Shown one piece after another: positions 1-64,000 of a stretch of DNA of 64,000 nucleotides. Under the pieces are notes generated by a model that did not search any database, was not told the DNA's origin, and was given only the letters and a program-made list of their open reading frames with translations. Position 1 is the first letter of the stretch; each line of letters starts with the position of its first letter. Location of the stretch: assembly GCF_016865485.1 (NCBI RefSeq), contig NZ_AP024452.1, positions 248,001 through 312,000 of the forward strand, written 5' to 3'. The position numbers were made by a program, and so were the translations under genes. This DNA is from Luteitalea sp. TBR-22. GTDB taxonomy: Bacteria > Acidobacteriota > Vicinamibacteria > Vicinamibacterales > Vicinamibacteraceae.

Positions 1-2
1 GC

Positions 3-3000
3 GGCGGCATCGACAGCATCAACAACGAGAACGGCATCGTCGTGAGCGGCGGCGCGTCGGTGCTCATCGTCGGCAACCTGATTGGCATCGACAAGACCGG
101 CACCGTGGCGCTGCCCTTCGACGAGGCCGGCGTGCGCGTCAACGCGATCGTGGGCGGTCCGGAGCCGAACGCGGTCATCGGCGGCAACACGCCCGCGCAC
201 CGCAACGTCATCAGCGGCATCAGCTTCTCCGGTGACGGCGGCTCTGCCGGCATCTCCGTGGGTGGATGCGGCGGCGGCTTCACCTGCCGCGCCAACAGCG
301 TGACCATCCAGGGCAACTTCATCGGCACCACGGCAGATGGCACGGGAGCGGTGCCCAACTTCCACGGCATCATCCTGAACGGCTCGACATCGACGCTGGT
401 CGGTGGCACGGGGCCGGGTGAGGGCAATCTGATCAGCGGGAACCTCGGCGCCGGCCTCAAGGTCTCGCAGGACTTCGCCCCGGGCGGCAACAACGACGGG
501 TACCGCATCCTGGGCAATCGCATCTTCGGCAACGGCCAGCTCGGCATCGACCTCGAGGCCAACATCACCCCGTTGGTCAATGACGCCGGCGACACCGACG
601 TCTCCCGCCAGAACTTCCCCGTGGTCACGAGCCTGTCGTTCACGGGTGGCGCGGTGACGATTGGCGGCACGTTGAACAGCGCGGCGAACCGGACATATCG
701 CCTCGAGTTCTTCGCCAACGATGCGGCCGACGCCTCGAGCTTCGGCGAGGGCCAGATCTTCCTCGGCGCCATCGACGTCACCACCAACGGCAGCGGCAAC
801 GCCTCGTTCACCACACCGGCGCTCGGCAGCGGCCTGGTCGCGACCCAGTTCATCACCGCCACGGCCACCGACCTCACCACCAACGACACGTCGGAGTTCT
901 CGCAGCTCACGGCAGATCTGTCGGTGACGATCACCGACACGCCGGATCCGGCCGCACCCAACGCCGACGTGACGTACACACTGGTGGCCACCAATCTCGG
1001 GTCCGTGTCGGCGTCGGGCGTGGTGACCATGTCCATGGCGGTGCCCGCGGGCGCCACGTTCGTCTCCGCGACCGGCGGCGTGACGCCCTCCGGCGGGACG
1101 CTCAGCTTCAACCTCGGCGCGCTGGCGGTGGGCCAGACGGCGCAGCGACAGGTCGTGGTGCGGTACGCGACGACGGGCGCCAAGGCCGCCACCGTCACCG
1201 TCACCAGCACCGTCACCGACAGCGTCCCGGCCAACAACAGCGCCTCGGCGACCACGACCGTGACGGTCCCGCAGGTGATCTCCATCTCGGGTACGGTCCG
1301 CACGGGCATCAACACGGCCCTGCCAGGCACCACGCTCACCCTCACCGGCCCGGTGAATGCCACGACGACGTCGGGCAACAACGGGACGTACAGCTTCACG
1401 AACCTGCCGCAGGGCACCTACACCGTGACTCCGAGCATCGCGGGCCGCGTGTTCGAGCCCGGCGCCCGCACGCTCACGGCCGCCACCGTCAACCAGACCG
1501 GCGTGGACTTCGTGGGCCGGCTGGTGTGGAAGATCACCGGGCAGGTCCGTGACCTGAACGACACCGGCGTGCCCGGCGTCACGATGACGCTCAGTGGTGA
1601 CCAGGCGGCCACCACGACGACCGACCTGAACGGCAACTACGAGTTCACGGGCATCGTGAACGGCCGTACGGTGACGGTCACGCCGACCCGAGCGACGTTC
1701 GCGTTCAATCCGGCGAGCCAGACCTTCCCGAACATCAGCAAGGACGAAGTCGCGGGCTTCTTCGTCGCGCAGGTGGGCACCTTCACGCGCTACTTCGCGG
1801 AAGGCGCGACGGGCACGTTCTTCGATACGCAGATTGCGCTACTCAACGCGACGGGCAACCCGGCGACCGCGACGCTGAAGTTCCAGAAGGGCGACGGCAC
1901 CGAGGTGACCCAGCAGGTGTCGCTCGGTGGCGTCGACCGCAAGACGATCATCCCCGAGCAGATTGCCGGCCTCGAGAACGCCGCGTTCTCCACCGAGGTC
2001 ACCTCCGACCAGCCGCTGATCGCCGACCGCACCATGACGTGGGACACGCGGCGGTACGGCAGCCACGCCGAGACGAGCATCGGCCGTCCGCTGACGCGCT
2101 GGTTCCTGGCCGAGGGCGCGACGATCAACGGGTTCGATCTCTTCTACCTGATCCAGAACCCGAACAACACGGCGGCCAACGTGCAGGTGCGCTACCTGTT
2201 GCCGACCGGCGCGCCGCTGGTGCGCACGTACCAGGTGGCGCCGCGCAGCCGCTTCAACATCTGGGTGAACCTCGAGGATCCGGCGCTGGCCGCCGCCGAG
2301 GTGTCGGCCGACATCACCTCGGACCTGCCGGTGATCGTCGAGCGCGCGATGTACCGCACGGTCGGCGGCAGGCAATTCAGCCTCGGGCACGAGAGCGCCG
2401 GCGTCGAGGCGCCCGCGCTGCAGTGGTACTTCGCCGAGGGCAACACGGGGCCGTTCTTCGACCTGTTCTACCTGATTGCCAACCCCAACGACGCCCCGGC
2501 GATCGTCGAGGCCACGTACCTCAAGCCCGATGGCTCGGTGGTGGTCAAGACGTACACGGCCCCGGCCAACAGCCGCTTCAACATCTGGGTGGACTTCGAG
2601 GGCGCCGACCTGGCCAACACGGCGATGGGTACGACGTTCCGGGTGACCAACAACGTGCCGGTGGTGATCGAGCGGGCGATGTGGTGGGCCGGCGACTTCA
2701 CGCAGTGGGTGGAGGGCCACAACACGGCCGGCGCGATCGCGACGGGCGAGAAGTGGGGTCTGGCCGAAGGCGAGGTCGGCGGCGCGCCGTTCTTCACCGA
2801 CACCTACATCCTGGTGGCCAACACGTCGACCAGCGCCGGCACCGTGCGGGTGACGCTGATCTTCGACGACGGATCGCCAAGCGTCACCAGGGACTTCCCG
2901 ATCAACGGCAGCAGCCGGCTCAACGTCGCGACGCGGGCCGAGTTCCCCGGCGCATCCGGCAAGCGCTTCGGCGCCATCGTCGAGAGCGTGGGCGCGACCC

Positions 3001-3128
3001 CGGTCCAGCTGGTGGTGGAGCGCGCCATGTACAACAGCAGCGACGGCGTGACGTTCGCGGCCGGGACGTCGGCGCTCGGCACGCTGCTGCGCCCTGGCGC
3101 CGCGCAGGCCACCGCGAGCCTGAAGTGA
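3..3128 (+). CDS. Secreted multidomain repeat protein, 5' end cut by the window edge
   Basis: The frame is open from the first bases, so the true start lies upstream; an internal GTG at 42 is not the start. About the first 300 residues are beta-helix-like, with repeated GNLIG, NVISG and GNFIG motifs. Next comes a DUF11-type repeat (from about 911), then two SdrD/carboxypeptidase-regulatory-like beta domains (about 1280-1770). The rest is four copies of a repeat of about 105 residues, beginning near 1794 (YFAEGATG), 2100 (FLAEGATING), 2425 (YFAEGNTG) and 2755 (GLAEGEVGG). This is the pattern of an extracellular or surface protein; partner and role are unknown. No sorting signal is visible at the C-terminus. 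The domain classes are confident, the function is not. Confidence 0.8.
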   Translation, partial: GGIDSINNENGIVVSGGASVLIVGNLIGIDKTGTVALPFDEAGVRVNAIVGGPEPNAVIGGNTPAHRNVISGISFSGDGGSAGISVGGCGGGFTCRANSVTIQGNFIGTTADGTGAVPNFHGIILNGSTSTLVGGTGPGEGNLISGNLGAGLKVSQDFAPGGNNDGYRILGNRIFGNGQLGIDLEANITPLVNDAGDTDVSRQNFPVVTSLSFTGGAVTIGGTLNSAANRTYRLEFFANDAADASSFGEGQIFLGAIDVTTNGSGNASFTTPALGSGLVATQFITATATDLTTNDTSEFSQLTADLSVTITDTPDPAAPNADVTYTLVATNLGSVSASGVVTMSMAVPAGATFVSATGGVTPSGGTLSFNLGALAVGQTAQRQVVVRYATTGAKAATVTVTSTVTDSVPANNSASATTTVTVPQVISISGTVRTGINTALPGTTLTLTGPVNATTTSGNNGTYSFTNLPQGTYTVTPSIAGRVFEPGARTLTAATVNQTGVDFVGRLVWKITGQVRDLNDTGVPGVTMTLSGDQAATTTTDLNGNYEFTGIVNGRTVTVTPTRATFAFNPASQTFPNISKDEVAGFFVAQVGTFTRYFAEGATGTFFDTQIALLNATGNPATATLKFQKGDGTEVTQQVSLGGVDRKTIIPEQIAGLENAAFSTEVTSDQPLIADRTMTWDTRRYGSHAETSIGRPLTRWFLAEGATINGFDLFYLIQNPNNTAANVQVRYLLPTGAPLVRTYQVAPRSRFNIWVNLEDPALAAAEVSADITSDLPVIVERAMYRTVGGRQFSLGHESAGVEAPALQWYFAEGNTGPFFDLFYLIANPNDAPAIVEATYLKPDGSVVVKTYTAPANSRFNIWVDFEGADLANTAMGTTFRVTNNVPVVIERAMWWAGDFTQWVEGHNTAGAIATGEKWGLAEGEVGGAPFFTDTYILVANTSTSAGTVRVTLIFDDGSPSVTRDFPINGSSRLNVATRAEFPGASGKRFGAIVESVGATPVQLVVERAMYNSSDGVTFAAGTSALGTLLRPGAAQATASLK

Positions 3129-3202
3129 GATCGTCGGCCCGTCCGGGCTGACGCATGGCGTTGCCCGGGGTCGGGCGTTGGGAGGCGACCGGGCCCGGGA
3201 AC

Positions 3203-3255
3203 ACGGGTGGTCATGGGGGCGCAGCAGTACTCGCCGTCAGCCCATGATCACCCGT
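3203..3255. other. 15-bp inverted repeat between two genes
   Basis: Arms at 3203-3217 and 3241-3255 pair with one mismatch around a 23-base spacer. It lies 75 bp after the stop of the repeat protein and about 100 bp before the GH32 gene. It could be a terminator for the first gene or an operator for the second. There is no T-rich tail, so the terminator reading is weak. Confidence 0.45.
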
Positions 3256-3328
3256 CCTGTCGCGGTGGCGGCGCCCCTCCTCGTCGAGCGCTCGATGCGG
3301 CGACGCCCATCCCGACCCGGACGATCGT

Positions 3329-3356
3329 GGGTCTGCGGTAGGCTTGCCGCAGACCC
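3329..3356 (+). promoter_or_regulatory. Hairpin abutting the GH32 start codon
   Basis: A perfect 10-bp inverted repeat (arms 3329-3338 and 3347-3356, 8-base loop) ends on the base before the ATG at 3357. The leader lacks a clear Shine-Dalgarno sequence, so the stem would occupy the ribosome-binding region. It may be a translational control element or an operator; the sequence alone does not decide. Confidence 0.45.
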
Positions 3357-4928
3357 ATGTTCTTCCGCGCCGCGCCGACCGTCCGCGCCTCGGGACTCGC
3401 GTTGCTGGCGATGGCCGGCGGTGCGTGGCTCGCGGCCGCCCCTGCCCCCGTTGCCTCGTCACAAGCGCCGCGTGCGGTTGCGCGCGCCTACGAGGAGCCG
3501 CTGCGGCCGCGCATCCACTTCACGCCGCCCCGCAACTTCATGAACGACCCGAACGGGCTCGTGCACTACAAGGGCGAGTATCACCTCTTCTACCAGTACA
3601 ACCCGCAGGGCACGACGTGGGGCCACATGTCGTGGGGGCATGCGGTGAGCGCCGATCTGCTGCACTGGCAGCACCTGCCCGTCGCCCTCACCGAGCAGGA
3701 CGGCGTCATGGTCTTCTCGGGCAGCGCCGTCGTCGATCGCGACAACAGCAGCGGCCTGTGCCGGCCACACGGCGAGGATCGCTCGTGCCTGGTGGCGATC
3801 TACACGGGGCACGGCCATGGTCGGCAGACGCAGAACCTCGCGGTGAGCCAGGACCGCGGGCGCACCTGGACCAGGTACGCCGGCAACCCCGTCATCGATC
3901 CCGGCCTGAAGGAGTTCCGTGATCCCAAGGTGTTCTGGCACGCCGCGACGCGCCGCTGGGTCATGGTCACCGTCCTGGCCGACCAGCACAAGGTCCGCTT
4001 CTTCGGCTCGCCCGACCTGAAGACCTGGACGACGCTGTCGGACTTCGGCCCGGCAGGCGCGACGGGCGGCGTGTGGGAGTGCCCCGACCTCATGGAGGTG
4101 CCCATCGAGAACGCCCCGGGGCAGTCGCGGTGGGTGCTCGACGTGGACATCAACCCCGGCGCGCCGCACGGCGGGTCTGGCGGGCAGTACTTCGTCGGCA
4201 CGTTCGACGGCACCCGCTTCGTGCCCGACGGGCCGACCGACACGCCACGGTGGGTGGACCACGGCAAGGACTTCTACGCCTCGATGTCCTTCGCGGACCT
4301 GCCGGCCGGCGTGCCGGGCCCGGTCTGGATGGGGTGGACCAGCAACTGGCAGTACGCCAACGAGGAACCGACCGAGACCTGGCGGGGCGCCCAGTCGCTG
4401 CCGCGTCGGCTCCGCTTGCGGCGGACGCCCGACGGCCTCCGTCTGGTCCAGCAGCCCGCCGGCGGCCTTTCGAGCCTGTTCGAGAAGGACGGCGCCCGAC
4501 ACCAGGTGCTCGCGCAGCGGGCGGTGCTGCCCGAGGCAGCCGACATCACCTTCGTCGTCGGGCGTGGGGACGCGGGCGAGATTGGCCTCAGGCTCTACAA
4601 CGAGGCGGGCGAAGAGGTGCGGATCGCGGTCAGCGCGGACCGGCGCGAGTTGTCGATCGACAGGCGGTATTCGCGTGCCGGCACGACGCCGACCGGCTAC
4701 GCCGAGCGGCACGTCGGCCCGCTGCGGGCGACCGGGCAGGTGCCCGTGCGCGTGCTGATCGACAGGTCGGTCCTCGAGGTCTTCGCCAACGAGGGGGAAA
4801 CGGTGATGACCGAGCGCATGTATCCGACCCGTCCGTACACGCACATCGAGTGGATCGACGGTCGTCGCCCGGTGAGCGCCTCGACGCGGCTGATGGCGCT
4901 CCGGTCGATCTGGGCGCCGCGCGGCTAG
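3357..4928 (+). CDS. Glycoside hydrolase family 32 (levanase or fructan beta-fructosidase type), secreted
   Basis: Hydrolyses beta-fructosidic bonds in levan, inulin or sucrose outside the cytoplasm. The N-terminus is a signal peptide of about 35 residues. The GH32 signature is intact: MNDPNG near residues 62-67 with nucleophile Asp64, RDP near 188-190 (transition-state Asp189), and ECPD with acid/base Glu241. A C-terminal beta-sandwich follows, with the motif VLEVFANEGE typical of the family. Length 523 residues fits a single-module GH32. No fructan importer or SusD-like gene adjoins. The exact substrate cannot be read from sequence. The ATG at 3357 is chosen because the signal peptide begins there. 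Confidence 0.93.
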   Translation: MFFRAAPTVRASGLALLAMAGGAWLAAAPAPVASSQAPRAVARAYEEPLRPRIHFTPPRNFMNDPNGLVHYKGEYHLFYQYNPQGTTWGHMSWGHAVSADLLHWQHLPVALTEQDGVMVFSGSAVVDRDNSSGLCRPHGEDRSCLVAIYTGHGHGRQTQNLAVSQDRGRTWTRYAGNPVIDPGLKEFRDPKVFWHAATRRWVMVTVLADQHKVRFFGSPDLKTWTTLSDFGPAGATGGVWECPDLMEVPIENAPGQSRWVLDVDINPGAPHGGSGGQYFVGTFDGTRFVPDGPTDTPRWVDHGKDFYASMSFADLPAGVPGPVWMGWTSNWQYANEEPTETWRGAQSLPRRLRLRRTPDGLRLVQQPAGGLSSLFEKDGARHQVLAQRAVLPEAADITFVVGRGDAGEIGLRLYNEAGEEVRIAVSADRRELSIDRRYSRAGTTPTGYAERHVGPLRATGQVPVRVLIDRSVLEVFANEGETVMTERMYPTRPYTHIEWIDGRRPVSASTRLMALRSIWAPRG

Positions 4929-4966
4929 GTCTTGTGGCCGTCGCCCCTGCCGCGCATCATCGCGAC

Positions 4967-5971
4967 ATGCCTTCTGCCACTCACGCACCGCGCCAGCTCG
5001 GCTCGACAGGTCCGTCCGTCTTCCCGCTCGCACTCGGCTGCATGGGCATGTCGGGCATGTACGGCCCGGCCGACGAGCAGGAGAGCGTGGCGACCATCCA
5101 GGCGGCGATCGACCAGGGAGTGACGCTGCTCGACACGGGCGACTTCTACGGGGCCGGCCACAACGAGCTGCTCGTCGGACGGGCGATCCGCGGCCGGCGT
5201 GATCGGGTGCAGCTGTCGGTGAAGTTCGGCGCCCTGCGCGGGCCCGGCGGCAGCTGGGGCGGCGTGGACACGCGGCCGGTGGCGATCAGGAACTTCCTTG
5301 CCTACAGCCTGACCCGGCTCGGCGTGGATTACATCGACGTCTACCGTCCCGCGCGCCTCGACCCGCAGGTGCCGATCGAGGAGACGGTCGGCGCGCTGGC
5401 CGACCTGGTGAAGGCCGGCTACATCCGTCACGTGGCGCTGTCGGAGGTGGGAGTCGAGACCATCCGTCGCGCCGCCGCCGTCCACCCGATCGTGGACCTG
5501 CAGATCGAGTACTCGCTGGTGAGTCGAGGCCCGGAGACGCACATCTTCCCGGCGCTCGCCTCGGCCGGCATCGGCGTGACGGCGTACGGCGTGCTCTCGC
5601 GCGGGTTGTTGAGTGGTTCGTCACCGAAAGGGCCCACGGACTTCCGCGCCCACCTGCCCCGGTTCGCCGGCGACAACGGCGCGCGTAACCGCCGCGTCGT
5701 GGAGACGCTGGCGCAGCTGGCCGCCGAGCGCGGCGCCACGTCCTCGCAGCTGGCGATCGCCTGGGTGCTCGCTCGTCAGGCGTGGGTCGTGCCGGTGATC
5801 GGCGCGCGCACCCGCGCACAGCTGGCCGAGTCGCTCGGAGCGCTGGAGGTCACGCTGTCGGCCGAGGACCTGTCCCGCCTCGAGACCGCGATCTCGCCCG
5901 ACGCCATCGCCGGCACCCGCTACGACGCCCACCAGATGGCGATGCTGGACAGCGAGAAAGGCAACGGATGA
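4967..5971 (+). CDS. Aldo/keto reductase family oxidoreductase
   Basis: A 334-residue TIM-barrel NADPH-dependent oxidoreductase. Asp56 and Tyr61 (DTGDFYG) and Lys86 (SVKFG) of the catalytic tetrad are present. The usual His, in YQHRVDP-type motifs, is replaced by Ala129 (VYRPARLDP), a feature I associate with one AKR subfamily. The C-terminal part carries the cofactor-binding segment VPVIGARTRAQL. The ATG at 4967 is used because upstream codons in this frame run antisense-like through the GH32 gene and have no AKR similarity. It stands alone 38 bp after the GH32 stop and may be co-transcribed with it. The natural substrate is unknown. Confidence 0.9.
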   Translation: MPSATHAPRQLGSTGPSVFPLALGCMGMSGMYGPADEQESVATIQAAIDQGVTLLDTGDFYGAGHNELLVGRAIRGRRDRVQLSVKFGALRGPGGSWGGVDTRPVAIRNFLAYSLTRLGVDYIDVYRPARLDPQVPIEETVGALADLVKAGYIRHVALSEVGVETIRRAAAVHPIVDLQIEYSLVSRGPETHIFPALASAGIGVTAYGVLSRGLLSGSSPKGPTDFRAHLPRFAGDNGARNRRVVETLAQLAAERGATSSQLAIAWVLARQAWVVPVIGARTRAQLAESLGALEVTLSAEDLSRLETAISPDAIAGTRYDAHQMAMLDSEKGNG

Positions 5972-6051
5972 GGGCCCGTGGGCCTCGGCCGGGTCTATGA
6001 CCCTCACGCGCCTCGGCATTTGTCAGAGGGTCGGGTAATCTGGCGGGTGCC

Positions 6052-7137
6052 ATGTTCCGCCGGACTGACGACCTACGGATCACACAGGTCCGCCCCCTGC
6101 TGCCGCCCGCCATCCTGCTCGAGGAGCTTCCCGTCTCGGAGGCTGCCTCGAACGTCGTCGCCAACGGGCGCGGAGCCATCGCCGACGTCATCGCCGGCAA
6201 GGACGGGCGTCTGGTGGTCATCGTCGGCCCCTGCTCGATTCACGACACCCGCGCCGCGGTGGAGTACGCCGAGCGCCTGAAGCCCATCGCCGACAGGTAC
6301 AAGGATCAGTTGATCACCGTCATGCGGTGCTACTTCGAGAAGCCGCGTACGACGGTCGGCTGGAAGGGACTGGTCAACGACCCGGACCTCGACGAGAGCT
6401 ACCACATCAACAAGGGCCTGCGGCTCGCCCGGCGCCTGCTGCTCGACGTCAATGAGCTCGGCCTGCCGACCGCCTGCGAGTTCCTCGACACGCAGCTGCC
6501 GCAGCACCTTGCCGACCTCACGTCGTGGGTCGCGATCGGCGCCCGGACCACCGAGAGCCAGGTGCACCGCGAGCTGGCCTCGGGCCTGTCCATGCCCGTC
6601 GGGTTCAAGAACGGCACCGACGGCACCACCCAGATTGCCGTCGATGCGGTGCTGTCCGCGCGGTCGCCGCACCTGTTCCCCTCGGTCACCAAGCAGGGCG
6701 TGTCGGCGATTTTCGAGACCACGGGCAACGAGACGTGCCACGTCATCCTGCGCGGCGGTTCGCGCACCGGTCCCAACTTCGACGCCGCTGCCGTCAAGGA
6801 CACCTGCGAGCGCCTGCGCAAGTGCGGGTTGCCCGAGCGGGTCATGATCGACTGTTCGCACGGCAACAGCCAGAAGGACCACCGGCGCCAGGCCGACGTG
6901 GCGCACGCCATCGCGGCGCAGGTCGCCGAGGGGGCCTGGCCCATCTTCGGCGCCATGCTCGAGAGCCATCTCGTGGAAGGCCGGCAGGACTACGTGCCCG
7001 GCAAGCCTGCGGTGTACGGCCAGAGCATCACCGACGCCTGCCTCAGCCTCGAACAGACCGAGCCGCTCCTCGAGCTCTTCGCACACGCGCAGCAGCAGCG
7101 CGGCGCGAAGGTCGGCGCAGCGACGCAGGGGGCGTGA
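6052..7137 (+). CDS. aroG: 3-deoxy-D-arabino-heptulosonate-7-phosphate (DAHP) synthase, class I
   Basis: Condenses phosphoenolpyruvate and erythrose 4-phosphate, the first step of the shikimate pathway to aromatic amino acids, in the cytosol. Diagnostic segments are VGPCSIHD near residue 60, the KPRTTVGWKG stretch, GARTTESQVHRE, FKNGTDG, and IDCSHGNSQKDH near the C-terminus. The length of 361 residues matches the AroF/AroG/AroH family. Which paralogue it is, and which amino acid feeds back on it, cannot be told here, so the symbol stands for the family. No other shikimate gene adjoins. Confidence 0.95.
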   Translation: MFRRTDDLRITQVRPLLPPAILLEELPVSEAASNVVANGRGAIADVIAGKDGRLVVIVGPCSIHDTRAAVEYAERLKPIADRYKDQLITVMRCYFEKPRTTVGWKGLVNDPDLDESYHINKGLRLARRLLLDVNELGLPTACEFLDTQLPQHLADLTSWVAIGARTTESQVHRELASGLSMPVGFKNGTDGTTQIAVDAVLSARSPHLFPSVTKQGVSAIFETTGNETCHVILRGGSRTGPNFDAAAVKDTCERLRKCGLPERVMIDCSHGNSQKDHRRQADVAHAIAAQVAEGAWPIFGAMLESHLVEGRQDYVPGKPAVYGQSITDACLSLEQTEPLLELFAHAQQQRGAKVGAATQGA

Positions 7138-7191
7138 TCGCGCCCCGCGGCCAGCGTCGCGCGCCCCGAACCTGATGGCGGAGTTCCGCGT

Positions 7192-7767
7192 TCAGCGTTC
7201 AGGAGTCGGCATGCCCGTCAGGGACACGCCGGTCACCTGCAGCGCGACGCTCAGGCGATATGGCGTGTGGAAGGCGAGCCACCACGCGACGATCTGTTCA
7301 CGCGCAAGCGGCGCCTGCGTCACCCGCAGCTGATCGAGCGTGCCGGACACGCCGGCACCGGGCAGCAGCTCCGCAATCGACAGCGACGGCAGCACCGGCT
7401 GCTCGTGCACCGCGCGCAGGGCGGCCCCCATCACGCGCTGCGCCCCCACCTCGTCGTCATCGGGTCCGTACGCGGTGATCAGGTACAGCAGGTCGACCAG
7501 CTGCGCCGGCGTGCTCACCCCCGCGCCTCCTCGCCCGCCAAGCCCCATCGTGTTCCTCATGCTTGCGCTCTCCGCGACCGTGGCGAGCGTCAGGTTCAAC
7601 TGGCAACGGTGATGCACCGTGCGAGCCCGATCGACCGGGAGCGTGGTGACCAGCACGTCGGCCAGGCAGCGCTCTCCGGCGGCTCGGGCGCGCAGCGCCT
7701 CTTCGAAGCGCATCCGCAGGGCGAGGGTGACGGCGGCGATGGCAGCGGACTGGGACATGGGTACCAT
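7192..7767 (-). CDS. DUF4255 (Pvc16-type contractile-tail cap/terminator) family protein, orphan
   Basis: The 191-residue protein has the DUF4255/Pvc16 N-terminal domain layout: a leading helix (AIAAVTLALRMRFEEAL), a beta segment with NLTLATV, an RN pair (SMRNTMG), a middle DLLYLITAYG, and a terminal TPYRLSVALQV. In extracellular contractile injection systems and some phages, members of this family cap or terminate the sheath and tube. No sheath, tube, baseplate or AAA+ gene is nearby, so the assembly it serves is either elsewhere or lost. Two in-frame ATGs (7767, 7758) compete and neither has a clear ribosome-binding site. The heptad array begins 5 bp upstream. Confidence 0.75.
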   Translation of the reverse strand: MVPMSQSAAIAAVTLALRMRFEEALRARAAGERCLADVLVTTLPVDRARTVHHRCQLNLTLATVAESASMRNTMGLGGRGGAGVSTPAQLVDLLYLITAYGPDDDEVGAQRVMGAALRAVHEQPVLPSLSIAELLPGAGVSGTLDQLRVTQAPLAREQIVAWWLAFHTPYRLSVALQVTGVSLTGMPTPER

Positions 7768-7772
7768 TCTGA

Positions 7773-7854
7773 ACGCCTAACGCCTAACGCCTAACGCCTA
7801 ACGCCTGACGCCTGACGCCTGACGCCTGACGCCTGACGCCTGACGCCTGACGCC
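7773..7854. repeat. Heptanucleotide tandem array (ACGCCTA x4, ACGCCTG x7)
   Basis: Eleven exact seven-base units, four ending in A and seven ending in G, plus a partial unit. The array fills the gap upstream of the DUF4255 gene and ends about 120 bp before the SDR gene. Read in another phase the unit is GCCTRAC, related to the units at 63462 and, on the other strand, at 47778. Confidence 0.97.
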
Positions 7855-7976
7855 GACGGTGCAACCCCGCACTGTGGGTCAGGTCCGCTCCCGCCGAGCG
7901 GGCCGTACGGTCCGAGCCGGAACCCGCCCGGCCCCGTGGAGCGATCGCGGTACCCGCCTTGCAGACATACCGGGGT

Positions 7977-8876
7977 ATGCCAGAACCCCTCCAGCACCCG
8001 ACGCCCACCGATCCCCGGCCAGCCGGCCCCAGGCCCGAATACCCGCAGGCCCCGCTGGCGCCTCCCGGACTCGACGCGGACATGACGCCGCAGGCCGACC
8101 ACGGCGAGACGTCGTACCGCGGCCTCGGGCGCCTCCAGGGCCGCAAGGCGCTGATCACCGGCGGCGACAGCGGCATCGGCCGGGCGGTGGCCATCGCCTT
8201 CGCCCGGGAGGGCGCCGACGTCCTCATCAGCTACCTTCCCGAGGAAGAGCGCGACGCCCGCGAGACCTGTCGCTGGGTCGAGGAGGCTGGACGACGCATC
8301 GTGCCGGTGCCCGGCGACATCCAGCACGAAGACCACTGCCAGCAGCTCGTCGCTCGGGCGTTCGACGAGCTCGGCGGTCTCGACATCGTCGTCAACAACG
8401 CGGCCTATCAGGTCACGCACGACGACCTCGCCTCCTTCACCACCGAGGAGCTCGATCGCTCGTTCCGCACCAACGTCTATGCGATGTTCTGGATCTGCCG
8501 CGCGGCCCTGCCGCGGATGCAGGCCGGCAGCGTGATCCTGAACACCGCGTCCATCCAGGCGTACGATCCCAGCCCGAACCTGCTCACCTACTCGCCCACC
8601 AAGGCGGCGATCGTCAACTTCACCAAGGGACTCTCGCAGGTCGCGATGGAGCAGGGCGTGCGCGTGAATGCCGTTGCTCCCGGCCCCGTCTGGACGCCGC
8701 TGATTCCCTCGACGATGCCGGAGGAGAAGGTGCGGTCCTTCGGCGCGCACACGTCGTTCGGTCGGGCTGCCCAGCCGGCGGAGTTGGCGCCGCTGTATGT
8801 CTTCCTTGCCTCCAATGAGGCGCGCTTCGTGACAGGCGAGGTCTACGGCGCGACGGGCGGCCAGACGCCGTTCTGA
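7977..8876 (+). CDS. Short-chain dehydrogenase/reductase, YghA-like
   Basis: An NAD(P)-dependent oxidoreductase of the SDR family with an N-terminal extension of about 45 residues rich in Pro and Gly, as in YghA and general-stress SDRs. The Rossmann motif TGGDSGIG, the NNAAYQ motif, the catalytic Ser in NTASIQAY and the YSPTK active site are all intact. The C-terminus ends in the usual GEVYGATGGQTPF. The ATG at 7977 is preceded by GGGG; a TTG at 7959 is also possible. The substrate is unknown; relatives are linked to osmotic and general stress. Confidence 0.9.
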   Translation: MPEPLQHPTPTDPRPAGPRPEYPQAPLAPPGLDADMTPQADHGETSYRGLGRLQGRKALITGGDSGIGRAVAIAFAREGADVLISYLPEEERDARETCRWVEEAGRRIVPVPGDIQHEDHCQQLVARAFDELGGLDIVVNNAAYQVTHDDLASFTTEELDRSFRTNVYAMFWICRAALPRMQAGSVILNTASIQAYDPSPNLLTYSPTKAAIVNFTKGLSQVAMEQGVRVNAVAPGPVWTPLIPSTMPEEKVRSFGAHTSFGRAAQPAELAPLYVFLASNEARFVTGEVYGATGGQTPF

Positions 8877-8900
8877 CCTCGTCGGCTTCCGCGCTATGCT

Positions 8901-8922
8901 TCAGCCTCACAAGAGAGGCTGA
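8901..8922 (+). promoter_or_regulatory. Hairpin containing the ribosome-binding site of the DUF3500 gene
   Basis: Arms TCAGCCTC (8901-8908) and GAGGCTGA (8915-8922) pair perfectly around a 6-base loop. The Shine-Dalgarno GAGAGG lies in the loop and right arm, 5 bases before the ATG at 8924. Folding would hide the ribosome-binding site. Confidence 0.5.
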
Positions 8923-8923
8923 C

Positions 8924-10210
8924 ATGGCGCGGCGAACCTCGGTGCTCGTCCTTGCGACGATGCTTGCGTGTGCGGTGGGGGCGGGACTGGGAGCGTGGCG
9001 CCTGGCGGCGCAAGCGCCCGCGCCGCAGGCAGGTCCGGCGCGCCTTGCGGAGTGGGCGAAGCGGTCGCGCGAGATGGAGGCGAAGGGCACCGCCGAGCCC
9101 TTCCGCGGCATCACCACCGACGGGACGCCGGCGCCCGGACTCTTTGCCGTGCGCTCGACGGGCGTGTCCACGGCGCCGGTGGTGAAGGCGGCCACGGCGT
9201 TCCTTGCCGCGCTCACCGACGAGCAGCGCGCGCGCTCGACGTTCGCGGTGGACAACGACGAGTGGCGCAAGTGGATGAACCAGCACTTCTATCGTCGTGC
9301 CGGCGTCAGCTTCGAGGAGATGACGCCAGCGCAGCGGGAAGCGGCATTCGGGCTGATGCGGGCCTCGCTCAGCGCTCGTGGCCTCGCGCTCAGCCGCGAC
9401 GTCATGCGGCTGAACCACACGCTCGGCGAGTTGAACGGCAACGACTTCGAGGCGTACGGCGAGTGGCTGTACCACGTGACCGTGATGGGCACGCCGTCGG
9501 CCACCGAGCCCTGGGGCTGGCAGGTCGACGGCCACCACCTGATCATCAACTACTTCGTGCTGGGCGACCAGGTGGTGATGACGCCGAGCTTCTTCGGGTC
9601 CGAGCCGGTCATCGCGACGACGGGCAAGTACGCCGGCACGAAGATCCTTCAGGAGGAGCAGGCCGCCGGTCTCGCGCTCGTCAACGCGCTCGCCCCCGAG
9701 CATCGCGCCAGGGCCATCCTGCGCGACACCAAGACTGCCAACGACAACCAGACGGAGGCATTCCGCGACAACGTCGTCATGCCCTTTGCAGGCGTGCCGG
9801 CCGGGTCACTGCCCGCGCCGCAGCAGGCCGCGCTGCTCGACCTGGTGGCCCTGCACGTCGGCAGGATGGACGACGGCCATGCGCGCGTGAAGATGTCGGA
9901 GGTCGAGGCGCACCTCGCCGAGACGCACTTTGCGTGGATCGGCGGCACCGCGCCCGACAGCGTCTTCTACTACCGCATCCACAGCCCGGTGGTGCTGATC
10001 GAGTTCGACCATCAGACGCCAGCCGGCCTGCGCGGGCGCTATCCGGCCGGCGTGCCCTTCCGCGAGCATATCCACGTCGTGGTGCGCACGCCGAACGGCA
10101 ACGACTACGGAAAGGACCTGCTGCGTCAGCACTACGCGCAGCACCCGCATGCCGCGGCGCGCGGCAGGGCCATCCCCGGCCTGCCGCTCGACGCGCTCGC
10201 GCCACGATGA
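8924..10210 (+). CDS. DUF3500 domain protein, exported
   Basis: A 428-residue secreted protein with an N-terminal signal peptide of about 28 residues ending near AAQA. The rest matches the DUF3500 pattern: FRGITTDG, WRKWMNQHFYRRAGVSFEEM, WGWQVDGHHLIINYFVL and a C-terminal YYRIHSPVVLIEFDHQ followed by HIHVVVRTPNGNDYG. Several His-rich segments could bind metal, but no catalytic role is established for the family to my knowledge. It stops 5 bp before the convergent coiled-coil gene. Confidence 0.85.
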   Translation: MARRTSVLVLATMLACAVGAGLGAWRLAAQAPAPQAGPARLAEWAKRSREMEAKGTAEPFRGITTDGTPAPGLFAVRSTGVSTAPVVKAATAFLAALTDEQRARSTFAVDNDEWRKWMNQHFYRRAGVSFEEMTPAQREAAFGLMRASLSARGLALSRDVMRLNHTLGELNGNDFEAYGEWLYHVTVMGTPSATEPWGWQVDGHHLIINYFVLGDQVVMTPSFFGSEPVIATTGKYAGTKILQEEQAAGLALVNALAPEHRARAILRDTKTANDNQTEAFRDNVVMPFAGVPAGSLPAPQQAALLDLVALHVGRMDDGHARVKMSEVEAHLAETHFAWIGGTAPDSVFYYRIHSPVVLIEFDHQTPAGLRGRYPAGVPFREHIHVVVRTPNGNDYGKDLLRQHYAQHPHAAARGRAIPGLPLDALAPR

Positions 10211-10214
10211 CCGA

Positions 10215-10616
10215 TCAGTGCGGAGGGTTGCGCGAGGCATCGAACAAGGCATGCATCTCGCCGACCGCATGTTCGAGCAGCACCGCCATGTGTCGTTTCA
10301 ACTCCTCGGTCATCTCCCGCATCTCGCCGCGGAGCTCGTCGCGAATGGCGTGCATCTCGGCGCGGAGTTCGTCGCGGATACCGTACATCTCGGTACGGAG
10401 CTCGTCGCGGATGCCGTGCATCTCGTCGCGGAGCTCGCCCCGCATCTGGTCGGCGGTGGCATGAATGACCGTCGTCAACTCCTCGCGTGATCGCAGAATC
10501 TGCGCCTCCACATCGTCGAGGCGAGCCTCGACGCGGCCCATCCGGTCGGGCAGTGACCGGAGCATCACCGACGTTTCTTCGAGCGATTTCACGCGTTCGT
10601 CCAATCCGGCACGCAC
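10215..10616 (-). CDS. Hendecad-repeat coiled-coil protein, function unknown
   Basis: A 133-residue, highly charged, entirely helical protein. The middle holds four near-identical 11-residue repeats of the type RDEMHGIRDEL, visible in DNA as 33-base repeats around 10325-10440. Eleven-residue periodicity gives a long right-handed or straight coiled coil, so oligomerisation or a scaffold role is likely. There is no signal peptide or membrane segment. The GTG start at 10616 is fixed by a strong AGGAGGGAG Shine-Dalgarno a few bases upstream. No family was recognised. It faces the DUF3500 gene and is separated by about 190 bp from the divergent GTPase gene. Confidence 0.75.
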   Translation of the reverse strand: MRAGLDERVKSLEETSVMLRSLPDRMGRVEARLDDVEAQILRSREELTTVIHATADQMRGELRDEMHGIRDELRTEMYGIRDELRAEMHAIRDELRGEMREMTEELKRHMAVLLEHAVGEMHALFDASRNPPH

Positions 10617-10808
10617 GGGACTCCCTCCTGGCGACCAGCACCGTGCTGATCAGCCAGCCCTGACTGGTGCGAAGGCCATGCCGCCGTCGGGGACGACGAC
10701 GCTAGCATCGTCGCCGGCCCTTGCTCAAGCCGCGCCAGCGGGCGCGCGCCGCTGCTCTCGCCAAGCGCGCAATCGACGTCCCGTGCAACGACGTGCGATG
10801 CTGCCAGC

Positions 10809-12545
10809 ATGGTGAGCACGCTGCTGCGCCCGGGCGATCAGGCCCTCGTCGCCGAGGAGCGCCGTGTCCTGGAGACACTGCGCGACCTGCTGGTCCGGCT
10901 CGAGGCCACGCCCGACAGCCTCGAGCAACTCGCGCGGTCCATCCAGCAACTCGAGGAGCTCTTCCTGGTGGTCATCGTCGGCGAGTTCAACGCCGGCAAG
11001 AGTGCCTTCATCAACGCGTTGCTGGGTGCCCCGGTCCTGAAGGAGGGCGTGACCCCGACCACCGCGCAGGTCAACCTGCTGCAGCACGGTGAGCAGGCCT
11101 CGCGCGTCGAGCGGTCGCCACACCTGCACGTCCTCACCGCGCCGGTCGACTTCCTGCGCGAGATTGCCATCGTCGACACGCCGGGCACCAACGCGGTGAT
11201 CCGCGAGCACGAGGCGATCACTGCCGACTTCGTCCCGCGGTCTGACCTCGTGCTGTTCGTCACGTCGGCCGACCGCCCCTTCACCGAGAGCGAACGCCAG
11301 TTCCTGGCGGTCATCCGCGACTGGGGCAAGAAGATCGTGCTGGTGATCAACAAGGTGGACCTGCTCGAGACGGAGGCCGACCTGCAGCAGGTCCTCGGCT
11401 TCGTCGCCGAGCACGCGGCCGAGGCGCTCGGCAGCGCGCCCGACACGTTCGCCGTGAGCGCCAGGCTGGCGATGCGGGCCAAGCAGGGGCAGCCGGAGCA
11501 CTGGGCGCCGAGCCGCTTCGAGGCGCTCGAGCGCTACATCCACGGACGGCTCGACCAGCGCGAGCGACTTCGATTGAAGCTGTCCAACCCCCTCGGCATC
11601 GGGCAGGCCCTCGCAGGGCGCTACGCGGAGGTGATCGAAGGCCGGCTGTCGCTGCTGCAGGACGACCTGCGGCTGCTCGACGACGTGGAGAAGCAGCACG
11701 CGGTGTACCGGCAGGACATGGACCGACAGTTCGAGCTGCGCATGGGCGAGATCGAGAACGTGCTGCTGCAGATGGAGCAGCGCGGCCACGCCTACTTCGA
11801 CGAGATGCTGCGCATCGGTCGAGTGGTGGACCTGTTCAACCGGTCGCGTGTGCAGGAGGGCTTCGTCCGCGAGGTGGTCGCCGACGCGCCGGTGCAGATC
11901 GAGCGGAAGGTGTCGGAGCTGATCGACTGGATGGTCAGCGCCGACCTGCGACAGTGGCAGCAGGTCAATGCGCACCTGGCGGAACGGCGGCGACAGTATC
12001 GTGACCGCATCGTCGGCGATCCGGAGCTGGCGACGTTCCACGTCGAGCGGGGGCGCCTGCTGGAGTCGGTCGGCAGGGAGGCGCAGCGCGTCGTCGAGGG
12101 TTTCGACCGGCAGCGCGAGGCGGCGTCGCTGGCCGAGGGCGCGCGCAATGCCGTGGCGGCGTCGGCGGCCGTCGGCGCCGGAGCGCTCGGGCTCGGAACG
12201 CTGGTCACCGTCGCCGCGTCGACGGCTGCCGCCGACATCACGGGCATCGTGCTGGCCGGCGTGTTGGCCACCGTCGGCCTGTTCATCGTGCCGGCCCGCA
12301 GGCGCAAGGCCAAGGAGGACCTGCGCGTGAAGATCCAGGGCCTGCGCGAGACGCTGGCCAGGGCCCTGCGCACGCAGTTCCAGCAGGAGGTGGAGCGGAG
12401 CACCGATCGGCTCAACGAGGGCATCGCGCCCTACAGCCGCTTCGTGCGAGCGGAGCAGCAATCGCTGGCGACGGGACGCGACGCGTTGGCGGAGAGCCAG
12501 CGAGCACTCGCCGAACTCCGCGCCCGCGTCGACGCGATCGCGTGA
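10809..12545 (+). CDS. Bacterial dynamin-like GTPase
   Basis: A 578-residue large GTPase. The P-loop GEFNAGKS is at residues 58-65, the G2 region TPTTAQ near 82, G3 DTPG at 123-126 and G4 NKVD at 181-184. A long helical middle and stalk region follows, then a hydrophobic stretch near residues 445-495 (rich in Ala, Gly and Val, ending IVLAGVLATVGLFIV) that should insert in the membrane, and a basic C-terminal helix. This order fits the bacterial dynamin family, which remodels or protects membranes. It is a single gene, whereas many such proteins come in pairs. It overlaps by four bases a possible GTG of the next gene. Confidence 0.85.
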   Translation: MVSTLLRPGDQALVAEERRVLETLRDLLVRLEATPDSLEQLARSIQQLEELFLVVIVGEFNAGKSAFINALLGAPVLKEGVTPTTAQVNLLQHGEQASRVERSPHLHVLTAPVDFLREIAIVDTPGTNAVIREHEAITADFVPRSDLVLFVTSADRPFTESERQFLAVIRDWGKKIVLVINKVDLLETEADLQQVLGFVAEHAAEALGSAPDTFAVSARLAMRAKQGQPEHWAPSRFEALERYIHGRLDQRERLRLKLSNPLGIGQALAGRYAEVIEGRLSLLQDDLRLLDDVEKQHAVYRQDMDRQFELRMGEIENVLLQMEQRGHAYFDEMLRIGRVVDLFNRSRVQEGFVREVVADAPVQIERKVSELIDWMVSADLRQWQQVNAHLAERRRQYRDRIVGDPELATFHVERGRLLESVGREAQRVVEGFDRQREAASLAEGARNAVAASAAVGAGALGLGTLVTVAASTAAADITGIVLAGVLATVGLFIVPARRRKAKEDLRVKIQGLRETLARALRTQFQQEVERSTDRLNEGIAPYSRFVRAEQQSLATGRDALAESQRALAELRARVDAIA

Positions 12546-12571
12546 CGCTTGCCCGTGTGATACTCCTGCGC

Positions 12572-13807
12572 ATGCGTCAGCGCCTCCTGCTTGCGGCGAC
12601 CCTCGCCGCCCTGTGCGCCTTCGCCCGCCCATCCCGCGCCCAGGACCTCGACATCGTCAACGCCACCGTCATCGACGGCACCGGCGCCGCGCCGCGGGCA
12701 GGCAGTCACGTGCGCATCCGCGGCGGCCGAATCGTCGACGTCGCGCCAGGGCCGCCTGTCGAAGCCGCCGGCGTGCGTCGCATCGACCTGGCCGGCCGCA
12801 CGGTGATCCCTGGCCTTGTCGATGCGCATGCGCACATCGCGACCCCCGACGCGGCGCGCCGCGCGCTCGAATCGGGCGTGACGACCGCGCGAGTGCTCGG
12901 CGACACATTCCTGCAGGCGCTCGGCACGCGCGACCTGATTCGCGGCGGCCACGTGCCCGGCCCGGAACTGCTGGTGTCGAGCAGCATCATCAGGCCGTCG
13001 CCAGGCATCGCGTTCTACCAGCTGTATCCGCAGTTCGGTCGCTTCGCATCGGGACAGCTGCGTGGCGCCGACGTGATCGCCGAGGTCGTGCGCGCCCAGG
13101 TGGCGCGCGGCGTCGACGTGATCAAGGTGGGCGCGAGCGAGCGCGCCGGCCTGGCGTCGACCGACCCGCGTCGATCGGAGCTCACCGAGGACGAGATGCG
13201 TGCGGCGGTCGAGACGGCGCGCGCGGCTGGTCGTCACGTGGCCGCGCACGCCCACGGCAGGCCCGGCGTCCGGGCGGCGGTCCGTGCCGGCGTGCGCAGC
13301 ATCGAGCACGGCACCTACGTGGACGACGACACGCTGGCGGAGATGCAGCGCCGCGGCACGTTCTTCGTGCCGACGCTCGCCGTGATGAGCCCGCTCGGCG
13401 ATCCCCGCGGCACGAGCGCCGACGACGTGGCACTGCAGGTGCGGACCTACCACATGATGGGGCCGCTGCGCGCCGCCGTGCGCAAGGCCAAGGGGCTCGG
13501 CATCCCTGTCGCGGCCGCCACGGACGGCAGCTACGCCGACGGCGACGACACGGGACGCATCCGCGTCGCGCACGACATGGAGCTGCTGGTGCAGCACGGC
13601 GGCTTCACGCCGCTCGAGGCGATCACGGCCGCGACGGCCACCGGCGCGCGTGTCCTCGACATCGCGGCGCGCACGGGCACGATTGCCGCGGGCCTCGAGG
13701 CCGACCTGGTGGTGCTCGATCGGAACCCGCTCGACGACATGACGGTGCTCTTCGAGCCGCTGCTCGTGATCAGCGACGGACGGGTCGTCCTCGACCGGCT
13801 GTACTGA
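12572..13807 (+). CDS. Amidohydrolase family protein, exported
   Basis: A metal-dependent hydrolase of the amidohydrolase superfamily (imidazolonepropionase/prolidase-like). A signal peptide (MRQRLLLAATLAALCAF to about residue 24) leads into the short beta-sandwich and TIM barrel. Ligands are visible: HAH in GLVDAHAH, Lys in DVIKVGAS, His in AAHAHG and SIEHGTY, and Asp in AATDGSY. Related proteins hydrolyse Xaa-Pro dipeptides or cyclic amides; the substrate is not known. The ATG at 12572 gives a clean signal peptide; a GTG at 12542 overlaps the GTPase stop. It is probably co-transcribed with the GTPase gene. Confidence 0.88.
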   Translation: MRQRLLLAATLAALCAFARPSRAQDLDIVNATVIDGTGAAPRAGSHVRIRGGRIVDVAPGPPVEAAGVRRIDLAGRTVIPGLVDAHAHIATPDAARRALESGVTTARVLGDTFLQALGTRDLIRGGHVPGPELLVSSSIIRPSPGIAFYQLYPQFGRFASGQLRGADVIAEVVRAQVARGVDVIKVGASERAGLASTDPRRSELTEDEMRAAVETARAAGRHVAAHAHGRPGVRAAVRAGVRSIEHGTYVDDDTLAEMQRRGTFFVPTLAVMSPLGDPRGTSADDVALQVRTYHMMGPLRAAVRKAKGLGIPVAAATDGSYADGDDTGRIRVAHDMELLVQHGGFTPLEAITAATATGARVLDIAARTGTIAAGLEADLVVLDRNPLDDMTVLFEPLLVISDGRVVLDRLY

Positions 13808-13816
13808 GAGGGCGCC

Positions 13817-15343
13817 CTACCGCGAGCGACCCTGGCGCTCGTACCTGGCGAGGAGATCCTGCAGTCGCTTCACCACCTCCGGGTGGGCGGCCTGAAGGTT
13901 GGTGGTCTCCTTCGGGTCGGCGTCCAGGTCGTACAACTGCACTGGCGGGCGGCCGTCGGGTGGCGCGCCGATGTCGGAGGCGCGGCCGTCGCCGGGCGCC
14001 AGCAGCAGCTTCCACTTGCCCTGCCGGATGGCGAACGCGCCCGCATCGCTCTGCATCACGATGGCCTCGTGCAACGGGACGCTGGTCTCCGGATCGCGCA
14101 GCACCGGCAGGAAGCTCACCGAGTCCTCGGCGCCGTCGCTCACCGGCGCGCCAACGGCGTCGGCAACCGTCCGGAGCACGTCGGTGATGACGACCGTCCG
14201 CCGCGTCACGCTGCCGGCCTTCACCACGCCCGGCCAGCGGACGACGAAGGGGACGCGCGTGCCGCCCTCGTAGAGGGTGTGCTTGGTGCCTCGCCATCCG
14301 CCGGCGGCGTCGTGCCCGAGATCGAGCAGCTTCGCGATGCCACCGGCCGGCGCCGGCCCGTTGTCGCTGGCGAAGATCACGAGGGTCCTGTCGGCCTGGC
14401 CGGTGCGGGCGAGTGCGGCGAGCACCGTGCCCACCGCCGCGTCGGTCTGCGCGACGAAGTCACCATACGGGCCGAGTGGCGTCCGGCCGACGAACGAGCC
14501 GGTCGGCAGCATCGGCGTGTGCGGCGCGGCGAACGGCACGTAGAGGAAGAAGGGTGTGCTCGCCCTGGCCTGCGTCTCGATCACACGCACGGCGCGCGCG
14601 GTGACCTCGTCGATGACGGTCTCCGGACGGAACGACGGGGCGGCAGCGCCGGGCCGATGGAAGCCCGGAACACCCTGCGGAATACCGGGCAGGTTCGCCG
14701 TAGGCGGCTCGACGACGCGATTGCCCTCCAGGTAGACGTAGTCGCGCATGTCGAGCGAGGCGGCGATGCCGAAGAACTCGTCGAAGCCGACGTCGAGCGG
14801 GCCACCGGAGAACGGCTGCGTGTAGTCGATCCACTCGGTGGGACCCTGCGTGGTCGTGCGATCGACCTGCGCGCCCGGCCTGGCTGCCCAGTGGATGCCC
14901 AGGTGCCACTTGCCGACGGCAGCGGTGTGGTACCCGCGCGCCTTCAGCACGGAGGCGATGGTCGGCCGCCGGGCCTCGATCAGGGCGTCGCCATTGCCCC
15001 ACAACACGCCCTTCTTGAGCGACGTCCGCCAGGAGTAGCGGCCCGTGAGCAGCGCGTAACGGGTCGGCGTGCACACCGACGAACTCGTGTGGGCGTCGGT
15101 GAACCGCATGCCCTCGCGCGCGAGCTGGTCGATGTGGGGCGTCGGGATGCGGCTCGCCGGATTGAAGGCGGCCACGTCGCCGTAGCCCTGGTCGTCGGTG
15201 AGGATGACCACCACGTTGGGCGGCGGGGCCGCCTGCCCCCCTGGGGCCGCGGCGGTCCCGTGCAGGGACGCCAGCGCGCCGGCGATCAGGACGACCAGGA
15301 GCGCCGACAGACGGTGCGCGTGTGCCTGGCGAGGGGTGGGCAT
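13817..15343 (-). CDS. Type I (S1) sulfatase, exported
   Basis: Removes sulfate esters, probably from sulfated sugars, in the periplasm or outside. A signal peptide of about 35 residues is followed by the metal-binding ILTDDQGYGD and the sulfatase signature CTPTRYALLTGRY, whose Cys91 must be converted to formylglycine. GKWHLG and a later ASDNGP (metal-binding Asp-Asn) complete the site. The 508-residue length is typical. It follows the carboxylesterase gene by 3 bp, so it is the last gene of a three-gene operon. No sulfatase-maturating enzyme is in the window. Confidence 0.93.
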   Translation of the reverse strand: MPTPRQAHAHRLSALLVVLIAGALASLHGTAAAPGGQAAPPPNVVVILTDDQGYGDVAAFNPASRIPTPHIDQLAREGMRFTDAHTSSSVCTPTRYALLTGRYSWRTSLKKGVLWGNGDALIEARRPTIASVLKARGYHTAAVGKWHLGIHWAARPGAQVDRTTTQGPTEWIDYTQPFSGGPLDVGFDEFFGIAASLDMRDYVYLEGNRVVEPPTANLPGIPQGVPGFHRPGAAAPSFRPETVIDEVTARAVRVIETQARASTPFFLYVPFAAPHTPMLPTGSFVGRTPLGPYGDFVAQTDAAVGTVLAALARTGQADRTLVIFASDNGPAPAGGIAKLLDLGHDAAGGWRGTKHTLYEGGTRVPFVVRWPGVVKAGSVTRRTVVITDVLRTVADAVGAPVSDGAEDSVSFLPVLRDPETSVPLHEAIVMQSDAGAFAIRQGKWKLLLAPGDGRASDIGAPPDGRPPVQLYDLDADPKETTNLQAAHPEVVKRLQDLLARYERQGRSR

Positions 15344-15346
15344 CGC

Positions 15347-16969
15347 CTACCTTGGGGCAACGGCCGCCATCAGGCGGTCGAGTATCTCGTAGCGGATGCG
15401 TGCCGGCTCGGGCACGGCGCTCGTCGTGGTGTCGAGCTGCAGGATCTGCTGGGGCGCCGGCGCGGTCCCGGCGGCCAGCGGTCCGAGGCGTGGCCACTCG
15501 GGCAGGCCGGGGCCGTTCGGGTCGCCGCGGCGCGCGAAGTTGGTCCAGTAGGCGCCGATCCGGTCCGACAACGCGCGATCGGCCGCGGTCCACGTGACGC
15601 CCTTCACGGTGTCGAGCGTGCCGAACACGTACTCGATCTCGCCGGCGTGCCTGGCGCCGATGTCCTCGGCCGTGACCGGCTTGCCGTTGCGCACCTGTCC
15701 CGGCGCGACTGGAATCTTGCGGGAGAACAGGTAGCGATACACCGGCGCGTTGCCCGTGGCGCGGTGCGCCTCGATCCACTTCCAGGTGCCGTACCCGATG
15801 AACAGGTCGCTGGCCAGCGCCGCCGCCGACTCGAGCGCCTCGGCATCCGAGGCGGCCGGGTAGGCCTGCAGCAGCGCGTCGGCAGCGGGTCCGAACTGCT
15901 TGCGGGTCGTCTCGGCGAAACTCGCCGCCGTGGGACGCGTCGGCCCGAGCGTCACGCTGCTCCGCGACTCGTCGGCGTTCCACCCGGCGAGCAGCGGCAC
16001 CTGCGCCTGCCGGCCGGCCGCGAAGGCGGTGGCCACCGGCTCGGGAACGACCACGCCGTCCACCGTCGTCACGAACCAGGGCTGCCATGTCGCCGCGGCC
16101 TTGAGCACGGCGCCCGCGTCGAGCGCCCGCAGCGCCTCGGCCGTGGTCGCGCCGAGGCTGCCGCCGAACTTCTCGCCGTTGGCCTCGGCCACGTCCCTGC
16201 TCGCCAGCGTGAGCGACGCGCCGAACGGCGCACCGCTCTCGCCAATCACCTTGTGGAACAACCCGCGTGCCGACGGCACGGCCATCAGGGTACTCACCGC
16301 GAACGATCCGGCCGACTCGCCGAAGATCGTCACGTTGCCCGGATCACCCCCGAAGGCCGCGACGTTGTCGCGCACCCACTGCAGAGCCGCCACCATGTCC
16401 TGCAGCGCGTAGTTGCCCGAGCTGCCGCGCGGGTCCTCGCGCGAGAGCGCGGGATGCGAGAAGAAGCCGAACACGCCGAGGCGGTAGTTGATGGTCACCA
16501 GCACCACGCCGCGGCGCGCCAGCGGCACGCCGTCGTGCCGCGGCTCGTGCGAGGCGCCCACCTGGTAGCCGCCACCGTGAATCCAGACCATCACCGGCAG
16601 CTTTGCCGACGCCTCGGCGGCCGGCGTCCACAGGTTCAGGTAGAGGCAGTCCTCGCTCGGCGGGCGGTCGAAGACGATGTCGTCGAACAAGGGCCCCTGC
16701 ATGCACTGCGCGCCGAATGCATCGGCCTTGCGCACGCCCGTCCAGGCTGCCGGCGGCTGCGGAGCCTTCCAGCGGAGCGGGCCGACCGGCGGCGCAGCGT
16801 ACGGCACGCCCTTGAAGACGCGCACGCGGCCATCGTCGGCAGTGGTGCCGGCGAGCAGGCCGCTGGTCGTCCTCACCTGGCCGCTCGCGATGGCCGCGCC
16901 CATCGTCGTCATCATGATCGTCCCGGCGAGCAGCACTGTTGCCTGTCGTCGCGCGTGCCGGCCGATCAT
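15347..16969 (-). CDS. Type B carboxylesterase, exported
   Basis: An alpha/beta-hydrolase of the cholinesterase/type-B esterase family. Following a signal peptide of about 30 residues come FKGVPYAAPPVG, EDCLYLNLW, the oxyanion HGGG at 131-134 and the nucleophile elbow GESAG with Ser219. The acidic member is in WNADES and the His in ARHAGEIEYVFG. About 540 residues, normal for the family. The ATG at 16969 overlaps the stop of the TIM-barrel gene by four bases (ATGA), and the sulfatase follows 3 bp later. It may deacylate the same substrate the sulfatase acts on. Confidence 0.92.
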   Translation of the reverse strand: MIGRHARRQATVLLAGTIMMTTMGAAIASGQVRTTSGLLAGTTADDGRVRVFKGVPYAAPPVGPLRWKAPQPPAAWTGVRKADAFGAQCMQGPLFDDIVFDRPPSEDCLYLNLWTPAAEASAKLPVMVWIHGGGYQVGASHEPRHDGVPLARRGVVLVTINYRLGVFGFFSHPALSREDPRGSSGNYALQDMVAALQWVRDNVAAFGGDPGNVTIFGESAGSFAVSTLMAVPSARGLFHKVIGESGAPFGASLTLASRDVAEANGEKFGGSLGATTAEALRALDAGAVLKAAATWQPWFVTTVDGVVVPEPVATAFAAGRQAQVPLLAGWNADESRSSVTLGPTRPTAASFAETTRKQFGPAADALLQAYPAASDAEALESAAALASDLFIGYGTWKWIEAHRATGNAPVYRYLFSRKIPVAPGQVRNGKPVTAEDIGARHAGEIEYVFGTLDTVKGVTWTAADRALSDRIGAYWTNFARRGDPNGPGLPEWPRLGPLAAGTAPAPQQILQLDTTTSAVPEPARIRYEILDRLMAAVAPR

Positions 16970-17829
16970 GCGCCCATGGCCCTCCACGTGGCCAGGCACT
17001 TCTCCATGGTCTCGAAGGGGGTGAAGCGGCTGCCCTCCTGCTCGATCATGTAGGTCTCGACGCCGCCCACCGACTCGGCGGCGGCGCGGATGGCCTTCCA
17101 CGGCGCGACGCCCTCACCCGTAAGGACCTGGTATCCCTTGTCGGGCCCCTCGCCGGGTGCCCAGTCCTTGCAGTGGATGCTGGCGATGCGACCGGGGTTG
17201 GCCTTGATCCACGCCACCGGGTCCTGGCCGGCGTGCAGGCACGTGCCGACGTCGAGTTGCAGCACGAAGTCGCGCGGCGTGCCCTTGGCGATGATGTCCA
17301 TCGGGCGGGTGCCGTCGATCGGCGTGAACTCGGTCTGGTGGTTGTGGAAGCCGGCGCGCATGCCGAGCGGGCGCAGCGTCTCGGACGCGGCCGCGAGCTG
17401 GTCGGTCACCCGCTTCCAGTCGTCCAGCGTCCTGACGTTGCCGCCGGCGCTGGCCATCACGATCAGGGACGAGCCGATGATCCGGTTCAGCTCGACGGCC
17501 TTCTTCAGGCCCTCGGGTGTGAACGCGTTGGCCCCGTTGTGGGTCGACGGCGCCTTGAGGCCGGCCTCGTCGAGCACCTGGCGGACCTGCCGGGCATAGG
17601 CCGGGTCCCACTGGAAGTACGGCGAGAAGAACTCGACGGCCTGGTAGCCGGCCTTCCCCACGGCACGCACCGTGCCGAACAGGTCCTTGGCCAGTTCCTG
17701 GCGGACCGAGAACAGCTCGAGGCCGACCAGGGGCTTGCCGGCCGCCGACAGCGCGGCGACCAACGGGGAAGCGACCGCCGCGGCGAGGAATCCGCGTCGG
17801 GACAGCGACTCACGGGCGTGCTCGGGCAT
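16966..17829 (-). CDS. Xylose isomerase-like TIM-barrel protein with Tat signal
   Basis: A sugar phosphate isomerase/epimerase-type AP endonuclease-2 barrel. The Tat signal SRRGFLAAA near the start is followed by LELFSVRQEL, FHNHQTEF (metal-ligand region), LQLDVGTCLHAG and SIHCKDW. The His, Glu and Asp ligands expected for the barrel are present. The start at 17829 is set by GGAGG five bases upstream, at 17833-17837; an earlier in-frame codon at 17886 lacks one. First gene of the operon with the esterase and sulfatase. The reaction is unknown; an epimerase or isomerase acting on a free sugar in the periplasm is plausible. Confidence 0.88.
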   Translation of the reverse strand: MPEHARESLSRRGFLAAAVASPLVAALSAAGKPLVGLELFSVRQELAKDLFGTVRAVGKAGYQAVEFFSPYFQWDPAYARQVRQVLDEAGLKAPSTHNGANAFTPEGLKKAVELNRIIGSSLIVMASAGGNVRTLDDWKRVTDQLAAASETLRPLGMRAGFHNHQTEFTPIDGTRPMDIIAKGTPRDFVLQLDVGTCLHAGQDPVAWIKANPGRIASIHCKDWAPGEGPDKGYQVLTGEGVAPWKAIRAAAESVGGVETYMIEQEGSRFTPFETMEKCLATWRAMGA

Positions 17830-17906
17830 GGAACCTCCGGAACGTCGCGAGTCTGACACATCAGCCGCGCGACGAGAACCCGGCATCCGGCCCGGGAATG
17901 CCCGCC

Positions 17907-19280
17907 TCAGTTGCCGTGCGCGGCGCTCTGGAGGTCGGCGCCCGTGATCGGCACGCCGAGGCGCGCCGACATGCGGTACAGCGTGCGCCGGTCGATCCCG
18001 AGCGCGGCGGCCGTCCGCGTCCGGTTACCGGCGAAGCGCTGGAGCGCGTACACGAGGTAGCGGCGTTCCAGTTCGTCGAGCGTCGGCATGTCGACGAAGG
18101 GATGCGCGCCGGCCGGGGTGCCTGCCGGGGCGTCGACGCCGACGTCCCTGGCGTCGACCACGGGGTTGCGGGCGGAGACGACGAGTCGCTCGATCACGTT
18201 TTCCAACTCCCTGACATTGCCTGGCCAGTCCAACTGGCGCAGGCGTGCGATGGCGCCGCCCGAGAAGGTGACGACCCGTCCGGCGCGCTGGCTGGCGTCG
18301 CGCGAGAAGTGCTCCACGAGCAGGGGAATGTCCTGTCGGCGATCGCGCAGCGGCGGGACGCGGATCAGGAACACGGCGAGGCGGAAGAAGAGGCCCTGGC
18401 GGAATCGCGCCGCGGCGATCGCTCCCTCGATGTCTGCGCCGGTGGTCGCGACCACCCGGGCATCGACGGGCACGGGCGCGTCAGCCCCCGCAGCACGCAC
18501 CGTGCGGTCCTGCAGGACCCGCAGCAGGCGATCCTGCATCCCGAGCGAGAGCTCCGAGACGTTGTCGAGCAGCAGCGTTCCCCCTGCGGCTTGCACGAAC
18601 GCTCCCGGGGTGTCGCTGGAATCGCCCGAGTTGACACCCGCCACGTGGCCGAACAGCGCCGACGCCGCCTGCGTATCCGAGAGGGCGGCGCAGTTGATCG
18701 ACAGGAACGGCCCGCTGGCCCGCGGCCCTTCCGCGTGCAGCGCACGCGCGACGCGATGCTTGCCCGATCCGCTCTCGCCGACGATCAGCACGGGCGCGCT
18801 GGCCGAGGCCGCCTGCTGGACGTGCCTGCGCAGGTGCAGCGTCGCCGGCGCCCGGCCGAGGAGGCGTTCGTCCAGTGCCGCGGCCGCTGCGGGATGCCCC
18901 GTACCGGTCGGCTGTGCGAGCGCCCGATCAACGGCCGCGCGCAGGAGGTGCGGGTCGCAGGGCTTGCCGAGGTAGTCGGCCGCGCCAGCCCGGAAGGCCT
19001 CGACGGCGCCATCGAGCGTGCCGGCGCTGCTGATCACGAGGACGCGCGTGTGATCCGAGGCGCGGCGCATGGCATTGATCACGTCGGCCCCGTTCTCGCC
19101 CGCGCCGAACACGCACTCGGTGACCACAAGGTCGGGAGGCGCGGACTCGGCCATTCGCGCAAGGGCATCCTGCGCGCTGCTGACTACCTCGATCTCTCGA
19201 TCGGGGCCTGCCAGCGCGTGGCTCAGGACGACGGCGTTGTCCTGGTCCCCGTCGACGATGAGAACGGTCCGAGTGGACAC
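17907..19280 (-). CDS. NtrC-type response regulator with altered receiver and AAA+ motifs
   Basis: The layout is receiver (1-120), AAA+ domain (145-370) and a Fis-type HTH (about 415-455, RTRTAAALGIDRRTLYR), as in sigma-54 activators. Key residues differ. The phosphoacceptor position is Glu55 (VVTEC instead of VVTD), the acidic pair is Asp10-Gly11, and Ser84 replaces the conserved Thr; Lys106 remains. Walker A is GESGSGKH. Walker B reads LLLDN where DE is usual. The sigma-54-contacting GAFTGA loop is GVNSGD (about 215-220). The protein may act without phosphorylation, and perhaps without sigma-54, as a DNA-binding regulator. No histidine kinase adjoins it. Family certain, activity uncertain. 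Confidence 0.9.
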   Translation of the reverse strand: MSTRTVLIVDGDQDNAVVLSHALAGPDREIEVVSSAQDALARMAESAPPDLVVTECVFGAGENGADVINAMRRASDHTRVLVISSAGTLDGAVEAFRAGAADYLGKPCDPHLLRAAVDRALAQPTGTGHPAAAAALDERLLGRAPATLHLRRHVQQAASASAPVLIVGESGSGKHRVARALHAEGPRASGPFLSINCAALSDTQAASALFGHVAGVNSGDSSDTPGAFVQAAGGTLLLDNVSELSLGMQDRLLRVLQDRTVRAAGADAPVPVDARVVATTGADIEGAIAAARFRQGLFFRLAVFLIRVPPLRDRRQDIPLLVEHFSRDASQRAGRVVTFSGGAIARLRQLDWPGNVRELENVIERLVVSARNPVVDARDVGVDAPAGTPAGAHPFVDMPTLDELERRYLVYALQRFAGNRTRTAAALGIDRRTLYRMSARLGVPITGADLQSAAHGN

Positions 19281-19994
19281 TGTTCAGCAGCGTACAGAGC
19301 CTGATGGCTGAGCAAATGCTGTCCTTGGTCTAGATGGCCTTCACGCCGGATCGAACGTCTGCTCCCCGGGAGACTACAGCCTCAGGTTCGTGTCGCTTTG
19401 CCCCGGTCCAGACCTCTGCCGTGTCGCTTGGCGGTGATGTCGGGTGCAGGGGGCCGCTGGCGGGTAGTCATTCGTCATGGCGACTCTCCCAACGAGCGGC
19501 CGGGCTTGGTTTCGAACGATGGCGGAGACGGTTCTGTTTTGTGTGGCTAACTTTGGTTAGTATTGCGGAGGCCAGGGTCTCCACGTGTGTGTCATTACCG
19601 CGCATCCGGCGCCTGGACCCCTGCGCTCAGGGGCCGAGGGGCGTGTACAGGACGCGCCAGGCGACTCCAAAGTGGGCGTCGATCCCTTTCAGCGGATGAA
19701 TTTCTACCTCTGGGAGAACTACTCGAGCTCGGCGTTTCTGATGAGCCGGCCGCTGATCATGAAAAATGCGGCCATTTCTCACAAAAACCGCCTTCCGATG
19801 GCGCCTGGCATGCCGGATGCATAGGTGAGGGTCACCAAAGGTTGCGCCGTGCGCCTCGGGGGAGGTAGACGGCACTCGTTCTTTGACCCGTCAGGGGCGC
19901 AACACGGCAGGCTCCGTCAGCGAAGTGGCTGGCGGGCAGTTTGATTCACGAAGGCAGCGGACCCGCGGGCTCGCTGCACAGGGGAGAAATGGAA
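19281..19994. other. Gene-free stretch between the NtrC-type and PEP-CTERM genes
   Basis: About 714 bp with lower GC than its surroundings. Short open frames occur on both strands but none has a ribosome-binding site or recognisable product. It includes the sigma-54-type promoter at 19806-19821. I see nothing else in it. Confidence 0.7.
19806..19821 (+). promoter_or_regulatory. Candidate sigma-54 promoter for the PEP-CTERM gene
   Basis: TGGCATG, four bases, then GATGCA gives the GG-N10-GC spacing of the -24/-12 elements. It matches the consensus TGGCACG-N4-TTGCA at most positions. It lies about 170 bp before the PEP-CTERM start. PEP-CTERM genes are known in other bacteria to be driven by sigma-54 with a PrsR-type activator. 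Confidence 0.55.
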
Positions 19995-20612
19995 ATGAAG
20001 CTCGCTCGTCTCGTTGCCGCCGCGGCCCTGGTCGCCGGCCTCTCGTTCAGCACGACCGCCCAGGCGGCTCCCATCGTTGGCACGGGCCAGGTGTCGCTCG
20101 GCGTCAGTGACTGGACGCCCGCTGGCCTGATCAACACGGGCACGACGTTCCAGTTCAGCTTCTCGCTGCTCGCTGGTACGGGCGGCCCGGGAAGCCAGTT
20201 CAGCATCGTTCCCTCGGGGCTCCCGGACGGTCTGGGCGCGAGCTCGGCCATCGTGACCCAGTCGCTCACCGCCACGGTGGGCACCCCGGTGACCTTCGAC
20301 GCGGCATGGGGTGACTTCAGCGGCGTGGTGACGTTTGCCGGCCTCAACCCCGGCAGCACGTCCACCAACCGCACCGTGTCGGTGTTCGCGCTCGGCACGT
20401 TCACGCCTCAGGGGCTCCTGAACACGTTCACGCCGGGCCCGATGAGCCTGAGCTTCTCGGCCACCCAGACCCGCAGCGGTCAGGACGACGAGGAGGGCTC
20501 GGTGTCGGCCTCCTACACGATCGCGTCGCCGCCCGCGGTGCCGGAGCCGGCAACGCTGACGCTGCTCGGCCTCGCGCTCGGCTCGGCTGGCTTCCTGCGC
20601 CGCCGCCGCTAG
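19995..20612 (+). CDS. PEP-CTERM sorted exported protein
   Basis: A 205-residue secreted protein. A signal peptide (MKLARLVAAAALVAG to about residue 24) is followed by a beta-rich Ser/Thr/Gly body. The C-terminus is a classic PEP-CTERM sorting signal: VPEP, a hydrophobic helix (LLGLALGSAGFL) and a run of Arg. Exosortase (EpsH) would cleave it at the outer surface, usually in bacteria making exopolysaccharide. No exosortase is in this window. Start at 19995 is preferred because GGGGAG at 19981-19986 is 8 bases upstream; ATG 19989 is too close. A sigma-54-type promoter lies upstream. Confidence 0.92.
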   Translation: MKLARLVAAAALVAGLSFSTTAQAAPIVGTGQVSLGVSDWTPAGLINTGTTFQFSFSLLAGTGGPGSQFSIVPSGLPDGLGASSAIVTQSLTATVGTPVTFDAAWGDFSGVVTFAGLNPGSTSTNRTVSVFALGTFTPQGLLNTFTPGPMSLSFSATQTRSGQDDEEGSVSASYTIASPPAVPEPATLTLLGLALGSAGFLRRRR

Positions 20613-20629
20613 TCGGTCGATGATTTGAG

Positions 20630-20665
20630 GACTGCCGGACACGCCTCCCCGCGTGCCCGGCAGTC
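20630..20665. terminator. Strong hairpin after the PEP-CTERM gene
   Basis: 15-base arms (20630-20644 and 20651-20665) with one mismatch and a 6-base loop, 18 bp after the stop codon. The downstream tail GTGTGTC is only weakly T-rich. Confidence 0.6.
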
Positions 20666-20841
20666 GTGTGTCAGGGCGACGGACATCGACGTCCCCGCCC
20701 TGAGGGTCTCCGGCCCGCGCAGAGACCTTGCTGGTTCGTGCCTCGGTTGCTTCCGGGATCGCGCACCGGCGACGAAACGTCCGCCGCAGGGCGGCCCCCG
20801 CCGTGGCTCCCCCCGCGCGGCCCGCTCTTCCCGGACCACGG

Positions 20842-20873
20842 ACGCCCCTCGCTCCTCACCGAGCGGGGGGCGT
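20842..20873. terminator. Hairpin between convergent genes
   Basis: 13-base GC-rich arms (20842-20854 and 20861-20873, one mismatch) with a 6-base loop, followed by TCGTCTTT. It lies between the end of the PEP-CTERM unit and the end of the metal-efflux operon and could stop transcription from either side. Confidence 0.6.
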
Positions 20874-20923
20874 TCGTCTTTGCCCCAAGGACGGGAGCGC
20901 CGGGAAATGCCTGGCGACGACCG

Positions 20924-22354
20924 TCACGCGCTCTGGCGCTGACCCGGGACCGTCAGCTCGAAGACGGTCCCGGCCTCGCTCGACGCGCGGACGCGCAGCG
21001 TGCCGCCGTGCCATGCGGCGATGGCCCGGCTCAGCGCCAGTCCCAGGCCCGTCCCGCCGGTCCGCCGCGACCGCGACGGTTCCCGCCGGTAGAACCGGTC
21101 GAAGACCCGCTCCCACTCCTCGGCCGGGATCCCCGGTCCCGAATCGGCGACCTCGATGCGCACCCTGCCGGCCTCCCATGCGTCGCCCGGGGCCGGCTCG
21201 TCGCAGCCGCTGATGCGGACGGTCCCACCGTCGCGGTTGTACTTCACGGCGTTGACGACCACGTTCTCGATCGCCCGGGCCAGCAGCACCGGTTGCCCAT
21301 AGGCGACCAACTGGTCGAGTCCCTCATGCGCCAGCGTGATGCGGCGGCCCTTCGCCTCGGCTTCCACTCGCGCGCATGCGGCCTCGACCAGCGCCCGCAC
21401 CGGCACTTCCTCGGCGCGCATGTCGCCGGTGCCCTCCTCGGCTCGCACCAGCAGCATCAACTGCTCCGACATCGTCGCCAGCCCGTCGATCTGGGCCCGA
21501 AGGCGCTGCAGGGTCTCGCGGTATTCGTCGCCGGAACGCTCGCGCTTCAGGGCGACGTCGATCTCGCCGGCCATGGCGGTGAGCGGGGTGCGCAGTTCGT
21601 GCGAGGCGTCGGCGGCGAACCGGCGATTGCCGTCGATGACGCGGTGCAGCCGCTCCAGCATCTCGTTGAGCAGCCGCGTCATGCGCCCGATCTCGTCGTC
21701 GCTGCGCGGCGGGTCGAGGCGCATGTCGATGTCGCCGGTGGCGATGCGGGCCGCCCGCGCCGTGATCTCGTCGATCGGGCCGAGGGCGCGCGAGGCCAGC
21801 AGGAACCCGATCCACGCGGTGGCGCCGAGGCCGATGGCCCACACGGCGAGCAGCACGGCAGCCAGCTGCGAGAGCAGGGCGTCGAGCTGGTCGGTGAACA
21901 CGCCCACCGCGGCGATGTAGGGGGCGCTGGCGTCCTTGATGTGCGCCGTCACGACGCGCCCGCGCCGGCCGTCGAGCGTCACGGTCATCACGCCGTGCTC
22001 GTCGCGCGCCGCCCGTGCAAAGGCCTCCTGGTCGAGCACGCGCCGGCCGCGCAGCACCGCCGACTCGAACACGACGGCGCCGCCGAGCGAGTAGTACTGC
22101 ACGAACTTGCCGGTCGACTCGCCGCCGCCGAGGTCCTCGACGGGCACCTCGTGGAGGTGCAGCGTGCCGCCCGCGTCGGTGGACGAGGCAATCTCGGTCG
22201 AGGCCAGGGTGCGCAGGTTGGCGTCCAGGTCGCGCTGCGCGAACGTGCGGACGCCCATGTACACCGCGGTGTTGGCACAGGCCAGCAGCAGGCCGAACGC
22301 CGCCGTCCAGCGCAGGGTCAGCCGGGCGCGGAACGACAGGGGGCGGCGGGTCAC
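20924..22354 (-). CDS. Sensor histidine kinase of the metal-efflux operon (CusS/CzcS-like)
   Basis: A 476-residue membrane kinase. Two transmembrane segments (about 12-32 and 165-190) enclose a periplasmic sensing region, followed by HAMP, the H-box [13 protein letters not shown], then the HATPase motifs NAVKYN, DSGPGIP and GTGLGLALS. It should phosphorylate the response regulator encoded just upstream, whose stop overlaps this gene's GTG start (GTGA at 22351-22354). Being the last gene of a czcCBA-type operon, it probably senses a divalent or monovalent metal in the periplasm; which one is not readable. Confidence 0.92.
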
Positions 22355-23031
22355 GACGCCCCGCGGGTCAGCATGTAGCCGAGGCCGCGGATGGTGCGGA
22401 TCCTGTCGGCGGCGGCCGTGCCGGCGAGCTTGCGACGCAGGTAGCCGACGTACACGTCGGCGAGGTTGGAGCACGGATCGTAGTCGCCGCCCCAGACGTG
22501 CTCGGCCAGCTGGTCGCGCGACACGATGGTCCCGGCGCGGCGCATCAGGTACTCGAGCAGGCGGTACTCGGTGGCGGTGAGCGACACGGGCACGCCGTCG
22601 ACGGCCGCCTGGTGCGCCTCCTGGTCGAGGGTGAGCGGGCCGGCCTGCAGCACCGCCGTCAGGCTGCGGGTCCGTCCCCGGCGGGTGAGCGCGCGCAGGC
22701 GCGCCACCACCTCGTCGAAGGCGAACGGCTTGACCAGGTAGTCGTCGGCGCCGGTGTCCAGGCCGCGGACGCGATCGCCGACCGTGTCGCGCGCGGTCAC
22801 CATCAGGATGGGCGTGTCCAGCCCGTGGGCGCGCAGCCGACGGCACACCTCGAAGCCGTCGAGCACCGGCAGCATCACGTCGAGCAGGATGGCGTCGTAG
22901 TCGCCTGTGAGGGCCTGGGCCTCGCCCGCCTCGCCATCCTCGGCCAGGTCCACCAGGTGTTGGTCCTCGCGGAGGCCCTTCACCAGGAAGTGGCTGATCG
23001 TGGGGTCATCCTCGACGACGAGCAGTCGCAT
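22351..23031 (-). CDS. OmpR/PhoB-family response regulator (CusR/CzcR-like)
   Basis: A 226-residue two-domain regulator. The receiver has VVEDD near residue 6, phosphoacceptor Asp in LLDVMLP near 51, Thr in MVTAR and Lys in VKPFAF. The C-terminal winged helix ends in [10 protein letters not shown] and [11 protein letters not shown]. It should bind repeats upstream of its own operon and activate metal efflux. Its start lies 26 bp inside the end of the RND pump gene, and its stop overlaps the kinase start, so translation is coupled. Confidence 0.94.
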
Positions 23032-26000
23032 GGAAGCGGTCCTCGATCATTTCATACACCACCGGCAGCACGATCAGCGTGAGCAGCGTCGAGGTGATGA
23101 TGCCGCCGATGACCACCGAGGCCAGCGGCCGCTGCACCTCGGCGCCCGCGCCGTGCGACAGCGCCATGGGGACGAACCCCAGCGCGGCGACCAGCGCCGT
23201 CATCAGCACCGCCTTCAGCCGCGACTCCGCGCCGCGCAGCACGGCCTCGTGGAGCTGGTGTCCCTCGGCCCGCAACTGGTTGACGGCCGTGACCATCACC
23301 ACGCCGTTGAGCACGGCGACGCCGAACAGCGCGATGAAGCCCACCGACGCCGAGAGGTTCAGGTTGAGGCCGCGCAGCCACAGCGCGGCGATGCCGCCGA
23401 CGAGGGCGAACGGCACGTTGAGGATGATCAGCGCCGCCTGGCGCACGTTGTGGAAGGTGACGTAGAGCAGCGCGAAGATGATGGCGAGCGACAGGGGGAT
23501 CACCAGGGCGAGCCGTGCGGTGGCACGCGCCTGGTTCTCGAACTGTCCGCCCCACCGGACGTAATAGCCGACCGGCAGCTTCACCGCCGTCATCTTCGAC
23601 TGCGCCTCGGCGACGAAGCTGCCGATGTCGCGCCCGCGCACGTTGCACTGCACGACCAGGCGCCTCTGGCTGTTCTCGTGGCTGATCGCCTCGGGCGTGC
23701 TGGTGCGCCTGATCGAGGCCACCCGCGCCAGCGGCACCTTCTCGCCGCCCGGTGCGGTGAGGAGCACGTTGCCGAGCGCCTCCTCGTGGGCGCGGACCGA
23801 CTCGGGGAACTTGACCACGACCGGGATCCGCTTGGGGCCCTCGAGCACCTCGGTGGCGTCGGTGCCGCCGACCGCCGCCTCGACCACCCGCTGCACGTCC
23901 TCGACGTGCAGCCCGTAGCGGGCAATCGCCTGCCTGTCGATCACCATCTCGAGCTGCGACGCGCCGGAGAAGACCTCGACCTGCAGGTCGGCGACGCCGC
24001 GGACCCTGGCCAGGACGGCCTCGATCTCGGCCGCCAGCCGCTCGAGCGTGGTGCTGTCCTCGCCGAAGATCTTCACCGCGACGTCGGCCTTGACGCCCGA
24101 CACGACCTCGTCGAGGCGCATGGCCATCGGCTGCGTGAAGTTGACCGTCACGCCCGGCATCTGGCCGAGCGCCTCCGCCAGGGCCTCGATCAGCGCGTCC
24201 TTGTCCCGACCGGTCGTCCACGTGTCCTCCGGATGCAGGTTCACGTAGACGTCGCCCTGGTAGATGCCCATCGCCTCGGTGGCCAGCTCCGGCCGTCCCA
24301 GCTTGGTCACCACCTGCGACACCTCGGGGAAGCGCCCGACGATCTGCTCCACCTTGGTGGAGATGCCCACCGACTCCTCGAGCGACACCGACGGCAGCTT
24401 GCGCGTCTCGATCAGGATGGCGCCCTCGTCGAGCCTCGGCATGAACTCGGTGCCGATCCACAGCAGCGAGGTGATGGCCGTCGACACGACCACCAGCGCG
24501 ACGGCGATGGTCCGTGCGCGGTGCCGCATGGCGTCGGCCAGGTGGCGCACGTAGCGGTTGCGCAGGCGCAGGAACCAGGCCTCCTCGTGGTGCGCGCCGG
24601 CCATCTTCAGCAGCAGCGACGAGGCGGCCGGCACGGCGGCCAGCGCCAGCAGCAGCGCGCCGAAGATCGCCGAGCACACGGTGATCGCCATCGGCCGGAA
24701 CATCTTCCCCTCGAGCCCCTCGAGCGTGAAGATCGGCAGGTACACCGCGATGATGATCAGCACCCCGAACAGGATCGGCCGGGCCACCTCGATGGCCGCC
24801 GGCGTGAACAGCGCCACTCGCATCCGCGCGGCCTCCTGCCGGTCGCCGGGCATCACCGACTCGGCCTCGGCCCGACGCCTGACGAAGTTCTCCATCATCA
24901 CGACGGCGCCGTCGACGATCAGGCCGAAGTCGATGGCCCCGAGCGACATCAGGTTGGCCGACACGCCGAACAGCCGCATGCCGATGAAGCCGCACAGCAT
25001 CGACAGCGGGATCACCGCGGCGACGATCAGCGACGCGCGGACGTCGCGCAGGAAGAAGAACAGCACGGCCACGACCAGCAGCGAGCCTTCCAGCAGGTTC
25101 TTGCGGACCGTGTGCGCGGTCCGGTCGATGACCTGCGTCTGGTCGTAGAAGGGCACCACCCGGACGCCGGCCGGCAGCGACTTCTCGATCTCGGCGATGC
25201 GCACCTTCGCGCGGTCGCCGACGTCGCGGCCGTTCTCGCCCTTGAGCATGATGACCATGCCGGCGACCGTCTCGCCGCGCCCGTCGCGCGTCACCGCACC
25301 CTGGCGTGGCATCGCCCCGGTGCGCACCTCGGCGACGTCGCGCACCAGCACGGGCACGCCGCCGACCGCGGTGATCACCACCGCCTCGATGTCGGCGTGG
25401 CCGCGCAGCAGCCCGACGCCGCGCACGGTGGTGCGCTCGGCGCGTCGCTCGATGAAGCCGCCGCTGAACGAGAGGTTGTTGCTCGACAGCGCCTCGATGA
25501 CCTGAGCGAGCGCGATGCCGTAGCGCTCGAGCCGCTGCGGATCGACGATGACGTGGAACTGCTCGGTGAGGCCGCCCCACGTGTTGATCTCGCTGACGCC
25601 CGGCGTCGCCCGCAGCCGGTTGCGGATCGACCAGTCGTGCAGCGTCTTGCGCGCCATCACCGACGCGCCGTCGCCGTCGATCAGGTACTGGTAGATCTCG
25701 CCGAACGCCGTGGCGACCGGGCCGAGCGTCGGCTCGGCGCCGGGCGGGATCCGGCTGCGCGCCTCGTTGACCCGCTCGGTCACCAGCTGGCGGGCCAGGT
25801 AGACCGGCACCGCGTCCTCGAAGACCACCGTCACCATCGACAGCCCGAACTTCGAGATCGAGCGGACCTCCTCGGCGCCCGGCGTGCCCATCAGCGCCGT
25901 CTCCACCGGGTAGGTGATGCGCTGCTCGACCTCGGGCGCGGCCAGGCCTGCCGCCTGCGTGACCACCACCACCTGGTTGTTGGTCAGGTCGGGAAAGGCC

Positions 26001-26131
26001 TCGACGGGCAGGTCGCGATACGCGTAGATCCCGGTCGCCACCAGCACGATGACGCACACCAGCACGAAGGCGCGCTGCCGCAGCGCCGCCGCGGTGAACC
26101 GTTCCACCAGTCCCATGCCGCCGGTCGTCAT
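23006..26131 (-). CDS. czcA: Heavy-metal efflux RND pump, CzcA family
   Basis: The inner-membrane proton/metal antiporter of a tripartite efflux system, 1041 residues with the usual 12 transmembrane helices and two large periplasmic loops. The fourth helix reads AIDFGLIVDGAVVMMEN with Asp401, Asp407 and Glu414. This DFG...DGAVV signature belongs to the HME-RND group for divalent cations (Co, Zn, Cd) rather than Cu/Ag pumps. FPDLTNNQV near 46 and NDGVV-like NGVVMVTAVN near the C-terminus are also typical. Its start overlaps the stop of the adaptor gene by one base (TGATG). Specificity is inferred from the motif only. Confidence 0.93.
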   Translation of the reverse strand: MTTGGMGLVERFTAAALRQRAFVLVCVIVLVATGIYAYRDLPVEAFPDLTNNQVVVVTQAAGLAAPEVEQRITYPVETALMGTPGAEEVRSISKFGLSMVTVVFEDAVPVYLARQLVTERVNEARSRIPPGAEPTLGPVATAFGEIYQYLIDGDGASVMARKTLHDWSIRNRLRATPGVSEINTWGGLTEQFHVIVDPQRLERYGIALAQVIEALSSNNLSFSGGFIERRAERTTVRGVGLLRGHADIEAVVITAVGGVPVLVRDVAEVRTGAMPRQGAVTRDGRGETVAGMVIMLKGENGRDVGDRAKVRIAEIEKSLPAGVRVVPFYDQTQVIDRTAHTVRKNLLEGSLLVVAVLFFFLRDVRASLIVAAVIPLSMLCGFIGMRLFGVSANLMSLGAIDFGLIVDGAVVMMENFVRRRAEAESVMPGDRQEAARMRVALFTPAAIEVARPILFGVLIIIAVYLPIFTLEGLEGKMFRPMAITVCSAIFGALLLALAAVPAASSLLLKMAGAHHEEAWFLRLRNRYVRHLADAMRHRARTIAVALVVVSTAITSLLWIGTEFMPRLDEGAILIETRKLPSVSLEESVGISTKVEQIVGRFPEVSQVVTKLGRPELATEAMGIYQGDVYVNLHPEDTWTTGRDKDALIEALAEALGQMPGVTVNFTQPMAMRLDEVVSGVKADVAVKIFGEDSTTLERLAAEIEAVLARVRGVADLQVEVFSGASQLEMVIDRQAIARYGLHVEDVQRVVEAAVGGTDATEVLEGPKRIPVVVKFPESVRAHEEALGNVLLTAPGGEKVPLARVASIRRTSTPEAISHENSQRRLVVQCNVRGRDIGSFVAEAQSKMTAVKLPVGYYVRWGGQFENQARATARLALVIPLSLAIIFALLYVTFHNVRQAALIILNVPFALVGGIAALWLRGLNLNLSASVGFIALFGVAVLNGVVMVTAVNQLRAEGHQLHEAVLRGAESRLKAVLMTALVAALGFVPMALSHGAGAEVQRPLASVVIGGIITSTLLTLIVLPVVYEMIEDRFHATARRRG

Positions 26132-27318
26132 CACTCGCCTTCCGGGGACGCGAGCAGCTGCGACTTCAGCAGGAAGGCGCCGCGCGTGACGACACGTTCG
26201 CCTGCGGCCAGGCCCCGCCGGATCTCCACCCGGCCGTCGCGCTCGGCGCCGGTCTCGACCTCGCGGGGCACGTACCGCCCCTCGGACGCCGGCACGAACA
26301 CCACGCGACGCTCCCCGAGGTCCTGCACCGCGTCGACGGGCACGTGCACCATCGGCGGCGGCGCCACGCCCTCGAGTTGCACCCGCGCGAACATCCCCGG
26401 CTTGAGCCGGCCGTCGCTGTTGGCCACCCGACACCGCACGACCACGCGCCGCGTCGCGGGGTTGATCGTGTCGCCGATGAGGGTGACCGTCGCCGGGAAG
26501 CGATCGGTCGGGTACGCCGAGACCGCCACCTGCACCGGCGCCCCCACCGTGACGCGCGCCAGCACGGCCTCGTCCACCTCGACCAGCACCCAGAGCGTGG
26601 ACGTGTCGCTCACCACGAACAGCGGCGTGCCCGGGGTCACCGCCGTGCCGGTGGTGACGAAGCGTTCCAGCACGACGCCTGCCTGCGGCGTGCGCACCGG
26701 GATGATCTCGGCCGCCGCTGCGGTCTCGGTGGTGGGGATGCCGAGGTGCTCCAGCGACTCGCTGGCGCGACGGACCTCCGCCTGCGCCATCGCGAGTTGT
26801 TCGGTGGCTGCGGCGCGCGCGGCGCGCGCCCGCTCGAGTTCCAGCGTCGAGGCGGCCTTGTCGGCCAGCAGCCGCTCGGTGCGGGCCAGCGCGTCGGAGG
26901 CGTACGCCAGTTCCTGCTCGACGCGTCTCCGGTCGGCGAGCGCCTTGCGGTAGTCGCCCCAGCCGTCGTGCACCTGGTGACTGTGCAGGCCGGCCAGGAC
27001 GGCGCCCTGCCGCACCCGGTCACCGACGTTGGCGCGGGCATCGGCCACCACGCCCTCGACCAGCGCGCCGACGCGGGCCGTGCGCGTGTCGTCGAGCGCG
27101 ATCGTACCGACCGCCTCCAGCGCAGCGCCGATCGCCTCGGCCTTGACGGCCTCCACGGTGACGCCCGCGAGCTGCTGCGAGGTCTTCGACAGCACCACGG
27201 CATCCGGTGGCGCGGCCGGCGCGGCGGCCTGTTCCTGGGGCGCGCCGGAACACGCCACGCCCGCCGTCACGGCGAGCAGGGCGGCGCGGACGCGGGCGCT
27301 GGAGAACACGACGGTCAT
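26131..27318 (-). CDS. czcB: Efflux RND periplasmic adaptor (membrane fusion protein), CzcB-like
   Basis: A 395-residue adaptor linking the RND pump to the outer-membrane channel. An N-terminal lipoprotein-like signal ends at a Cys near residue 23. Next come a lipoyl half (ALVEGVVADARANVGDRV), a long alpha-helical hairpin (residues about 115-195) and the second lipoyl half (IIPVRTPQAGVVLERF), then beta-barrel and membrane-proximal domains ending with LKSQLLASPEGE. It overlaps the channel gene by four bases and the pump gene by one. Confidence 0.92.
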   Translation of the reverse strand: MTVVFSSARVRAALLAVTAGVACSGAPQEQAAAPAAPPDAVVLSKTSQQLAGVTVEAVKAEAIGAALEAVGTIALDDTRTARVGALVEGVVADARANVGDRVRQGAVLAGLHSHQVHDGWGDYRKALADRRRVEQELAYASDALARTERLLADKAASTLELERARAARAAATEQLAMAQAEVRRASESLEHLGIPTTETAAAAEIIPVRTPQAGVVLERFVTTGTAVTPGTPLFVVSDTSTLWVLVEVDEAVLARVTVGAPVQVAVSAYPTDRFPATVTLIGDTINPATRRVVVRCRVANSDGRLKPGMFARVQLEGVAPPPMVHVPVDAVQDLGERRVVFVPASEGRYVPREVETGAERDGRVEIRRGLAAGERVVTRGAFLLKSQLLASPEGE

Positions 27319-28571
27319 GGCAGGGGATCCTCTCCGAGCGCCAGGCGGGCGCGGATGGCGGCGGCGGCGGCATCGAGCTGCACCGCCAGGGCCTCACGCT
27401 GGGTGTCGAGATAGACGCGGTCGGCGTCGACGAGCGCGAGCGCGTCGCCGGTGCCCTCGCGGAACGCCGCGCGCGCCGCCCGCTGCGCGACGACGGCGGG
27501 CTCGACCAGTTCGGTGGCCACCCGCGTCGCCTGCTCGCCGAGCACGCGCGCGGCGAGCAGGGCCTGCTCCACGTCGGCCCGGCCCGCGGCGCGGGCCTGT
27601 TCGAGGGCCAGCGTCGCCGCGGTCACCTCGGCCTCGGCGCGCAGGCGCGCCGGCGTGTTGCGCAGGCCCACCGGAAGGTCGATCGAGATGCCGGCGGTGC
27701 CGGTGTTGAAGCCCGACGTGCGCTTGTAGCCACCAGTGGCGGCAAATGCCGTCGAGCCCAGCGCCCGCTCCGCGGCAGCATTGGTCTTGCGGTCCTCGAG
27801 CCATGCGGCGGCCGCGCGCACGTCGGCGCGCTGCTCGACGGCGGCCGCCACGTCGGTGGCGACGACCGGCGGCACCGGCGGCACCACGACGCGCTCGGCC
27901 AGGCCGGCGCCCTCCTGCCCGATGAGCACCCCCAGGGCGAGCGCCCGTTGTCGCAGATCCAGGTCGGCGCGCACGTGCGCGACCCGCGTCCGTGCCTGCT
28001 CGGCCTCGAGCTTGCGCAGGTCGCCTTCCGGCGCGACGCCTTCGGCGACGCGACGCCTGACCAGGACCACGACTTCCTCGATGGCGCGTTCGTGCACCGC
28101 CAGCAGGCCCGCCGCCTGTCGCGCGCGCGCGACCGCCAGGTAGGCCTCCACCACCGCCACGTCGGCGCCACGGCGTTGGGCATCCACTTCGCGCGTCAGG
28201 TAGTCGCGCGAGGCCTGCGCGGCGGCGATCCGCGTCGACCGGCGGGCGCCGACGTCGAGCGGTTGCGTGAACCACGCAAAGGCGTCGTGCTGCAGGTCCT
28301 GTGGCCCCAGGTTCTCGATCGAGAGATCGACCGTCGGGTTGCGCCAGCGGCGCGAGGCCTGGGCGACGTCCGATTCCGCCGTGGCTCGCGCCTGCGCCGC
28401 CCGCACGGCGGGCGCATGGCCGCGCGCGAGGGCGACGGCCTGGGCGAGGGTGAAGGGCTCAATTGCCGGTGGCGAAGTCGGCGGGGGCGTGGCCGGCACC
28501 ACCTGGCCTGCGGCGATCGCCGGCAGGGACAGGCAGGCCAGCAGCACGGCGGGCGCCATGCGCAGGTCCAT
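27315..28571 (-). CDS. czcC: TolC-family outer-membrane efflux channel, CzcC-like
   Basis: The outer-membrane factor of the tripartite pump, about 418 residues, with a signal peptide of about 23 residues. Two repeated helical OEP domains are visible, rich in Ala, Arg and Glu with the usual internal repeat (residues about 45-220 and 235-415), and GNAPAVRAAQ-like and NPTVDLSIEN motifs. It is the first gene of the five-gene operon. ATG 28571 is chosen; a GTG three bases earlier and an ATG at 28559 are alternatives. Confidence 0.92.
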   Translation of the reverse strand: MDLRMAPAVLLACLSLPAIAAGQVVPATPPPTSPPAIEPFTLAQAVALARGHAPAVRAAQARATAESDVAQASRRWRNPTVDLSIENLGPQDLQHDAFAWFTQPLDVGARRSTRIAAAQASRDYLTREVDAQRRGADVAVVEAYLAVARARQAAGLLAVHERAIEEVVVLVRRRVAEGVAPEGDLRKLEAEQARTRVAHVRADLDLRQRALALGVLIGQEGAGLAERVVVPPVPPVVATDVAAAVEQRADVRAAAAWLEDRKTNAAAERALGSTAFAATGGYKRTSGFNTGTAGISIDLPVGLRNTPARLRAEAEVTAATLALEQARAAGRADVEQALLAARVLGEQATRVATELVEPAVVAQRAARAAFREGTGDALALVDADRVYLDTQREALAVQLDAAAAAIRARLALGEDPLP

Positions 28572-28957
28572 CACCGCCCCACTCTTGCAGAGCGGTGTGA
28601 GACGCGCATGAGAAGAGGCGCCTGCGCCTGCACGCGACGCTCCGTAAGTGCAATCACCGATGGATGCAGGGACTTCGCGAGCAGTGGAGTCATTTGCTGT
28701 CTTAAGTCAGGGTCGTTGACGCTGGTCCGGCGACACCGCGGGCAGAACGCCCCGATTGTCGGGCCTCTTCTCGGGTGGCCGAGTGATTGCCGGCAATTTT
28801 CCCACGCACGGTTGAGTCTTTTGGGTTATCAATGTGTTGCAAATCCATGAACGGGCGCTGATCCCGACTCCCCGCCTCCCGTTCGACGCGTTCGCCGCCG
28901 CACGGCGAGCGCCGGGACGGGCCACTCGCCCGGACGCCAACGGCTTTGCCACCGCCC
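28572..28957. other. Gene-free stretch upstream of the metal-efflux operon
   Basis: About 386 bp, less GC-rich than its neighbours, between the divergent efflux operon and the transposase fragment. It should hold the efflux promoter and the CzcR-type operator near 28575-28700, but I could not pick out a convincing -35/-10 pair or a metal-regulator repeat. Confidence 0.6.
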
Positions 28958-29446
28958 ATGGAGGAAGCCAGTTACGTGTCCGTCACTCCGAAGGTGCCAA
29001 TCGTCCTGAGCGAGTACCAACGGGATCAGTTGATCCGCTGGGTCTCGTCTCCCGGTACTCCCGCCCGCGTCGTCCGCCGCAGCCGGATCATCCTGCAACT
29101 GGCCTCCGGCTATTCCGTGCACCGCGCCTCCCAGGTCCTGAACATCAGCGAGCCGACCATCCGGCTCTGGCGTGACCGCTTCCGCTTCGGCGGGATCGAG
29201 GCCCTCACCACCGACGCGCCGCGCCCCGGCAGGCCTCGTCGGGCCCGTGATCAGGCGCGCGAACTGATCGCCCAGCGCCTGGCCGCCGTACCTCCGGGAA
29301 CGTCCCTCAGCGTGCGTGCCCTCGCGCGCGATACCGGCCTCGGGCGCCACCTCGTGCAGCAGGTGCTCCTCGACATGGGCGTGTCGCCGAACGTGTCGAA
29401 GGCCTCTCCCACGGCCGGCGGGGATGGCGGCCCCTCCCGGTCCTGA
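28958..29446 (+). pseudogene. IS630-type transposase N-terminal HTH half, truncated
   Basis: About 162 residues with two helix-turn-helix units: VVRRSRIILQLASG through LNISEPTIRLWRDRF, then a Pro/Arg linker (APRPGRPRRARD) and SVRALARDTGLGRHLVQQVL. This is the DNA-binding half of an IS630/Tc1-like transposase. The DDE catalytic half that should follow is absent: the frame ends after GVSPNVSK and a short unrelated tail. No terminal inverted repeats or TA duplication were found. It is either a decayed insertion or a stand-alone DNA-binding protein derived from one. Confidence 0.7.
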
Positions 29447-29615
29447 GCGCTCCGCGCCACTGCCGGCGGCCCTCCCCCGCCAGCACTCCTCCGGACTTTC
29501 CCCCTCAGCGTTTCCCGCGCGTCGTCGAGTTCACGGCCCCGTCGAGCGTCGGCTCTGCCGTGCCCGTGCAGGACCAGGTTGACGCACCCACCGGGCCTCG
29601 CCGATCGTCGTGGAC

Positions 29616-29837
29616 ATGATCACGTCAGTGATGCGCGTCGGCGACACCGCAGCCATCGGCCTCGACGACCTGCTGCTCGATCTGTCCGGCTTGAAGATCG
29701 GCGATGCGGTGCGCGTGCAGTGGAGCGAGGAGGGGACGCTCGTGGTGACGCCGCTCGGGCGACCCGCGAGCCGGCAGGAACTGGCCGCCAGCATCAGGCG
29801 CGTCTCCAGGGCCGCCGAGTCGGCACCTGACGCCTGA
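29616..29837 (+). CDS. AbrB/MazE-like antitoxin-type protein, orphan
   Basis: A 73-residue protein with the SpoVT-AbrB swapped-hairpin pattern: [15 protein letters not shown], a central [14 protein letters not shown] and GTLVVTPLG, followed by a charged tail. Members bind DNA as dimers and often act as antitoxins. No MazF, PIN or other toxin gene lies beside it; the next gene is an SRPBCC protein 126 bp on. Start at ATG 29616; a GTG two codons earlier is possible. Confidence 0.65.
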
Positions 29838-29962
29838 GCCGCGCTCGCTCGAGGAGCGCGCGGCTGGGTATTCCCGGAGCGTCCGGGATCCACCCTTGCA
29901 GTCATCGCTCGCGGGTGTCCGGTGCGGGTGGTCCGCACGTCGAGCGCCCGTGGAGCAGACCC

Positions 29963-30961
29963 ATGCAAACGTACGCGCAGGCGCGTCATTCGCACGAGCG
30001 ACTGGCCGCCGGACTCGGCTGGTTCAGTCTCGCGCTGGGAACCGCCGAACTCGCCGCGCCCCGCACGGTGGCGCGACTCATCGGCATCCCGGACGATCCA
30101 CGGCTCGTCAACGTCCTGCGCGCCTTCGGGGCCCGCGAGATCGCGAGTGGCCTCGGCATGCTCGCTCAACCTCGCCAGGCCGGCTGGGCGTGGTCCCGCG
30201 TCGGTGGGGATGCGATCGACCTCGCGTTCCTCGGGTCGGCGGCCAACGAGGACTCGGCCGATCGATCGCGCGTCGCCCTCGCGGCGGCTGCCGTCGCGGG
30301 CGTGACGGCCCTCGACATCATCTGCGCGCGGACCCTCGCCGACGATGCGAGCTGGGCGATGCCCGCCTCGACCGACAGGGCGCGCCGCGCGACGCACGTC
30401 TTCGTCGACCAGGCCGTGACCGTGAAGCGCCCCATCGACGAGGTGTTCGCCTTCTGGAAGGACTACGGGAACCTGCCGCGGTTCATGCGTCACCTGACGT
30501 CTGTCGAGACACTCGCCGAGGGGCGGACCCGCTGGACCGCGACGGGCCCGGCGGGCATCGCCGTGTCGTGGGATGCCGAGACCGTGGCCGAAGAGGCGCC
30601 GCATCGTATCGCCTGGCGTTCGCTCGAGAATGCCGACGTCCACAACCACGGCGAGGTGCGCTTCACGCGCGCGGCAGCCGATCGCGGCACCGAGGTGCAC
30701 GTGCACCTCGAGTACAAGCCGCCAGCCGGCTCGCTGGGCCGCGGCATCGCGTGGCTCTTCGGCGAGGAACCGCGACAGCAGGTGAAGGAGGATCTGCGGC
30801 GCTTCAAGCAGCTGATGGAGACCGGCGAGATCCCGCTGGCGGAGGGCTCGGGCCTGCGCGCGGCGCAGCCCGCCTCCGACGTGCAGGAGATCGGCGCGCT
30901 GGCCGGCGTGTCGCCAGAACTGGTCGGCGCCGGTGCGCGACTGGAAGGAGGTCACGCATGA
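29963..30961 (+). CDS. Membrane-anchored SRPBCC (cyclase/dehydrase-like) protein
   Basis: A 332-residue protein in two parts. The first 140 residues are hydrophobic with about four possible membrane helices ([14 protein letters not shown] and later segments). The rest is an SRPBCC/Polyketide_cyc2 ligand-binding fold: [32 protein letters not shown], and a final amphipathic helix. Such proteins bind hydrophobic ligands; no enzyme activity can be assigned. The ATG at 29963 has GGAG upstream. Its stop overlaps the ATG of the alcohol dehydrogenase gene (ATGA), so the two are translationally coupled. Confidence 0.85.
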
Positions 30962-32127
30962 AGGCCGCCTGCTGGCACGGACGCCAGGACATCCACGTCG
31001 AGCACGTCGCCGACCCGAAGATCCTCAACCCGCGCGACGCGATCATCCGGATCACGCGCACGGCCATCTGCGGCTCGGACCTGCACCTGTACAACGGCTT
31101 CATCCCGGCGATGAAGAAGGGCGACATCGTCGGCCACGAGTTCATGGGGGAGGTCGTCGAGACGGGCAGCGGCGTCGGCACGCTTCGCAAGGGCGATCGC
31201 GTCGTCGTGCCGTTCCCGATCGCGTGCGGGCACTGCGAGCCGTGCACGCGCGAGAAGTACTCGCTGTGCGAGAACTCGAACCCCAACGCGTGGATGGGCG
31301 AGCAGATGTACGGCTACACGCCGTGTGGCATCTTCGGGTACTCGCACATCATGGGCGGCTACCCGGGCGGGCAGGCCGAGTATGCCCGCGTGCCGTTTGC
31401 CGACGTCGGGCCGCTGAAGGTGCCCGATGAACTGACCGACGAGCAGGTGCTGTTCCTGTCCGACATCTTTCCCACGGGCTTCATGGCGGCCGAGGCGTGC
31501 GGCATCGCGCCGGGCGACGTGGTGGCCGTGTGGGGCTGCGGGCCGGTCGGGCAGTTCGCGATCAAGAGCGCCTACATGCTGGGCGCCTCGAAGGTCATCG
31601 CCATCGACAGGTTCCCGTATCGGCTCCGAATCGCCGCCGAGAAGGCGGGCGCCGAGGTGATCAACTACGAGGAAGTGTCGGTGCCGGAGGCCTTGCGCGA
31701 GATGACGGCCGGCCGCGGACCGGATCACTGCATCGACGCGGTCGGCCTCGAGGGCCACGCCCCCGGCCTCAAGGGCGCCTACGACAAGGCCAAGACCCTG
31801 ATGATGATGGAGACCGATCGCCCGGTCGCGTTGCGCGAGGCGATCATGAACTGTCGCAGCGGCGGGACGATCTCGGTGGCCGGCGTGTACGGCGGCTTCA
31901 TCGACAAGTTCCCGATGGGCGCCATCGTCAACCGTGCGCTGACCATCAAGTCCGGCCAGACGCACGTGCATCGCTACATGCGTCCGCTGCTCGAGCGCAT
32001 CCGGAGCGGCGAGATCGACCCGACCTTCATCATCACGCACCGCCTGTCGCTCGACGACGTCTCGGAGGGCTACCGGACGTTCTCGATGAAGGAAGACGAG
32101 TGCCTGAAGGTGGTGATGACCCCGTGA
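30958..32127 (+). CDS. Zinc-dependent alcohol dehydrogenase (MDR family)
   Basis: A 389-residue medium-chain dehydrogenase. Catalytic zinc ligands are in AICGSDLH and GHEFMGEV. The structural zinc site is the four-Cys segment [15 protein letters not shown] (about residues 92-106). The NAD-binding motif is WGCGPVGQF. The long form with an extra loop after the structural zinc ([19 protein letters not shown]) resembles the glutathione-independent formaldehyde dehydrogenase subgroup. GGAGG stands 6 bases before the ATG. It is coupled to the SRPBCC gene. Substrate not determined. Confidence 0.92.
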
Positions 32128-32142
32128 GCCTCGGCACCGCGG

Positions 32143-32166
32143 CGGCAGGACCCGACGGGCCTGCCG
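32143..32166. terminator. Hairpin after the alcohol dehydrogenase gene
   Basis: CGGCAGG, one bulged A, CCC, loop GAC, GGG, CCTGCCG: a ten-pair stem 16 bp after the stop codon. No T-rich tail. Confidence 0.45.
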
Positions 32167-32286
32167 ACCGCGCCTGATGTCAGCGCCGAGCCCGCCAGTG
32201 GTTCCCCAGACGACGGCGATGTCGACGTCACCCCGTGCGACCGCGGTGCCCACCGCGGCCGGCGGGTCGGCGTCGCGGTATGCGCA
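32164..32286 (-). pseudogene. Fragment of a substrate-binding protein linked to quinoprotein dehydrogenases
   Basis: A run of about 40 codons on the minus strand reads CAYRDADPPAAVGTAVARGD followed by VDIAVVWG. This resembles the segment PPARIVDAVARGDIDVAVVWG of the MxaJ-like solute-binding proteins found beside PQQ-dependent alcohol dehydrogenases. Nothing recognisable remains on either side and there is no usable start. Read as a remnant. The neighbouring gene at 32625 resembles another protein of the same system, which supports the call. Confidence 0.4.
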
Positions 32287-32624
32287 GCCGGCGCAGGCGC
32301 GGATTGTCCAGGTGGCCCACCTGGTCGGCGCCGATGCCAGCACGGCTCACGAACTGCCATCCAGCTCAACCGTGAGCGCCGCCTGAGGCGCCACGAAGCG
32401 TCGGGATGCGAGACGGTGTGTCTCATCAATGAACACACCTGGCCTCGTCGGACCCCCGCCAAACGCACCGTCCGTCGCTCGGGCTCGCCAAGCCGGGCGG
32501 CACACAGCCCCGACCAGGGTGTCCCACGTCGGAGCCGACGGCAGCCTGATCGACCCCCGCTCCGCGTCGATCTGGGCCAGCTGCGCCATATGGCAGGAAA
32601 GCTGCAAGCAGGGTGCCCGTCGTG
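32287..32624. other. Stretch without an assignable gene
   Basis: About 340 bp between the substrate-binding fragment and the next gene. An open frame on the minus strand (32347-32634) shows no family I recognise and no ribosome-binding site. It may be further decayed sequence of the same locus. Confidence 0.5.
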
Positions 32625-33305
32625 ATGCGAACATCTGCTCCCGCGTCGGCCCAACGCCGTGCCTATCTTCGAACCGTCAGCCTCGGTGTGCCCGGCCTCC
32701 TCCTCACGGGGTGGGCGCCGGCGGCGGCCGCGTTACGGTCGGTGAGCATCGCCCTGCCCAGGGAAGTCGGTCCCGTCTCGGACGCCTTGCGCGCCGGCGT
32801 GGAACTCGGTCTCCACGACGTGACCGAGGCGGCACGGCTCCTCGGCGTGCGGCTCCGGGTGCACCGGGATGGCGCGGCTGCCGATGCCGATGACGCGGTG
32901 TTCGTGGTGATGAAGGACGCCGACGGCCCCGACGGCTGGACGGACGGGCCGGCCTGGCCGGCACGCATCCACACCTGCCGCCTCACGCACTGGCGCGCCG
33001 GCGCCTGGTCGGTGGCCTCGTCCTCGCGGCCGGGGGCCGCCTCGTGCGACTGGCGCCATGACCTGAGGGTCGACGGTGCCGCCTCGCTCAACGAGCGCTT
33101 CGCGCGTCGGGCCGGCTTCCCGATGGACGAGCGCGCATGGCGCGGCTGGATGGCCGTGAAGGTGGCCTTCGACGTCGCGCTGCGGGCAGCCGCGGGCGAG
33201 CACGACGTTCGGGCATTGCGCTTCGACGGCCACAAGGGGCAGTCCTTGCGCTTCGGCGAGGACGGGCACCTGGAGCAGCCGACCTACGACGCCGTTCGCG
33301 CGTGA
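32625..33305 (+). CDS. Short periplasmic protein related to PQQ-dehydrogenase-associated ABC binding proteins
   Basis: A 226-residue protein with an exported N-terminus (Tat-like twin Arg in AQRRAYLRTV, then a hydrophobic run to about residue 40). The last 80 residues, with LNERFARRAGFPMDERAWRG, WMAVKVAFDVALRA and FDGHKGQSLRFGEDGHLEQP, resemble the end of type 1 periplasmic binding proteins of the PQQ-dependent alcohol dehydrogenase system. It is much shorter than those (about 380 residues), so the central domain is missing. It may be a reduced family member or a deleted copy still open. No quinoprotein or permease gene is in view. Confidence 0.55.
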   Translation: MRTSAPASAQRRAYLRTVSLGVPGLLLTGWAPAAAALRSVSIALPREVGPVSDALRAGVELGLHDVTEAARLLGVRLRVHRDGAAADADDAVFVVMKDADGPDGWTDGPAWPARIHTCRLTHWRAGAWSVASSSRPGAASCDWRHDLRVDGAASLNERFARRAGFPMDERAWRGWMAVKVAFDVALRAAAGEHDVRALRFDGHKGQSLRFGEDGHLEQPTYDAVRA

Positions 33306-33334
33306 TGCCGGGGAGACTGGCAGCCGGGTGATGC

Positions 33335-33367
33335 CGAACGCCGCGCCCCCCGGGAGCGCGGCGTTCG
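33335..33367. terminator. Perfect 12-bp hairpin
   Basis: Arms CGAACGCCGCGC (33335-33346) and its exact complement at 33356-33367, 9-base loop, 30 bp after the stop at 33305, followed by TGTCTG. It also precedes the end of the broken minus-strand gene, so it may serve both directions. Confidence 0.65.
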
Positions 33368-33392
33368 TGTCTGCGTCGGTCAGGGCGCGGCG

Positions 33393-33731
33393 TTACGGCA
33401 CCCAGGGAGCGAGCGTCAGCGCGAATCGGAAGGCGTAATTGCTGGCGGTGTACCGCTGGAACGTCACGCCGTCGCCCACGAGCGTCAGGGTGGTGAGGTC
33501 GCGCGACACGTACGCCTCGCCGGAGGCGTCGGTCACGATTGCGTACGTGCCCTGCGAGAAGCCGCTCACGGTCAGCGCCGTCGGGGTCGGCGCCCTCGCG
33601 ATCGAGGAACAGGAGCACCCGCTCACCCGGCTGCATGGTCGGCGCGCCAGAGTAGGTCATCGCCAACTCGCGGTCGAGACGATGCGAGACAGGGCAGCGG
33701 CCATGGCAAGGCCCAGGACCAGGTGACGCAT
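33393..33731 (-). pseudogene. Broken secreted protein gene (two frame changes and a likely deletion)
   Basis: A good start is present: GGAGG, then ATG at 33731 and a signal peptide-like [18 protein letters not shown], but this frame stops at 33657. A second frame then reads [20 protein letters not shown]. Beyond about 33595 the first frame resumes with [19 protein letters not shown] and runs to the stop at 33393. The three pieces look like parts of one small exported protein with compensating frameshifts and missing codons between signal and body. A sequencing error could explain one shift but less easily both. Product unknown. Confidence 0.6.
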
Positions 33732-33965
33732 GGTTCCCCCTCCTTCGCGGCGACACGCCGAGGAACGAACACAATCCGCCCGGTAGAGGCGGCTCGAATT
33801 GGATGCGTTCGAGCCTGGCTGCGGGCGGGCAGCGCCGTCAATCGGGCAGGCGCCGGCCGTGGGTGGTCAGTCCACGGTATCCACCTGCCAGCCGCCGGCA
33901 GTAAGCTAGGCGGCAACGCCTTAGATCCGGGCGCGCGTCGCGCGCCGCACCCAGGAGTTCTCCGC

Positions 33966-35513
33966 ATGAGTGATCAGCGAAAGACCGACCAACAAGGCTT
34001 GCCGCGTCGCGACTTCGTCCGCGCCGCTGGCATGGCCGCTGCCGGCCTGACCATCGTCCCGCGCCATGTGCTCGGCAAGGGGCAGACGGCGCCGAGCGAC
34101 CTCGTGAACGTCGCCGGCGTCGGCGTCGGCGGCATGGGCCGGTCGAACATGACCCAACTCGCCGGCCAGAACATCGTCGCGCTGTGCGACGTGGACTGGG
34201 GCTACGCGCAGAAGGGCTTCGACGCGCTGCCGCAGCAGATCGCGCTGGCCGAGAAGCGCCTTGCCGAGGCGACCACCGGCACGCCGGAGCAGCGCCAGCG
34301 GGCGCAGGCCACCATCGACCTGCAGAAGCAGCTCTCGGCCAAGCAGGCCAAGGCCGCCAGGTACGTCGACTACCGCGAGATGCTCGAGAAGCAGAAGGAC
34401 ATCGACGCGGTGGTGATCGCCACGCCCGATCACACGCATGCGGTGATCGCGACGGCGGCGATGAGCCTCGGCAAGCACGTGTACGTGCAGAAGCCGCTGG
34501 CCTGGTCGGTGGAGGAGTGCCGCGCGCTCGGCAAGAAGGCCGCCGACAACCCGAAGCTCGTCACCCAGATGGGCAACCAGGGCCACTCGACCGACGACGC
34601 GCGGCTGGTGAACGAGTACATCCAGTCGGGCACCATCGGCGAGGTCCGCGAGGTGCACATCTGGACCAACCGCCCGCTCGCGTACTGGCCGCAGGGCATC
34701 CCGCGTCCCGAGCCGTCGAAGCTGACGGCGTCGCCCGACGCCAGCCAGCCGTACAACCTGCGGTTCGTGATGGACAAGCTCGCGGGCACGCTCGACGCCG
34801 GCACGCATCCCGTTCCCGACAAGCTCAATTGGGACCTGTTCCTCGGACCCGCCCCGCAGGTGCCGTATCACCCGGTCTATCACCCGTTCAACTGGCGCGG
34901 CTGGACCGACTGGGGCGTCGGCGCGATCGGCGACATGGGCGCGCACCTGATCGACCACGCGTACTGGGCCCTCGAACTCGGGTATCCGACGACGATCGAG
35001 ACGCAGTCGACGCCGTACAACAAGGCCACCTACCCGATGGCCACCACCACCTACTACGACTTCCCGGCGCGTGGCTCGATGCCGGCCGTCAAGGTCACGT
35101 GGTACGACGGCGGCCTGCTGCCGCCCAAGCCCGAGGAGATCGGCGCCGAGGAGCTCGACAAGGGTGGTGGCGTGCTCTATGTGGGCAGCAAGGGCAAGCT
35201 GATTCACGAGACCTACGGCGCGCGCCCGCGCCTGCTCGGTGCGGCAGCCAACGCGCCCAAGCCGCCGCAGAAGTTCAAGCGCATCCCGACGACGCACGAG
35301 ATCAACTGGATCGACGCGATCCGCGGCCGCCAGGAAGCCTCGTCGCCGTTCTCCTACGCGGCGCGCCTGACCGAGGTGATGCTGCTCGGAGTGGTGGCCC
35401 TCAACGCGGGCAAGAAGATCCAGTACGACGCGGCGAACATGAAGATCGCCAATGCGCCGGACGCGGAGCAGTTCCTGCGCCGGCAGTGGCGGGCCGGCTG
35501 GAAGCTGACGTAG
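33966..35513 (+). CDS. Gfo/Idh/MocA-family oxidoreductase, Tat-exported
   Basis: A 515-residue NAD(P)-dependent sugar oxidoreductase-like protein. A Tat signal ([15 protein letters not shown]) leads. The Rossmann region reads [16 protein letters not shown], with [16 protein letters not shown] and the family signature [15 protein letters not shown] around the catalytic Lys. [15 protein letters not shown] supplies the His/Asp of the active site. Exported members of this family are common in Acidobacteriota and Planctomycetota beside glycan-degrading genes and probably carry bound cofactor through Tat. AGGAG precedes the ATG at 33966. An insertion sequence lies 19 bp after the stop. Confidence 0.92.
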
Positions 35514-35522
35514 AGGGCAATG

Positions 35523-35532
35523 GTAGGGCGCG
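35523..35532 (+). repeat. Left part of a REP palindrome split by the insertion sequence
   Basis: GTAG plus GGCGCG. Joined to the bases from 36907 it forms GTAG, arm GGCGCGGTG, loop TCC, arm CACCGCGCC, a perfect REP hairpin with the GTAG foot. Confidence 0.8.
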
Positions 35533-35535
35533 AGT

Positions 35536-35550
35536 ATGAAGTGGCTGGCC
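35536..35550 (+). repeat. Subterminal inverted repeat of the IS, left copy
   Basis: ATGAAGTGGCTGGCC, exact reverse complement of 36885-36899. It lies at the transposase-downstream end of the element. Confidence 0.9.
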
Positions 35551-35793
35551 GGGTCAAGGGCAGATCAGTCCCGTCGCGGGGGCGCAGGCCCCCGCGCGGG
35601 GGGATACATCGGTCCTGCCTCGGGGGATCGGGCTGCTCCAGTCGAGTATTCGCGCTCAGGGGCGCACTAGGTTGCTGCGGGGCGGGGTCGCACATCGGTT
35701 CCTCGTGGTCGCCCGAAGGCGCCAGAACCGCCCTACTCGCGATCACCCGCGCGTGGCAGCCGACCCCAGCAGGGCGGTGCCGCCGTGGCGCGG
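35551..35793 (-). ncRNA. Candidate guide (bridge/seek) RNA region of the IS
   Basis: Non-coding segment between the transposase stop and the left subterminal repeat. IS1111-type elements encode their target-guiding RNA in this position. On the minus strand, 35728-35736 reads GTAGGGCGG, sharing eight bases (GTAGGGCG) with the left half of the REP target. A strong 9-bp hairpin is at 35575-35596. RNA ends and guide pairing are not established by sequence alone. Confidence 0.4.
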
Positions 35794-36813
35794 TTACCCG
35801 GCCAGCGGCGCGGCGTTGGTCCGGTGCGGGTCGAAGCGGGTGCCATCCCGCCAGATCGCATACAGGATGCCGGTCAACTTGCGCGCCAAGGCCACGACGG
35901 CGACCTGGCGCCCGCGCCGGTGCTGCACGGCGTCGACCCAGTCGCGGAGCGGCCCCGGCTTCAGCGTCCGTTTCGCGCAGTGCGCGGCCTGGACGAGGCA
36001 CCAGCGCAGGCTGCGGCTCCCCGCTTTGGTAATCCCCAGGTGACGCGTCCGCGCGCCACTCGAGTCCTGGCCGGGCACCAGCCCGACATACGCCTCCACC
36101 GCGTGCGCGCCGTCGAAGCGCGTGTGGTCGTCGAGCGCCGCCACAAACCGCACGGCGGTCACCGGGCCGACTCCGGGGACCGTCAGCAAGCGGCGCGCGA
36201 CCGGGTCGCCCGTGGCCCAGGCCGTCACCTCGCGGTCGGCGTCCGCGATGGCGGCATGCAGGTGCTCCAGCAGCTGCAGCTGCCGGGCCACGTAGCTCGG
36301 GAGGGGCTCGCCTACCGCGGCGCGGACGCGCGCCCCGAAGGTGTGCACGCTGCCACTCGCCAGCCGGCGGCCCTGCGTCCGCAGCCAGCCGCGCACGGTA
36401 TTGAGCAGGAGCGTGCGACTGCGCACCAGCCCGTCGCGCATGCCGCAGAGCGTCTTGGCCGCCCGCGCCTCGGCGCTCGGGATATGCACCGACGGCAGGT
36501 CGATGCGGCAGGACACCTCGCTGAGCACCTGCGCATCACGCCGGTCCGTCTTCATCCGGCGCGCCCCCACGCCCAGGGTCGGCGCCAGGGTCGCCGGCAC
36601 CACCCGCACCTCATGCCCGGCCGCCCGTGCCGCGTCGGCCACCCAGAAGGCCTCACTGCACGTCTCGACAATCACTCGGCTGCCGGGCCGCTCGCCCAGG
36701 TACCGCGGCACCTCGTGCGTCCGCAGCCGCCGCTCCTCGACGACGGTCCCGTCGGGCCGCCGCACGCAAATCTGGGATTCCCTTCCGCCGAGATCGATTG
36801 CAACATGGTCCAT
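35794..36813 (-). CDS. IS110-family DEDD transposase
   Basis: A 339-residue transposase. The N-terminal RuvC-like DEDD domain shows AIDLGGRESQICV with Asp7, VIVETCSEAFWV with the Glu, and KTDRRDAQVL with the Asp pair. The C-terminal Transposase_20 domain has LLTVPGVGPVTAVRFVAAL, VGLVPGQDSSG and GITKAGSRSLRWCLVQAA, including the Ser region used in strand exchange. Full length and uninterrupted, so the element may still be active. Gene start at ATG 36813. Confidence 0.95.
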   Translation of the reverse strand: MDHVAIDLGGRESQICVRRPDGTVVEERRLRTHEVPRYLGERPGSRVIVETCSEAFWVADAARAAGHEVRVVPATLAPTLGVGARRMKTDRRDAQVLSEVSCRIDLPSVHIPSAEARAAKTLCGMRDGLVRSRTLLLNTVRGWLRTQGRRLASGSVHTFGARVRAAVGEPLPSYVARQLQLLEHLHAAIADADREVTAWATGDPVARRLLTVPGVGPVTAVRFVAALDDHTRFDGAHAVEAYVGLVPGQDSSGARTRHLGITKAGSRSLRWCLVQAAHCAKRTLKPGPLRDWVDAVQHRRGRQVAVVALARKLTGILYAIWRDGTRFDPHRTNAAPLAG

Positions 36814-36884
36814 GGCTGGCTCCTCTCACTGTGTGCCTCGAGCACGTGTCAGTGTGAGCGACGGGCCTCCCGTCAGCTCGCGGG

Positions 36885-36899
36885 GGCCAGCCACTTCAT
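36885..36899 (-). repeat. Subterminal inverted repeat of the IS, right copy
   Basis: GGCCAGCCACTTCAT, exact reverse complement of 35536-35550, 71 bp upstream of the transposase start codon and 7 bp from the inferred end. Confidence 0.9.
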
Positions 36900-36906
36900 C
36901 CAATCT

Positions 36907-36921
36907 GTGTCCCACCGCGCC
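36907..36921 (+). repeat. Right part of the split REP palindrome
   Basis: GTGTCCCACCGCGCC. With 35523-35532 it restores a complete REP. A 12-base spacer then leads to a second REP in the opposite orientation. Confidence 0.8.
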
Positions 36922-36933
36922 GTGCACACCAAC

Positions 36934-36958
36934 GGCGGCGTGGGACACGCCGCCCTAC
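36934..36958 (-). repeat. REP palindrome, intact, paired with the split one
   Basis: On the minus strand: GTAG, arm GGCGGCGTG, loop TCC, arm CACGCCGCC, all pairs perfect. With the split REP it makes an inverted REP pair (GTAG ends outward), the layout of a REPIN or BIME. Confidence 0.85.
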
Positions 36959-36964
36959 CCTGAG

Positions 36965-36995
36965 AATGCCGCGATGCCGCGATGCCGGAATGTCG
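36965..36995 (+). repeat. Octamer repeat containing a 23-base dispersed repeat
   Basis: Three units of the type ATGCCGCG run into GGAATGTCG. The last 23 bases (36973-36995) are identical to 56407-56429 and 22 of 23 match the inverted copy at 56577-56599. Confidence 0.85.
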
Positions 36996-37123
36996 GGGGC
37001 TGGTGAAGCCTCCGGCCGTCGTGGTACGCGGACTTCGTTGCCTGGCGACGATGGGCGGCGCGTGGCCGAAGGCCCGCGCCCCTGAATTTCGAATTTCAAA
37101 CTTCAGATTGCCACCACGGGTGC

Positions 37124-38353
37124 TCACGCCGCGCGCGTGGCCACCCGTGGTGAGCGGCGGCGCCAGGCAGTGAAGCGCCGCCACGTCAGCGCCAGGCCGG
37201 TCCAGGCCAGCACCACCGCGCCCGCCGACACCAGCATCGCAACCGTCTGGCCGATCAGGCCGTAGTACTCGCCGGTGTGCACGAAGCGCATCCACGTGCG
37301 CCACTGGCGGCCGCGGCTCTGCGCCTCGAACCCTTCCCACTTCTTCGTCGCGCCAGTCGCCCGATCGAGCGTCAATGTGCCGCGCTTCTGCGGCTGCGCG
37401 CCGGTGCCCGTGTCGACGCTCACCTGGACGACGGGATCGGACGGTCGCGGTAGCCGGGCGCTGATGATCGTCCAGTCGGCGGTGTGTGCCTCGGCCCTGG
37501 CGACGAGCGCGCCGAGCGTCAGTCCGGGCGTCGCGTCCGCCATGGCTGGCGCCTCGTGCTGCTCGCGCCCGCCCTCGGGCCCCGGGCGCCGCTCACCGCC
37601 GTCGGGACCGCCCGGCCGCGGCGGGCCACCCTCGCCGGGCCGCTGCGGCCCGCCCTGGGGCGGCGCCTCGCCGGCCATCCGGAACGTCAGGTCGCTGGCC
37701 CACGGGTAGCCGATCACCGCCCCCGACCAGACGATCACCGCCAGCGGCACGAGGCTCCAGTAGCCGATCACGTGGTGCCAGTTGAAGTCGCGCGCCTTGC
37801 CCGACAGGCCGCCACGGAACCAGAGCACCTGCCGGAACTGCGTCCACGTCCAGGTGCGCGGCCACCACAGGTAGAAGCCGCTCATCACGATGAACAGGAA
37901 CACGAGGTTGCTCACGCCGGTGACCATCTTGCCCGTCGCACGACCGGCGTCCTTCAGCGCCAGCCAGCGGTGCCACTCCATCGTCGAGCGGAAGAAGGCA
38001 CGCGCCGAGGCCGAGCCGGTGCCGAGCACCTCCCCCGTGTAGGCGTGGAGGAATACCGAGCCCTCGCGCCCGAAGCTCACTTCCACCGGCGCATCGGCCG
38101 CATTGCGCAGAGTGACCGAGGCGGGGGCGCCGGCGCCGTGGGCGGCCCGCGCCTTCTCGACGATCCGCTCGATCGGGAGCCGCGGCTGGCCCGGGGTGGC
38201 CGGCGCGCCGTGATAACCGTCGGCCCAGCGGGTGATCTGCTTCTCGTAGGCGAGCAGGACGCCGGTGACCGACATCAGCACGACCACGAGTCCGGCGGAG
38301 ACACCCGCGCAGAGGTGCAGCCAGAACACGACTCGACGAAGCGGCAACGTCAT
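37124..38353 (-). CDS. PepSY-associated TM protein (PepSY_TM family)
   Basis: A 409-residue inner-membrane protein with about four transmembrane helices: HLCAGVSAGLVVVLMSVTGV near 13-35, two in the middle (SNLVFLFIVMSGFYLWW, and YWSLVPLAVIVWSGAVIGY near 195-215), and one near the C-terminus. EWHRWL and FNWHHVIGYW carry His residues that could bind heme, as in related ferric-siderophore reductases. A Pro/Gly-rich insertion of about 40 residues (near 228-268) interrupts the periplasmic part. A second PepSY-like segment lies before the last helix. No TonB receptor or siderophore gene adjoins. Confidence 0.88.
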   Translation of the reverse strand: MTLPLRRVVFWLHLCAGVSAGLVVVLMSVTGVLLAYEKQITRWADGYHGAPATPGQPRLPIERIVEKARAAHGAGAPASVTLRNAADAPVEVSFGREGSVFLHAYTGEVLGTGSASARAFFRSTMEWHRWLALKDAGRATGKMVTGVSNLVFLFIVMSGFYLWWPRTWTWTQFRQVLWFRGGLSGKARDFNWHHVIGYWSLVPLAVIVWSGAVIGYPWASDLTFRMAGEAPPQGGPQRPGEGGPPRPGGPDGGERRPGPEGGREQHEAPAMADATPGLTLGALVARAEAHTADWTIISARLPRPSDPVVQVSVDTGTGAQPQKRGTLTLDRATGATKKWEGFEAQSRGRQWRTWMRFVHTGEYYGLIGQTVAMLVSAGAVVLAWTGLALTWRRFTAWRRRSPRVATRAA

Positions 38354-38499
38354 GCCCCGACACTACGCGCGCCAGGGGTGGCGGTTCAAGGAAACGGCGG
38401 GTCGTCGCCGTTTCTTCACGGGCGTGCCACAGACGTGCCGCCAGTCCGGGGCGGGATGCACCCCGAAGGCGGAGTTCTCTCGTATGTCACTGAGGACCA

Positions 38500-39504
38500 A
38501 TGCGCCAGACGCTGCTCACGACCCTCCCTGCCGTGCTCCTCGCGGCCCTCGTCCTTGCCGTGCCTGCCTCGTCGCAGACGCAGTCCCCCGTGCCCCCGCC
38601 GGCCGCCGCCAGGCCGCCGTCCGACCTCGATGCACTGATGGCGCGGGTGCTCGCCAACCGCGACCAGTCGTGGCGCCGCCTGCAGGAGTACCTGCTGGCC
38701 GAGCGCGAGACGTTCCGCCTCGTGGGCCCCGACGGCCGGCCACTGGTCGGGGTGGACAAGGAGTTCCTGTGGGTGGCCCGCGAGGGGCGCGCCGTGAGAA
38801 GCCCGGTGCGGGTCAATGGCGTGGCGATCGGCGAGGAGACCCGTCGCCAGGCCGAGGCCGACTGGCAGAAGTCCGAGGACGAGCGCGCGGACAGGGCGAG
38901 CCGCCGGGCCGCGGCACCCGAGGCCACGCCACGGGATGTCGAGGCCGCCGTGCGCAGCGGCGAGCCGCGCTTCATCTCGGAGGTGCAGATCCTGCGCTTC
39001 CGCTTCGAGCCCGGCAACTACTTCTTCGCGGGGCGCGAGCGGCTCGCGGGGCGCGAGGTCCTGCGCGTCGAGTACTACCCGAAGCGGCTCTTCGCCGACG
39101 ACTTCGAGGAGGGGCGGCGCGAGCGCAAGGCCGAGGCTGACTCTGGCGGCAAGCAGCGCAGCGTCAGCCTCGACGCCGAGGAGCGCCTCGAGCAGGCCAT
39201 GAACAAGGTCTCGCTGGTCACACTGTGGGTCGATCCGGCGGTGGATCAGATCGTCAGGTACACGTTCGACAACGTCGACTTCAACTTCCTTCCCGGCCGC
39301 GCGCTCGTGCGCGTCGACACGGCCACGGCGACGATGACAATGGGGCAGCCGTTCCCCGGCGTGTGGCTGCCGGAGTCGCTGGCCGTGGAGGGCGCGATCA
39401 CGCTGGCCACCGGCACCTACCGCGCCGAGTACGCCCGGCGCTTCAGCGACTACCGGCAGGCCGACGTGCAGGTGCGCTTCCGCGTGAAGGACGACGACAA
39501 GTGA
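38500..39504 (+). CDS. Exported protein of unknown function, possibly LolA/LolB-like fold
   Basis: A 334-residue secreted protein. Signal peptide MRQTLLTTLPAVLLAALVLA to about residue 26. The body has alternating beta segments (LLAERETFRLVG, ISEVQILRFRFEPGNYFFAG, REVLRVEYYPKRLF, VVDQIVRYTFDNVDFNFL), resembling outer-membrane lipoprotein-sorting or regulator-like sheets, with a helical charged linker near 110-150. No catalytic motif. Its TGA overlaps the GTG of the next gene, an Omp85-type barrel, so the two proteins probably work together at the outer membrane. Confidence 0.65.
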   Translation: MRQTLLTTLPAVLLAALVLAVPASSQTQSPVPPPAAARPPSDLDALMARVLANRDQSWRRLQEYLLAERETFRLVGPDGRPLVGVDKEFLWVAREGRAVRSPVRVNGVAIGEETRRQAEADWQKSEDERADRASRRAAAPEATPRDVEAAVRSGEPRFISEVQILRFRFEPGNYFFAGRERLAGREVLRVEYYPKRLFADDFEEGRRERKAEADSGGKQRSVSLDAEERLEQAMNKVSLVTLWVDPAVDQIVRYTFDNVDFNFLPGRALVRVDTATATMTMGQPFPGVWLPESLAVEGAITLATGTYRAEYARRFSDYRQADVQVRFRVKDDDK

Positions 39505-40847
39505 TCCGGCGGATCGCCAGACTCGCGCTCGTCGCGGGCGTCCTCGCCGTGGCGCTGCCTGTCGCCCTGCGGGCACAGGTGCCATTCGTGGTGGAGGAGG
39601 TTCGGGTCCACGGCAACCACTCGACGCCCGACGAGGAAGTGCTCCGCCTGGCTGCCATCACGGTTGGCGTGGCCCTCGAGCCCGGAGCCGTGGAGGCCGC
39701 GCGCCTCCGCCTCGAGCGCAGCGGCCGGTTCTCGAGCGTCGAGATCCGGCAGCGCAGCCGCTACATCGACGACCCCTCGCGCGTCGCGCTGGTGATCCTC
39801 GTCGCCGAGCTGGCATCGGTGCGTCCTGCCGTCGACGCGGGCGTGCCCGCGATCCCCGGCGTGTTCGGTCGTCTGCGCAGCCAGGCGATGTTCCTGCCGA
39901 TCCTGAGCCTCGACGACGGATACGGGTTCACGTACGGCGTGCGCACCTCACTGGTCGGTGGGAAGCGCTCGACGACGCGCGTGTCGATCCCGGCCTCGTG
40001 GGGCGGCACGCGACAGCTTGCCGTCGAGGCCGATCACACCTTCACGCGGGCGCGTTCGACGGCCGGCGATGCCGCGACCCGCGACAGCGGGCTGGTCTCC
40101 CGCGGGCTGACGCGCGTCCGCGGTGCGGCAGGCCTGTGGCGGCAGGAGCACCCCTATTTCGAGCAGGGGCAGTACCGCCGCTACGTCGACGGCGAGATGG
40201 CGTGGCGACCGAGGCCGATGTTCGGCGTCGGTGCAATGGCCGGCACGGCTGCGGTGTCGTTCGGTGAGGTGGACGACCAGATGACGTCCGGCGGCCTGTT
40301 CGCCGAGCTCGACACGCGCCGCGATCCGCTGTTCCCACGCAACGCCGTGTACGCGCGCAGCAGCTGGCAACGCGTCGGCTTCGCGCATCCGGAGCGCTCC
40401 GGCGTGCCCGACGGCACCCGATCGCGGTGGCGACACGACCTGCGCGCGTACGCCGGCGTGATCGGGCAGCTGGTGATCGCGGCCCGCGTGCAGGCCGAGT
40501 TCGCGGACGCGCCATTGCCGGCATACGCCAAGCCCATCCTCGGTGGGGCCGACACGCTGCGCGGCGTCCGCGCCGGCTACGCGGTCGGCGACAACCAGTG
40601 GGCAGGCACCGTGGAGGCTCGGCTGCCGATCACGTCGGTGCTGCGCCAGGCGCGGCTCGGCATCGTCGGCTTCTACGACACGGGCGCGACGTGGGACCAC
40701 GGCCAGCGCTGGCAGGATGTCGAGCGGATCGAGGGTGTAGGAGGGGGCATGTTCCTGGTCACGCCAGTCCTGCAGTTCCAGTTGTCGGTGGCGCGCGGTC
40801 TCGGCATCGGCACCCGCGTGCATGCGAGTACGGGCGTGAGCTTCTGA
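39501..40847 (+). CDS. Omp85/BamA-TamA-type outer-membrane protein with one POTRA domain
   Basis: A 448-residue outer-membrane barrel. After a signal peptide (to about residue 25) comes one POTRA domain (VPFVVEEVRVHGNHSTPDEEV to about 100), then a beta barrel with the LRGVRAGYAVGDNQW motif, matching the LRGY/F-type loop of Omp85 proteins, and a final strand ending in SF. Single-POTRA members are smaller than BamA and serve secretion or lipid transport. GTG start overlaps the preceding stop (GTGA). The stop codon lies inside the CTGAGCC repeat array. Confidence 0.82.
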   Translation: MIRRIARLALVAGVLAVALPVALRAQVPFVVEEVRVHGNHSTPDEEVLRLAAITVGVALEPGAVEAARLRLERSGRFSSVEIRQRSRYIDDPSRVALVILVAELASVRPAVDAGVPAIPGVFGRLRSQAMFLPILSLDDGYGFTYGVRTSLVGGKRSTTRVSIPASWGGTRQLAVEADHTFTRARSTAGDAATRDSGLVSRGLTRVRGAAGLWRQEHPYFEQGQYRRYVDGEMAWRPRPMFGVGAMAGTAAVSFGEVDDQMTSGGLFAELDTRRDPLFPRNAVYARSSWQRVGFAHPERSGVPDGTRSRWRHDLRAYAGVIGQLVIAARVQAEFADAPLPAYAKPILGGADTLRGVRAGYAVGDNQWAGTVEARLPITSVLRQARLGIVGFYDTGATWDHGQRWQDVERIEGVGGGMFLVTPVLQFQLSVARGLGIGTRVHASTGVSF

Positions 40848-40891
40848 GCCCTGAGCTTCTGAGCCCTGAGCCCTGAGCCCTGAGCCCTGAG
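40836..40891 (+). repeat. CTGAGCC heptad array overlapping the stop codon
   Basis: Units of seven or eight bases: two CTGAGCTT-like units alternating with CTGAGCC, then four CTGAGCC. The TGA stop at 40845-40847 is part of a unit, so the array begins inside the last codons of the Omp85 gene. Confidence 0.92.
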
Positions 40892-40932
40892 TCGTAGGCC
40901 GCGCGCCCTGAGCCTGCGGTAGCATCTCCCCC

Positions 40933-41223
40933 ATGACGGCTGCGGAACTGCGCACCCTTCAGGAACCACCCGCCGGGCTTCCGCAGGAACTCGTCGCGCT
41001 GTGGCAGGACGCGCGCGACGACTGGCACGGCGCCCATGCCACGGTGCAGGACCTCGAGACACGGGACGCCGCCTGGGTACATGCCTACCTCCACCGCAAG
41101 GAAGGCGACGCGTCCAACGCGCGGTACTGGTACACCCGCGCCGACCGGCCGGTCTTCCGCGGGTCGCTCCACGAGGAGTGGGACGCGATCGTGACCGCAT
41201 TGCTGGCGCACGGCGAGACGTAG
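40933..41223 (+). CDS. Small conserved-looking protein of unknown function
   Basis: A 96-residue cytosolic protein without signal or membrane segment. The centre, WHGAHATVQDLETRDAAWVH followed by AYLHRKEGDASNARYWYTRA, has conserved-looking Trp, His and Tyr residues that I have seen in small uncharacterised proteins annotated only as hypothetical. The stop is 3 bp before the next start, so it is probably co-transcribed with the phosphodiesterase gene. No function is proposed. Confidence 0.7.
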   Translation: MTAAELRTLQEPPAGLPQELVALWQDARDDWHGAHATVQDLETRDAAWVHAYLHRKEGDASNARYWYTRADRPVFRGSLHEEWDAIVTALLAHGET

Positions 41224-41226
41224 CCG

Positions 41227-43134
41227 ATGCGCCGCCTGGTTGGCCCGGGTTGGGCGCTGATCCTCCCGCTCGCCATCGTCGCCATTCCCGCCCTGGCGCC
41301 GGCTCGCCAGCCCGAGGCCCGGCAGGGCCGCGTGATCCTCGTCAGCCTCGACGGCATGGGCACGCAGCTGTTCCGCGAGGATCCCGTCAGCCAGGAATTG
41401 CAGGCGCTCCGTGCGCTCCGGGCCCGCGGCGTGATGGCCGAGGGCCTCGTGTCGCACATGCCGAGCACCACCGCCAACACGCATGCGGCCCTCTGGACCG
41501 GTGCCTGGGGCGACGTGAACGGCATCACGTCCAACGAGATGCCGCTCGCGCCTCGGTCGGCGCACCCGGTCGCCGAGCACGTCTCCGGCTATCGGTCCGA
41601 GGGACTGCGCGCCGAACCGCTGTGGATCGCGGCGGCGCGGCAGGGCGTCCGGACGGTGGCCCAACAGGCCACACAGGTGTATCCCCTGCGCGCCGAGACG
41701 ACCGGCGCCGGGCTCGCCCAGCCGCCCACCATCCTGCACGGCTACCAGGCGCCGGTGGTGGCGCCTGCCCGTTGGCTCGGGGGCGACGACATGGCGCGCG
41801 TACCGTGCGACCGCGATGACCCGCCGGATGCCGGCGTGTGCCTGGCCTGGAGGGCGGGTCCCGTGTCCTTCCGCGCCGCCCTCACGACGGCAGCGGAGGG
41901 CACGCGGCAGCTCGTCGTCAGGGTCGATGGCCACCCGCGGCACGTCGTCGTCGGCCAGGCTCCGACGGAACAGGCCCTGCCGCGAGGTCGGGCCCTGGCG
42001 CGCCATTTCAGTGACGGCCTGCTCGTGGACCTGCCCGGACAGCCGCCGGTGATGGCGTACTTCCGGCTGTTCGAGATCAGCCCCGATGCCTCGTCACTGG
42101 TGTTGTTCCAGTCGGTGCTGCAGGAGGCCGTCTACGCAACGGGCGAGCCGGTCGCGCGGGCCGACGCCATCGCGTTCCTCGAGGCTGCCGGCGGGTTCGT
42201 GGGCAACGGCAAGGGCGAGCCGTGGGAGCGGCCCGGGGTGAGCGGGCGCCCCTTCGGCATGGGCGGCGACGGCACGCGTGAGCGTCGGTACCTCGAGACG
42301 CTCGAACTCGGCATGCGGCAGACGATCCGGCACGCCGCGTTCCTGTGGCAGCGACACAGGCCACGTCTCCTGGTGGGCTACGTCAGCATGCCCGACGAGC
42401 TCGACCACGCGTGGCTGGGGCAGGCGCGGCAGGACGCGCGCTACGACCAGTGGCGGCGCTGGGGCTACCAGCTCGTCGACCGCGCCGTGGAGACGTACGT
42501 CGGCCTGCTGGAGGCAGGTGACCACATCGTGTTCGTCAGCGATCACGGCATGGCGGCGGTCACGCACGAACTCCGGGTCAACCAGCTGCTGCGCGACGCG
42601 GGCCTGGTCGCCCTCGATGCGAGCGGCCGGGTCGATGCCGCGAGGTCGCAGGTGCTCTTCGGTCGCAACTGCTTCCTCGTGCACACCGACGAGTGGAAGG
42701 GCGGCGTCGTGCCGGCCACGCGCAAGCGCGCCGTCATCGAGAAGACCATCGCGGTGCTGACGTCGGCACGCCCGCCGCAGGGCGCCGCGCCGATCGTGAG
42801 CGGGGTGTACGCCACCGACGCGGAGCGCGCGAGACTCGGGTTCGGTGGACCCAACGGGCACGACGCCTGCATCGACGTGCGTCCCGGCTACATGGTGTCC
42901 ACCTCGACGGACGGGGGACCGATCGTGAGGACCAGGGCGCGCCCGACGGGCGAGCACGGGTTCCTGCCCACACGACCGGACATGCTGGGCATCCTGATTG
43001 CCGCCGGCCCGCGATTGCCGCACGGAGGCACGTGGCCGCGCCAGCGGGCCATCGACGTCGCGCCCCTGGTGAGTGACCTTCTGGACATCAGCCCGCCGCG
43101 CGATGCGCGGGGCCGGTCACCCCTTCAGCGGTGA
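41227..43134 (+). CDS. Alkaline phosphatase-superfamily phosphodiesterase/nucleotide pyrophosphatase, exported
   Basis: A 635-residue periplasmic hydrolase with a signal peptide of about 27 residues. Metal and nucleophile motifs of the type I phosphodiesterase family are present: VSLDGMG with Asp42, MPSTTANTHAALWTG with the Thr nucleophile near 81-82, PDELDHAW, and VSDHGMAAV. A large insert (about 190-330) separates the two halves of the metal site, as in other bacterial homologues. It would cleave phosphodiesters or pyrophosphates on nucleotides or lipids; the substrate is unknown. Probably in an operon with the small gene before it. Confidence 0.88.
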   Translation: MRRLVGPGWALILPLAIVAIPALAPARQPEARQGRVILVSLDGMGTQLFREDPVSQELQALRALRARGVMAEGLVSHMPSTTANTHAALWTGAWGDVNGITSNEMPLAPRSAHPVAEHVSGYRSEGLRAEPLWIAAARQGVRTVAQQATQVYPLRAETTGAGLAQPPTILHGYQAPVVAPARWLGGDDMARVPCDRDDPPDAGVCLAWRAGPVSFRAALTTAAEGTRQLVVRVDGHPRHVVVGQAPTEQALPRGRALARHFSDGLLVDLPGQPPVMAYFRLFEISPDASSLVLFQSVLQEAVYATGEPVARADAIAFLEAAGGFVGNGKGEPWERPGVSGRPFGMGGDGTRERRYLETLELGMRQTIRHAAFLWQRHRPRLLVGYVSMPDELDHAWLGQARQDARYDQWRRWGYQLVDRAVETYVGLLEAGDHIVFVSDHGMAAVTHELRVNQLLRDAGLVALDASGRVDAARSQVLFGRNCFLVHTDEWKGGVVPATRKRAVIEKTIAVLTSARPPQGAAPIVSGVYATDAERARLGFGGPNGHDACIDVRPGYMVSTSTDGGPIVRTRARPTGEHGFLPTRPDMLGILIAAGPRLPHGGTWPRQRAIDVAPLVSDLLDISPPRDARGRSPLQR

Positions 43135-43225
43135 TCCTTGTCGGCCGTCATCCTTCTGCCGTCGGCCTTCGACGCTCCCTCGCCCTCCCACCTTCGGCAT
43201 TCCGGCATGCGGCGTCGCGGCACGG

Positions 43226-44551
43226 TCACGATGCCGGTCGCAGTGCCACCTTCCCGACCGTCGCGTTCGGCGCGTCGACGACGGCGCCGTAGACCAGCTG
43301 ACGCAACGTCATGTGCGCGTCCGAACCGGCCGCCGGCAGCAACTGCGTCATGAACACCACCACGAGCTTCTCGACCGGGTCGACCCAGAACTTGGTGTGG
43401 TAGGCGCCGCCCCACCCGTATTCGCCGACCGAGCCGGGGCGGCCGGAGCGGCCCACGTGCTCGGTGATCTCGAAGCCGAGTCCGAAGCCGAAGTTGCCGT
43501 TGGAATACAGGGCGCCGACGTGGTTGGACGTCATCAGCTCGACGGTCTTCGGGCTCAGCAGCCGCGCCCCGTCGAGCGTGCCGCCATTGAGCAGCATCTG
43601 CAGGAAGCGCGCGTAATCGGAGGCAGTCGACACCAGGCCGGCACCGCCCGAGTACGACTTGCGCGGTCCGTTCACGTAGTGGCCCTGGCCCATGCCCGGC
43701 TCCGGCGCGCGCTCCAGCGAGCCGCCGGCCTTCGGCATCGAGTACACCGTCGCGAGACGGTCGGCCTTGGCGGGATCGACGTAGAACTGCGTGTCACCCA
43801 TCTTGAGCGGCTCGAAGATGCGCGTGCGCATGAAGTCGGCGAGCGTGAGCCCGCTGGCCTTCTCCACGACCACCCCGAGGATGTCGGTGTTGAAGCCGTA
43901 CACGTACTTGTCGCCCGGCTGCGAGTCCATCGGCAGCTTCGCCAGGCGGTCGATGGTGGCGGCGATCGGCTCGTCCTTGTCGGCGAAGTACCAGCCGATC
44001 ACGCCGCCGGCCCGGTAGTCGGCCTCGAACGGGTTGCCGTTGCCGTACGAGATGCCCGCGGTGTGCGTGAGCAGGTGACGGATCGTGATGGGCCGCGCCG
44101 CGGGCGCCGTGCCCGCCGTGCCGGCACTGGGCGCCCCGGTGGCGGGCGGCACCACGACCGTCGTCTTCGCGAACGACGGGATGAACCGCGACACCGGGTC
44201 GTCGAGGTGGACCTTGCCTTCCTCGACCAGCATCATGACGGCGACACTGGTGATCGCCTTGCTCATCGAGGCGATGCGGAAGAGCGTGTCGGTGGTCATC
44301 GCGACGTTCTTCTCGACGTCGCGCTTGCCGGCGGCCTCGTGGTACACGACCTTGCCGTTGCGCGCCACGAGCGTCACCGTCCCGGCGACGCGGCCCTGGT
44401 CGACCAGGGCCCGCATCGTGGAGCTGATGCGCGCCAGCCGATCGCCGGCCATCCCGACCTGTTCCGGCGCCCCTGCCGGCAGGCCCTGCGCCGTGGCAAG
44501 GCCCGCCACGAGCACCCACGTCACCAACGACAGCACACCCTTCCGGACCAT
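43226..44551 (-). CDS. Serine hydrolase of the class C beta-lactamase family, exported
   Basis: A 441-residue penicillin-binding-protein-like hydrolase. Signal peptide to about residue 22. SMSK at 95-98 is the SxxK motif with the nucleophile; a Tyr in YVYGFN stands for the YxN motif; HTAGISYG and a C-terminal HTKFW complete the site. Similar proteins are esterases or peptidases more often than true beta-lactamases, so no resistance is claimed. The ATG at 44551 has GGAG 6 bases upstream; an earlier ATG at 44578 overlaps the stop of the HD gene. Confidence 0.9.
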
Positions 44552-44574
44552 CGACTTCTCCAGGGACAAGGCGG

Positions 44575-45123
44575 TCATCTGCGCCGTTCGAGTGCCAGCT
44601 CCAGGCTGGCCAGGCTCTCGGCGAACGTGTCGCGCGCGTGGGCGTTCCGGCACCGCTCGTACAGCGGCGGGAACTCCCGGCGCGTCTTCTTCAGGTACTT
44701 CTCGGCGAACTCCCGTCGCTGGCCGACGATGCGCGCCACGTCCCGCAGGTTGTCCGCCCGGTCGAGCAACTTGAGCGCCAGCGCATCGGCGTCCTCGAGG
44801 ATGCGGCCATAGTACGTCGCCTTGTCGGGGGTCGTGTCGTCGTCGCCGGCCTCCCACCACTTGGTCAGCAGGCGGGCCAGGGTGACGGCGCGCTCCGAGA
44901 AGCCCGCGGCGAGCAGGTCGTCCCACGTCAGGTCGGTGTCCTCGACCACGTCGTGCAGCAGGGCGGCGACGATGGCGTCTTCGTCGAGCCCGGCGCGGAC
45001 CGCGTGCTCGGCGACGCGGAGGGGGTGGTTGATGTAGGGGTCGGGCAGGTTGCGCCGGGTCTTGCCGACGTGCGCCGCGGCGGCATAGGTCGCGGCGCGC
45101 AGGATTGCAAGCATGCGGGTCAT
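44575..45123 (-). CDS. HD-domain hydrolase, MESH1/small alarmone hydrolase-like
   Basis: A 182-residue cytosolic metal hydrolase. HVGKTRR and [13 protein letters not shown] provide the first His residues, [11 protein letters not shown] the HD pair, and [12 protein letters not shown] the final Asp. This is the order in the hydrolase half of RelA/SpoT and in stand-alone small alarmone hydrolases that break down ppGpp. No synthetase domain follows. Its stop overlaps an upstream ATG of the serine hydrolase frame. The ppGpp role is inferred from family; other nucleotide substrates are possible. Confidence 0.85.
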
Positions 45124-45182
45124 TCTAGGCCGTGCGACACTACCGGCGCGTCACGTTCTGCTCCCCGGCGCCCACCTCACGA

Positions 45183-45755
45183 ATGATCATGCGCACGCTC
45201 CTGCTCGCCCTCTGCCTCGGTCTCATCGCCCTCCCCGCCGCCGCCCAGGACAACGGGCCCCGGGAGTACAAGGTGCTGGCCACGTCCAAGACATCGACCA
45301 TGGAGAAGGAGATGAACACGGCCGCGGAGGCCGGGTACGCCTTCGCCGCGGTCATGGGTGGCGAGACCGCCTTCGGAGGCGCCGAGGCCGTCGTCGTCAT
45401 GCAGAAGGACCCCAGGCCGTCGGCCAAGGTCTACAAGCTGCTGGCCACCAACAAGAGCGGCACCATGCAGAAGGAACTGCGCGACGCGGCCGACGTGGGC
45501 TTCCACTACGTGGGCAAGACGGTGTTCTCCTCGATGTTCGGCGGCGAGGAGATTGTCGTGATCATGGAGCGCGACAAGGACGCGCCCAAGCCCACCGAGG
45601 ATTACCTCCTGATCGCCACGAGCAAGACGTCCACCCTCGAGAAGGAGCTCAACGAGGCCGGCGCGAAGGGCTACCAGGCCATCGACATGACGGTCGGCAA
45701 GACGGCGATGGGCGGCCAGGAGCTCGTCGTGCTCGCGCGCCGCGACAGGAGGTAG
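45183..45755 (+). CDS. Exported protein with three tandem repeats of about 55 residues
   Basis: A 190-residue protein with a signal peptide (MRTLLLALCLGLIALPAAAQ). The mature part is three copies of one unit: YKVLATSKTSTMEKEMNTA..., YKLLATNKSGTMQKELRDA... and YLLIATSKTSTLEKELNEA..., each ending in a beta strand such as AVVVMQKD, IVVIMERD and LVVLARRD. Each unit looks like a small alpha/beta DUF4177-like fold. Role unknown. Divergent from the HD gene, 59 bp apart, and convergent with the next gene at a 7-bp gap. Start at ATG 45183 or 45189. Confidence 0.75.
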   Translation: MIMRTLLLALCLGLIALPAAAQDNGPREYKVLATSKTSTMEKEMNTAAEAGYAFAAVMGGETAFGGAEAVVVMQKDPRPSAKVYKLLATNKSGTMQKELRDAADVGFHYVGKTVFSSMFGGEEIVVIMERDKDAPKPTEDYLLIATSKTSTLEKELNEAGAKGYQAIDMTVGKTAMGGQELVVLARRDRR

Positions 45756-45762
45756 CGCCCCG

Positions 45763-46602
45763 TCAGCGCATCCGCGACACCAGCACCTCGCCGGTGCGGC
45801 GCTGGATGGACCAGAGCAGGCCGGGGTCGGCGGGATCGAGCGCGATGCCCTGGCCCTCGCTCTCGACCGGCACGACGGCGTCGAGCACGAGGGTGGCGCC
45901 CGCCGTCGGCAGGCGCAGCACGTGCAACTCCGGCGCGTGATGCCCTGCGGTGACGAGCCGCCCGTCGGGCAGCCACACGCCGCCGGAACTGCTCATCCCG
46001 TCCCATCGTGCCACCACGGCCTTCGGGAACGCCCACGCGCCCGTCTCGCGCCACTCGGTGTCGTAGCGCACCAGCACCGAGTACTCGGGCCCCTTGCCCG
46101 GTTCGCCACTGGGCGAGGGGTAGTGCGCGTACATCATCCACCAGGCCCCGTCACGCCGATCGATCCACGTCGCCGAACCCCGCCCGGTGCCGACGGGGAT
46201 GCTGCGCACGTGGCGCAGGCTCGCTGCGTCCCACACTTCGATCGAACTCACCATCGGCACGCCCGGGTAGTTCGAGTGGGCGCAGTACAGCGCGCCGTCG
46301 AGCACCACTCCGCTGTTCAGGTGGATGAAGGGACCGCCATCGACGTCCTTCCATTCGGCCACCTTCGCGCCGGTGGCCTTCAGGTACTTGCCGATGGCCC
46401 GGTTGGTGATCGCATAGAAGTGCGTCGCATCGACGGCGACGGCCTGCCTGGCTTCTGCCGCCGGGTAGCGCCTGACGACCGGCCACGCCGCACGCAGCGG
46501 CAGCGCGGCCGGCGGCGGCGCGGACCCCTGCGTTTGCGCATGGGCGCCCGCAACGGTGGCGGCGAGGAGCAGGGCGGCGAGGCTCGCGCGCCGGCAGGTC
46601 AT
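45763..46602 (-). CDS. Exported beta-propeller-like protein of unknown function
   Basis: A 279-residue secreted protein with a signal peptide ending near GAHAQ. Repeated beta motifs (AVAVDATHFYAITNRAIGKY, SSIEVWDAASLRHVRSIPVG, SGGVWLPDGRLVTAGH, GIALDPADPGLLWSIQRRTG) suggest a six- or seven-bladed propeller such as those binding sugars or acting as lactonases. No catalytic set is clear. Its ATG overlaps the stop of the aminotransferase gene (ATGA), so both exported proteins are made together. Confidence 0.75.
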   Translation of the reverse strand: MTCRRASLAALLLAATVAGAHAQTQGSAPPPAALPLRAAWPVVRRYPAAEARQAVAVDATHFYAITNRAIGKYLKATGAKVAEWKDVDGGPFIHLNSGVVLDGALYCAHSNYPGVPMVSSIEVWDAASLRHVRSIPVGTGRGSATWIDRRDGAWWMMYAHYPSPSGEPGKGPEYSVLVRYDTEWRETGAWAFPKAVVARWDGMSSSGGVWLPDGRLVTAGHHAPELHVLRLPTAGATLVLDAVVPVESEGQGIALDPADPGLLWSIQRRTGEVLVSRMR

Positions 46603-47714
46603 GCCTTCAGGACGTCGGCGAACACGCTGCAGGCTTCCTCCATCTCCGGCATCGTGCCGATCGAGATGCGCGCGTGCGTGGACAACGACGGGAACGACCG
46701 GCCGACGGCGATGCCGCGGGCCGCACATGCCGATCGGAAGCCGTTCACGTCACGGCCGATGTCGGCCATCACGAAGTTGGCGTGCGACACCGGCACGCGC
46801 GCGCCGGCGGCCTCGAGCCGCCTGACCGTGAAGGCGCGCACCTCGGCGTTGCGGGCCCGCTCGCGCGACTCGAGGGCCGTGTCGCCGAGCGAGGCGATGG
46901 CCGCGTGCAGGCCGACGGTGTTGACGCTCATCGGGAGGCTCCACGCGGCCAGGCGCTGGAGCGTGTCGAGCTGGCCCATCGCGTAGCCGACGCGCAGGCC
47001 GGCCATGCCGTACATCTTCGAGAAGGTGCGGCTCACCACCACGCGCGGCGTCTCGAGCGCGAACGGCAGGGCCGAGGCCACCCCGCCGCCGTCGGCGTAC
47101 TCGATGTAGGCCTCGTCGAGCAGGATCACGACGTCCGGGTTGCGCTTGAGTGCCTCCGCGGCGAACGCCCGCACCTGATCGAGCGGCAGGGCCACGCTCG
47201 TCGGGTTGTTGGGGTTGCAGAGGAAGATGAGGCCGGCGTCTGGCACCAGGCGGGCCATCGCGTCGAGGTCGACCTGCAGGTCGGACCGCACCGGAACCTC
47301 CTGCACGGGGCGCTGCAGCTGGCGGGCCCGCCGCGCCGGCTCCTCGAAGGTCGGCAGCGGCGCCAGCAGGCCGCGCCGCGCATCGGTGAACGCCAGCACG
47401 GCGTTCAGCAGGATCTCCGACGACCCGCAGCCGACCAGCACGTTGGAGGTGGACACGCCCTGCCGCTTCGCGATCGCGGCCTCGAGCGCCCCGCCGTACC
47501 GGAAGGGGTACACGTGCGACAGGCGCGTCGCCTGCGCAATCGCGTCGAGTGCGGCAGGGCACGGGCCGGCCGCGTTCTCGTTGCTGTCGAGCCGCACGAG
47601 CCCGCCGATGCGCCCGACCGCCCCAGCGAAGGCGCCGGCCTCCCGTCCCCGCGCGAGGATGAGGGCCGGGGCGGCGGCTGCCGCATGGAGGAAGGTGCGC
47701 CTCGAACCGATCAT
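46599..47714 (-). CDS. Class I/II aminotransferase, histidinol-phosphate aminotransferase-like, Tat-exported
   Basis: A 371-residue PLP enzyme with a Tat signal at the very start (MIGSRRTFLHAAAAAPALIL). PLP-binding features: CGSSE near 97, NPNNPT at 167-172, LLDEAYIEY with Asp200, SRTFSKMYGMAG with Schiff-base Lys233, and Arg241. The fold matches HisC, but export argues against histidine biosynthesis. ATG 47714 is supported by AGGA five bases upstream. The heptad array at 47778 lies between it and the sulfatase gene. Confidence 0.9.
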   Translation of the reverse strand: MIGSRRTFLHAAAAAPALILARGREAGAFAGAVGRIGGLVRLDSNENAAGPCPAALDAIAQATRLSHVYPFRYGGALEAAIAKRQGVSTSNVLVGCGSSEILLNAVLAFTDARRGLLAPLPTFEEPARRARQLQRPVQEVPVRSDLQVDLDAMARLVPDAGLIFLCNPNNPTSVALPLDQVRAFAAEALKRNPDVVILLDEAYIEYADGGGVASALPFALETPRVVVSRTFSKMYGMAGLRVGYAMGQLDTLQRLAAWSLPMSVNTVGLHAAIASLGDTALESRERARNAEVRAFTVRRLEAAGARVPVSHANFVMADIGRDVNGFRSACAARGIAVGRSFPSLSTHARISIGTMPEMEEACSVFADVLKA

Positions 47715-47777
47715 GGCAATCCTTTCGGCCGTGGTCATTCGGCCTGCGGCTTCGTCACCGGTACCCACGAACCAAGA

Positions 47778-47818
47778 CGTCAACCGTCAGACGTCAACCG
47801 TCAACCGTCAACCGTCAC
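47778..47818. repeat. CGTCAAC heptad array overlapping a stop codon
   Basis: Six seven-base units (CGTCAAC or CGTCAGA). On the minus strand the units read GGTTGAC and GTCTGAC, close to units in the arrays at 7773 and 63462. The sulfatase stop (47815-47817) lies in the last unit. Confidence 0.95.
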
Positions 47819-49242
47819 TTCCCGGGCCAGCGCTCGGACGGCGTGCGCGCCGAGGCGAAATACGTCCGGAACTGCTCGACGATCGCCGCGTGCGTCGCGG
47901 CGACGTTGCGTGTCTCGCCCTGGTCGGTGGCCAGATCGTACAACTCGATCGGCAGATCCGGCGAGAGCCACACCGCCTTCCAGGTCCCGCGGCGCGCGGC
48001 GCGCTTGTATCCGCCCTCGTGGAACTCCCAGTAGAGCACCCTGTCGGCGTCGCGCCGGGCGACGGTGGCGCCATCGCCGGTGATCGCGTTGTCCATGGGG
48101 CGGCCGTCGACCGTCGCGGTGTCGTACCTCGCACCCGCGATCGTGGCCAGCGTCGGCAACACGTCCCAGTGGGCCCACACGACGTCGCTCGCGCGACCCG
48201 CGGCGACGCGCCCGGGCCAGCGCACCAGCATCGGCACGCGGATGCCGCCCTCGTAGAGGTCACGCTTGATCCCGCGCAACGGGCCATTGCTGTCGAAGAA
48301 CTCCGGGTCGGCGCCGCCTTCCTTGTGCGGACCGTTGTCGCTGGTGAACAGCACGATCGTGTCGCGATCGAGGCCGTTGGCCTTCAGGGCGTCCAGCACG
48401 CGTCCCACCCCCTCGTCCATGCGCGTCACCATGGCGGCAAACGCGGCGTGTGGCGTCGGCTGCGAGCGATACCCGCCGCTCACCGTGTACGGCGGCACCG
48501 GCGTGGTCGCGTCGGCCTTCGCGTTCACGAACGGGGTTTCGGGGAACTGCCCGCGGAACTTCGCGATGGCGTCTTCAGGGGCGCGCAGCTCGGCGTGGGG
48601 GAGGGGATAGGCCAGGTACAGGAAGAACGGCTGCCCGCCGGCCCTGCCGATCGCGTCGACCGCCGCCTGCGTGAACAGATCGCTGGTGAAATCGCGCGTC
48701 GGCGAGACGTCCACCCAGGCGCCGTTCTTCCAGAGCCTGTCGGTGTACTGCCGATGCGGCTGCTGATGCGTCATGTAGCCGAACGACTCGTCGAAGCCCT
48801 GCTTCTCAGGCAGCCCGGGCGTCCCCTCGTACCCGAGCCCCCACTTGCCGACCTGGATCGTCCGGTAACCGCGTGCCTTCAGGATCTCGGCGAGCGTGAC
48901 GTCGCCATCCTCGAGGGGCACCTCGCCGTTGCCGCGGATGCGGTTGTGCCCGGTGTGCTGCCCGAGCATCAGCGCCGCGCGCGACGGCGCGCACACCGTG
49001 CTTCCCGAGTAGTACTGCGTGAAGCGGGTGCCCTCGGTGGCGAGGCGGTCGATGTTGGGCGTGCGGTACCTCCGCTGCCCGTAGGAGGAGAGGTCGCCCC
49101 AGCCGAGGTCGTCGGCGTGGATGAAGATGATGTTGGGTGCCCGCGAGGGCGCCTGCGCCGCAGGAAAGCGCTGGGAGAGCGGCAGGGCCAGCAGCCCGGC
49201 CACGACGACCGCATGAGCGAGGACGACGCGCATGCGCGCCAT
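47815..49242 (-). CDS. Type I (S1) sulfatase, exported
   Basis: The second sulfatase in the window, about 475 residues with a signal peptide ending near AAQA. IHADDLGWGD binds the metal; the signature CAPSRAALMLGQHTG carries the Cys (about residue 84) for formylglycine conversion. GKWGLGY and TSDNGPHKEGG complete the active site. C-terminal DLATDQGETRNVAA is standard. It differs from the first sulfatase, so the two probably act on different sulfate esters. ATG 49242 used; GTG 49248 and ATG 49233 are also in frame. Confidence 0.93.
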   Translation of the reverse strand: MARMRVVLAHAVVVAGLLALPLSQRFPAAQAPSRAPNIIFIHADDLGWGDLSSYGQRRYRTPNIDRLATEGTRFTQYYSGSTVCAPSRAALMLGQHTGHNRIRGNGEVPLEDGDVTLAEILKARGYRTIQVGKWGLGYEGTPGLPEKQGFDESFGYMTHQQPHRQYTDRLWKNGAWVDVSPTRDFTSDLFTQAAVDAIGRAGGQPFFLYLAYPLPHAELRAPEDAIAKFRGQFPETPFVNAKADATTPVPPYTVSGGYRSQPTPHAAFAAMVTRMDEGVGRVLDALKANGLDRDTIVLFTSDNGPHKEGGADPEFFDSNGPLRGIKRDLYEGGIRVPMLVRWPGRVAAGRASDVVWAHWDVLPTLATIAGARYDTATVDGRPMDNAITGDGATVARRDADRVLYWEFHEGGYKRAARRGTWKAVWLSPDLPIELYDLATDQGETRNVAATHAAIVEQFRTYFASARTPSERWPGK

Positions 49243-49249
49243 CGTCACA

Positions 49250-49274
49250 CAGGTGGCCCGCGGGCTGCAGCCTG
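49250..49274 (-). repeat. 25-base dispersed repeat, copy 4
   Basis: On the minus strand CAGGCTG, then CAGCCCGCGGGCC, then ACCTG. It fits the consensus of copies at 50028, 50173 and 63905 and lies a few bases upstream of the sulfatase start. Confidence 0.75.
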
Positions 49275-49423
49275 CCGGCTCTTCCCGCCACCCGACACCC
49301 GACGCCGGACCGGGAAGGTCGGGCCATCACCGGACGTCGCCGTCGGACTTGACCGACGGTCACGCGGACATCAGGGGAGGCTGTGCCCGTCCTCCCGCCG
49401 CGTTGCGCGTGCCCCGGCGCCCT

Positions 49424-49500
49424 GAGCCCGGAGCCCGGTGCCCGGAGCCCGGTGCCCGGAGCCCGGTGCCCGGAACCCGGTGCCCGGTGCCCGGTGCCCG
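49424..49500. repeat. GAGCCCG/GTGCCCG heptad array
   Basis: Exactly eleven seven-base units, mostly alternating GAGCCCG and GTGCCCG, with one GAACCCG. The array ends one base before the stop codon of the next minus-strand gene. The same GTGCCCG unit and the edge GGTGCCCGATC recur at 61998-62048. Confidence 0.97.
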
Positions 49501-49501
49501 A

Positions 49502-50005
49502 TCACCTCTTGTCGTAATGCGTCTGGCTGGCGGCCTTGGAGCCGTCGGGCATGGTACGCACCGACTTCACGGTCAGGCTCTTTCGGTCGGCGGCCAGCTC
49601 GATGATCGACTGCAGCACCACCACGTCGCCGACCTTGTAGGTGAACAGGCCGCTCGCGCCGCCGAGGCTGTCGCCGAGCGCCGGCTCGATCATCGCCTCC
49701 ACCGTGTCGGGCGCGGGTTGCGCGCCGGTCACCGGCACCGGCTTGCCGTCGCCCTTCGTGGTGAAGCCCCACTTCGAGCTCGTGCCGTCCATGGCCACGG
49801 TCACGCTGGAGAAGGTCAGCCCGTCGGCCTCCCTGGTCACCTCCATGCGTCGCTCCTTCCAGTTGATGGTCATCGGCGTGGACTTGGCCGGGTTCATCAC
49901 CCAGGTGCCGACCATCGGGCCGGGCGCAGGCGCCTGTGCAAATGAGGCGAGCGATGACAGGACGACGAGAGCGGCAACAGCGACGACGCGAACGAACCGA
50001 GACAA
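49502..50005 (-). CDS. Exported lipocalin-like protein of unknown function
   Basis: A 167-residue secreted protein. Signal peptide MSRFVRVVAVAALVVLSSLA to about residue 25. GTWVMNPAKSTPM is the opening typical of small secreted Acidobacteria proteins with a lipocalin-type barrel, followed by alternating strands (MTINWKERRMEVTRE, VEAMIEPALGD, VVLQSIIELAADRKSLTV). The start is TTG at 50005, supported by GGAGG at 50011-50015. The function is unknown. The gap downstream is a heptad array; the upstream gap holds several repeats. Confidence 0.75.
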   Translation of the reverse strand: MSRFVRVVAVAALVVLSSLASFAQAPAPGPMVGTWVMNPAKSTPMTINWKERRMEVTREADGLTFSSVTVAMDGTSSKWGFTTKGDGKPVPVTGAQPAPDTVEAMIEPALGDSLGGASGLFTYKVGDVVVLQSIIELAADRKSLTVKSVRTMPDGSKAASQTHYDKR

Positions 50006-50027
50006 GAGGACCTCCGAGGAACGGCAA

Positions 50028-50052
50028 CAGGCTGCCGCCTACAGGCTACCTG
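50028..50052 (+). repeat. 25-base dispersed repeat, copy 1
   Basis: CAGGCTG, CCGCCTACAGGCT, ACCTG, followed by ATGG. Same framework as copies at 50173, 63905 and 49250. Confidence 0.8.
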
Positions 50053-50062
50053 ATGGGTGGCT

Positions 50063-50088
50063 GTGCGTCGGCCAAGGCCGACGCCTAC
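50063..50088 (-). repeat. REP palindrome with GTAG foot
   Basis: On the minus strand: GTAG, arm GCGTCGGCC, loop TT, arm GGCCGACGC; all nine pairs intact. It faces the next REP with the GTAG feet inward, 13 bases apart. Confidence 0.8.
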
Positions 50089-50101
50089 ACCTGGAACAGT
50101 C

Positions 50102-50125
50102 GTAGCCGTCGCCCTTGGGCGACGG
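50102..50125 (+). repeat. REP palindrome with GTAG foot
   Basis: GTAG, arm CCGTCGCCC, loop TT, arm GGGCGACGG; nine perfect pairs. Compared with the neighbour at 50063, pairs 1 and 7 are changed on both sides of the stem. Confidence 0.8.
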
Positions 50126-50128
50126 TCG

Positions 50129-50156
50129 CCTGAGCCCTGAGCCGAGACTCCTGAGC
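50129..50156. repeat. Short CCTGAGC heptad array
   Basis: Four seven-base units (CCTGAGC twice, CGAGACT, CCTGAGC), the same unit as the array at 40836. Confidence 0.8.
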
Positions 50157-50172
50157 GGCGAAGGCAGCCTGC

Positions 50173-50197
50173 AGGCTGTAGCCCGCAGGCGACCTGA
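50173..50197 (+). repeat. 25-base dispersed repeat, copy 2
   Basis: CAGGCTG, TAGCCCGCAGGCG, ACCTG, followed by ATGG, as in copy 1. The 13 bases AGGCTGTAGCCCG recur on the minus strand just upstream of exonuclease III. Confidence 0.8.
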
Positions 50198-50211
50198 TGG
50201 TGTGCCTCGCC

Positions 50212-51858
50212 CTACCCCAGCGCCACCGTGAGCCGCGTCACCGATGCCGGCGGCAGGCGGTGCGTGAAGCTGGCACCCGGGCCCACCGGCACGGCGCTCT
50301 CGGCCGACGGTGCGACCACGGCAGGTCGATCGAACGTGTTGTGCGCGTGGATCTCGCCCGCAGCGATCGTGACGGCCCGGGCAGAGGCCGCGCGTCCGCC
50401 GCGCAGGGTGATCGTGGCGTCGGTGGCGTCGGTCGCGTGCGGGTTCACCAGGGTCAGCGTGACCGTGCGGTCCCGCACCGAGGCCGATCCGGCCAGTCCG
50501 GCCACCGATCCGCGGTCGTTCACGCGGTCGTAGCCGATGCGCGGCGCGCCGAGCTGCGTGCGCACGGCCTCGCCGCCCGCATGTGGCGCGTAGAGCGCGA
50601 ACACGTGATAGGTCGGCGTGAGCAGGAACCGCTCGCCGTCGGTGAGGAACAGCGACTGCAGGCAGTTCACCAACTGGGCGATGTTGGCCATCGCGACCTT
50701 GTCGGCATGACGATGGAACGTGTCGAGCGTGAGCGCCGCGACCAGGGCGTCGCGGATCGTCGACTGCTGGCCGAGGTGGTGCGACGGATGGATCTCGGTG
50801 CCCGGCTTGTGCCACGTGCCCCACTCGTCGACGACGATCTTCACGCGATGCCGACGGTCGATCTCGCCCATCACGGCCCAGTGGCCGGTGATCAGCGTCT
50901 CGATGAACGCGGCCTGCGCGAGGATCTCGTACCACTCGTCGGTGGTGTAGACGAGCGCGTCGCCCTTGCCGGCATTCCAGTCGGTGGTGGCGCCCCGGCT
51001 GGCATTCCACGTGTAGTGGTGCAGCGCCCAGCCCCAGATCGAGTTGAGCGCGCCCTCGCCCTTCGCCGTGAGGGTCGTGAAGAACCGACGTGTCCACGAC
51101 AGGTCGTTGCCGTTCGGGCCCGAGCCGATGAACGACAGCGGCTCGCCGTACGTCGGCAGCCAGGCCGTGAACTTGCGGTACTCGACGGCGTACTCGTCGG
51201 CCGTGAGGTTGCCGCCGCAGCCCCACGACTCGTTGCCGACCCCCCAGAACCGCACGCGCAGCGGTTCGGCGCTGCCGCCCTTCGCGCGCATCTCGGCAAG
51301 CGTCGTCGACCCGGCCGGCGAGTTGGCGTACTCGACCCACTGGTAGAAGTCGCGGGCGGGGAGGCTGCGCAGGTTGGCCGCCAGGTACGGCTCGCCGCCG
51401 CACAGGCGCACGAACCGGACGAACTCGTTGGTGCCGAAGTGGTTGGGGTCGTACTTCCACGGTCCGTCGGGCCGTGCCGCCATCTCGGGCGTCCAGAAGT
51501 TCGTGCGGCGGGGCCGTGCCTCGCGTGGGCCGATGCCGTCGCGCCAGTCGTAGCTGTCGGCGAAGCAGCCGCCAGGCCACCGGATCACGCCCTTCGGCAA
51601 GTGGCGCATGTGGTCGACGATGGCCTGCCGGATGCCGCCGGTGTTGGGGATGCGCGAGCCCTCGCCGACCCAGATGCCGTCGTACACGACACCGCCGAGG
51701 TGTTCGACGAAGTGTCCGTAGACGTTGGGATCGATGCGCGCGATCGGCTCGTCGAGGAGCACGTCGACGCGGGCATCGGCCGCCGAGGTCGCCCGGGGGG
51801 CCAGGGTCATCGCCGCCCCCGCCAGCATGGTGGTGCGCAGGAAGTCACGTCGGTCCAC
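50212..51858 (-). CDS. Alpha-L-arabinofuranosidase, glycoside hydrolase family 51, Tat-exported
   Basis: Removes terminal arabinofuranose from arabinan or arabinoxylan. 548 residues. A Tat signal (RRDFLRTTMLAGAAM) is followed by YGHFVEHLGGVVYDGIW, VIRWPGGCFADSYDWRDGIGP, the acid/base Glu210 in WGVGNESWG and the nucleophile Glu345 in VVDEWGTW. A C-terminal beta-sandwich is present. The start is GTG at 51858, supported by AGGAG seven bases upstream. Most GH51 enzymes are cytosolic, so export is notable. Divergent from the DUF2157 gene by 64 bp. Confidence 0.93.
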   Translation of the reverse strand: MDRRDFLRTTMLAGAAMTLAPRATSAADARVDVLLDEPIARIDPNVYGHFVEHLGGVVYDGIWVGEGSRIPNTGGIRQAIVDHMRHLPKGVIRWPGGCFADSYDWRDGIGPREARPRRTNFWTPEMAARPDGPWKYDPNHFGTNEFVRFVRLCGGEPYLAANLRSLPARDFYQWVEYANSPAGSTTLAEMRAKGGSAEPLRVRFWGVGNESWGCGGNLTADEYAVEYRKFTAWLPTYGEPLSFIGSGPNGNDLSWTRRFFTTLTAKGEGALNSIWGWALHHYTWNASRGATTDWNAGKGDALVYTTDEWYEILAQAAFIETLITGHWAVMGEIDRRHRVKIVVDEWGTWHKPGTEIHPSHHLGQQSTIRDALVAALTLDTFHRHADKVAMANIAQLVNCLQSLFLTDGERFLLTPTYHVFALYAPHAGGEAVRTQLGAPRIGYDRVNDRGSVAGLAGSASVRDRTVTLTLVNPHATDATDATITLRGGRAASARAVTIAAGEIHAHNTFDRPAVVAPSAESAVPVGPGASFTHRLPPASVTRLTVALG

Positions 51859-51922
51859 GATCCCACTCCTCTTGTCGCAGGAAGCGCGCGTCGGCGCCAC
51901 TCTATACTGAAGCCACTCATCC

Positions 51923-52927
51923 GTGACCTCGTCCGTTCCTGACCCGCTGGGCCGTGCCGCGACGGTCGCGCGCCTCGAGCGCGTGATCGACGCCATCCCC
52001 GTCCCCGACCCGCACCGCGGTCCGCTCATCGCCCTTGCGACCCGCACCCCCGACCTCGACGAGTGGCGCCGGTTCCTCGCCTCGGCGCTCCTGCTGCTCG
52101 GCGCCGGCCTGGCGCTGTCGGGCGTGGTGTCCTTCTTCGCCTTCAACTGGGCCGCCCTCGGCAGGTTCGCGAAGATGGGCCTGATTGCGGCGGCGACCAC
52201 GGCGGCCGCCGGCGGCGCGCTGCGCCGGCCTGAGACGTTGCTGTCGCGCGTCCTGCTGTTGGCGGCCTCGGTGCTCACCGGCGCGCTGCTCGCCGTCTAC
52301 GGCCAGACCTACCAGACGGGCGCCGACCCGTGGGGCCTGTTCGGCGTCTGGGCGCTGCTGATCCTGCCGTGGACCGTCGCGGCGGCGTTCACGCCACTCT
52401 GGTTGCTGTGGCTCGCGCTCGTCGATCTCGCGTACGCGCTGTACGTCTCGCAGGTGCTCGCGTCGCCGACGTGGGCGCTGTCGCTGCTGCTCGGCCTGCT
52501 GGCGATGCACGTCCTCGCGCTGATGGCCTGGGAACTGCAGCACCTGCAGGCGCGGCCCTGGCTCACCGACACGTGGGCGCCCCGCATGGTGGCGGCCGCC
52601 ACCGTGCTGCCGCTGCTCGTCCCGGCCTTCGTCCGGGTCCTGCACCCGGGCGATGCCGACACGCTCGGCGCCGCGGCGCTCGGCGCGGTCAGCTTCCTCG
52701 TGGTCGCGTTCGGCGTGTACCACACCGCGATCCGCCGTGACACCTTCATGCTGACGCTCGCCGCCGGCGCCGTCATGACCATCGTGACCACTGCGGTGTC
52801 GCGTCTGCTGATGGAGACGCTCGACCTGGGGCTGCTCGGGCTGATGCTGATCACGGCCTTCATCGTCGGCGAGGTGACCCTGGTGGTGTCCTGGTTGCGG
52901 CGGCAGTCGCGGGGAGAGGCGGCATGA
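51923..52927 (+). CDS. DUF2157 membrane protein
   Basis: A 334-residue inner-membrane protein with about eight to ten transmembrane helices. The diagnostic DUF2157 stretch is SFFAFNWAALGRFAKMGLI followed by VYGQTYQTGADPW. First of three overlapping genes; its TGA overlaps the ATG of the DUF4401 gene (ATGA at 52924). The function of the family is unknown. The same order of DUF2157, DUF4401 and GDYXXLXY occurs in other bacteria, so the three products probably form one complex. Confidence 0.9.
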   Translation: MTSSVPDPLGRAATVARLERVIDAIPVPDPHRGPLIALATRTPDLDEWRRFLASALLLLGAGLALSGVVSFFAFNWAALGRFAKMGLIAAATTAAAGGALRRPETLLSRVLLLAASVLTGALLAVYGQTYQTGADPWGLFGVWALLILPWTVAAAFTPLWLLWLALVDLAYALYVSQVLASPTWALSLLLGLLAMHVLALMAWELQHLQARPWLTDTWAPRMVAAATVLPLLVPAFVRVLHPGDADTLGAAALGAVSFLVVAFGVYHTAIRRDTFMLTLAAGAVMTIVTTAVSRLLMETLDLGLLGLMLITAFIVGEVTLVVSWLRRQSRGEAA

Positions 52928-54030
52928 TTGCGAGGCGCACGCTGGCGCAGGTGCTCCAGGAGGGCACGGCCCTCGGGCTCGTGCCGGCCGGCATCGAGAC
53001 GGACGCCCGCGCGGCCGTCCTCGCCATGGATCACGAGGACATGCCGTGGTACCTCCGCGTGCTGATGGGCGGCGCGGCGTGGGTCGGGGCGCTCTTCCTG
53101 CTGGCGAGCGGGCTCGGGATCGTCTCGGTCATCCTCGGGGAGCGCGTCGACCTGGCCGCCCTCGTCCTCGGGATCGGGTTGATGCCGCTCGGTATCGCGC
53201 TGCGCGGCCGCAAGGGCGGCGAGCTGGTTCGGCAGTCGTCGCTGGTCTGCGTGTTCGCCGGCCAGATGCTGCTGCTCGGTGCCATCGGCTCGATCACCGA
53301 CGGCGTGCGCGCGCCGGCTCTCGCCGCGATCGCCTCCTCGCTCGTGCTGATCCTGCTGTACGAGGACGGGGTGTACCGGTTCTGCGCGACGCTCCTGGCG
53401 GTTGGCTCGGCGGTCTACCTTGCCGTGGACGCCAGGGTGCCCTACGCGATGGGCGCCGCCACGGCGCTGCTCGCGCTCGCGCCGGTGGTGGCCTGGCGCC
53501 TGCTGCCGGCGACGCCCCGATGGCACCGGGTGCTCGACCCGGCCGCGTGGGCCTGTGCCCTGGCGGCGTGCGGGCTGCTCACGCTGCAGATCGTGATCGA
53601 CGTGGTCACCGGCACGGTCGGCTTCTCGCCCGACTTCGTGAAGGTGCTGCTGCCGCAGCCGTGGCCGCTCACGGTGGTCTTCGTGGTCGCGCTCGGATGG
53701 CTGGCGCTGCGGGTTGCGGCCGACCATCGGCGCTCGCCCGCCTCGCACACCACGCTGGTCGCCATCGTCGCGGTGTGCCTGGTGGGCGGGCTGACGTGGT
53801 CCACGCCTGCCATCACCGGGGCGCTGCTGCTGGTGATGCTGGGGTTCGATCGACGACGCACCGGGCTGATCGCCGTCGGCGCCGCCTTCCTGATCGGCTT
53901 CCTGGGCCTCTACTACTACAGCCTGTCGCTGACGTTGCTGCAGAAGTCCGGGGTGCTCGTCGCCTCGGGGTTGGTCTGCCTCGCCGCGGCGGCGTTCTTC
54001 AGGCGACATGTCGAGGGGGTGGAGGCATGA
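52924..54030 (+). CDS. DUF4401 membrane protein
   Basis: A 368-residue protein with a cytosolic N-terminus of about 45 residues and about ten transmembrane helices. The C-terminal FLGLYYYSLSLTLLQKSGVL and following ASGLVCLAAAAFF match DUF4401. It overlaps both neighbours by four bases. No catalytic motif is visible and the function is unknown. Confidence 0.9.
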   Translation: MIARRTLAQVLQEGTALGLVPAGIETDARAAVLAMDHEDMPWYLRVLMGGAAWVGALFLLASGLGIVSVILGERVDLAALVLGIGLMPLGIALRGRKGGELVRQSSLVCVFAGQMLLLGAIGSITDGVRAPALAAIASSLVLILLYEDGVYRFCATLLAVGSAVYLAVDARVPYAMGAATALLALAPVVAWRLLPATPRWHRVLDPAAWACALAACGLLTLQIVIDVVTGTVGFSPDFVKVLLPQPWPLTVVFVVALGWLALRVAADHRRSPASHTTLVAIVAVCLVGGLTWSTPAITGALLLVMLGFDRRRTGLIAVGAAFLIGFLGLYYYSLSLTLLQKSGVLVASGLVCLAAAAFFRRHVEGVEA

Positions 54031-54512
54031 TCAGGCGCGCCCTGATCGTCGTGGGGCTGGCCATCGTGCTCGGGCTGGTGGGGTTCGAGACGGCCGGCAA
54101 GGAGCGCCTGCTGGCGACCGGCCAGGTCGTGCTCCTGGAACTGGCGCCACGCGATCCGCGATCGCTGATCCAGGGTGACTACATGCAGCTCGATTACGCG
54201 ATCGCCCGCCGCACCGCGCACGGTGACGACTGGCCGAGGGACGGCGCGATCGTCGTGAGCCCCGACGATCAGGGCGTCGCGCAGTTCCGCCGGCGCGACG
54301 GCGGTGAACCGCTCGCGGCCGGCGAGACGCGGCTCGCGTACCGCCTGCGCGGCGGACGGTTGCAGATCGGGACCAACGCCTTCTACTTCCAGGAGGGCGC
54401 GGCCGACACGTACGCGCCGGCGCGCTATGGTGAGCTGCGCGTCGGCCCCGACGGCACGTCGCTGCTCGTGGGCCTGCGCGACGCCGACCGCCAGCCGCTC
54501 GGCACGCGCTGA
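54027..54512 (+). CDS. GDYXXLXY family protein
   Basis: A 161-residue protein with one N-terminal membrane anchor (ALIVVGLAIVLGLVGF) and a periplasmic domain bearing the name motif GDYMQLDY near residues 50-57. LQIGTNAFYFQEGAADTYAPARYGELRV in two parts is the conserved second half. GGAGG stands one base before the ATG. Third gene of the DUF2157-DUF4401 module. No function assigned. Confidence 0.9.
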   Translation: MIRRALIVVGLAIVLGLVGFETAGKERLLATGQVVLLELAPRDPRSLIQGDYMQLDYAIARRTAHGDDWPRDGAIVVSPDDQGVAQFRRRDGGEPLAAGETRLAYRLRGGRLQIGTNAFYFQEGAADTYAPARYGELRVGPDGTSLLVGLRDADRQPLGTR

Positions 54513-54576
54513 TCCGCCGCGCCGCCCGGCGTGGCGCGCACCCGCACCGGCGCGCGACGCGCTACCAGGAACCGAC

Positions 54577-56400
54577 ATGACGCCCGACGACTACCTCGAC
54601 CACCTGCAGTCCGACCTGGCCGACGTCGATCACGAACCCGCGGCCGCATCTGGCCTCGCACCCGTCGATCGGCGCGCGTTCACCTTCTACTCGCTCGTCG
54701 CGGCGGCCGCCGGTGCGTTCGCCGCGCCGGAGGCCCTGCGCGCGCAGCCGCCATCCCCCGCGCCTGGTGCGCCCGCCCCGCAGGGGCCCGCGCCCGCCCA
54801 GCCCGCCGCACCGGAGCCGCTCCCGCTCGGTAACGGCGAACCGCCGGCGCTGCAGTTCCAGCCCTGGCCGGCCGGCACCGGCGCCCTGCTCGACAGCCTG
54901 ATTCGCGAGCGCGGCGCCGCCGCGTTCACCCGGACGCCTGTCGAGCCGCTGGCGTGGGACGGCGCGGTCCCGACATCAGAGGAAGACCTCGCGTTCCTGC
55001 CGGCGCACCGGCTCTCGGCGTTGCTGCGGGCCCGCCGCGTCACCTCGACCCAGCTCACCGAGTTGTTCCTCGCGCGCCTGGCGCGCCTCAACCCGGTCCT
55101 CAACTGTGTCGTCATCCTGCTGGGCCAGCAGGCGCTGGCCGAGGCGGCGCGCGCCGATCGCGAGATCGCCGCGGGTCGCCATCGTGGCCCGCTCCACGGC
55201 GTGCCCTACGGCCTGAAGGATCTCTTCTCGACCAGGGGGCTCACGACGACGTGGGGGGCGCCCGACTTCAAGGATCGCCGGATCGAGGAGGACGCCGAGA
55301 TCGTCGTGCGGTTGCGCGAGGCCGGCGCGGTTCTGGTGGCCAAGCTCTCGACGGGCCTCTTCGCGCAGAACGATCAGTGGTTCGGCGGACGCACCAACAA
55401 CCCGTGGAACCTGTCGCAGGGGTCGAGCGGGTCGTCGGCCGGCCCGGCGTCGGCGGTCGCGGCCGGCTGCGTGCCGTTCGCCATCGGCACCGAGACGCAG
55501 GGCTCGATCGTGTCGCCGGCGATCCGGTGCGGCATCACGGCGCTGCGGCCGACGTTCGGGCGCGTGAGCCGGCACGGCGGCATGGTGCTGGCCTGGTCGC
55601 AGGATCGGGTCGGCCCGATGTGCCGCACGGCCGAGGACTGCGCGATGGTCTTCAGCGTGATCCACGGCGTCGACGAGAAGGACCCGTCGACGATCACCAC
55701 GCCGTTCCAGTACGACCGGGGCATCGACGTGTCTCGCCTGAGCGTCGGCGTCGATCCCGAGGCGCCGCCGGCCCTGGTGGAGCGCCTGCGTGCGATGGGC
55801 GTGGTGCCGAAGCCGATTGGCCCGCGGCCCACGGTACCCGGCATCGGGCAGGGCAGCCTCAACGTCGAGTACGCCGCCGCGTTCGAGGCCTACGTGGTGC
55901 GCAAGGCGAAGGAGATCGGCCTCGACCTGGCGAACCTGCCGCCGACACCGGCCCCGACGCCGCCGCCGACGCCCGAGAACCCGATGGCGCCGGCCGACTG
56001 GAACCCGCGCTTCGTGAACGGCCGACTCGTGAAGGGCTTCGACTTCCTGCAACTGCAGCGCCGCCGCCACGTGCTCGTGCAGCGCTGGGGCGAGTTCATG
56101 AAGGACCTGGACCTGTTCGTCGGCGCACCCGGGGCCGACGTCGCGGCCAACGCGCAAACGGGCCATCCGTGCGTGGTGCTGCCGTACGCGTTCGACGTGC
56201 CGCCGTCACGCCCGCCGGGCGGGCGAGGTGCCGCTGCCGCGCCGGCGCCTGCCGCTCCTTCCACGCCTGCGCCGCCGCTGCAGCCGCAGCCGATCTGCGG
56301 CACCTTCGTCGGTCGGCTGTATGCCGACGACCTGCTGCTGTCGCTGGCGCACCGGTTCCAGGAAGGCACGGACTACCACACGCGCAGACCGCGCCTGTAA
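54577..56400 (+). CDS. Amidase signature family enzyme, Tat-exported
   Basis: A 607-residue amidase. The N-terminus has twin Arg (DRRAFTFYSLVAAAAG, about 31-46) and a Pro/Ala-rich linker (55-90). The Ser-Ser-Lys triad is visible: Lys214 in GVPYGLKDLF, the cis-Ser in QGSSGSSAG (about 283-284) and nucleophile Ser310 in TETQGSIVSPA. A Pro-rich insertion near 445-465 and an Ala/Pro-rich one near 555-575 are unusual. AGGA lies before the ATG. It follows the three-gene module by 64 bp and may be co-transcribed. Substrate unknown. Confidence 0.9.
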   Translation: MTPDDYLDHLQSDLADVDHEPAAASGLAPVDRRAFTFYSLVAAAAGAFAAPEALRAQPPSPAPGAPAPQGPAPAQPAAPEPLPLGNGEPPALQFQPWPAGTGALLDSLIRERGAAAFTRTPVEPLAWDGAVPTSEEDLAFLPAHRLSALLRARRVTSTQLTELFLARLARLNPVLNCVVILLGQQALAEAARADREIAAGRHRGPLHGVPYGLKDLFSTRGLTTTWGAPDFKDRRIEEDAEIVVRLREAGAVLVAKLSTGLFAQNDQWFGGRTNNPWNLSQGSSGSSAGPASAVAAGCVPFAIGTETQGSIVSPAIRCGITALRPTFGRVSRHGGMVLAWSQDRVGPMCRTAEDCAMVFSVIHGVDEKDPSTITTPFQYDRGIDVSRLSVGVDPEAPPALVERLRAMGVVPKPIGPRPTVPGIGQGSLNVEYAAAFEAYVVRKAKEIGLDLANLPPTPAPTPPPTPENPMAPADWNPRFVNGRLVKGFDFLQLQRRRHVLVQRWGEFMKDLDLFVGAPGADVAANAQTGHPCVVLPYAFDVPPSRPPGGRGAAAAPAPAAPSTPAPPLQPQPICGTFVGRLYADDLLLSLAHRFQEGTDYHTRRPRL

Positions 56401-56406
56401 TTCAGC

Positions 56407-56429
56407 GATGCCGCGATGCCGGAATGTCG
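56407..56429 (+). repeat. 23-base dispersed repeat, direct copy
   Basis: Identical to 36973-36995; begins GATGCCGCGATGCCGG and ends AATGTCG. It lies 6 bp after the amidase stop. An inverted copy is at 56577. Confidence 0.85.
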
Positions 56430-56434
56430 AAGGT

Positions 56435-56448
56435 CGGGGCTAGCCCCG
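56435..56448. repeat. Perfect 14-bp palindrome
   Basis: CGGGGCTAGCCCCG, preceded by GGT. It may be a REP relative with a GTCG foot, but the match to the other REPs is poor. Confidence 0.5.
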
Positions 56449-56490
56449 GCCTGGTCGGCACTCGGCACGACCGGCAACAACCCGCGGTGA

Positions 56491-56516
56491 GTAGGCGTCG
56501 ACCTTCAGGTCGACGC
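56491..56516 (+). repeat. REP palindrome with GTAG foot
   Basis: GTAG, arm GCGTCGACC, loop TTCA, arm GGTCGACGC; nine perfect pairs. It shares the framework of the REPs at 50063 and 50102 with the seventh pair changed to A-T. Confidence 0.8.
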
Positions 56517-56576
56517 AATCATGCTGGTTCACGCCGCCGAATGCCGAGGACCTGTTGTCGAACGACTGCAATGCCG

Positions 56577-56599
56577 CGACATTCCGGCATCGCGGCATT
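56577..56599 (-). repeat. 23-base dispersed repeat, inverted copy
   Basis: Reverse complement of 56407-56429 at 22 of 23 positions, followed by another CATTCCGG octamer unit. The pair brackets the REP at 56491. Confidence 0.85.
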
Positions 56600-56614
56600 C
56601 CGGCATTACAGGAA

Positions 56615-57361
56615 TCACTGGAACTCCACCACCAACGGCGCGTGGTCGCTCGTGCCGAACTCGCGCTGGCAGACGGCGCTCGTTGCGGTGACGCCGATCG
56701 ACGCGGTCGCCAGCACGTAGTCGATGCGCCAGCCGATGTTGCGCTGACGGAGATTGCGCCACGGCGCCCACCAGGTGAACAGGCCCTCGTCTGCCGGATG
56801 GAGGGCACGGTGCACGTCGGTCAGGCCGAGGTCGATCACGCGCTGCAGCAGGGCGCGTTCATCGGGGCGCTGGCCGATCGCGTTGGGCTTGCGTTCCTTC
56901 GGGTGCAGGTCGAGGTCGGTGAGCGCCACGTTCAGGTCGCCGCAGACGATCACCCGGCGGCCGTCCCGGTGCGCCTCGGACACGTGGTTGCCGAGGTCCT
57001 GCAGGAACTGCATCTTGGCGGCCAGGTCCTTGCCGCCGTTGGGCACGTACACGCTCAGGATCTCGAGATCGCCACGGGTGACGCTGGCGACGCGATGCTC
57101 GAAGTCGAAGGCCGGGTGCGCGGCGCTGCACTCGGCGCCCGCGAGATCGCGGTGCACCAGCAAGGCCACGCCCGAGTACCCGCCCGATCCGTGCCAGCAG
57201 GTCCAGTAGTCGTCGCGCGCGGCGAGCGTCATCGGCACCTGCTCCGGGGACGCCTTGATCTCCTGCAGGCAGAGCACGTCGGGGCGCTCGGCATCGAGCC
57301 ACTGCTCGACCTGCGCGCCGCGCGCGCGGATGCCGTTCACGTTCCAGGTGGCGATCTTCAT
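56615..57361 (-). CDS. xth: Exodeoxyribonuclease III
   Basis: A 248-residue AP endonuclease and 3'-5' exonuclease acting in base excision repair. ATWNVNGIRAR at the N-terminus, LQEIK near 32 (metal-binding Glu), VIVCGDLNVA near 137 (Asp and Asn), GWRIDYVLA, and the terminal TSDHAPLVVEF with the catalytic Asp-His are all present. The ATG is 2 bp from a GGCTACA heptad array, so the expected ribosome-binding region consists of repeat sequence and lacks a normal Shine-Dalgarno. Confidence 0.95.
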   Translation of the reverse strand: MKIATWNVNGIRARGAQVEQWLDAERPDVLCLQEIKASPEQVPMTLAARDDYWTCWHGSGGYSGVALLVHRDLAGAECSAAHPAFDFEHRVASVTRGDLEILSVYVPNGGKDLAAKMQFLQDLGNHVSEAHRDGRRVIVCGDLNVALTDLDLHPKERKPNAIGQRPDERALLQRVIDLGLTDVHRALHPADEGLFTWWAPWRNLRQRNIGWRIDYVLATASIGVTATSAVCQREFGTSDHAPLVVEFQ

Positions 57362-57363
57362 CG

Positions 57364-57391
57364 GGCTACAGCCTACAGGCTACAGGCTACA
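57364..57391. repeat. GGCTACA heptad array
   Basis: Four seven-base units (GGCTACA three times, GCCTACA once), 2 bp from the exonuclease III start codon. Confidence 0.9.
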
Positions 57392-57499
57392 GGCGGTCTG
57401 CGACGGTCAGCCATGACATGCCGTCATCCTGTCGAGCGAGGCGCACCGCCAGGCGCACGCCACGCGAATCCGGCTGCGAACCGTGCTCCTCCAGGGACG

Positions 57500-57874
57500 T
57501 CAGGCCGCCCAGGGTGGCGTGAACGCGGGCCGATCCCCGACCACCGCCTGCCCCCCGACGGGCAACACGGCCAGCGCACGGAATGGCTCGGTCCCGACGT
57601 TGGACACGCTCAGGATCTGGCCTGCGTCGACGACGAGCGTGCTCCCCGCCACAAGGTCGAAGCGCTGTCCGTCGAGCTCGACCATGGCGCTTCCCGAGAG
57701 CGCGACGAACGTCTCCTCGCGCGTCAGGCGATGAGGCGCCCCGGAGACGCCAGGAGCAATCGTCACCTCCCACACGGCGTTCTCGCGGGCACCGCGGCTC
57801 GGCGACGACAGGGTGGTGAAGCAGATACCGGGCAGGTTGAACGTGGGAGCGTTGTCACGGGACAGGACTGGCAT
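57500..57874 (-). CDS. Cupin-domain protein
   Basis: A 124-residue single-domain cupin. WEVTIAPGVSGAPHRLTREE is the first cupin motif with one His and Glu; SGSAMVELDGQRFDLVAGST continues the barrel; GTEPFRALAVLP is the second motif, which lacks the usual His, so metal binding may be incomplete. The start at ATG 57874 has GGAG upstream. Divergent from the MarR gene; the palindromes at 57891-57909 lie between the two starts, so the cupin gene is probably a target of that regulator. Confidence 0.85.
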   Translation of the reverse strand: MPVLSRDNAPTFNLPGICFTTLSSPSRGARENAVWEVTIAPGVSGAPHRLTREETFVALSGSAMVELDGQRFDLVAGSTLVVDAGQILSVSNVGTEPFRALAVLPVGGQAVVGDRPAFTPPWAA

Positions 57875-57890
57875 GCGGTTCTCCATTCTG

Positions 57891-57909
57891 TTAACCTAAG
57901 TTAATTAAC
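57891..57909. promoter_or_regulatory. Candidate MarR operator between divergent genes
   Basis: TTAAC, four bases, GTTAA forms one inverted repeat (57891-57904), and GTTAATTAAC (57900-57909) is a perfect palindrome. This AT-rich island stands out in a very GC-rich region and sits between the cupin and MarR starts. Confidence 0.65.
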
Positions 57910-57920
57910 TGGAGATAACG

Positions 57921-58382
57921 ATGTCAAGGGCGGATTTGCTGGACTTCGGGGTGCTGCTCAACCTGGCCTTCGTCGCGTTCAAGGACGCGCTCGACGCCGA
58001 CCTCGCGGCAGCAGGCTTCGACGACATCGGCTCGTCGTTCGGCTACGTCTTCCGCTTGCTGGCCGACCAACCCTGCAGCCTGAGCGAACTGGCGTCGCGA
58101 CTCGGCATGAGCTCGCCCGGTGCGCTCAAGGTCGTCGACGACATGGTGGACAAGGGCTACGTGGCCAGGCACGCCGACCCCGACGATCGACGCGTCAAGC
58201 GGCTGGAGCTCACCGACCGCGGCCGCGCCGCCCTTCGCAGGGCGAGGGCCTTTCACGCCCGTTACGAGCGGGAGCTGGCCAGGAGGCTTGGGGCGCAGCA
58301 GGTGGCCGAGACTCGCAGGCTGCTCGAGGAAGTGGCCGCGGCGGTCCGGGAACCGCGAGGCCGGGTGCCGCGGCCGGCCTAG
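57921..58382 (+). CDS. MarR-family transcriptional regulator
   Basis: A 153-residue winged-helix repressor. LSELASRLGMSSPGALKVVD is the recognition helix-turn-helix and HADPDDRRVKRLELTDRGRA is the wing, both standard for MarR. Flanking helices form the dimer. GGAG precedes the ATG by 6 bases. It probably binds the palindrome in the 46-bp gap and controls itself and the cupin gene in response to an unidentified small molecule. Confidence 0.93.
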   Translation: MSRADLLDFGVLLNLAFVAFKDALDADLAAAGFDDIGSSFGYVFRLLADQPCSLSELASRLGMSSPGALKVVDDMVDKGYVARHADPDDRRVKRLELTDRGRAALRRARAFHARYERELARRLGAQQVAETRRLLEEVAAAVREPRGRVPRPA

Positions 58383-58555
58383 CGCGGACCAGCCAGGGCC
58401 TGCCCTTCGGCGGTCTCACCTCGCGTCTGCGTGACCCAGCCGCCCACCCCAGGGGCAATGCCGGCGGTGGCCCGCGCCGATGTCGCATTTGCACAAGACG
58501 CCGCGCCGGCCGCCTGGCGACGATGTGGCGTCACGCACTTGCCATGGAGACCGAC

Positions 58556-58930
58556 ATGAAGCTCTGGACCGGCATCGTCACCGATCAGTTGCAGGCATCG
58601 AAGGCCTTCTACACCCGCTTCTTCGACGCGCGGGTCATCTACGAGGGAGAGGACGGCTGGGTCGTCGTGCTGGGAATTGGCGAGGGAGAACTGGCCTTCA
58701 TGCGGCCGGGCCTCGCATCCCAAGCGCCCATCTTCCGGGCCGCGTTCGGCGGCGCCGGCGTGTGGATCGCCATCGACGTCGAGGACGCCGGCCGGGAGTA
58801 CCAGCGTCTGCTGGCTCTGGACGCACCCATCGAGGAACCGCTGCGCGACGAGCCCTGGGGGGATCGCCACTTCGTGCTCCGCGATCCGAACGGCATCGGT
58901 GTCGACGTCGTCGAGCGCCTCACGTCGTGA
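58556..58930 (+). CDS. VOC (glyoxalase/bleomycin-resistance fold) protein
   Basis: A 124-residue vicinal oxygen chelate protein with two beta-alpha-beta-beta-beta modules: VTDQLQASKAFYTRFFDARV and VWIAIDVEDAGREYQRLLAL, ending HFVLRDPNGIGVDVVE. Which metal or ligand it binds is unknown. ATG 58556 has GGAG eight bases upstream. Its end overlaps the end of the convergent AraC-type gene by 11 bp. Such VOC proteins and AraC regulators with this C-terminal FLQD tail are often neighbours, which suggests a shared stress response. Confidence 0.9.
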   Translation: MKLWTGIVTDQLQASKAFYTRFFDARVIYEGEDGWVVVLGIGEGELAFMRPGLASQAPIFRAAFGGAGVWIAIDVEDAGREYQRLLALDAPIEEPLRDEPWGDRHFVLRDPNGIGVDVVERLTS

Positions 58931-59795
58931 CTGCGTCCGTGCCGACCTTCGGGCCGGAAGACCGGGCGGCCGTATGGCTCCGGGCGTCGGTGGGCAGGCA
59001 TGTTGCCGGTCCGTCGAGCCAGACCTTTTCGTCCTGGAGGAACGTGACGTCGCCGCGCCCGTACGCCGCAGGGGTCTGGCCGATGTAGCGCTGGAACGCC
59101 CGGCACATGTCGCTCTGGTCGGCATAGCCGGCGTCGGTGGCGGCGACGACCGCGGGCCTGCGGGCGCGGAGGTGGGCCGCGGCCTCGTTGAAGCGCCGGA
59201 TCATGGCGAACTGCTTGGGCGGAAGCCCGACGTCCCGAAGGAACTGGCGCTCCAGTTGCCTGGGGCTGACCTCGAGTGCCCGCGCCACATCGCCGATGCG
59301 CCAGGGCCCGCATCCGGCCTCCAGCGTCGCCACGACGTGGTCGACTCGTGACGGCTGCGGCGGGTTCCGGTGCAGGTGCGCCGCCAGGGCCTGCTCCAGC
59401 GCTGCGATGGCGCGGTCGGGACTCGCCTGGTCATGCACGCGCTCGAGCGAACAGGCCAGGGCATCCGCGCCCGCAACGCAGCGATCGGTCAGTTCGACGG
59501 CGCTCGACGCGAGGAAGTGACGGCTGCGTCCGGGTCGGAACTGCACGCCGACGTAGGTGGCGCCTGCCTGCAGCGGGACCTCGGCGCGTGCCGTGACCGC
59601 GCCGTACACGCGCACCGTCGTTGCGGCACCGGTGAGCTCCAGCACGACATCGACCCGTCCGTCCGGGAGCAGGGTGGTCGAGCCGGGCTCGCTGTCGATG
59701 CCGAGCCAGTAGTGATCGACGCACCCGCTCAGCAGCGGACACGGCTGCCACGCCACCACGCGCCCCGGACCGGTCGCCTGCAGCAGGGCCCGCAT
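58920..59795 (-). CDS. AraC-family transcriptional regulator
   Basis: A 291-residue regulator. The N-terminal domain (LSGCVDHYWLG, LLPDGRVDVVLELTG, VGVQFRPGRSRHFL) is the DUF6597-type sensor. The C-terminal HTH pair reads RIGDVARALEVSPRQLERQF and YADQSDMCRAFQRYIGQTPA, followed by VTFLQDEK. An extra tail of about 30 residues follows that motif. It starts 3 bp after the M1 peptidase stop and so may be co-transcribed with it. Convergent with the VOC gene. Confidence 0.92.
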   Translation of the reverse strand: MRALLQATGPGRVVAWQPCPLLSGCVDHYWLGIDSEPGSTTLLPDGRVDVVLELTGAATTVRVYGAVTARAEVPLQAGATYVGVQFRPGRSRHFLASSAVELTDRCVAGADALACSLERVHDQASPDRAIAALEQALAAHLHRNPPQPSRVDHVVATLEAGCGPWRIGDVARALEVSPRQLERQFLRDVGLPPKQFAMIRRFNEAAAHLRARRPAVVAATDAGYADQSDMCRAFQRYIGQTPAAYGRGDVTFLQDEKVWLDGPATCLPTDARSHTAARSSGPKVGTDAVTT

Positions 59796-59798
59796 GGA

Positions 59799-61670
59799 CT
59801 ACTTGACGATGCCGTCGATGGTCTGCGCCGACACGGCGTGGTAGCCCGGGCGCGCCGTGGCGTAGATGCGCCGGGCAATCGGCTGTCCCCATGTCGACTG
59901 CATGAGGTCGTCGTACAGCGGGCGCAGGAACTTGCGACGGCCCTGCGAGGTGAGGAACTTCTCCAGTGCAGGAACGGCCGGCTCGTGGTGGCGCGCGACG
60001 ACGATGCGGAGCCAGCCGAAGAGCACCTCGCTGTTGCCCGATGCGGTGAAACCGAACGTGGCGTCGAGGTCGCGCAGTTGCGCGGGCGAGAGCGGCGCGG
60101 TGCGCAGTTGCTCGAGGAAGTGCTGCCACTGCTGCGTGACCCAGCCGTCCACCACGAGCGCGGACGCCGGCGTGCCACCGGTGAACCTGGCCACCTGCGC
60201 CTCGACCTGCCTGAACGCGGGCGACTGCGGCACCACCGCGACGGCCGGCATGCCTGGCTCGTCGAGCCACGCCGACAGCGCGATCTTCGCCTCGAGGGCG
60301 GTGTCGCCGCGGATCAACTCGCGCCTCAGGTCGCCGGCGAACTCCCTCGACGTGATCGACGTGAACGCATGGCGGTTGAAGTAGCCGCGCAGCCACGGGT
60401 CGAACCGATCCCGGCCGACGGCCGCCTCGATCGTGTGCAGCAGCGCCGCGCCCTTCTCGTACGCCACCTGGTTCATGCCCTCGTCCGGGTCGCGGTTGGC
60501 CAGGTCGAGCACCAGCTTCGTGTCGGCCGGTGGCATGTCCTTCATGTCGCGCAGCACCTCGGCGCGTCCGAGTGCGGCGAGCATCAGGGCGCGGTCCTTG
60601 CCGTACAGGGCCTCCATGATGCGGTTCTCGAAGTACGTCGTGACGCCCTCGTTGAGCCAGAAGTCGCTCCACACGGCGTTGGTGACGAGGTTGCCCGACC
60701 AGGAGTGCGCGAGCTCGTGCGCCAACAGCGACACGAGGGATCTGTCGCCCGCCAGGATGGTGGGCGTGGCGAACGTGAGGCGCGGGTTCTCCATGCCGCC
60801 GAACGGGAAGGAGGGCGGCAGCACGAGCACGTCGTAGCGGCCCCACTGATACGGACCGCCGAGCGATTCGGCGGCGGCCACCATCTTCTCGAGATCGGCG
60901 AGTTCGTTGGCAGCGCGGTCGAGGACCGCGGGCTCGGTGTACACCCCGGTGCGCGGCCCCAGCGAACGGAACGCGATGTCACCGGCGGCGATCGCGATCA
61001 GGTAGGGCGGCACCGCCTGGTCCATCTTGAAGCGGAAGGCGCGCTGGCCGTCGGCGGCGTCGACGCCATCGGGCGTCAGCATCTCGGCCGACATCACGAC
61101 ACGAAGCGGCCTGGGAGCCCTGATGGTGGCCTCGTACGTCTGGCGGATGCCGGGGCTGTCCTGGGTCGGGATCCACGTGCGGGTGAGGATCGCCTGTCCC
61201 TGCGAGTACAGGTAGGGGTGCGTCTTGCCGGCGGTCTGCGCCGGCGTGAGCCACTGCAGCGCGGCGGCCGAGGGGCTGGTCTCGTAGTGCACCGTCACGC
61301 GGTCGCCCCTGGCCGGCAGTGCGACGACGAGTGCCTGTCCGAGGAACGTCACCTCGGGCTGGAGGCGGTGGGCCAACGGTTGCCCCGCCTCGTCGGTGAC
61401 GCGTGTCACTCGCAGTCCGCGCGTGTCGAGCACCACCTCCCCGGCATCGGCGCGGCGCACGAGCGTGAGCGTCGCGGTGCCGCGAAGGACGCGGGCGGCC
61501 GGATCGACCTGCAGATCGAGCGCGACGTGGGTGACACGGGCCTCCGCGGGGCGTGCGAAGGAGTGGATGTCGGGCGCAGGAGGGGGAGCGGGCATGGAAG
61601 GCGAGGCCGCTTCCCTGGTGCAGGCGGCAGCCAGCAGGAGCGACGCGACGAGGAATCCGCGAGTGATCAT
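59799..61670 (-). CDS. M1-family metallo-aminopeptidase, lipoprotein or exported
   Basis: A 623-residue zinc peptidase of the leukotriene A4 hydrolase/aminopeptidase type. The signal ends in LLLAAAC, a lipobox-like site at Cys17. The substrate motif GGMEN is at 291-295, the zinc site HELAHSWSGNL at 318-322 with the second Glu341 in WLNEG, and a Tyr in the NQVAYEKGA stretch. The C-terminal helical repeats match LTA4H-like members. It removes N-terminal residues from peptides in the periplasm. Start at ATG 61670; TM2 gene ends 7 bp upstream. Confidence 0.93.
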   Translation of the reverse strand: MITRGFLVASLLLAAACTREAASPSMPAPPPAPDIHSFARPAEARVTHVALDLQVDPAARVLRGTATLTLVRRADAGEVVLDTRGLRVTRVTDEAGQPLAHRLQPEVTFLGQALVVALPARGDRVTVHYETSPSAAALQWLTPAQTAGKTHPYLYSQGQAILTRTWIPTQDSPGIRQTYEATIRAPRPLRVVMSAEMLTPDGVDAADGQRAFRFKMDQAVPPYLIAIAAGDIAFRSLGPRTGVYTEPAVLDRAANELADLEKMVAAAESLGGPYQWGRYDVLVLPPSFPFGGMENPRLTFATPTILAGDRSLVSLLAHELAHSWSGNLVTNAVWSDFWLNEGVTTYFENRIMEALYGKDRALMLAALGRAEVLRDMKDMPPADTKLVLDLANRDPDEGMNQVAYEKGAALLHTIEAAVGRDRFDPWLRGYFNRHAFTSITSREFAGDLRRELIRGDTALEAKIALSAWLDEPGMPAVAVVPQSPAFRQVEAQVARFTGGTPASALVVDGWVTQQWQHFLEQLRTAPLSPAQLRDLDATFGFTASGNSEVLFGWLRIVVARHHEPAVPALEKFLTSQGRRKFLRPLYDDLMQSTWGQPIARRIYATARPGYHAVSAQTIDGIVK

Positions 61671-61677
61671 GGGGGCC

Positions 61678-61920
61678 CTAGGAGAAGGCGGCGCTGGCGG
61701 CAAGTCGACCGTTGTGCCAGTGTGCGCGCCTGTGCGCCGTCCACGCGGCCAGCACGTGGCAGACCCACCCGAACAGCCCGCCGGTCCCGAGCCAGAAGCC
61801 GGGTGTCACGATGAGCCAGAAGATGCCGCGCAGGAAGTCGCCGTTGTAGATCTGGCCGACTCCCGGCACGACGAGGCTGAGCACTGCTGCAACCCCCGGA
61901 TCCTTGCGCGTCGTGGCCAT
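61678..61920 (-). CDS. TM2-domain small membrane protein
   Basis: An 80-residue protein with two hydrophobic segments. AAVLSLVVPGVGQIYNGDFL followed by RGIFWLIVTPGFWLG is the TM2 signature, with the conserved GQ-Y-G turn. Function unknown. Its stop is 7 bp from the M1 peptidase start, so the three minus-strand genes TM2, peptidase and AraC regulator are likely one unit. Confidence 0.85.
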   Translation of the reverse strand: MATTRKDPGVAAVLSLVVPGVGQIYNGDFLRGIFWLIVTPGFWLGTGGLFGWVCHVLAAWTAHRRAHWHNGRLAASAAFS

Positions 61921-61997
61921 CCTCCAGACTTAACACACCACGGCTGCGACGGCATGAATACCGTCGTCGCGCCAGCCCCGGCCCGACGTTCCCGCCC

Positions 61998-62044
61998 GGT
62001 GCCGGTGCCGGTGCCCGGTGCCCGGTGCCCGGTGCCCGGTGCCC
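61998..62044. repeat. GGTGCCC heptad array
   Basis: Two six-base GGTGCC units followed by five exact GGTGCCC units. It ends 10 bp before the stop of the glucuronate isomerase gene. Same unit and same edge (GGTGCCCGATC) as the array ending at 49500. Confidence 0.95.
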
Positions 62045-62054
62045 GATCCGCGCT

Positions 62055-63452
62055 TTACAACCGATACACCTTCTTCACCAGCGTCTGGCTCAGATCGACG
62101 ATGACCTCGTGAGCCTCGGCTTCCTCGATGATGTGTCGGGTGACCAGTTGGGCCAGGAAGGTCGCATCGACGCGCCGTGCCACGTCGTGCCGCGCCGGAA
62201 TCGACGGGAAGGCGCGCGTGTCGTCGTTGAACCCCGCCGTGTTGTAGAAGCCCGCCGTCTCGGTCGCCATGTGCCGGAAGCGCAGCATCCCCTCGATGCT
62301 GTCGTGGAACCACCAGGGCGGCCCGAGCACGACTGCCGGGTAGTGTCCGGCCAGCGGCGCGAGCTCGCGGCTGTAGGCCGTCTCGTCGAGCGTGAACAGC
62401 ACGAGCGTGAAGCCCGGGACGTTGCCGTACGCGTTGAGCAGCGCGTGGAGGTTGCGCGTGTACTCGGTGGCCAGCGGGATGTCGCAGCCGCGGTCGGGGC
62501 CGAAGCGATCGAAGACCTGCTGGTTGTGGTTGCGGAAGCTTCCCGGATGCAGCTGCATCACGAGCCCGTCCTCGGTGCTCATGCGCGCCATCTCCATCAG
62601 CATGTGGGCGCTGAACCGCACCTCGTCGGCCTGCGACACCGGGCCGGCCAGGGCGCGCGCGTAGATCGCCTCGGCGTCGGCATCCTCCATTCGCGCCGTG
62701 TACGGCACGACGACCGCGTGATCGGTCGCCGTCGCACCCATCGACTTGAAGAAGGCCCGCCGCGCCTCGAGGCCCCTGATGAACGAGGCGTAGCTGCCCA
62801 TCGACTCACCGGTCAGGGCGCCGATGCGATCGATCTCGGCGCGCCAGCCCGGGTGCGAGAGCGTGACGGCGATGTCGGGACGGAACGTCGGCCTGACGTT
62901 GCCCCAGCCCTCGTCGCGCATCGCCTTGTGCCATTCCAGCGTGTCGCCGGCCGCGTCGGTCGTGCACAACACCGCGATGTTGAAGCGTTCATACAGGGCG
63001 CGCGGCCGGAACTCCGGCGTCCTGAGGCAGGCCTCGATGCGGTCGTAGATCGCCATCGCGTTGGCGCCGGTGAGCGTCTCGGTGATGCCGAACACGCCCT
63101 CGAACTCGTGCTTCAGCCAGCCACCGGTCGGCGTGCCGCGATAGAGGTGGAAGTGATCGGCGAAGAGCTGCCAGATGCGGCGCGGGTCGGTCTCCACCGG
63201 CGTGCCGTCCAGCGTCGGGATGCCGAGCTGCTCGAGCCGGATGCCCTGCGAGTACAGCATCCGCGTGACGTAGTGGTCGGGGATGACCAGCAGCGCGGCC
63301 GGGTCGGGGAACGGCGCGTTGGTGGCGAGCAGCTTCGGGTCGACGTGGCCGTGCGGGCACACGAGCGGGAGCGTCTCGACACGCGTGTAGAGGTCGAGCG
63401 CGATCTTCCGCGTGGCGGGATCCGGATCGAAGTACCGATGCGGGTGCAGCAT
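62055..63452 (-). CDS. uxaC: Glucuronate (uronate) isomerase
   Basis: Converts D-glucuronate to D-fructuronate and D-galacturonate to D-tagaturonate, the first step of uronate use in the cytosol. 465 residues, normal for UxaC. Family motifs: LVCPHGHVDPKLLA near 30-43 with metal-binding His pair, LDGTPVETDPRRIW, WHKAMRDEGWGNVRPTFRPD, MQLHPGSFRNHN and GPPWWFHDSIEGM. UxaB, UxuA and Kdg genes are not adjacent. Fits with pectin or glucuronan breakdown and with the other glycan-active genes in the window. Confidence 0.95.
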   Translation of the reverse strand: MLHPHRYFDPDPATRKIALDLYTRVETLPLVCPHGHVDPKLLATNAPFPDPAALLVIPDHYVTRMLYSQGIRLEQLGIPTLDGTPVETDPRRIWQLFADHFHLYRGTPTGGWLKHEFEGVFGITETLTGANAMAIYDRIEACLRTPEFRPRALYERFNIAVLCTTDAAGDTLEWHKAMRDEGWGNVRPTFRPDIAVTLSHPGWRAEIDRIGALTGESMGSYASFIRGLEARRAFFKSMGATATDHAVVVPYTARMEDADAEAIYARALAGPVSQADEVRFSAHMLMEMARMSTEDGLVMQLHPGSFRNHNQQVFDRFGPDRGCDIPLATEYTRNLHALLNAYGNVPGFTLVLFTLDETAYSRELAPLAGHYPAVVLGPPWWFHDSIEGMLRFRHMATETAGFYNTAGFNDDTRAFPSIPARHDVARRVDATFLAQLVTRHIIEEAEAHEVIVDLSQTLVKKVYRL

Positions 63453-63461
63453 GGCTGCACA

Positions 63462-63517
63462 GCTTAACGCTTAACGCTTAACGCCTAACGGTTGACGCTT
63501 GATGACTGACGTCAGAC
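63462..63517. repeat. Degenerate GNYTRAC heptad array
   Basis: Eight seven-base units: GCTTAAC three times, GCCTAAC, GGTTGAC, GCTTGAT, GACTGAC, GTCAGAC. It lies 10 bp upstream of the uxaC start. Its units link the arrays at 7773 (GCCTAAC/GCCTGAC) and 47778 (GGTTGAC on the minus strand). Confidence 0.9.
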
Positions 63518-63556
63518 GCCCCACGCCCGTCGCGGAGGCCGACCACCCTCGCCTCG

Positions 63557-63898
63557 CTAGCGCTTGGGGCGCCGCGGACGCGCGGGCGACCGGGTGCGCG
63601 CCAGCCGCCACGCCGCCTCGAGCGCCGCGCGGGCGAGCTCGGGCGGCGCGCCGGCCAGCGTGATGCGCGTCCACCCCTGGCGCCCCCAGGCGCCGGCCGC
63701 GGGTGCGAACCACGTCGGGGCTTCCTCGACCAGGCCCGCTTGCGTGTCGGGGTCGAGGCCGACGGAGGCCACCGTGTCGTTGGCGAGCAGTCCCGCGAAC
63801 ACGCGGCCTCCCACCCGGAAGTCGGGGTGGCCCATGTGGGCACCTTCCTCGACTCCCTCGAGGGCGAGCAGCACGGCGCGGACGTCGTCGGCGGTCAC
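63557..63898 (-). CDS. MmcQ/YjbR family protein
   Basis: A 113-residue protein of the MmcQ/YjbR (CyaY-like DNA-binding) family: VRAVLLALEGVEEGAHMGHP, DFRVGGRVFAGL, VSVGLDP-like VASVGLDPDTQAGLV, and WTRITLAGAPPELARAALEA. A basic tail (ARPRRPKR) could contact DNA. Role unknown. It follows the VOC gene by 24 bp on the same strand. Confidence 0.9.
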   Translation of the reverse strand: MTADDVRAVLLALEGVEEGAHMGHPDFRVGGRVFAGLLANDTVASVGLDPDTQAGLVEEAPTWFAPAAGAWGRQGWTRITLAGAPPELARAALEAAWRLARTRSPARPRRPKR

Positions 63899-63904
63899 AG
63901 GCGA

Positions 63905-63929
63905 CAGGCTGCGGCCTGCAGGCTACCTG
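63905..63929 (+). repeat. 25-base dispersed repeat, copy 3
   Basis: CAGGCTG, CGGCCTGCAGGCT, ACCTG. It covers the stop codon of the partial VOC gene, so the repeat extends into coding sequence. Confidence 0.8.
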
Positions 63930-64000
63930 GCAGGCAGTTCGGCATTGAACATCCAGCTGATGCCGAAACGGTCGACGAGCTGGCCGAAGCGCGCACCCCA
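63923..64000 (-). CDS. PhnB-like VOC family protein, 3' end only
   Basis: The last 25 codons of a gene that continues beyond the window: WGARFGQLVDRFGISW followed by MFNAELPAR and a TAG. This is the usual end of PhnB-type VOC proteins (WGARFG and DRFG.W). Its last codons and stop are formed by the 25-base repeat. Confidence 0.75.
   Translation of the reverse strand, partial: WGARFGQLVDRFGISWMFNAELPAR

Follow-up and report, generated by a model that had tools for sequence, protein, structure and literature searches.

GTAG-footed hairpin repeats of Luteitalea sp. TBR-22 and the RAYT transposase that probably moves them

Hairpins in the window and their neighbourhood

Luteitalea sp. TBR-22 is a duckweed isolate of the Acidobacteriota (class Vicinamibacteria) with a chromosome of 6,468,984 bases (PMC8852301). 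The stretch analysed here, called the window, comprises 64,000 nucleotides (bases 248001-312000 of the single contig), and its main feature is a pair of short hairpins between two minus-strand genes (Table 1). An alpha-L-arabinofuranosidase gene (ORF 50212-52278) ends before the pair, which is followed by the start of a gene for a small protein that has no match in Pfam (longest ORF 49371-50027). A sequence-only reading had described hairpins with GTAG feet, perfect 9-bp arms and TT loops facing each other across 13 bases, and both direct reading and a search found them exactly so. It had also pointed to a third copy at 56491 with partner-matched changes at stem positions 1 and 7, and the three stems bear this out: position 1 is G, C and G, position 7 is G, C and A, and the partner base switches each time. 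The third copy sits between converging genes for an amidase and an endonuclease/exonuclease/phosphatase-family protein, and its 9-bp stem with the TTCA closure may alternatively be counted as 10-bp arms with a 2-base loop. These three elements are called R1 below.

GTAG heads such hairpins more often than other tetramers do. In the window, 4 of the 227 GTAG tetramers head one, compared with 268 of the 127,994 tetramers of all kinds; the fourth GTAG hairpin belongs to another family, R2, and not to R1. In 400 kb sampled from the genome the figure for GTAG was 33 of 1,654 (20 per 1,000), and 11 of 12 control tetramers gave 0.8-4.0 per 1,000, the twelfth being TAGG, which overlaps GTAGG and gave 34.6.

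Table 1. Positions of the R1 and R2 elements, the RAYT genes and the half-hairpins; numbers refer to the window where no other sequence is named
Feature	Position	Strand	Description
R1 REP, left pair member	50065-50088	-	GTAG 50088-50085, stem GCGTCGGCC, loop TT, far end 50065
Spacer of the pair, feet facing inwards	50089-50101	.	13 bases
R1 REP, right pair member	50102-50125	+	GTAG 50102-50105, stem CCGTCGCCC, loop TT
R1 REP, single	56491-56516	+	TTCA closes the stem GCGTCGACC; flanking genes converge
R2 REP	36934-36958	-	GTAGGG foot, stem GGCGGCGTG, loop TCC; family ringing RAYT-B
RAYT-A	C1:4723327-4723728		NF047646 75.5-76.7 bits, under the 80-bit cut-off; single-copy
RAYT-B	C1:6430924-6431298		NF047646 95-95.9 bits, over the 80-bit cut-off
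Tandem half-hairpins (TBR-22)	L162 81-152; L161 80-149; L152 71-156; L143 2721-2790		units of 21-26 bases, upstream of intact R1

Other repeats lie close by. Similar short stretches ending in ACCTGATGG (50031-50057 and 50169-50198) flank the pair and possibly represent a duplicated flank, as judged by eye, and GC-rich direct repeats in tandem, with units like CCCGGTGCCCGGAG, occupy 49393-49502 and have dozens of short matches in congeners. A third repeat flanks the 56491 element with one copy to the left and one to the right, inverted relative to each other (56396-56436 and 56577-56609), and its right copy has 25 short congener matches among the matches listed (14 in G001, 9 in G004 and 2 in G002).

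The two R1 places of the window were compared with those congeners in which both flanking genes could be matched. The counterpart of the pair's intergenic space in congener G001 holds no GTAG hairpin, and that of the 56491 space holds three, none of which is the window's exact element; in G004, the counterpart of the 56491 space holds no GTAG hairpin. Occupancy at these two places turns over between species. No insertion joint or transposition event was seen in the species comparisons, joints being unreadable at such distance.

The R1 family and the RAYT genes

A search of the TBR-22 genome with the pattern GTAG-N-CGTCG-NNC-(2 to 6)-GNN-CGACG, in which pairing at the N positions was not required, gave 207 matches, compared with 1 for the reversed pattern. 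Four congeners gave 298 (G001, probably L. pratensis), 66, 53 (G003) and 3 (G002) matches, so that R1 is abundant in three of the four. The other 55 of the 60 genomes searched had 0-3, as had the 393 genomes besides TBR-22, G001 and G004 in a phylum sample of 396. As far as searched, R1 is a genus-level family of Luteitalea. Its copies lie mostly outside genes: with gene calls from a home-made codon-usage caller, which take up 77% of the 1.264 Mb sampled (the window plus 60 stretches), only 6 of 49 copies were inside called genes and 43 were extragenic, compared with 76% of random points inside genes and with 78 of 99 control places that carry the 5' letters without the hairpin. No mismatch of any kind was found in 36 of the best 49-50 copies.

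R1 thus shows the traits of GTAG-type REPs, namely the foot beside a palindrome, high copy number, extragenic placement and a REPtron-like RAYT locus. Two other assignments were considered and rejected: R1 is not a CGTC-type REP, its unpaired foot being GTAG and its CGTC being paired with GACG, nor is it an E. coli-type (group 2) REP with a conserved mismatch bulge, the window stems being perfectly paired. A replichore strand bias (C-type 38 plus and 18 minus, G-type 20 and 21, for 100 places among the matches listed) was dropped because the GC skew of the sampled stretches showed no clear origin or terminus.

A profile search with NF047646 found two RAYT genes in the TBR-22 genome, RAYT-A and RAYT-B, and both lie outside the window, in which the sequence-only reading had likewise seen no such gene. 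RAYT-A scores below the 80-bit cut-off, as does its counterpart in G004 (67.8 bits), and no family scored better for either protein; this NCBIfam cut-off is an annotation threshold and not a defining property. Both TBR-22 proteins retain the HuH histidines and the Y...NP tyrosine, H77, H79, Y141, N145 and P146 are invariant in all 6 aligned proteins, and Pfam Y1_Tnp was above its cut-off in all 5 proteins scanned. The match to the solved TnpA-REP 4er8 has an E-value of 1.1e-10 for RAYT-B and 0.0085 for RAYT-A.

RAYT-A occupies one syntenic place in TBR-22, G001 and G004, with flanks that are 87-88% identical over 1.4 kb on one side and 74-78% identical on the other, whereas its proteins in TBR-22 and G004 are 49% identical over 152 residues, which marks it as a fast-changing gene. 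R1-type hairpins flank it on both sides in all three genomes; in TBR-22 these are two exact R1 on one side and a variant with the stem CTGCCGACC on the other. Around RAYT-B the same three genomes carry R2-type hairpins, whose stems differ by species yet remain paired. In G001, RAYT-A matches in two frames (G001:C1:5981727-5982132; L106 3662-4204) and the frame looks broken, so the gene may be inactive there, though G001 has the most R1 matches. Two further observations were made in G001: an R1 hairpin overlaps the end of the RAYT-A open frame, and an R2 hairpin array with a regular 56-base step (L107 3442-4248) reaches the RAYT-B gene.

In G002, which has only the 3 R1 matches, 151 bases separate the two RAYT-A flanks and contain neither a RAYT motif nor a GTAG hairpin, and a RAYT was not found anywhere in the genome. 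In G003 a RAYT was not found despite the 53 R1 matches, and contigs end at or near the RAYT-A place: one stops 18 bases from the RAYT-A flank, and another continues 1,097 bases past the flank and stops at a GTAG hairpin of another stem. Beyond TBR-22, a perfect GTAG hairpin was found at 9 of 29 RAYT loci of the order, compared with at most 6 of 29 when other feet were tried (TGGC), and the excess of single hairpins at RAYT loci is therefore modest.

Stem pairing, doublets and possible causes

The sequence-only reading held that compensating changes mean that the fold itself is kept. We examined this in 90 distinct R1 copies picked by the foot, the CGTCG/CGACG block and spacing only, with pairs 1, 7 and 8 left free; this set replaced an earlier one of 66 sequences (36 of them fully paired) that contained chance matches in coding DNA. 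This choice misses copies whose block differs, as it does in the variant beside RAYT-A, so the true size of R1 exceeds the count; constancy of the CGTCG block is partly built into the search pattern. Pairs 1, 7 and 8 were Watson-Crick in 84, 85 and 89 of the 90 copies, whereas shuffles of the 3' letters of the same copies averaged 43.6, 30.0 and 55.1 and reached 60, 46 and 67 at most. All three pairs were intact in 79 copies, spread over 13 stem types, and exactly one was broken in 10. In 79 R1 copies of G001 each of the three pairs was Watson-Crick in 78; pair 7 is near-invariant there (shuffle mean 76.1), and therefore pairs 1 and 8 are the informative ones. In 46 copies of R2, anchored without requiring pairing at pairs 3-9, covariation was seen at pairs 4, 5, 7 and 9, and pairing at pairs 3, 6 and 8 was no higher than in shuffles. 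These counts are of copies and not of independent events, and descent among copies inflates them. The claim thus holds over 90 copies and in a second species as far as pairing goes; compensating changes reveal that pairing is kept and not the force that keeps it.

We consider it likely that the window pair and the copy at 56491 belong to a GTAG-type REP family of Luteitalea that is moved by RAYT-A. Mobilisation by RAYT transposases, which the sequence-only reading had proposed, is supported by the copy number in TBR-22 and in three of four congeners, the RAYT genes and the R1-flanked RAYT-A, and it is from this association that we infer it; both checks named in that reading, for further copies and for a RAYT gene, thus turned out favourably. 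In the proposed mechanism, R1 would be short non-autonomous elements that fold into a hairpin in single-stranded DNA, most plausibly while it is being replicated, and RAYT-A, as an IS200/IS605-like Y1 enzyme, would read the GTAG foot, the pairing of the stem and the short loop rich in T, nick beside the hairpin and join it elsewhere. A paired stem would matter to the enzyme more than the stem sequence, so that its letters would be free to drift as long as the two arms change in step. Single-strand binding, nicking, strand transfer and the role of RAYT-A as the mover are presumed from the behaviour of its family. Researchers have assayed a perfect-palindrome REP of Stenotrophomonas maltophilia and found that changes of stem blocks which keep pairing have mild effects, whereas a mismatch in the stem cuts cleavage down or nearly abolishes it (PMC8266576); this pattern fits R1 stems that are free in sequence but not in pairing. 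Several findings speak against RAYT-A as the mover, namely its score below the cut-off, its weak match to 4er8, the split frame in G001 and the R1 copies of G003, where a RAYT was not found; and the link between RAYT-A and R1 drawn from G002 rests on one genome, which differs from the others beyond RAYT-A.

The main rival for why the stems stay paired is correction by polymerase template switching, in which one arm of a quasi-palindrome is copied onto the other and each change is compensated at once. REPs would remain mobile in that case, but nothing about recognition would follow from the covariation. We regard this as possible without thinking it probable. Quasi-palindrome mutations in E. 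coli have reportedly been studied as a case of template switching. The scarcity of half-way states among the 90 copies is what a one-step process would leave, the tandem half-hairpins described below, which occur on the foot side, resemble replication slips at a hairpin, and stem-fixing template switching has been described (PMC8794818). Nevertheless, the loop and the CGTCG block are fairly constant while the other pairs vary, which a process blind to sequence does not alone predict, even if the constancy of the block is partly a product of the search, and the enzyme assays offer selection a direct cause (PMC8266576).

Two other explanations concern what R1 does and what moves it. The host might keep R1 as RNA elements at gene ends, such as terminators or mRNA stabilisers, with spread being incidental, which we consider improbable. 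R1 is indeed extragenic, and among the 39 extragenic copies with a readable context 13 lie between convergent genes, compared with 546 of 2,700 random intergenic points; but 20 of the 39 lie between co-directional and 6 between divergent genes (1,492 and 662 of the random points), R1 is not above background outside the genus in the genomes searched, and the empty counterparts of the pair in G001 and of the 56491 copy in G004 make a fixed role at these genes unlikely. It is very improbable, in our judgement, that R1 is a real REP family moved by RAYT-B or some other enzyme and that its presence around RAYT-A is a coincidence of insertion. The split RAYT-A frame in G001, where copies are most numerous, and the copies in G003 would be explained in this way, but not why three species keep RAYT-A at a single place, flanked on each side by R1-type hairpins, nor why R2 rather than R1 rings RAYT-B in the same three genomes.

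Doublets carry a further regularity. Among the TBR-22 loci sampled, 19 inverted R1 doublets lie within 60 bases, 13 with feet out and 6 with feet in, the window pair having the rarer feet-in form; 11 of the 19 came from stretches chosen for two close copies and not by stem. None of the 19 had equal whole stems (2.4 expected, P 0.07), which is only suggestive, while the two members agreed at position 1, the base pair at the foot, in 3 doublets (8.5 expected, P 0.005) and at positions 7-8 in none (3.2 expected, P 0.027). In G001, 0 of 9 doublets had equal stems and 0 of 9 an equal position 1, and stems were thus unequal in all 28 doublets examined in the two species. A tally by eye of the ten RAYT loci whose GTAG hairpins point both ways (L076, L083, L085, L089, L103, L104, L106, L107, L108 and L109) found no stem shared between orientations in 8 of the 10, the exceptions being L104 and L106; at L108 the tally was confined to the five hairpins no more than 1 kb from the gene, and four at about 9.5 kb have the opposite linkage and break the rule if pooled. 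Tandem half-hairpins, which consist of GTAG, the 5' arm and the flank without the 3' arm and lie 20-27 bases upstream of an R1 hairpin, were found on the foot side of 11 of 90 copies in TBR-22 and 3 of 79 in G001, and on the far side of 0 of 90 and 0 of 79. The threshold of at least 16 of 21 bases alike was set after the first distribution was seen, and some of the eleven in TBR-22 are weak by eye; our guess is that half-hairpins arise by a replication slip at the hairpin.

We speculated that the stem sequence may be an end label rather than the result of neutral drift, as the two orientations carry different stems in doublets and around most of those RAYT genes of the order that are flanked by hairpins of both orientations, but we find this doubtful. 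If it were true, the enzyme or the replication fork would tell the two ends apart, or would be kept from pairing them, and the half-hairpins on the foot side would be a trace left by that process. A published account ascribes unequal dimers to escape from palindrome cleavage (PMC3733652), which counts against an end label, as does DNA folding, by which roughly half of the 19 doublets are still predicted to form a single long hairpin with mismatches. The same DNA folding prediction leaves unsupported the idea that unequal stems bar a doublet from forming one long hairpin.

Comparison with known repeat systems

R1 with its probable RAYT is an element of a known kind. Like the GTAG-type REPs and REPINs of Stenotrophomonas, Pseudomonas and E. 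coli with group-2/3 RAYTs, R1 has a GTAG foot at a GC-rich palindrome and a loop of 2-4 bases (PMC2817692, PMC3733652). It also shares with them about 200 mostly extragenic copies, inverted doublets, a hairpin-flanked RAYT and complementary stem changes. Such changes were noted in 2010 as "suggesting selection for complementary mutations" (PMC2817692), and alternative complementary stems and unequal dimers were described in 2013 (PMC3733652), so neither compensation in the stem nor inequality within a doublet is new to the literature. For GTAG-type REPs, doublets with equal stems and doublets with unequal ones have both been reported (PMC3733652), whereas those of R1 were unequal in 28 of 28, and this, together with the foot-side tandem half-hairpins, is the less usual trait of R1.

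Other systems resemble R1 in part. The BIMEs of E. coli, built from y and z REPs, likewise combine two REP types with different stems as inverted neighbours, but E. coli REPs carry a required bulge (PMC8266576), whereas R1 is perfect at its three variable pairs in 79 of 90 copies. CGTC-type REPs are also short high-copy palindromes, and R1 contains CGTC too, but they are reported to lack a linked transposase (PMC3733652), and the CGTC of R1 lies inside the paired stem with GTAG as the foot. IS200/IS605 elements with TnpA share with RAYT and R1 the Y1 HuH enzyme and subterminal hairpins on single-stranded DNA; unlike them, RAYT-A is fixed at one place in three species, and it is short hairpins without a gene that are dispersed.

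A survey lists GTAG repeats from Proteobacteria, Cyanobacteria, Chloroflexi and the PVC group; what it names for Acidobacteria are tyrosine transposases, whose terminal repeats are unrelated (PMC3733652). No earlier report on REPs in Luteitalea was found in the open-access literature, among the matches listed. Two RAYT-REP pairs with well-populated families are added here from Acidobacteriota, which is absent from the GTAG list in the accessible part of that survey (PMC3733652). RAYT-A, kept at one place in three Luteitalea genomes and with its place empty in one that has almost no R1, offers a small natural test of the dependence of REPs on the enzyme, and with their many compensated stem types R1 and R2 are well suited to the study of which parts of a REP are read by a RAYT.
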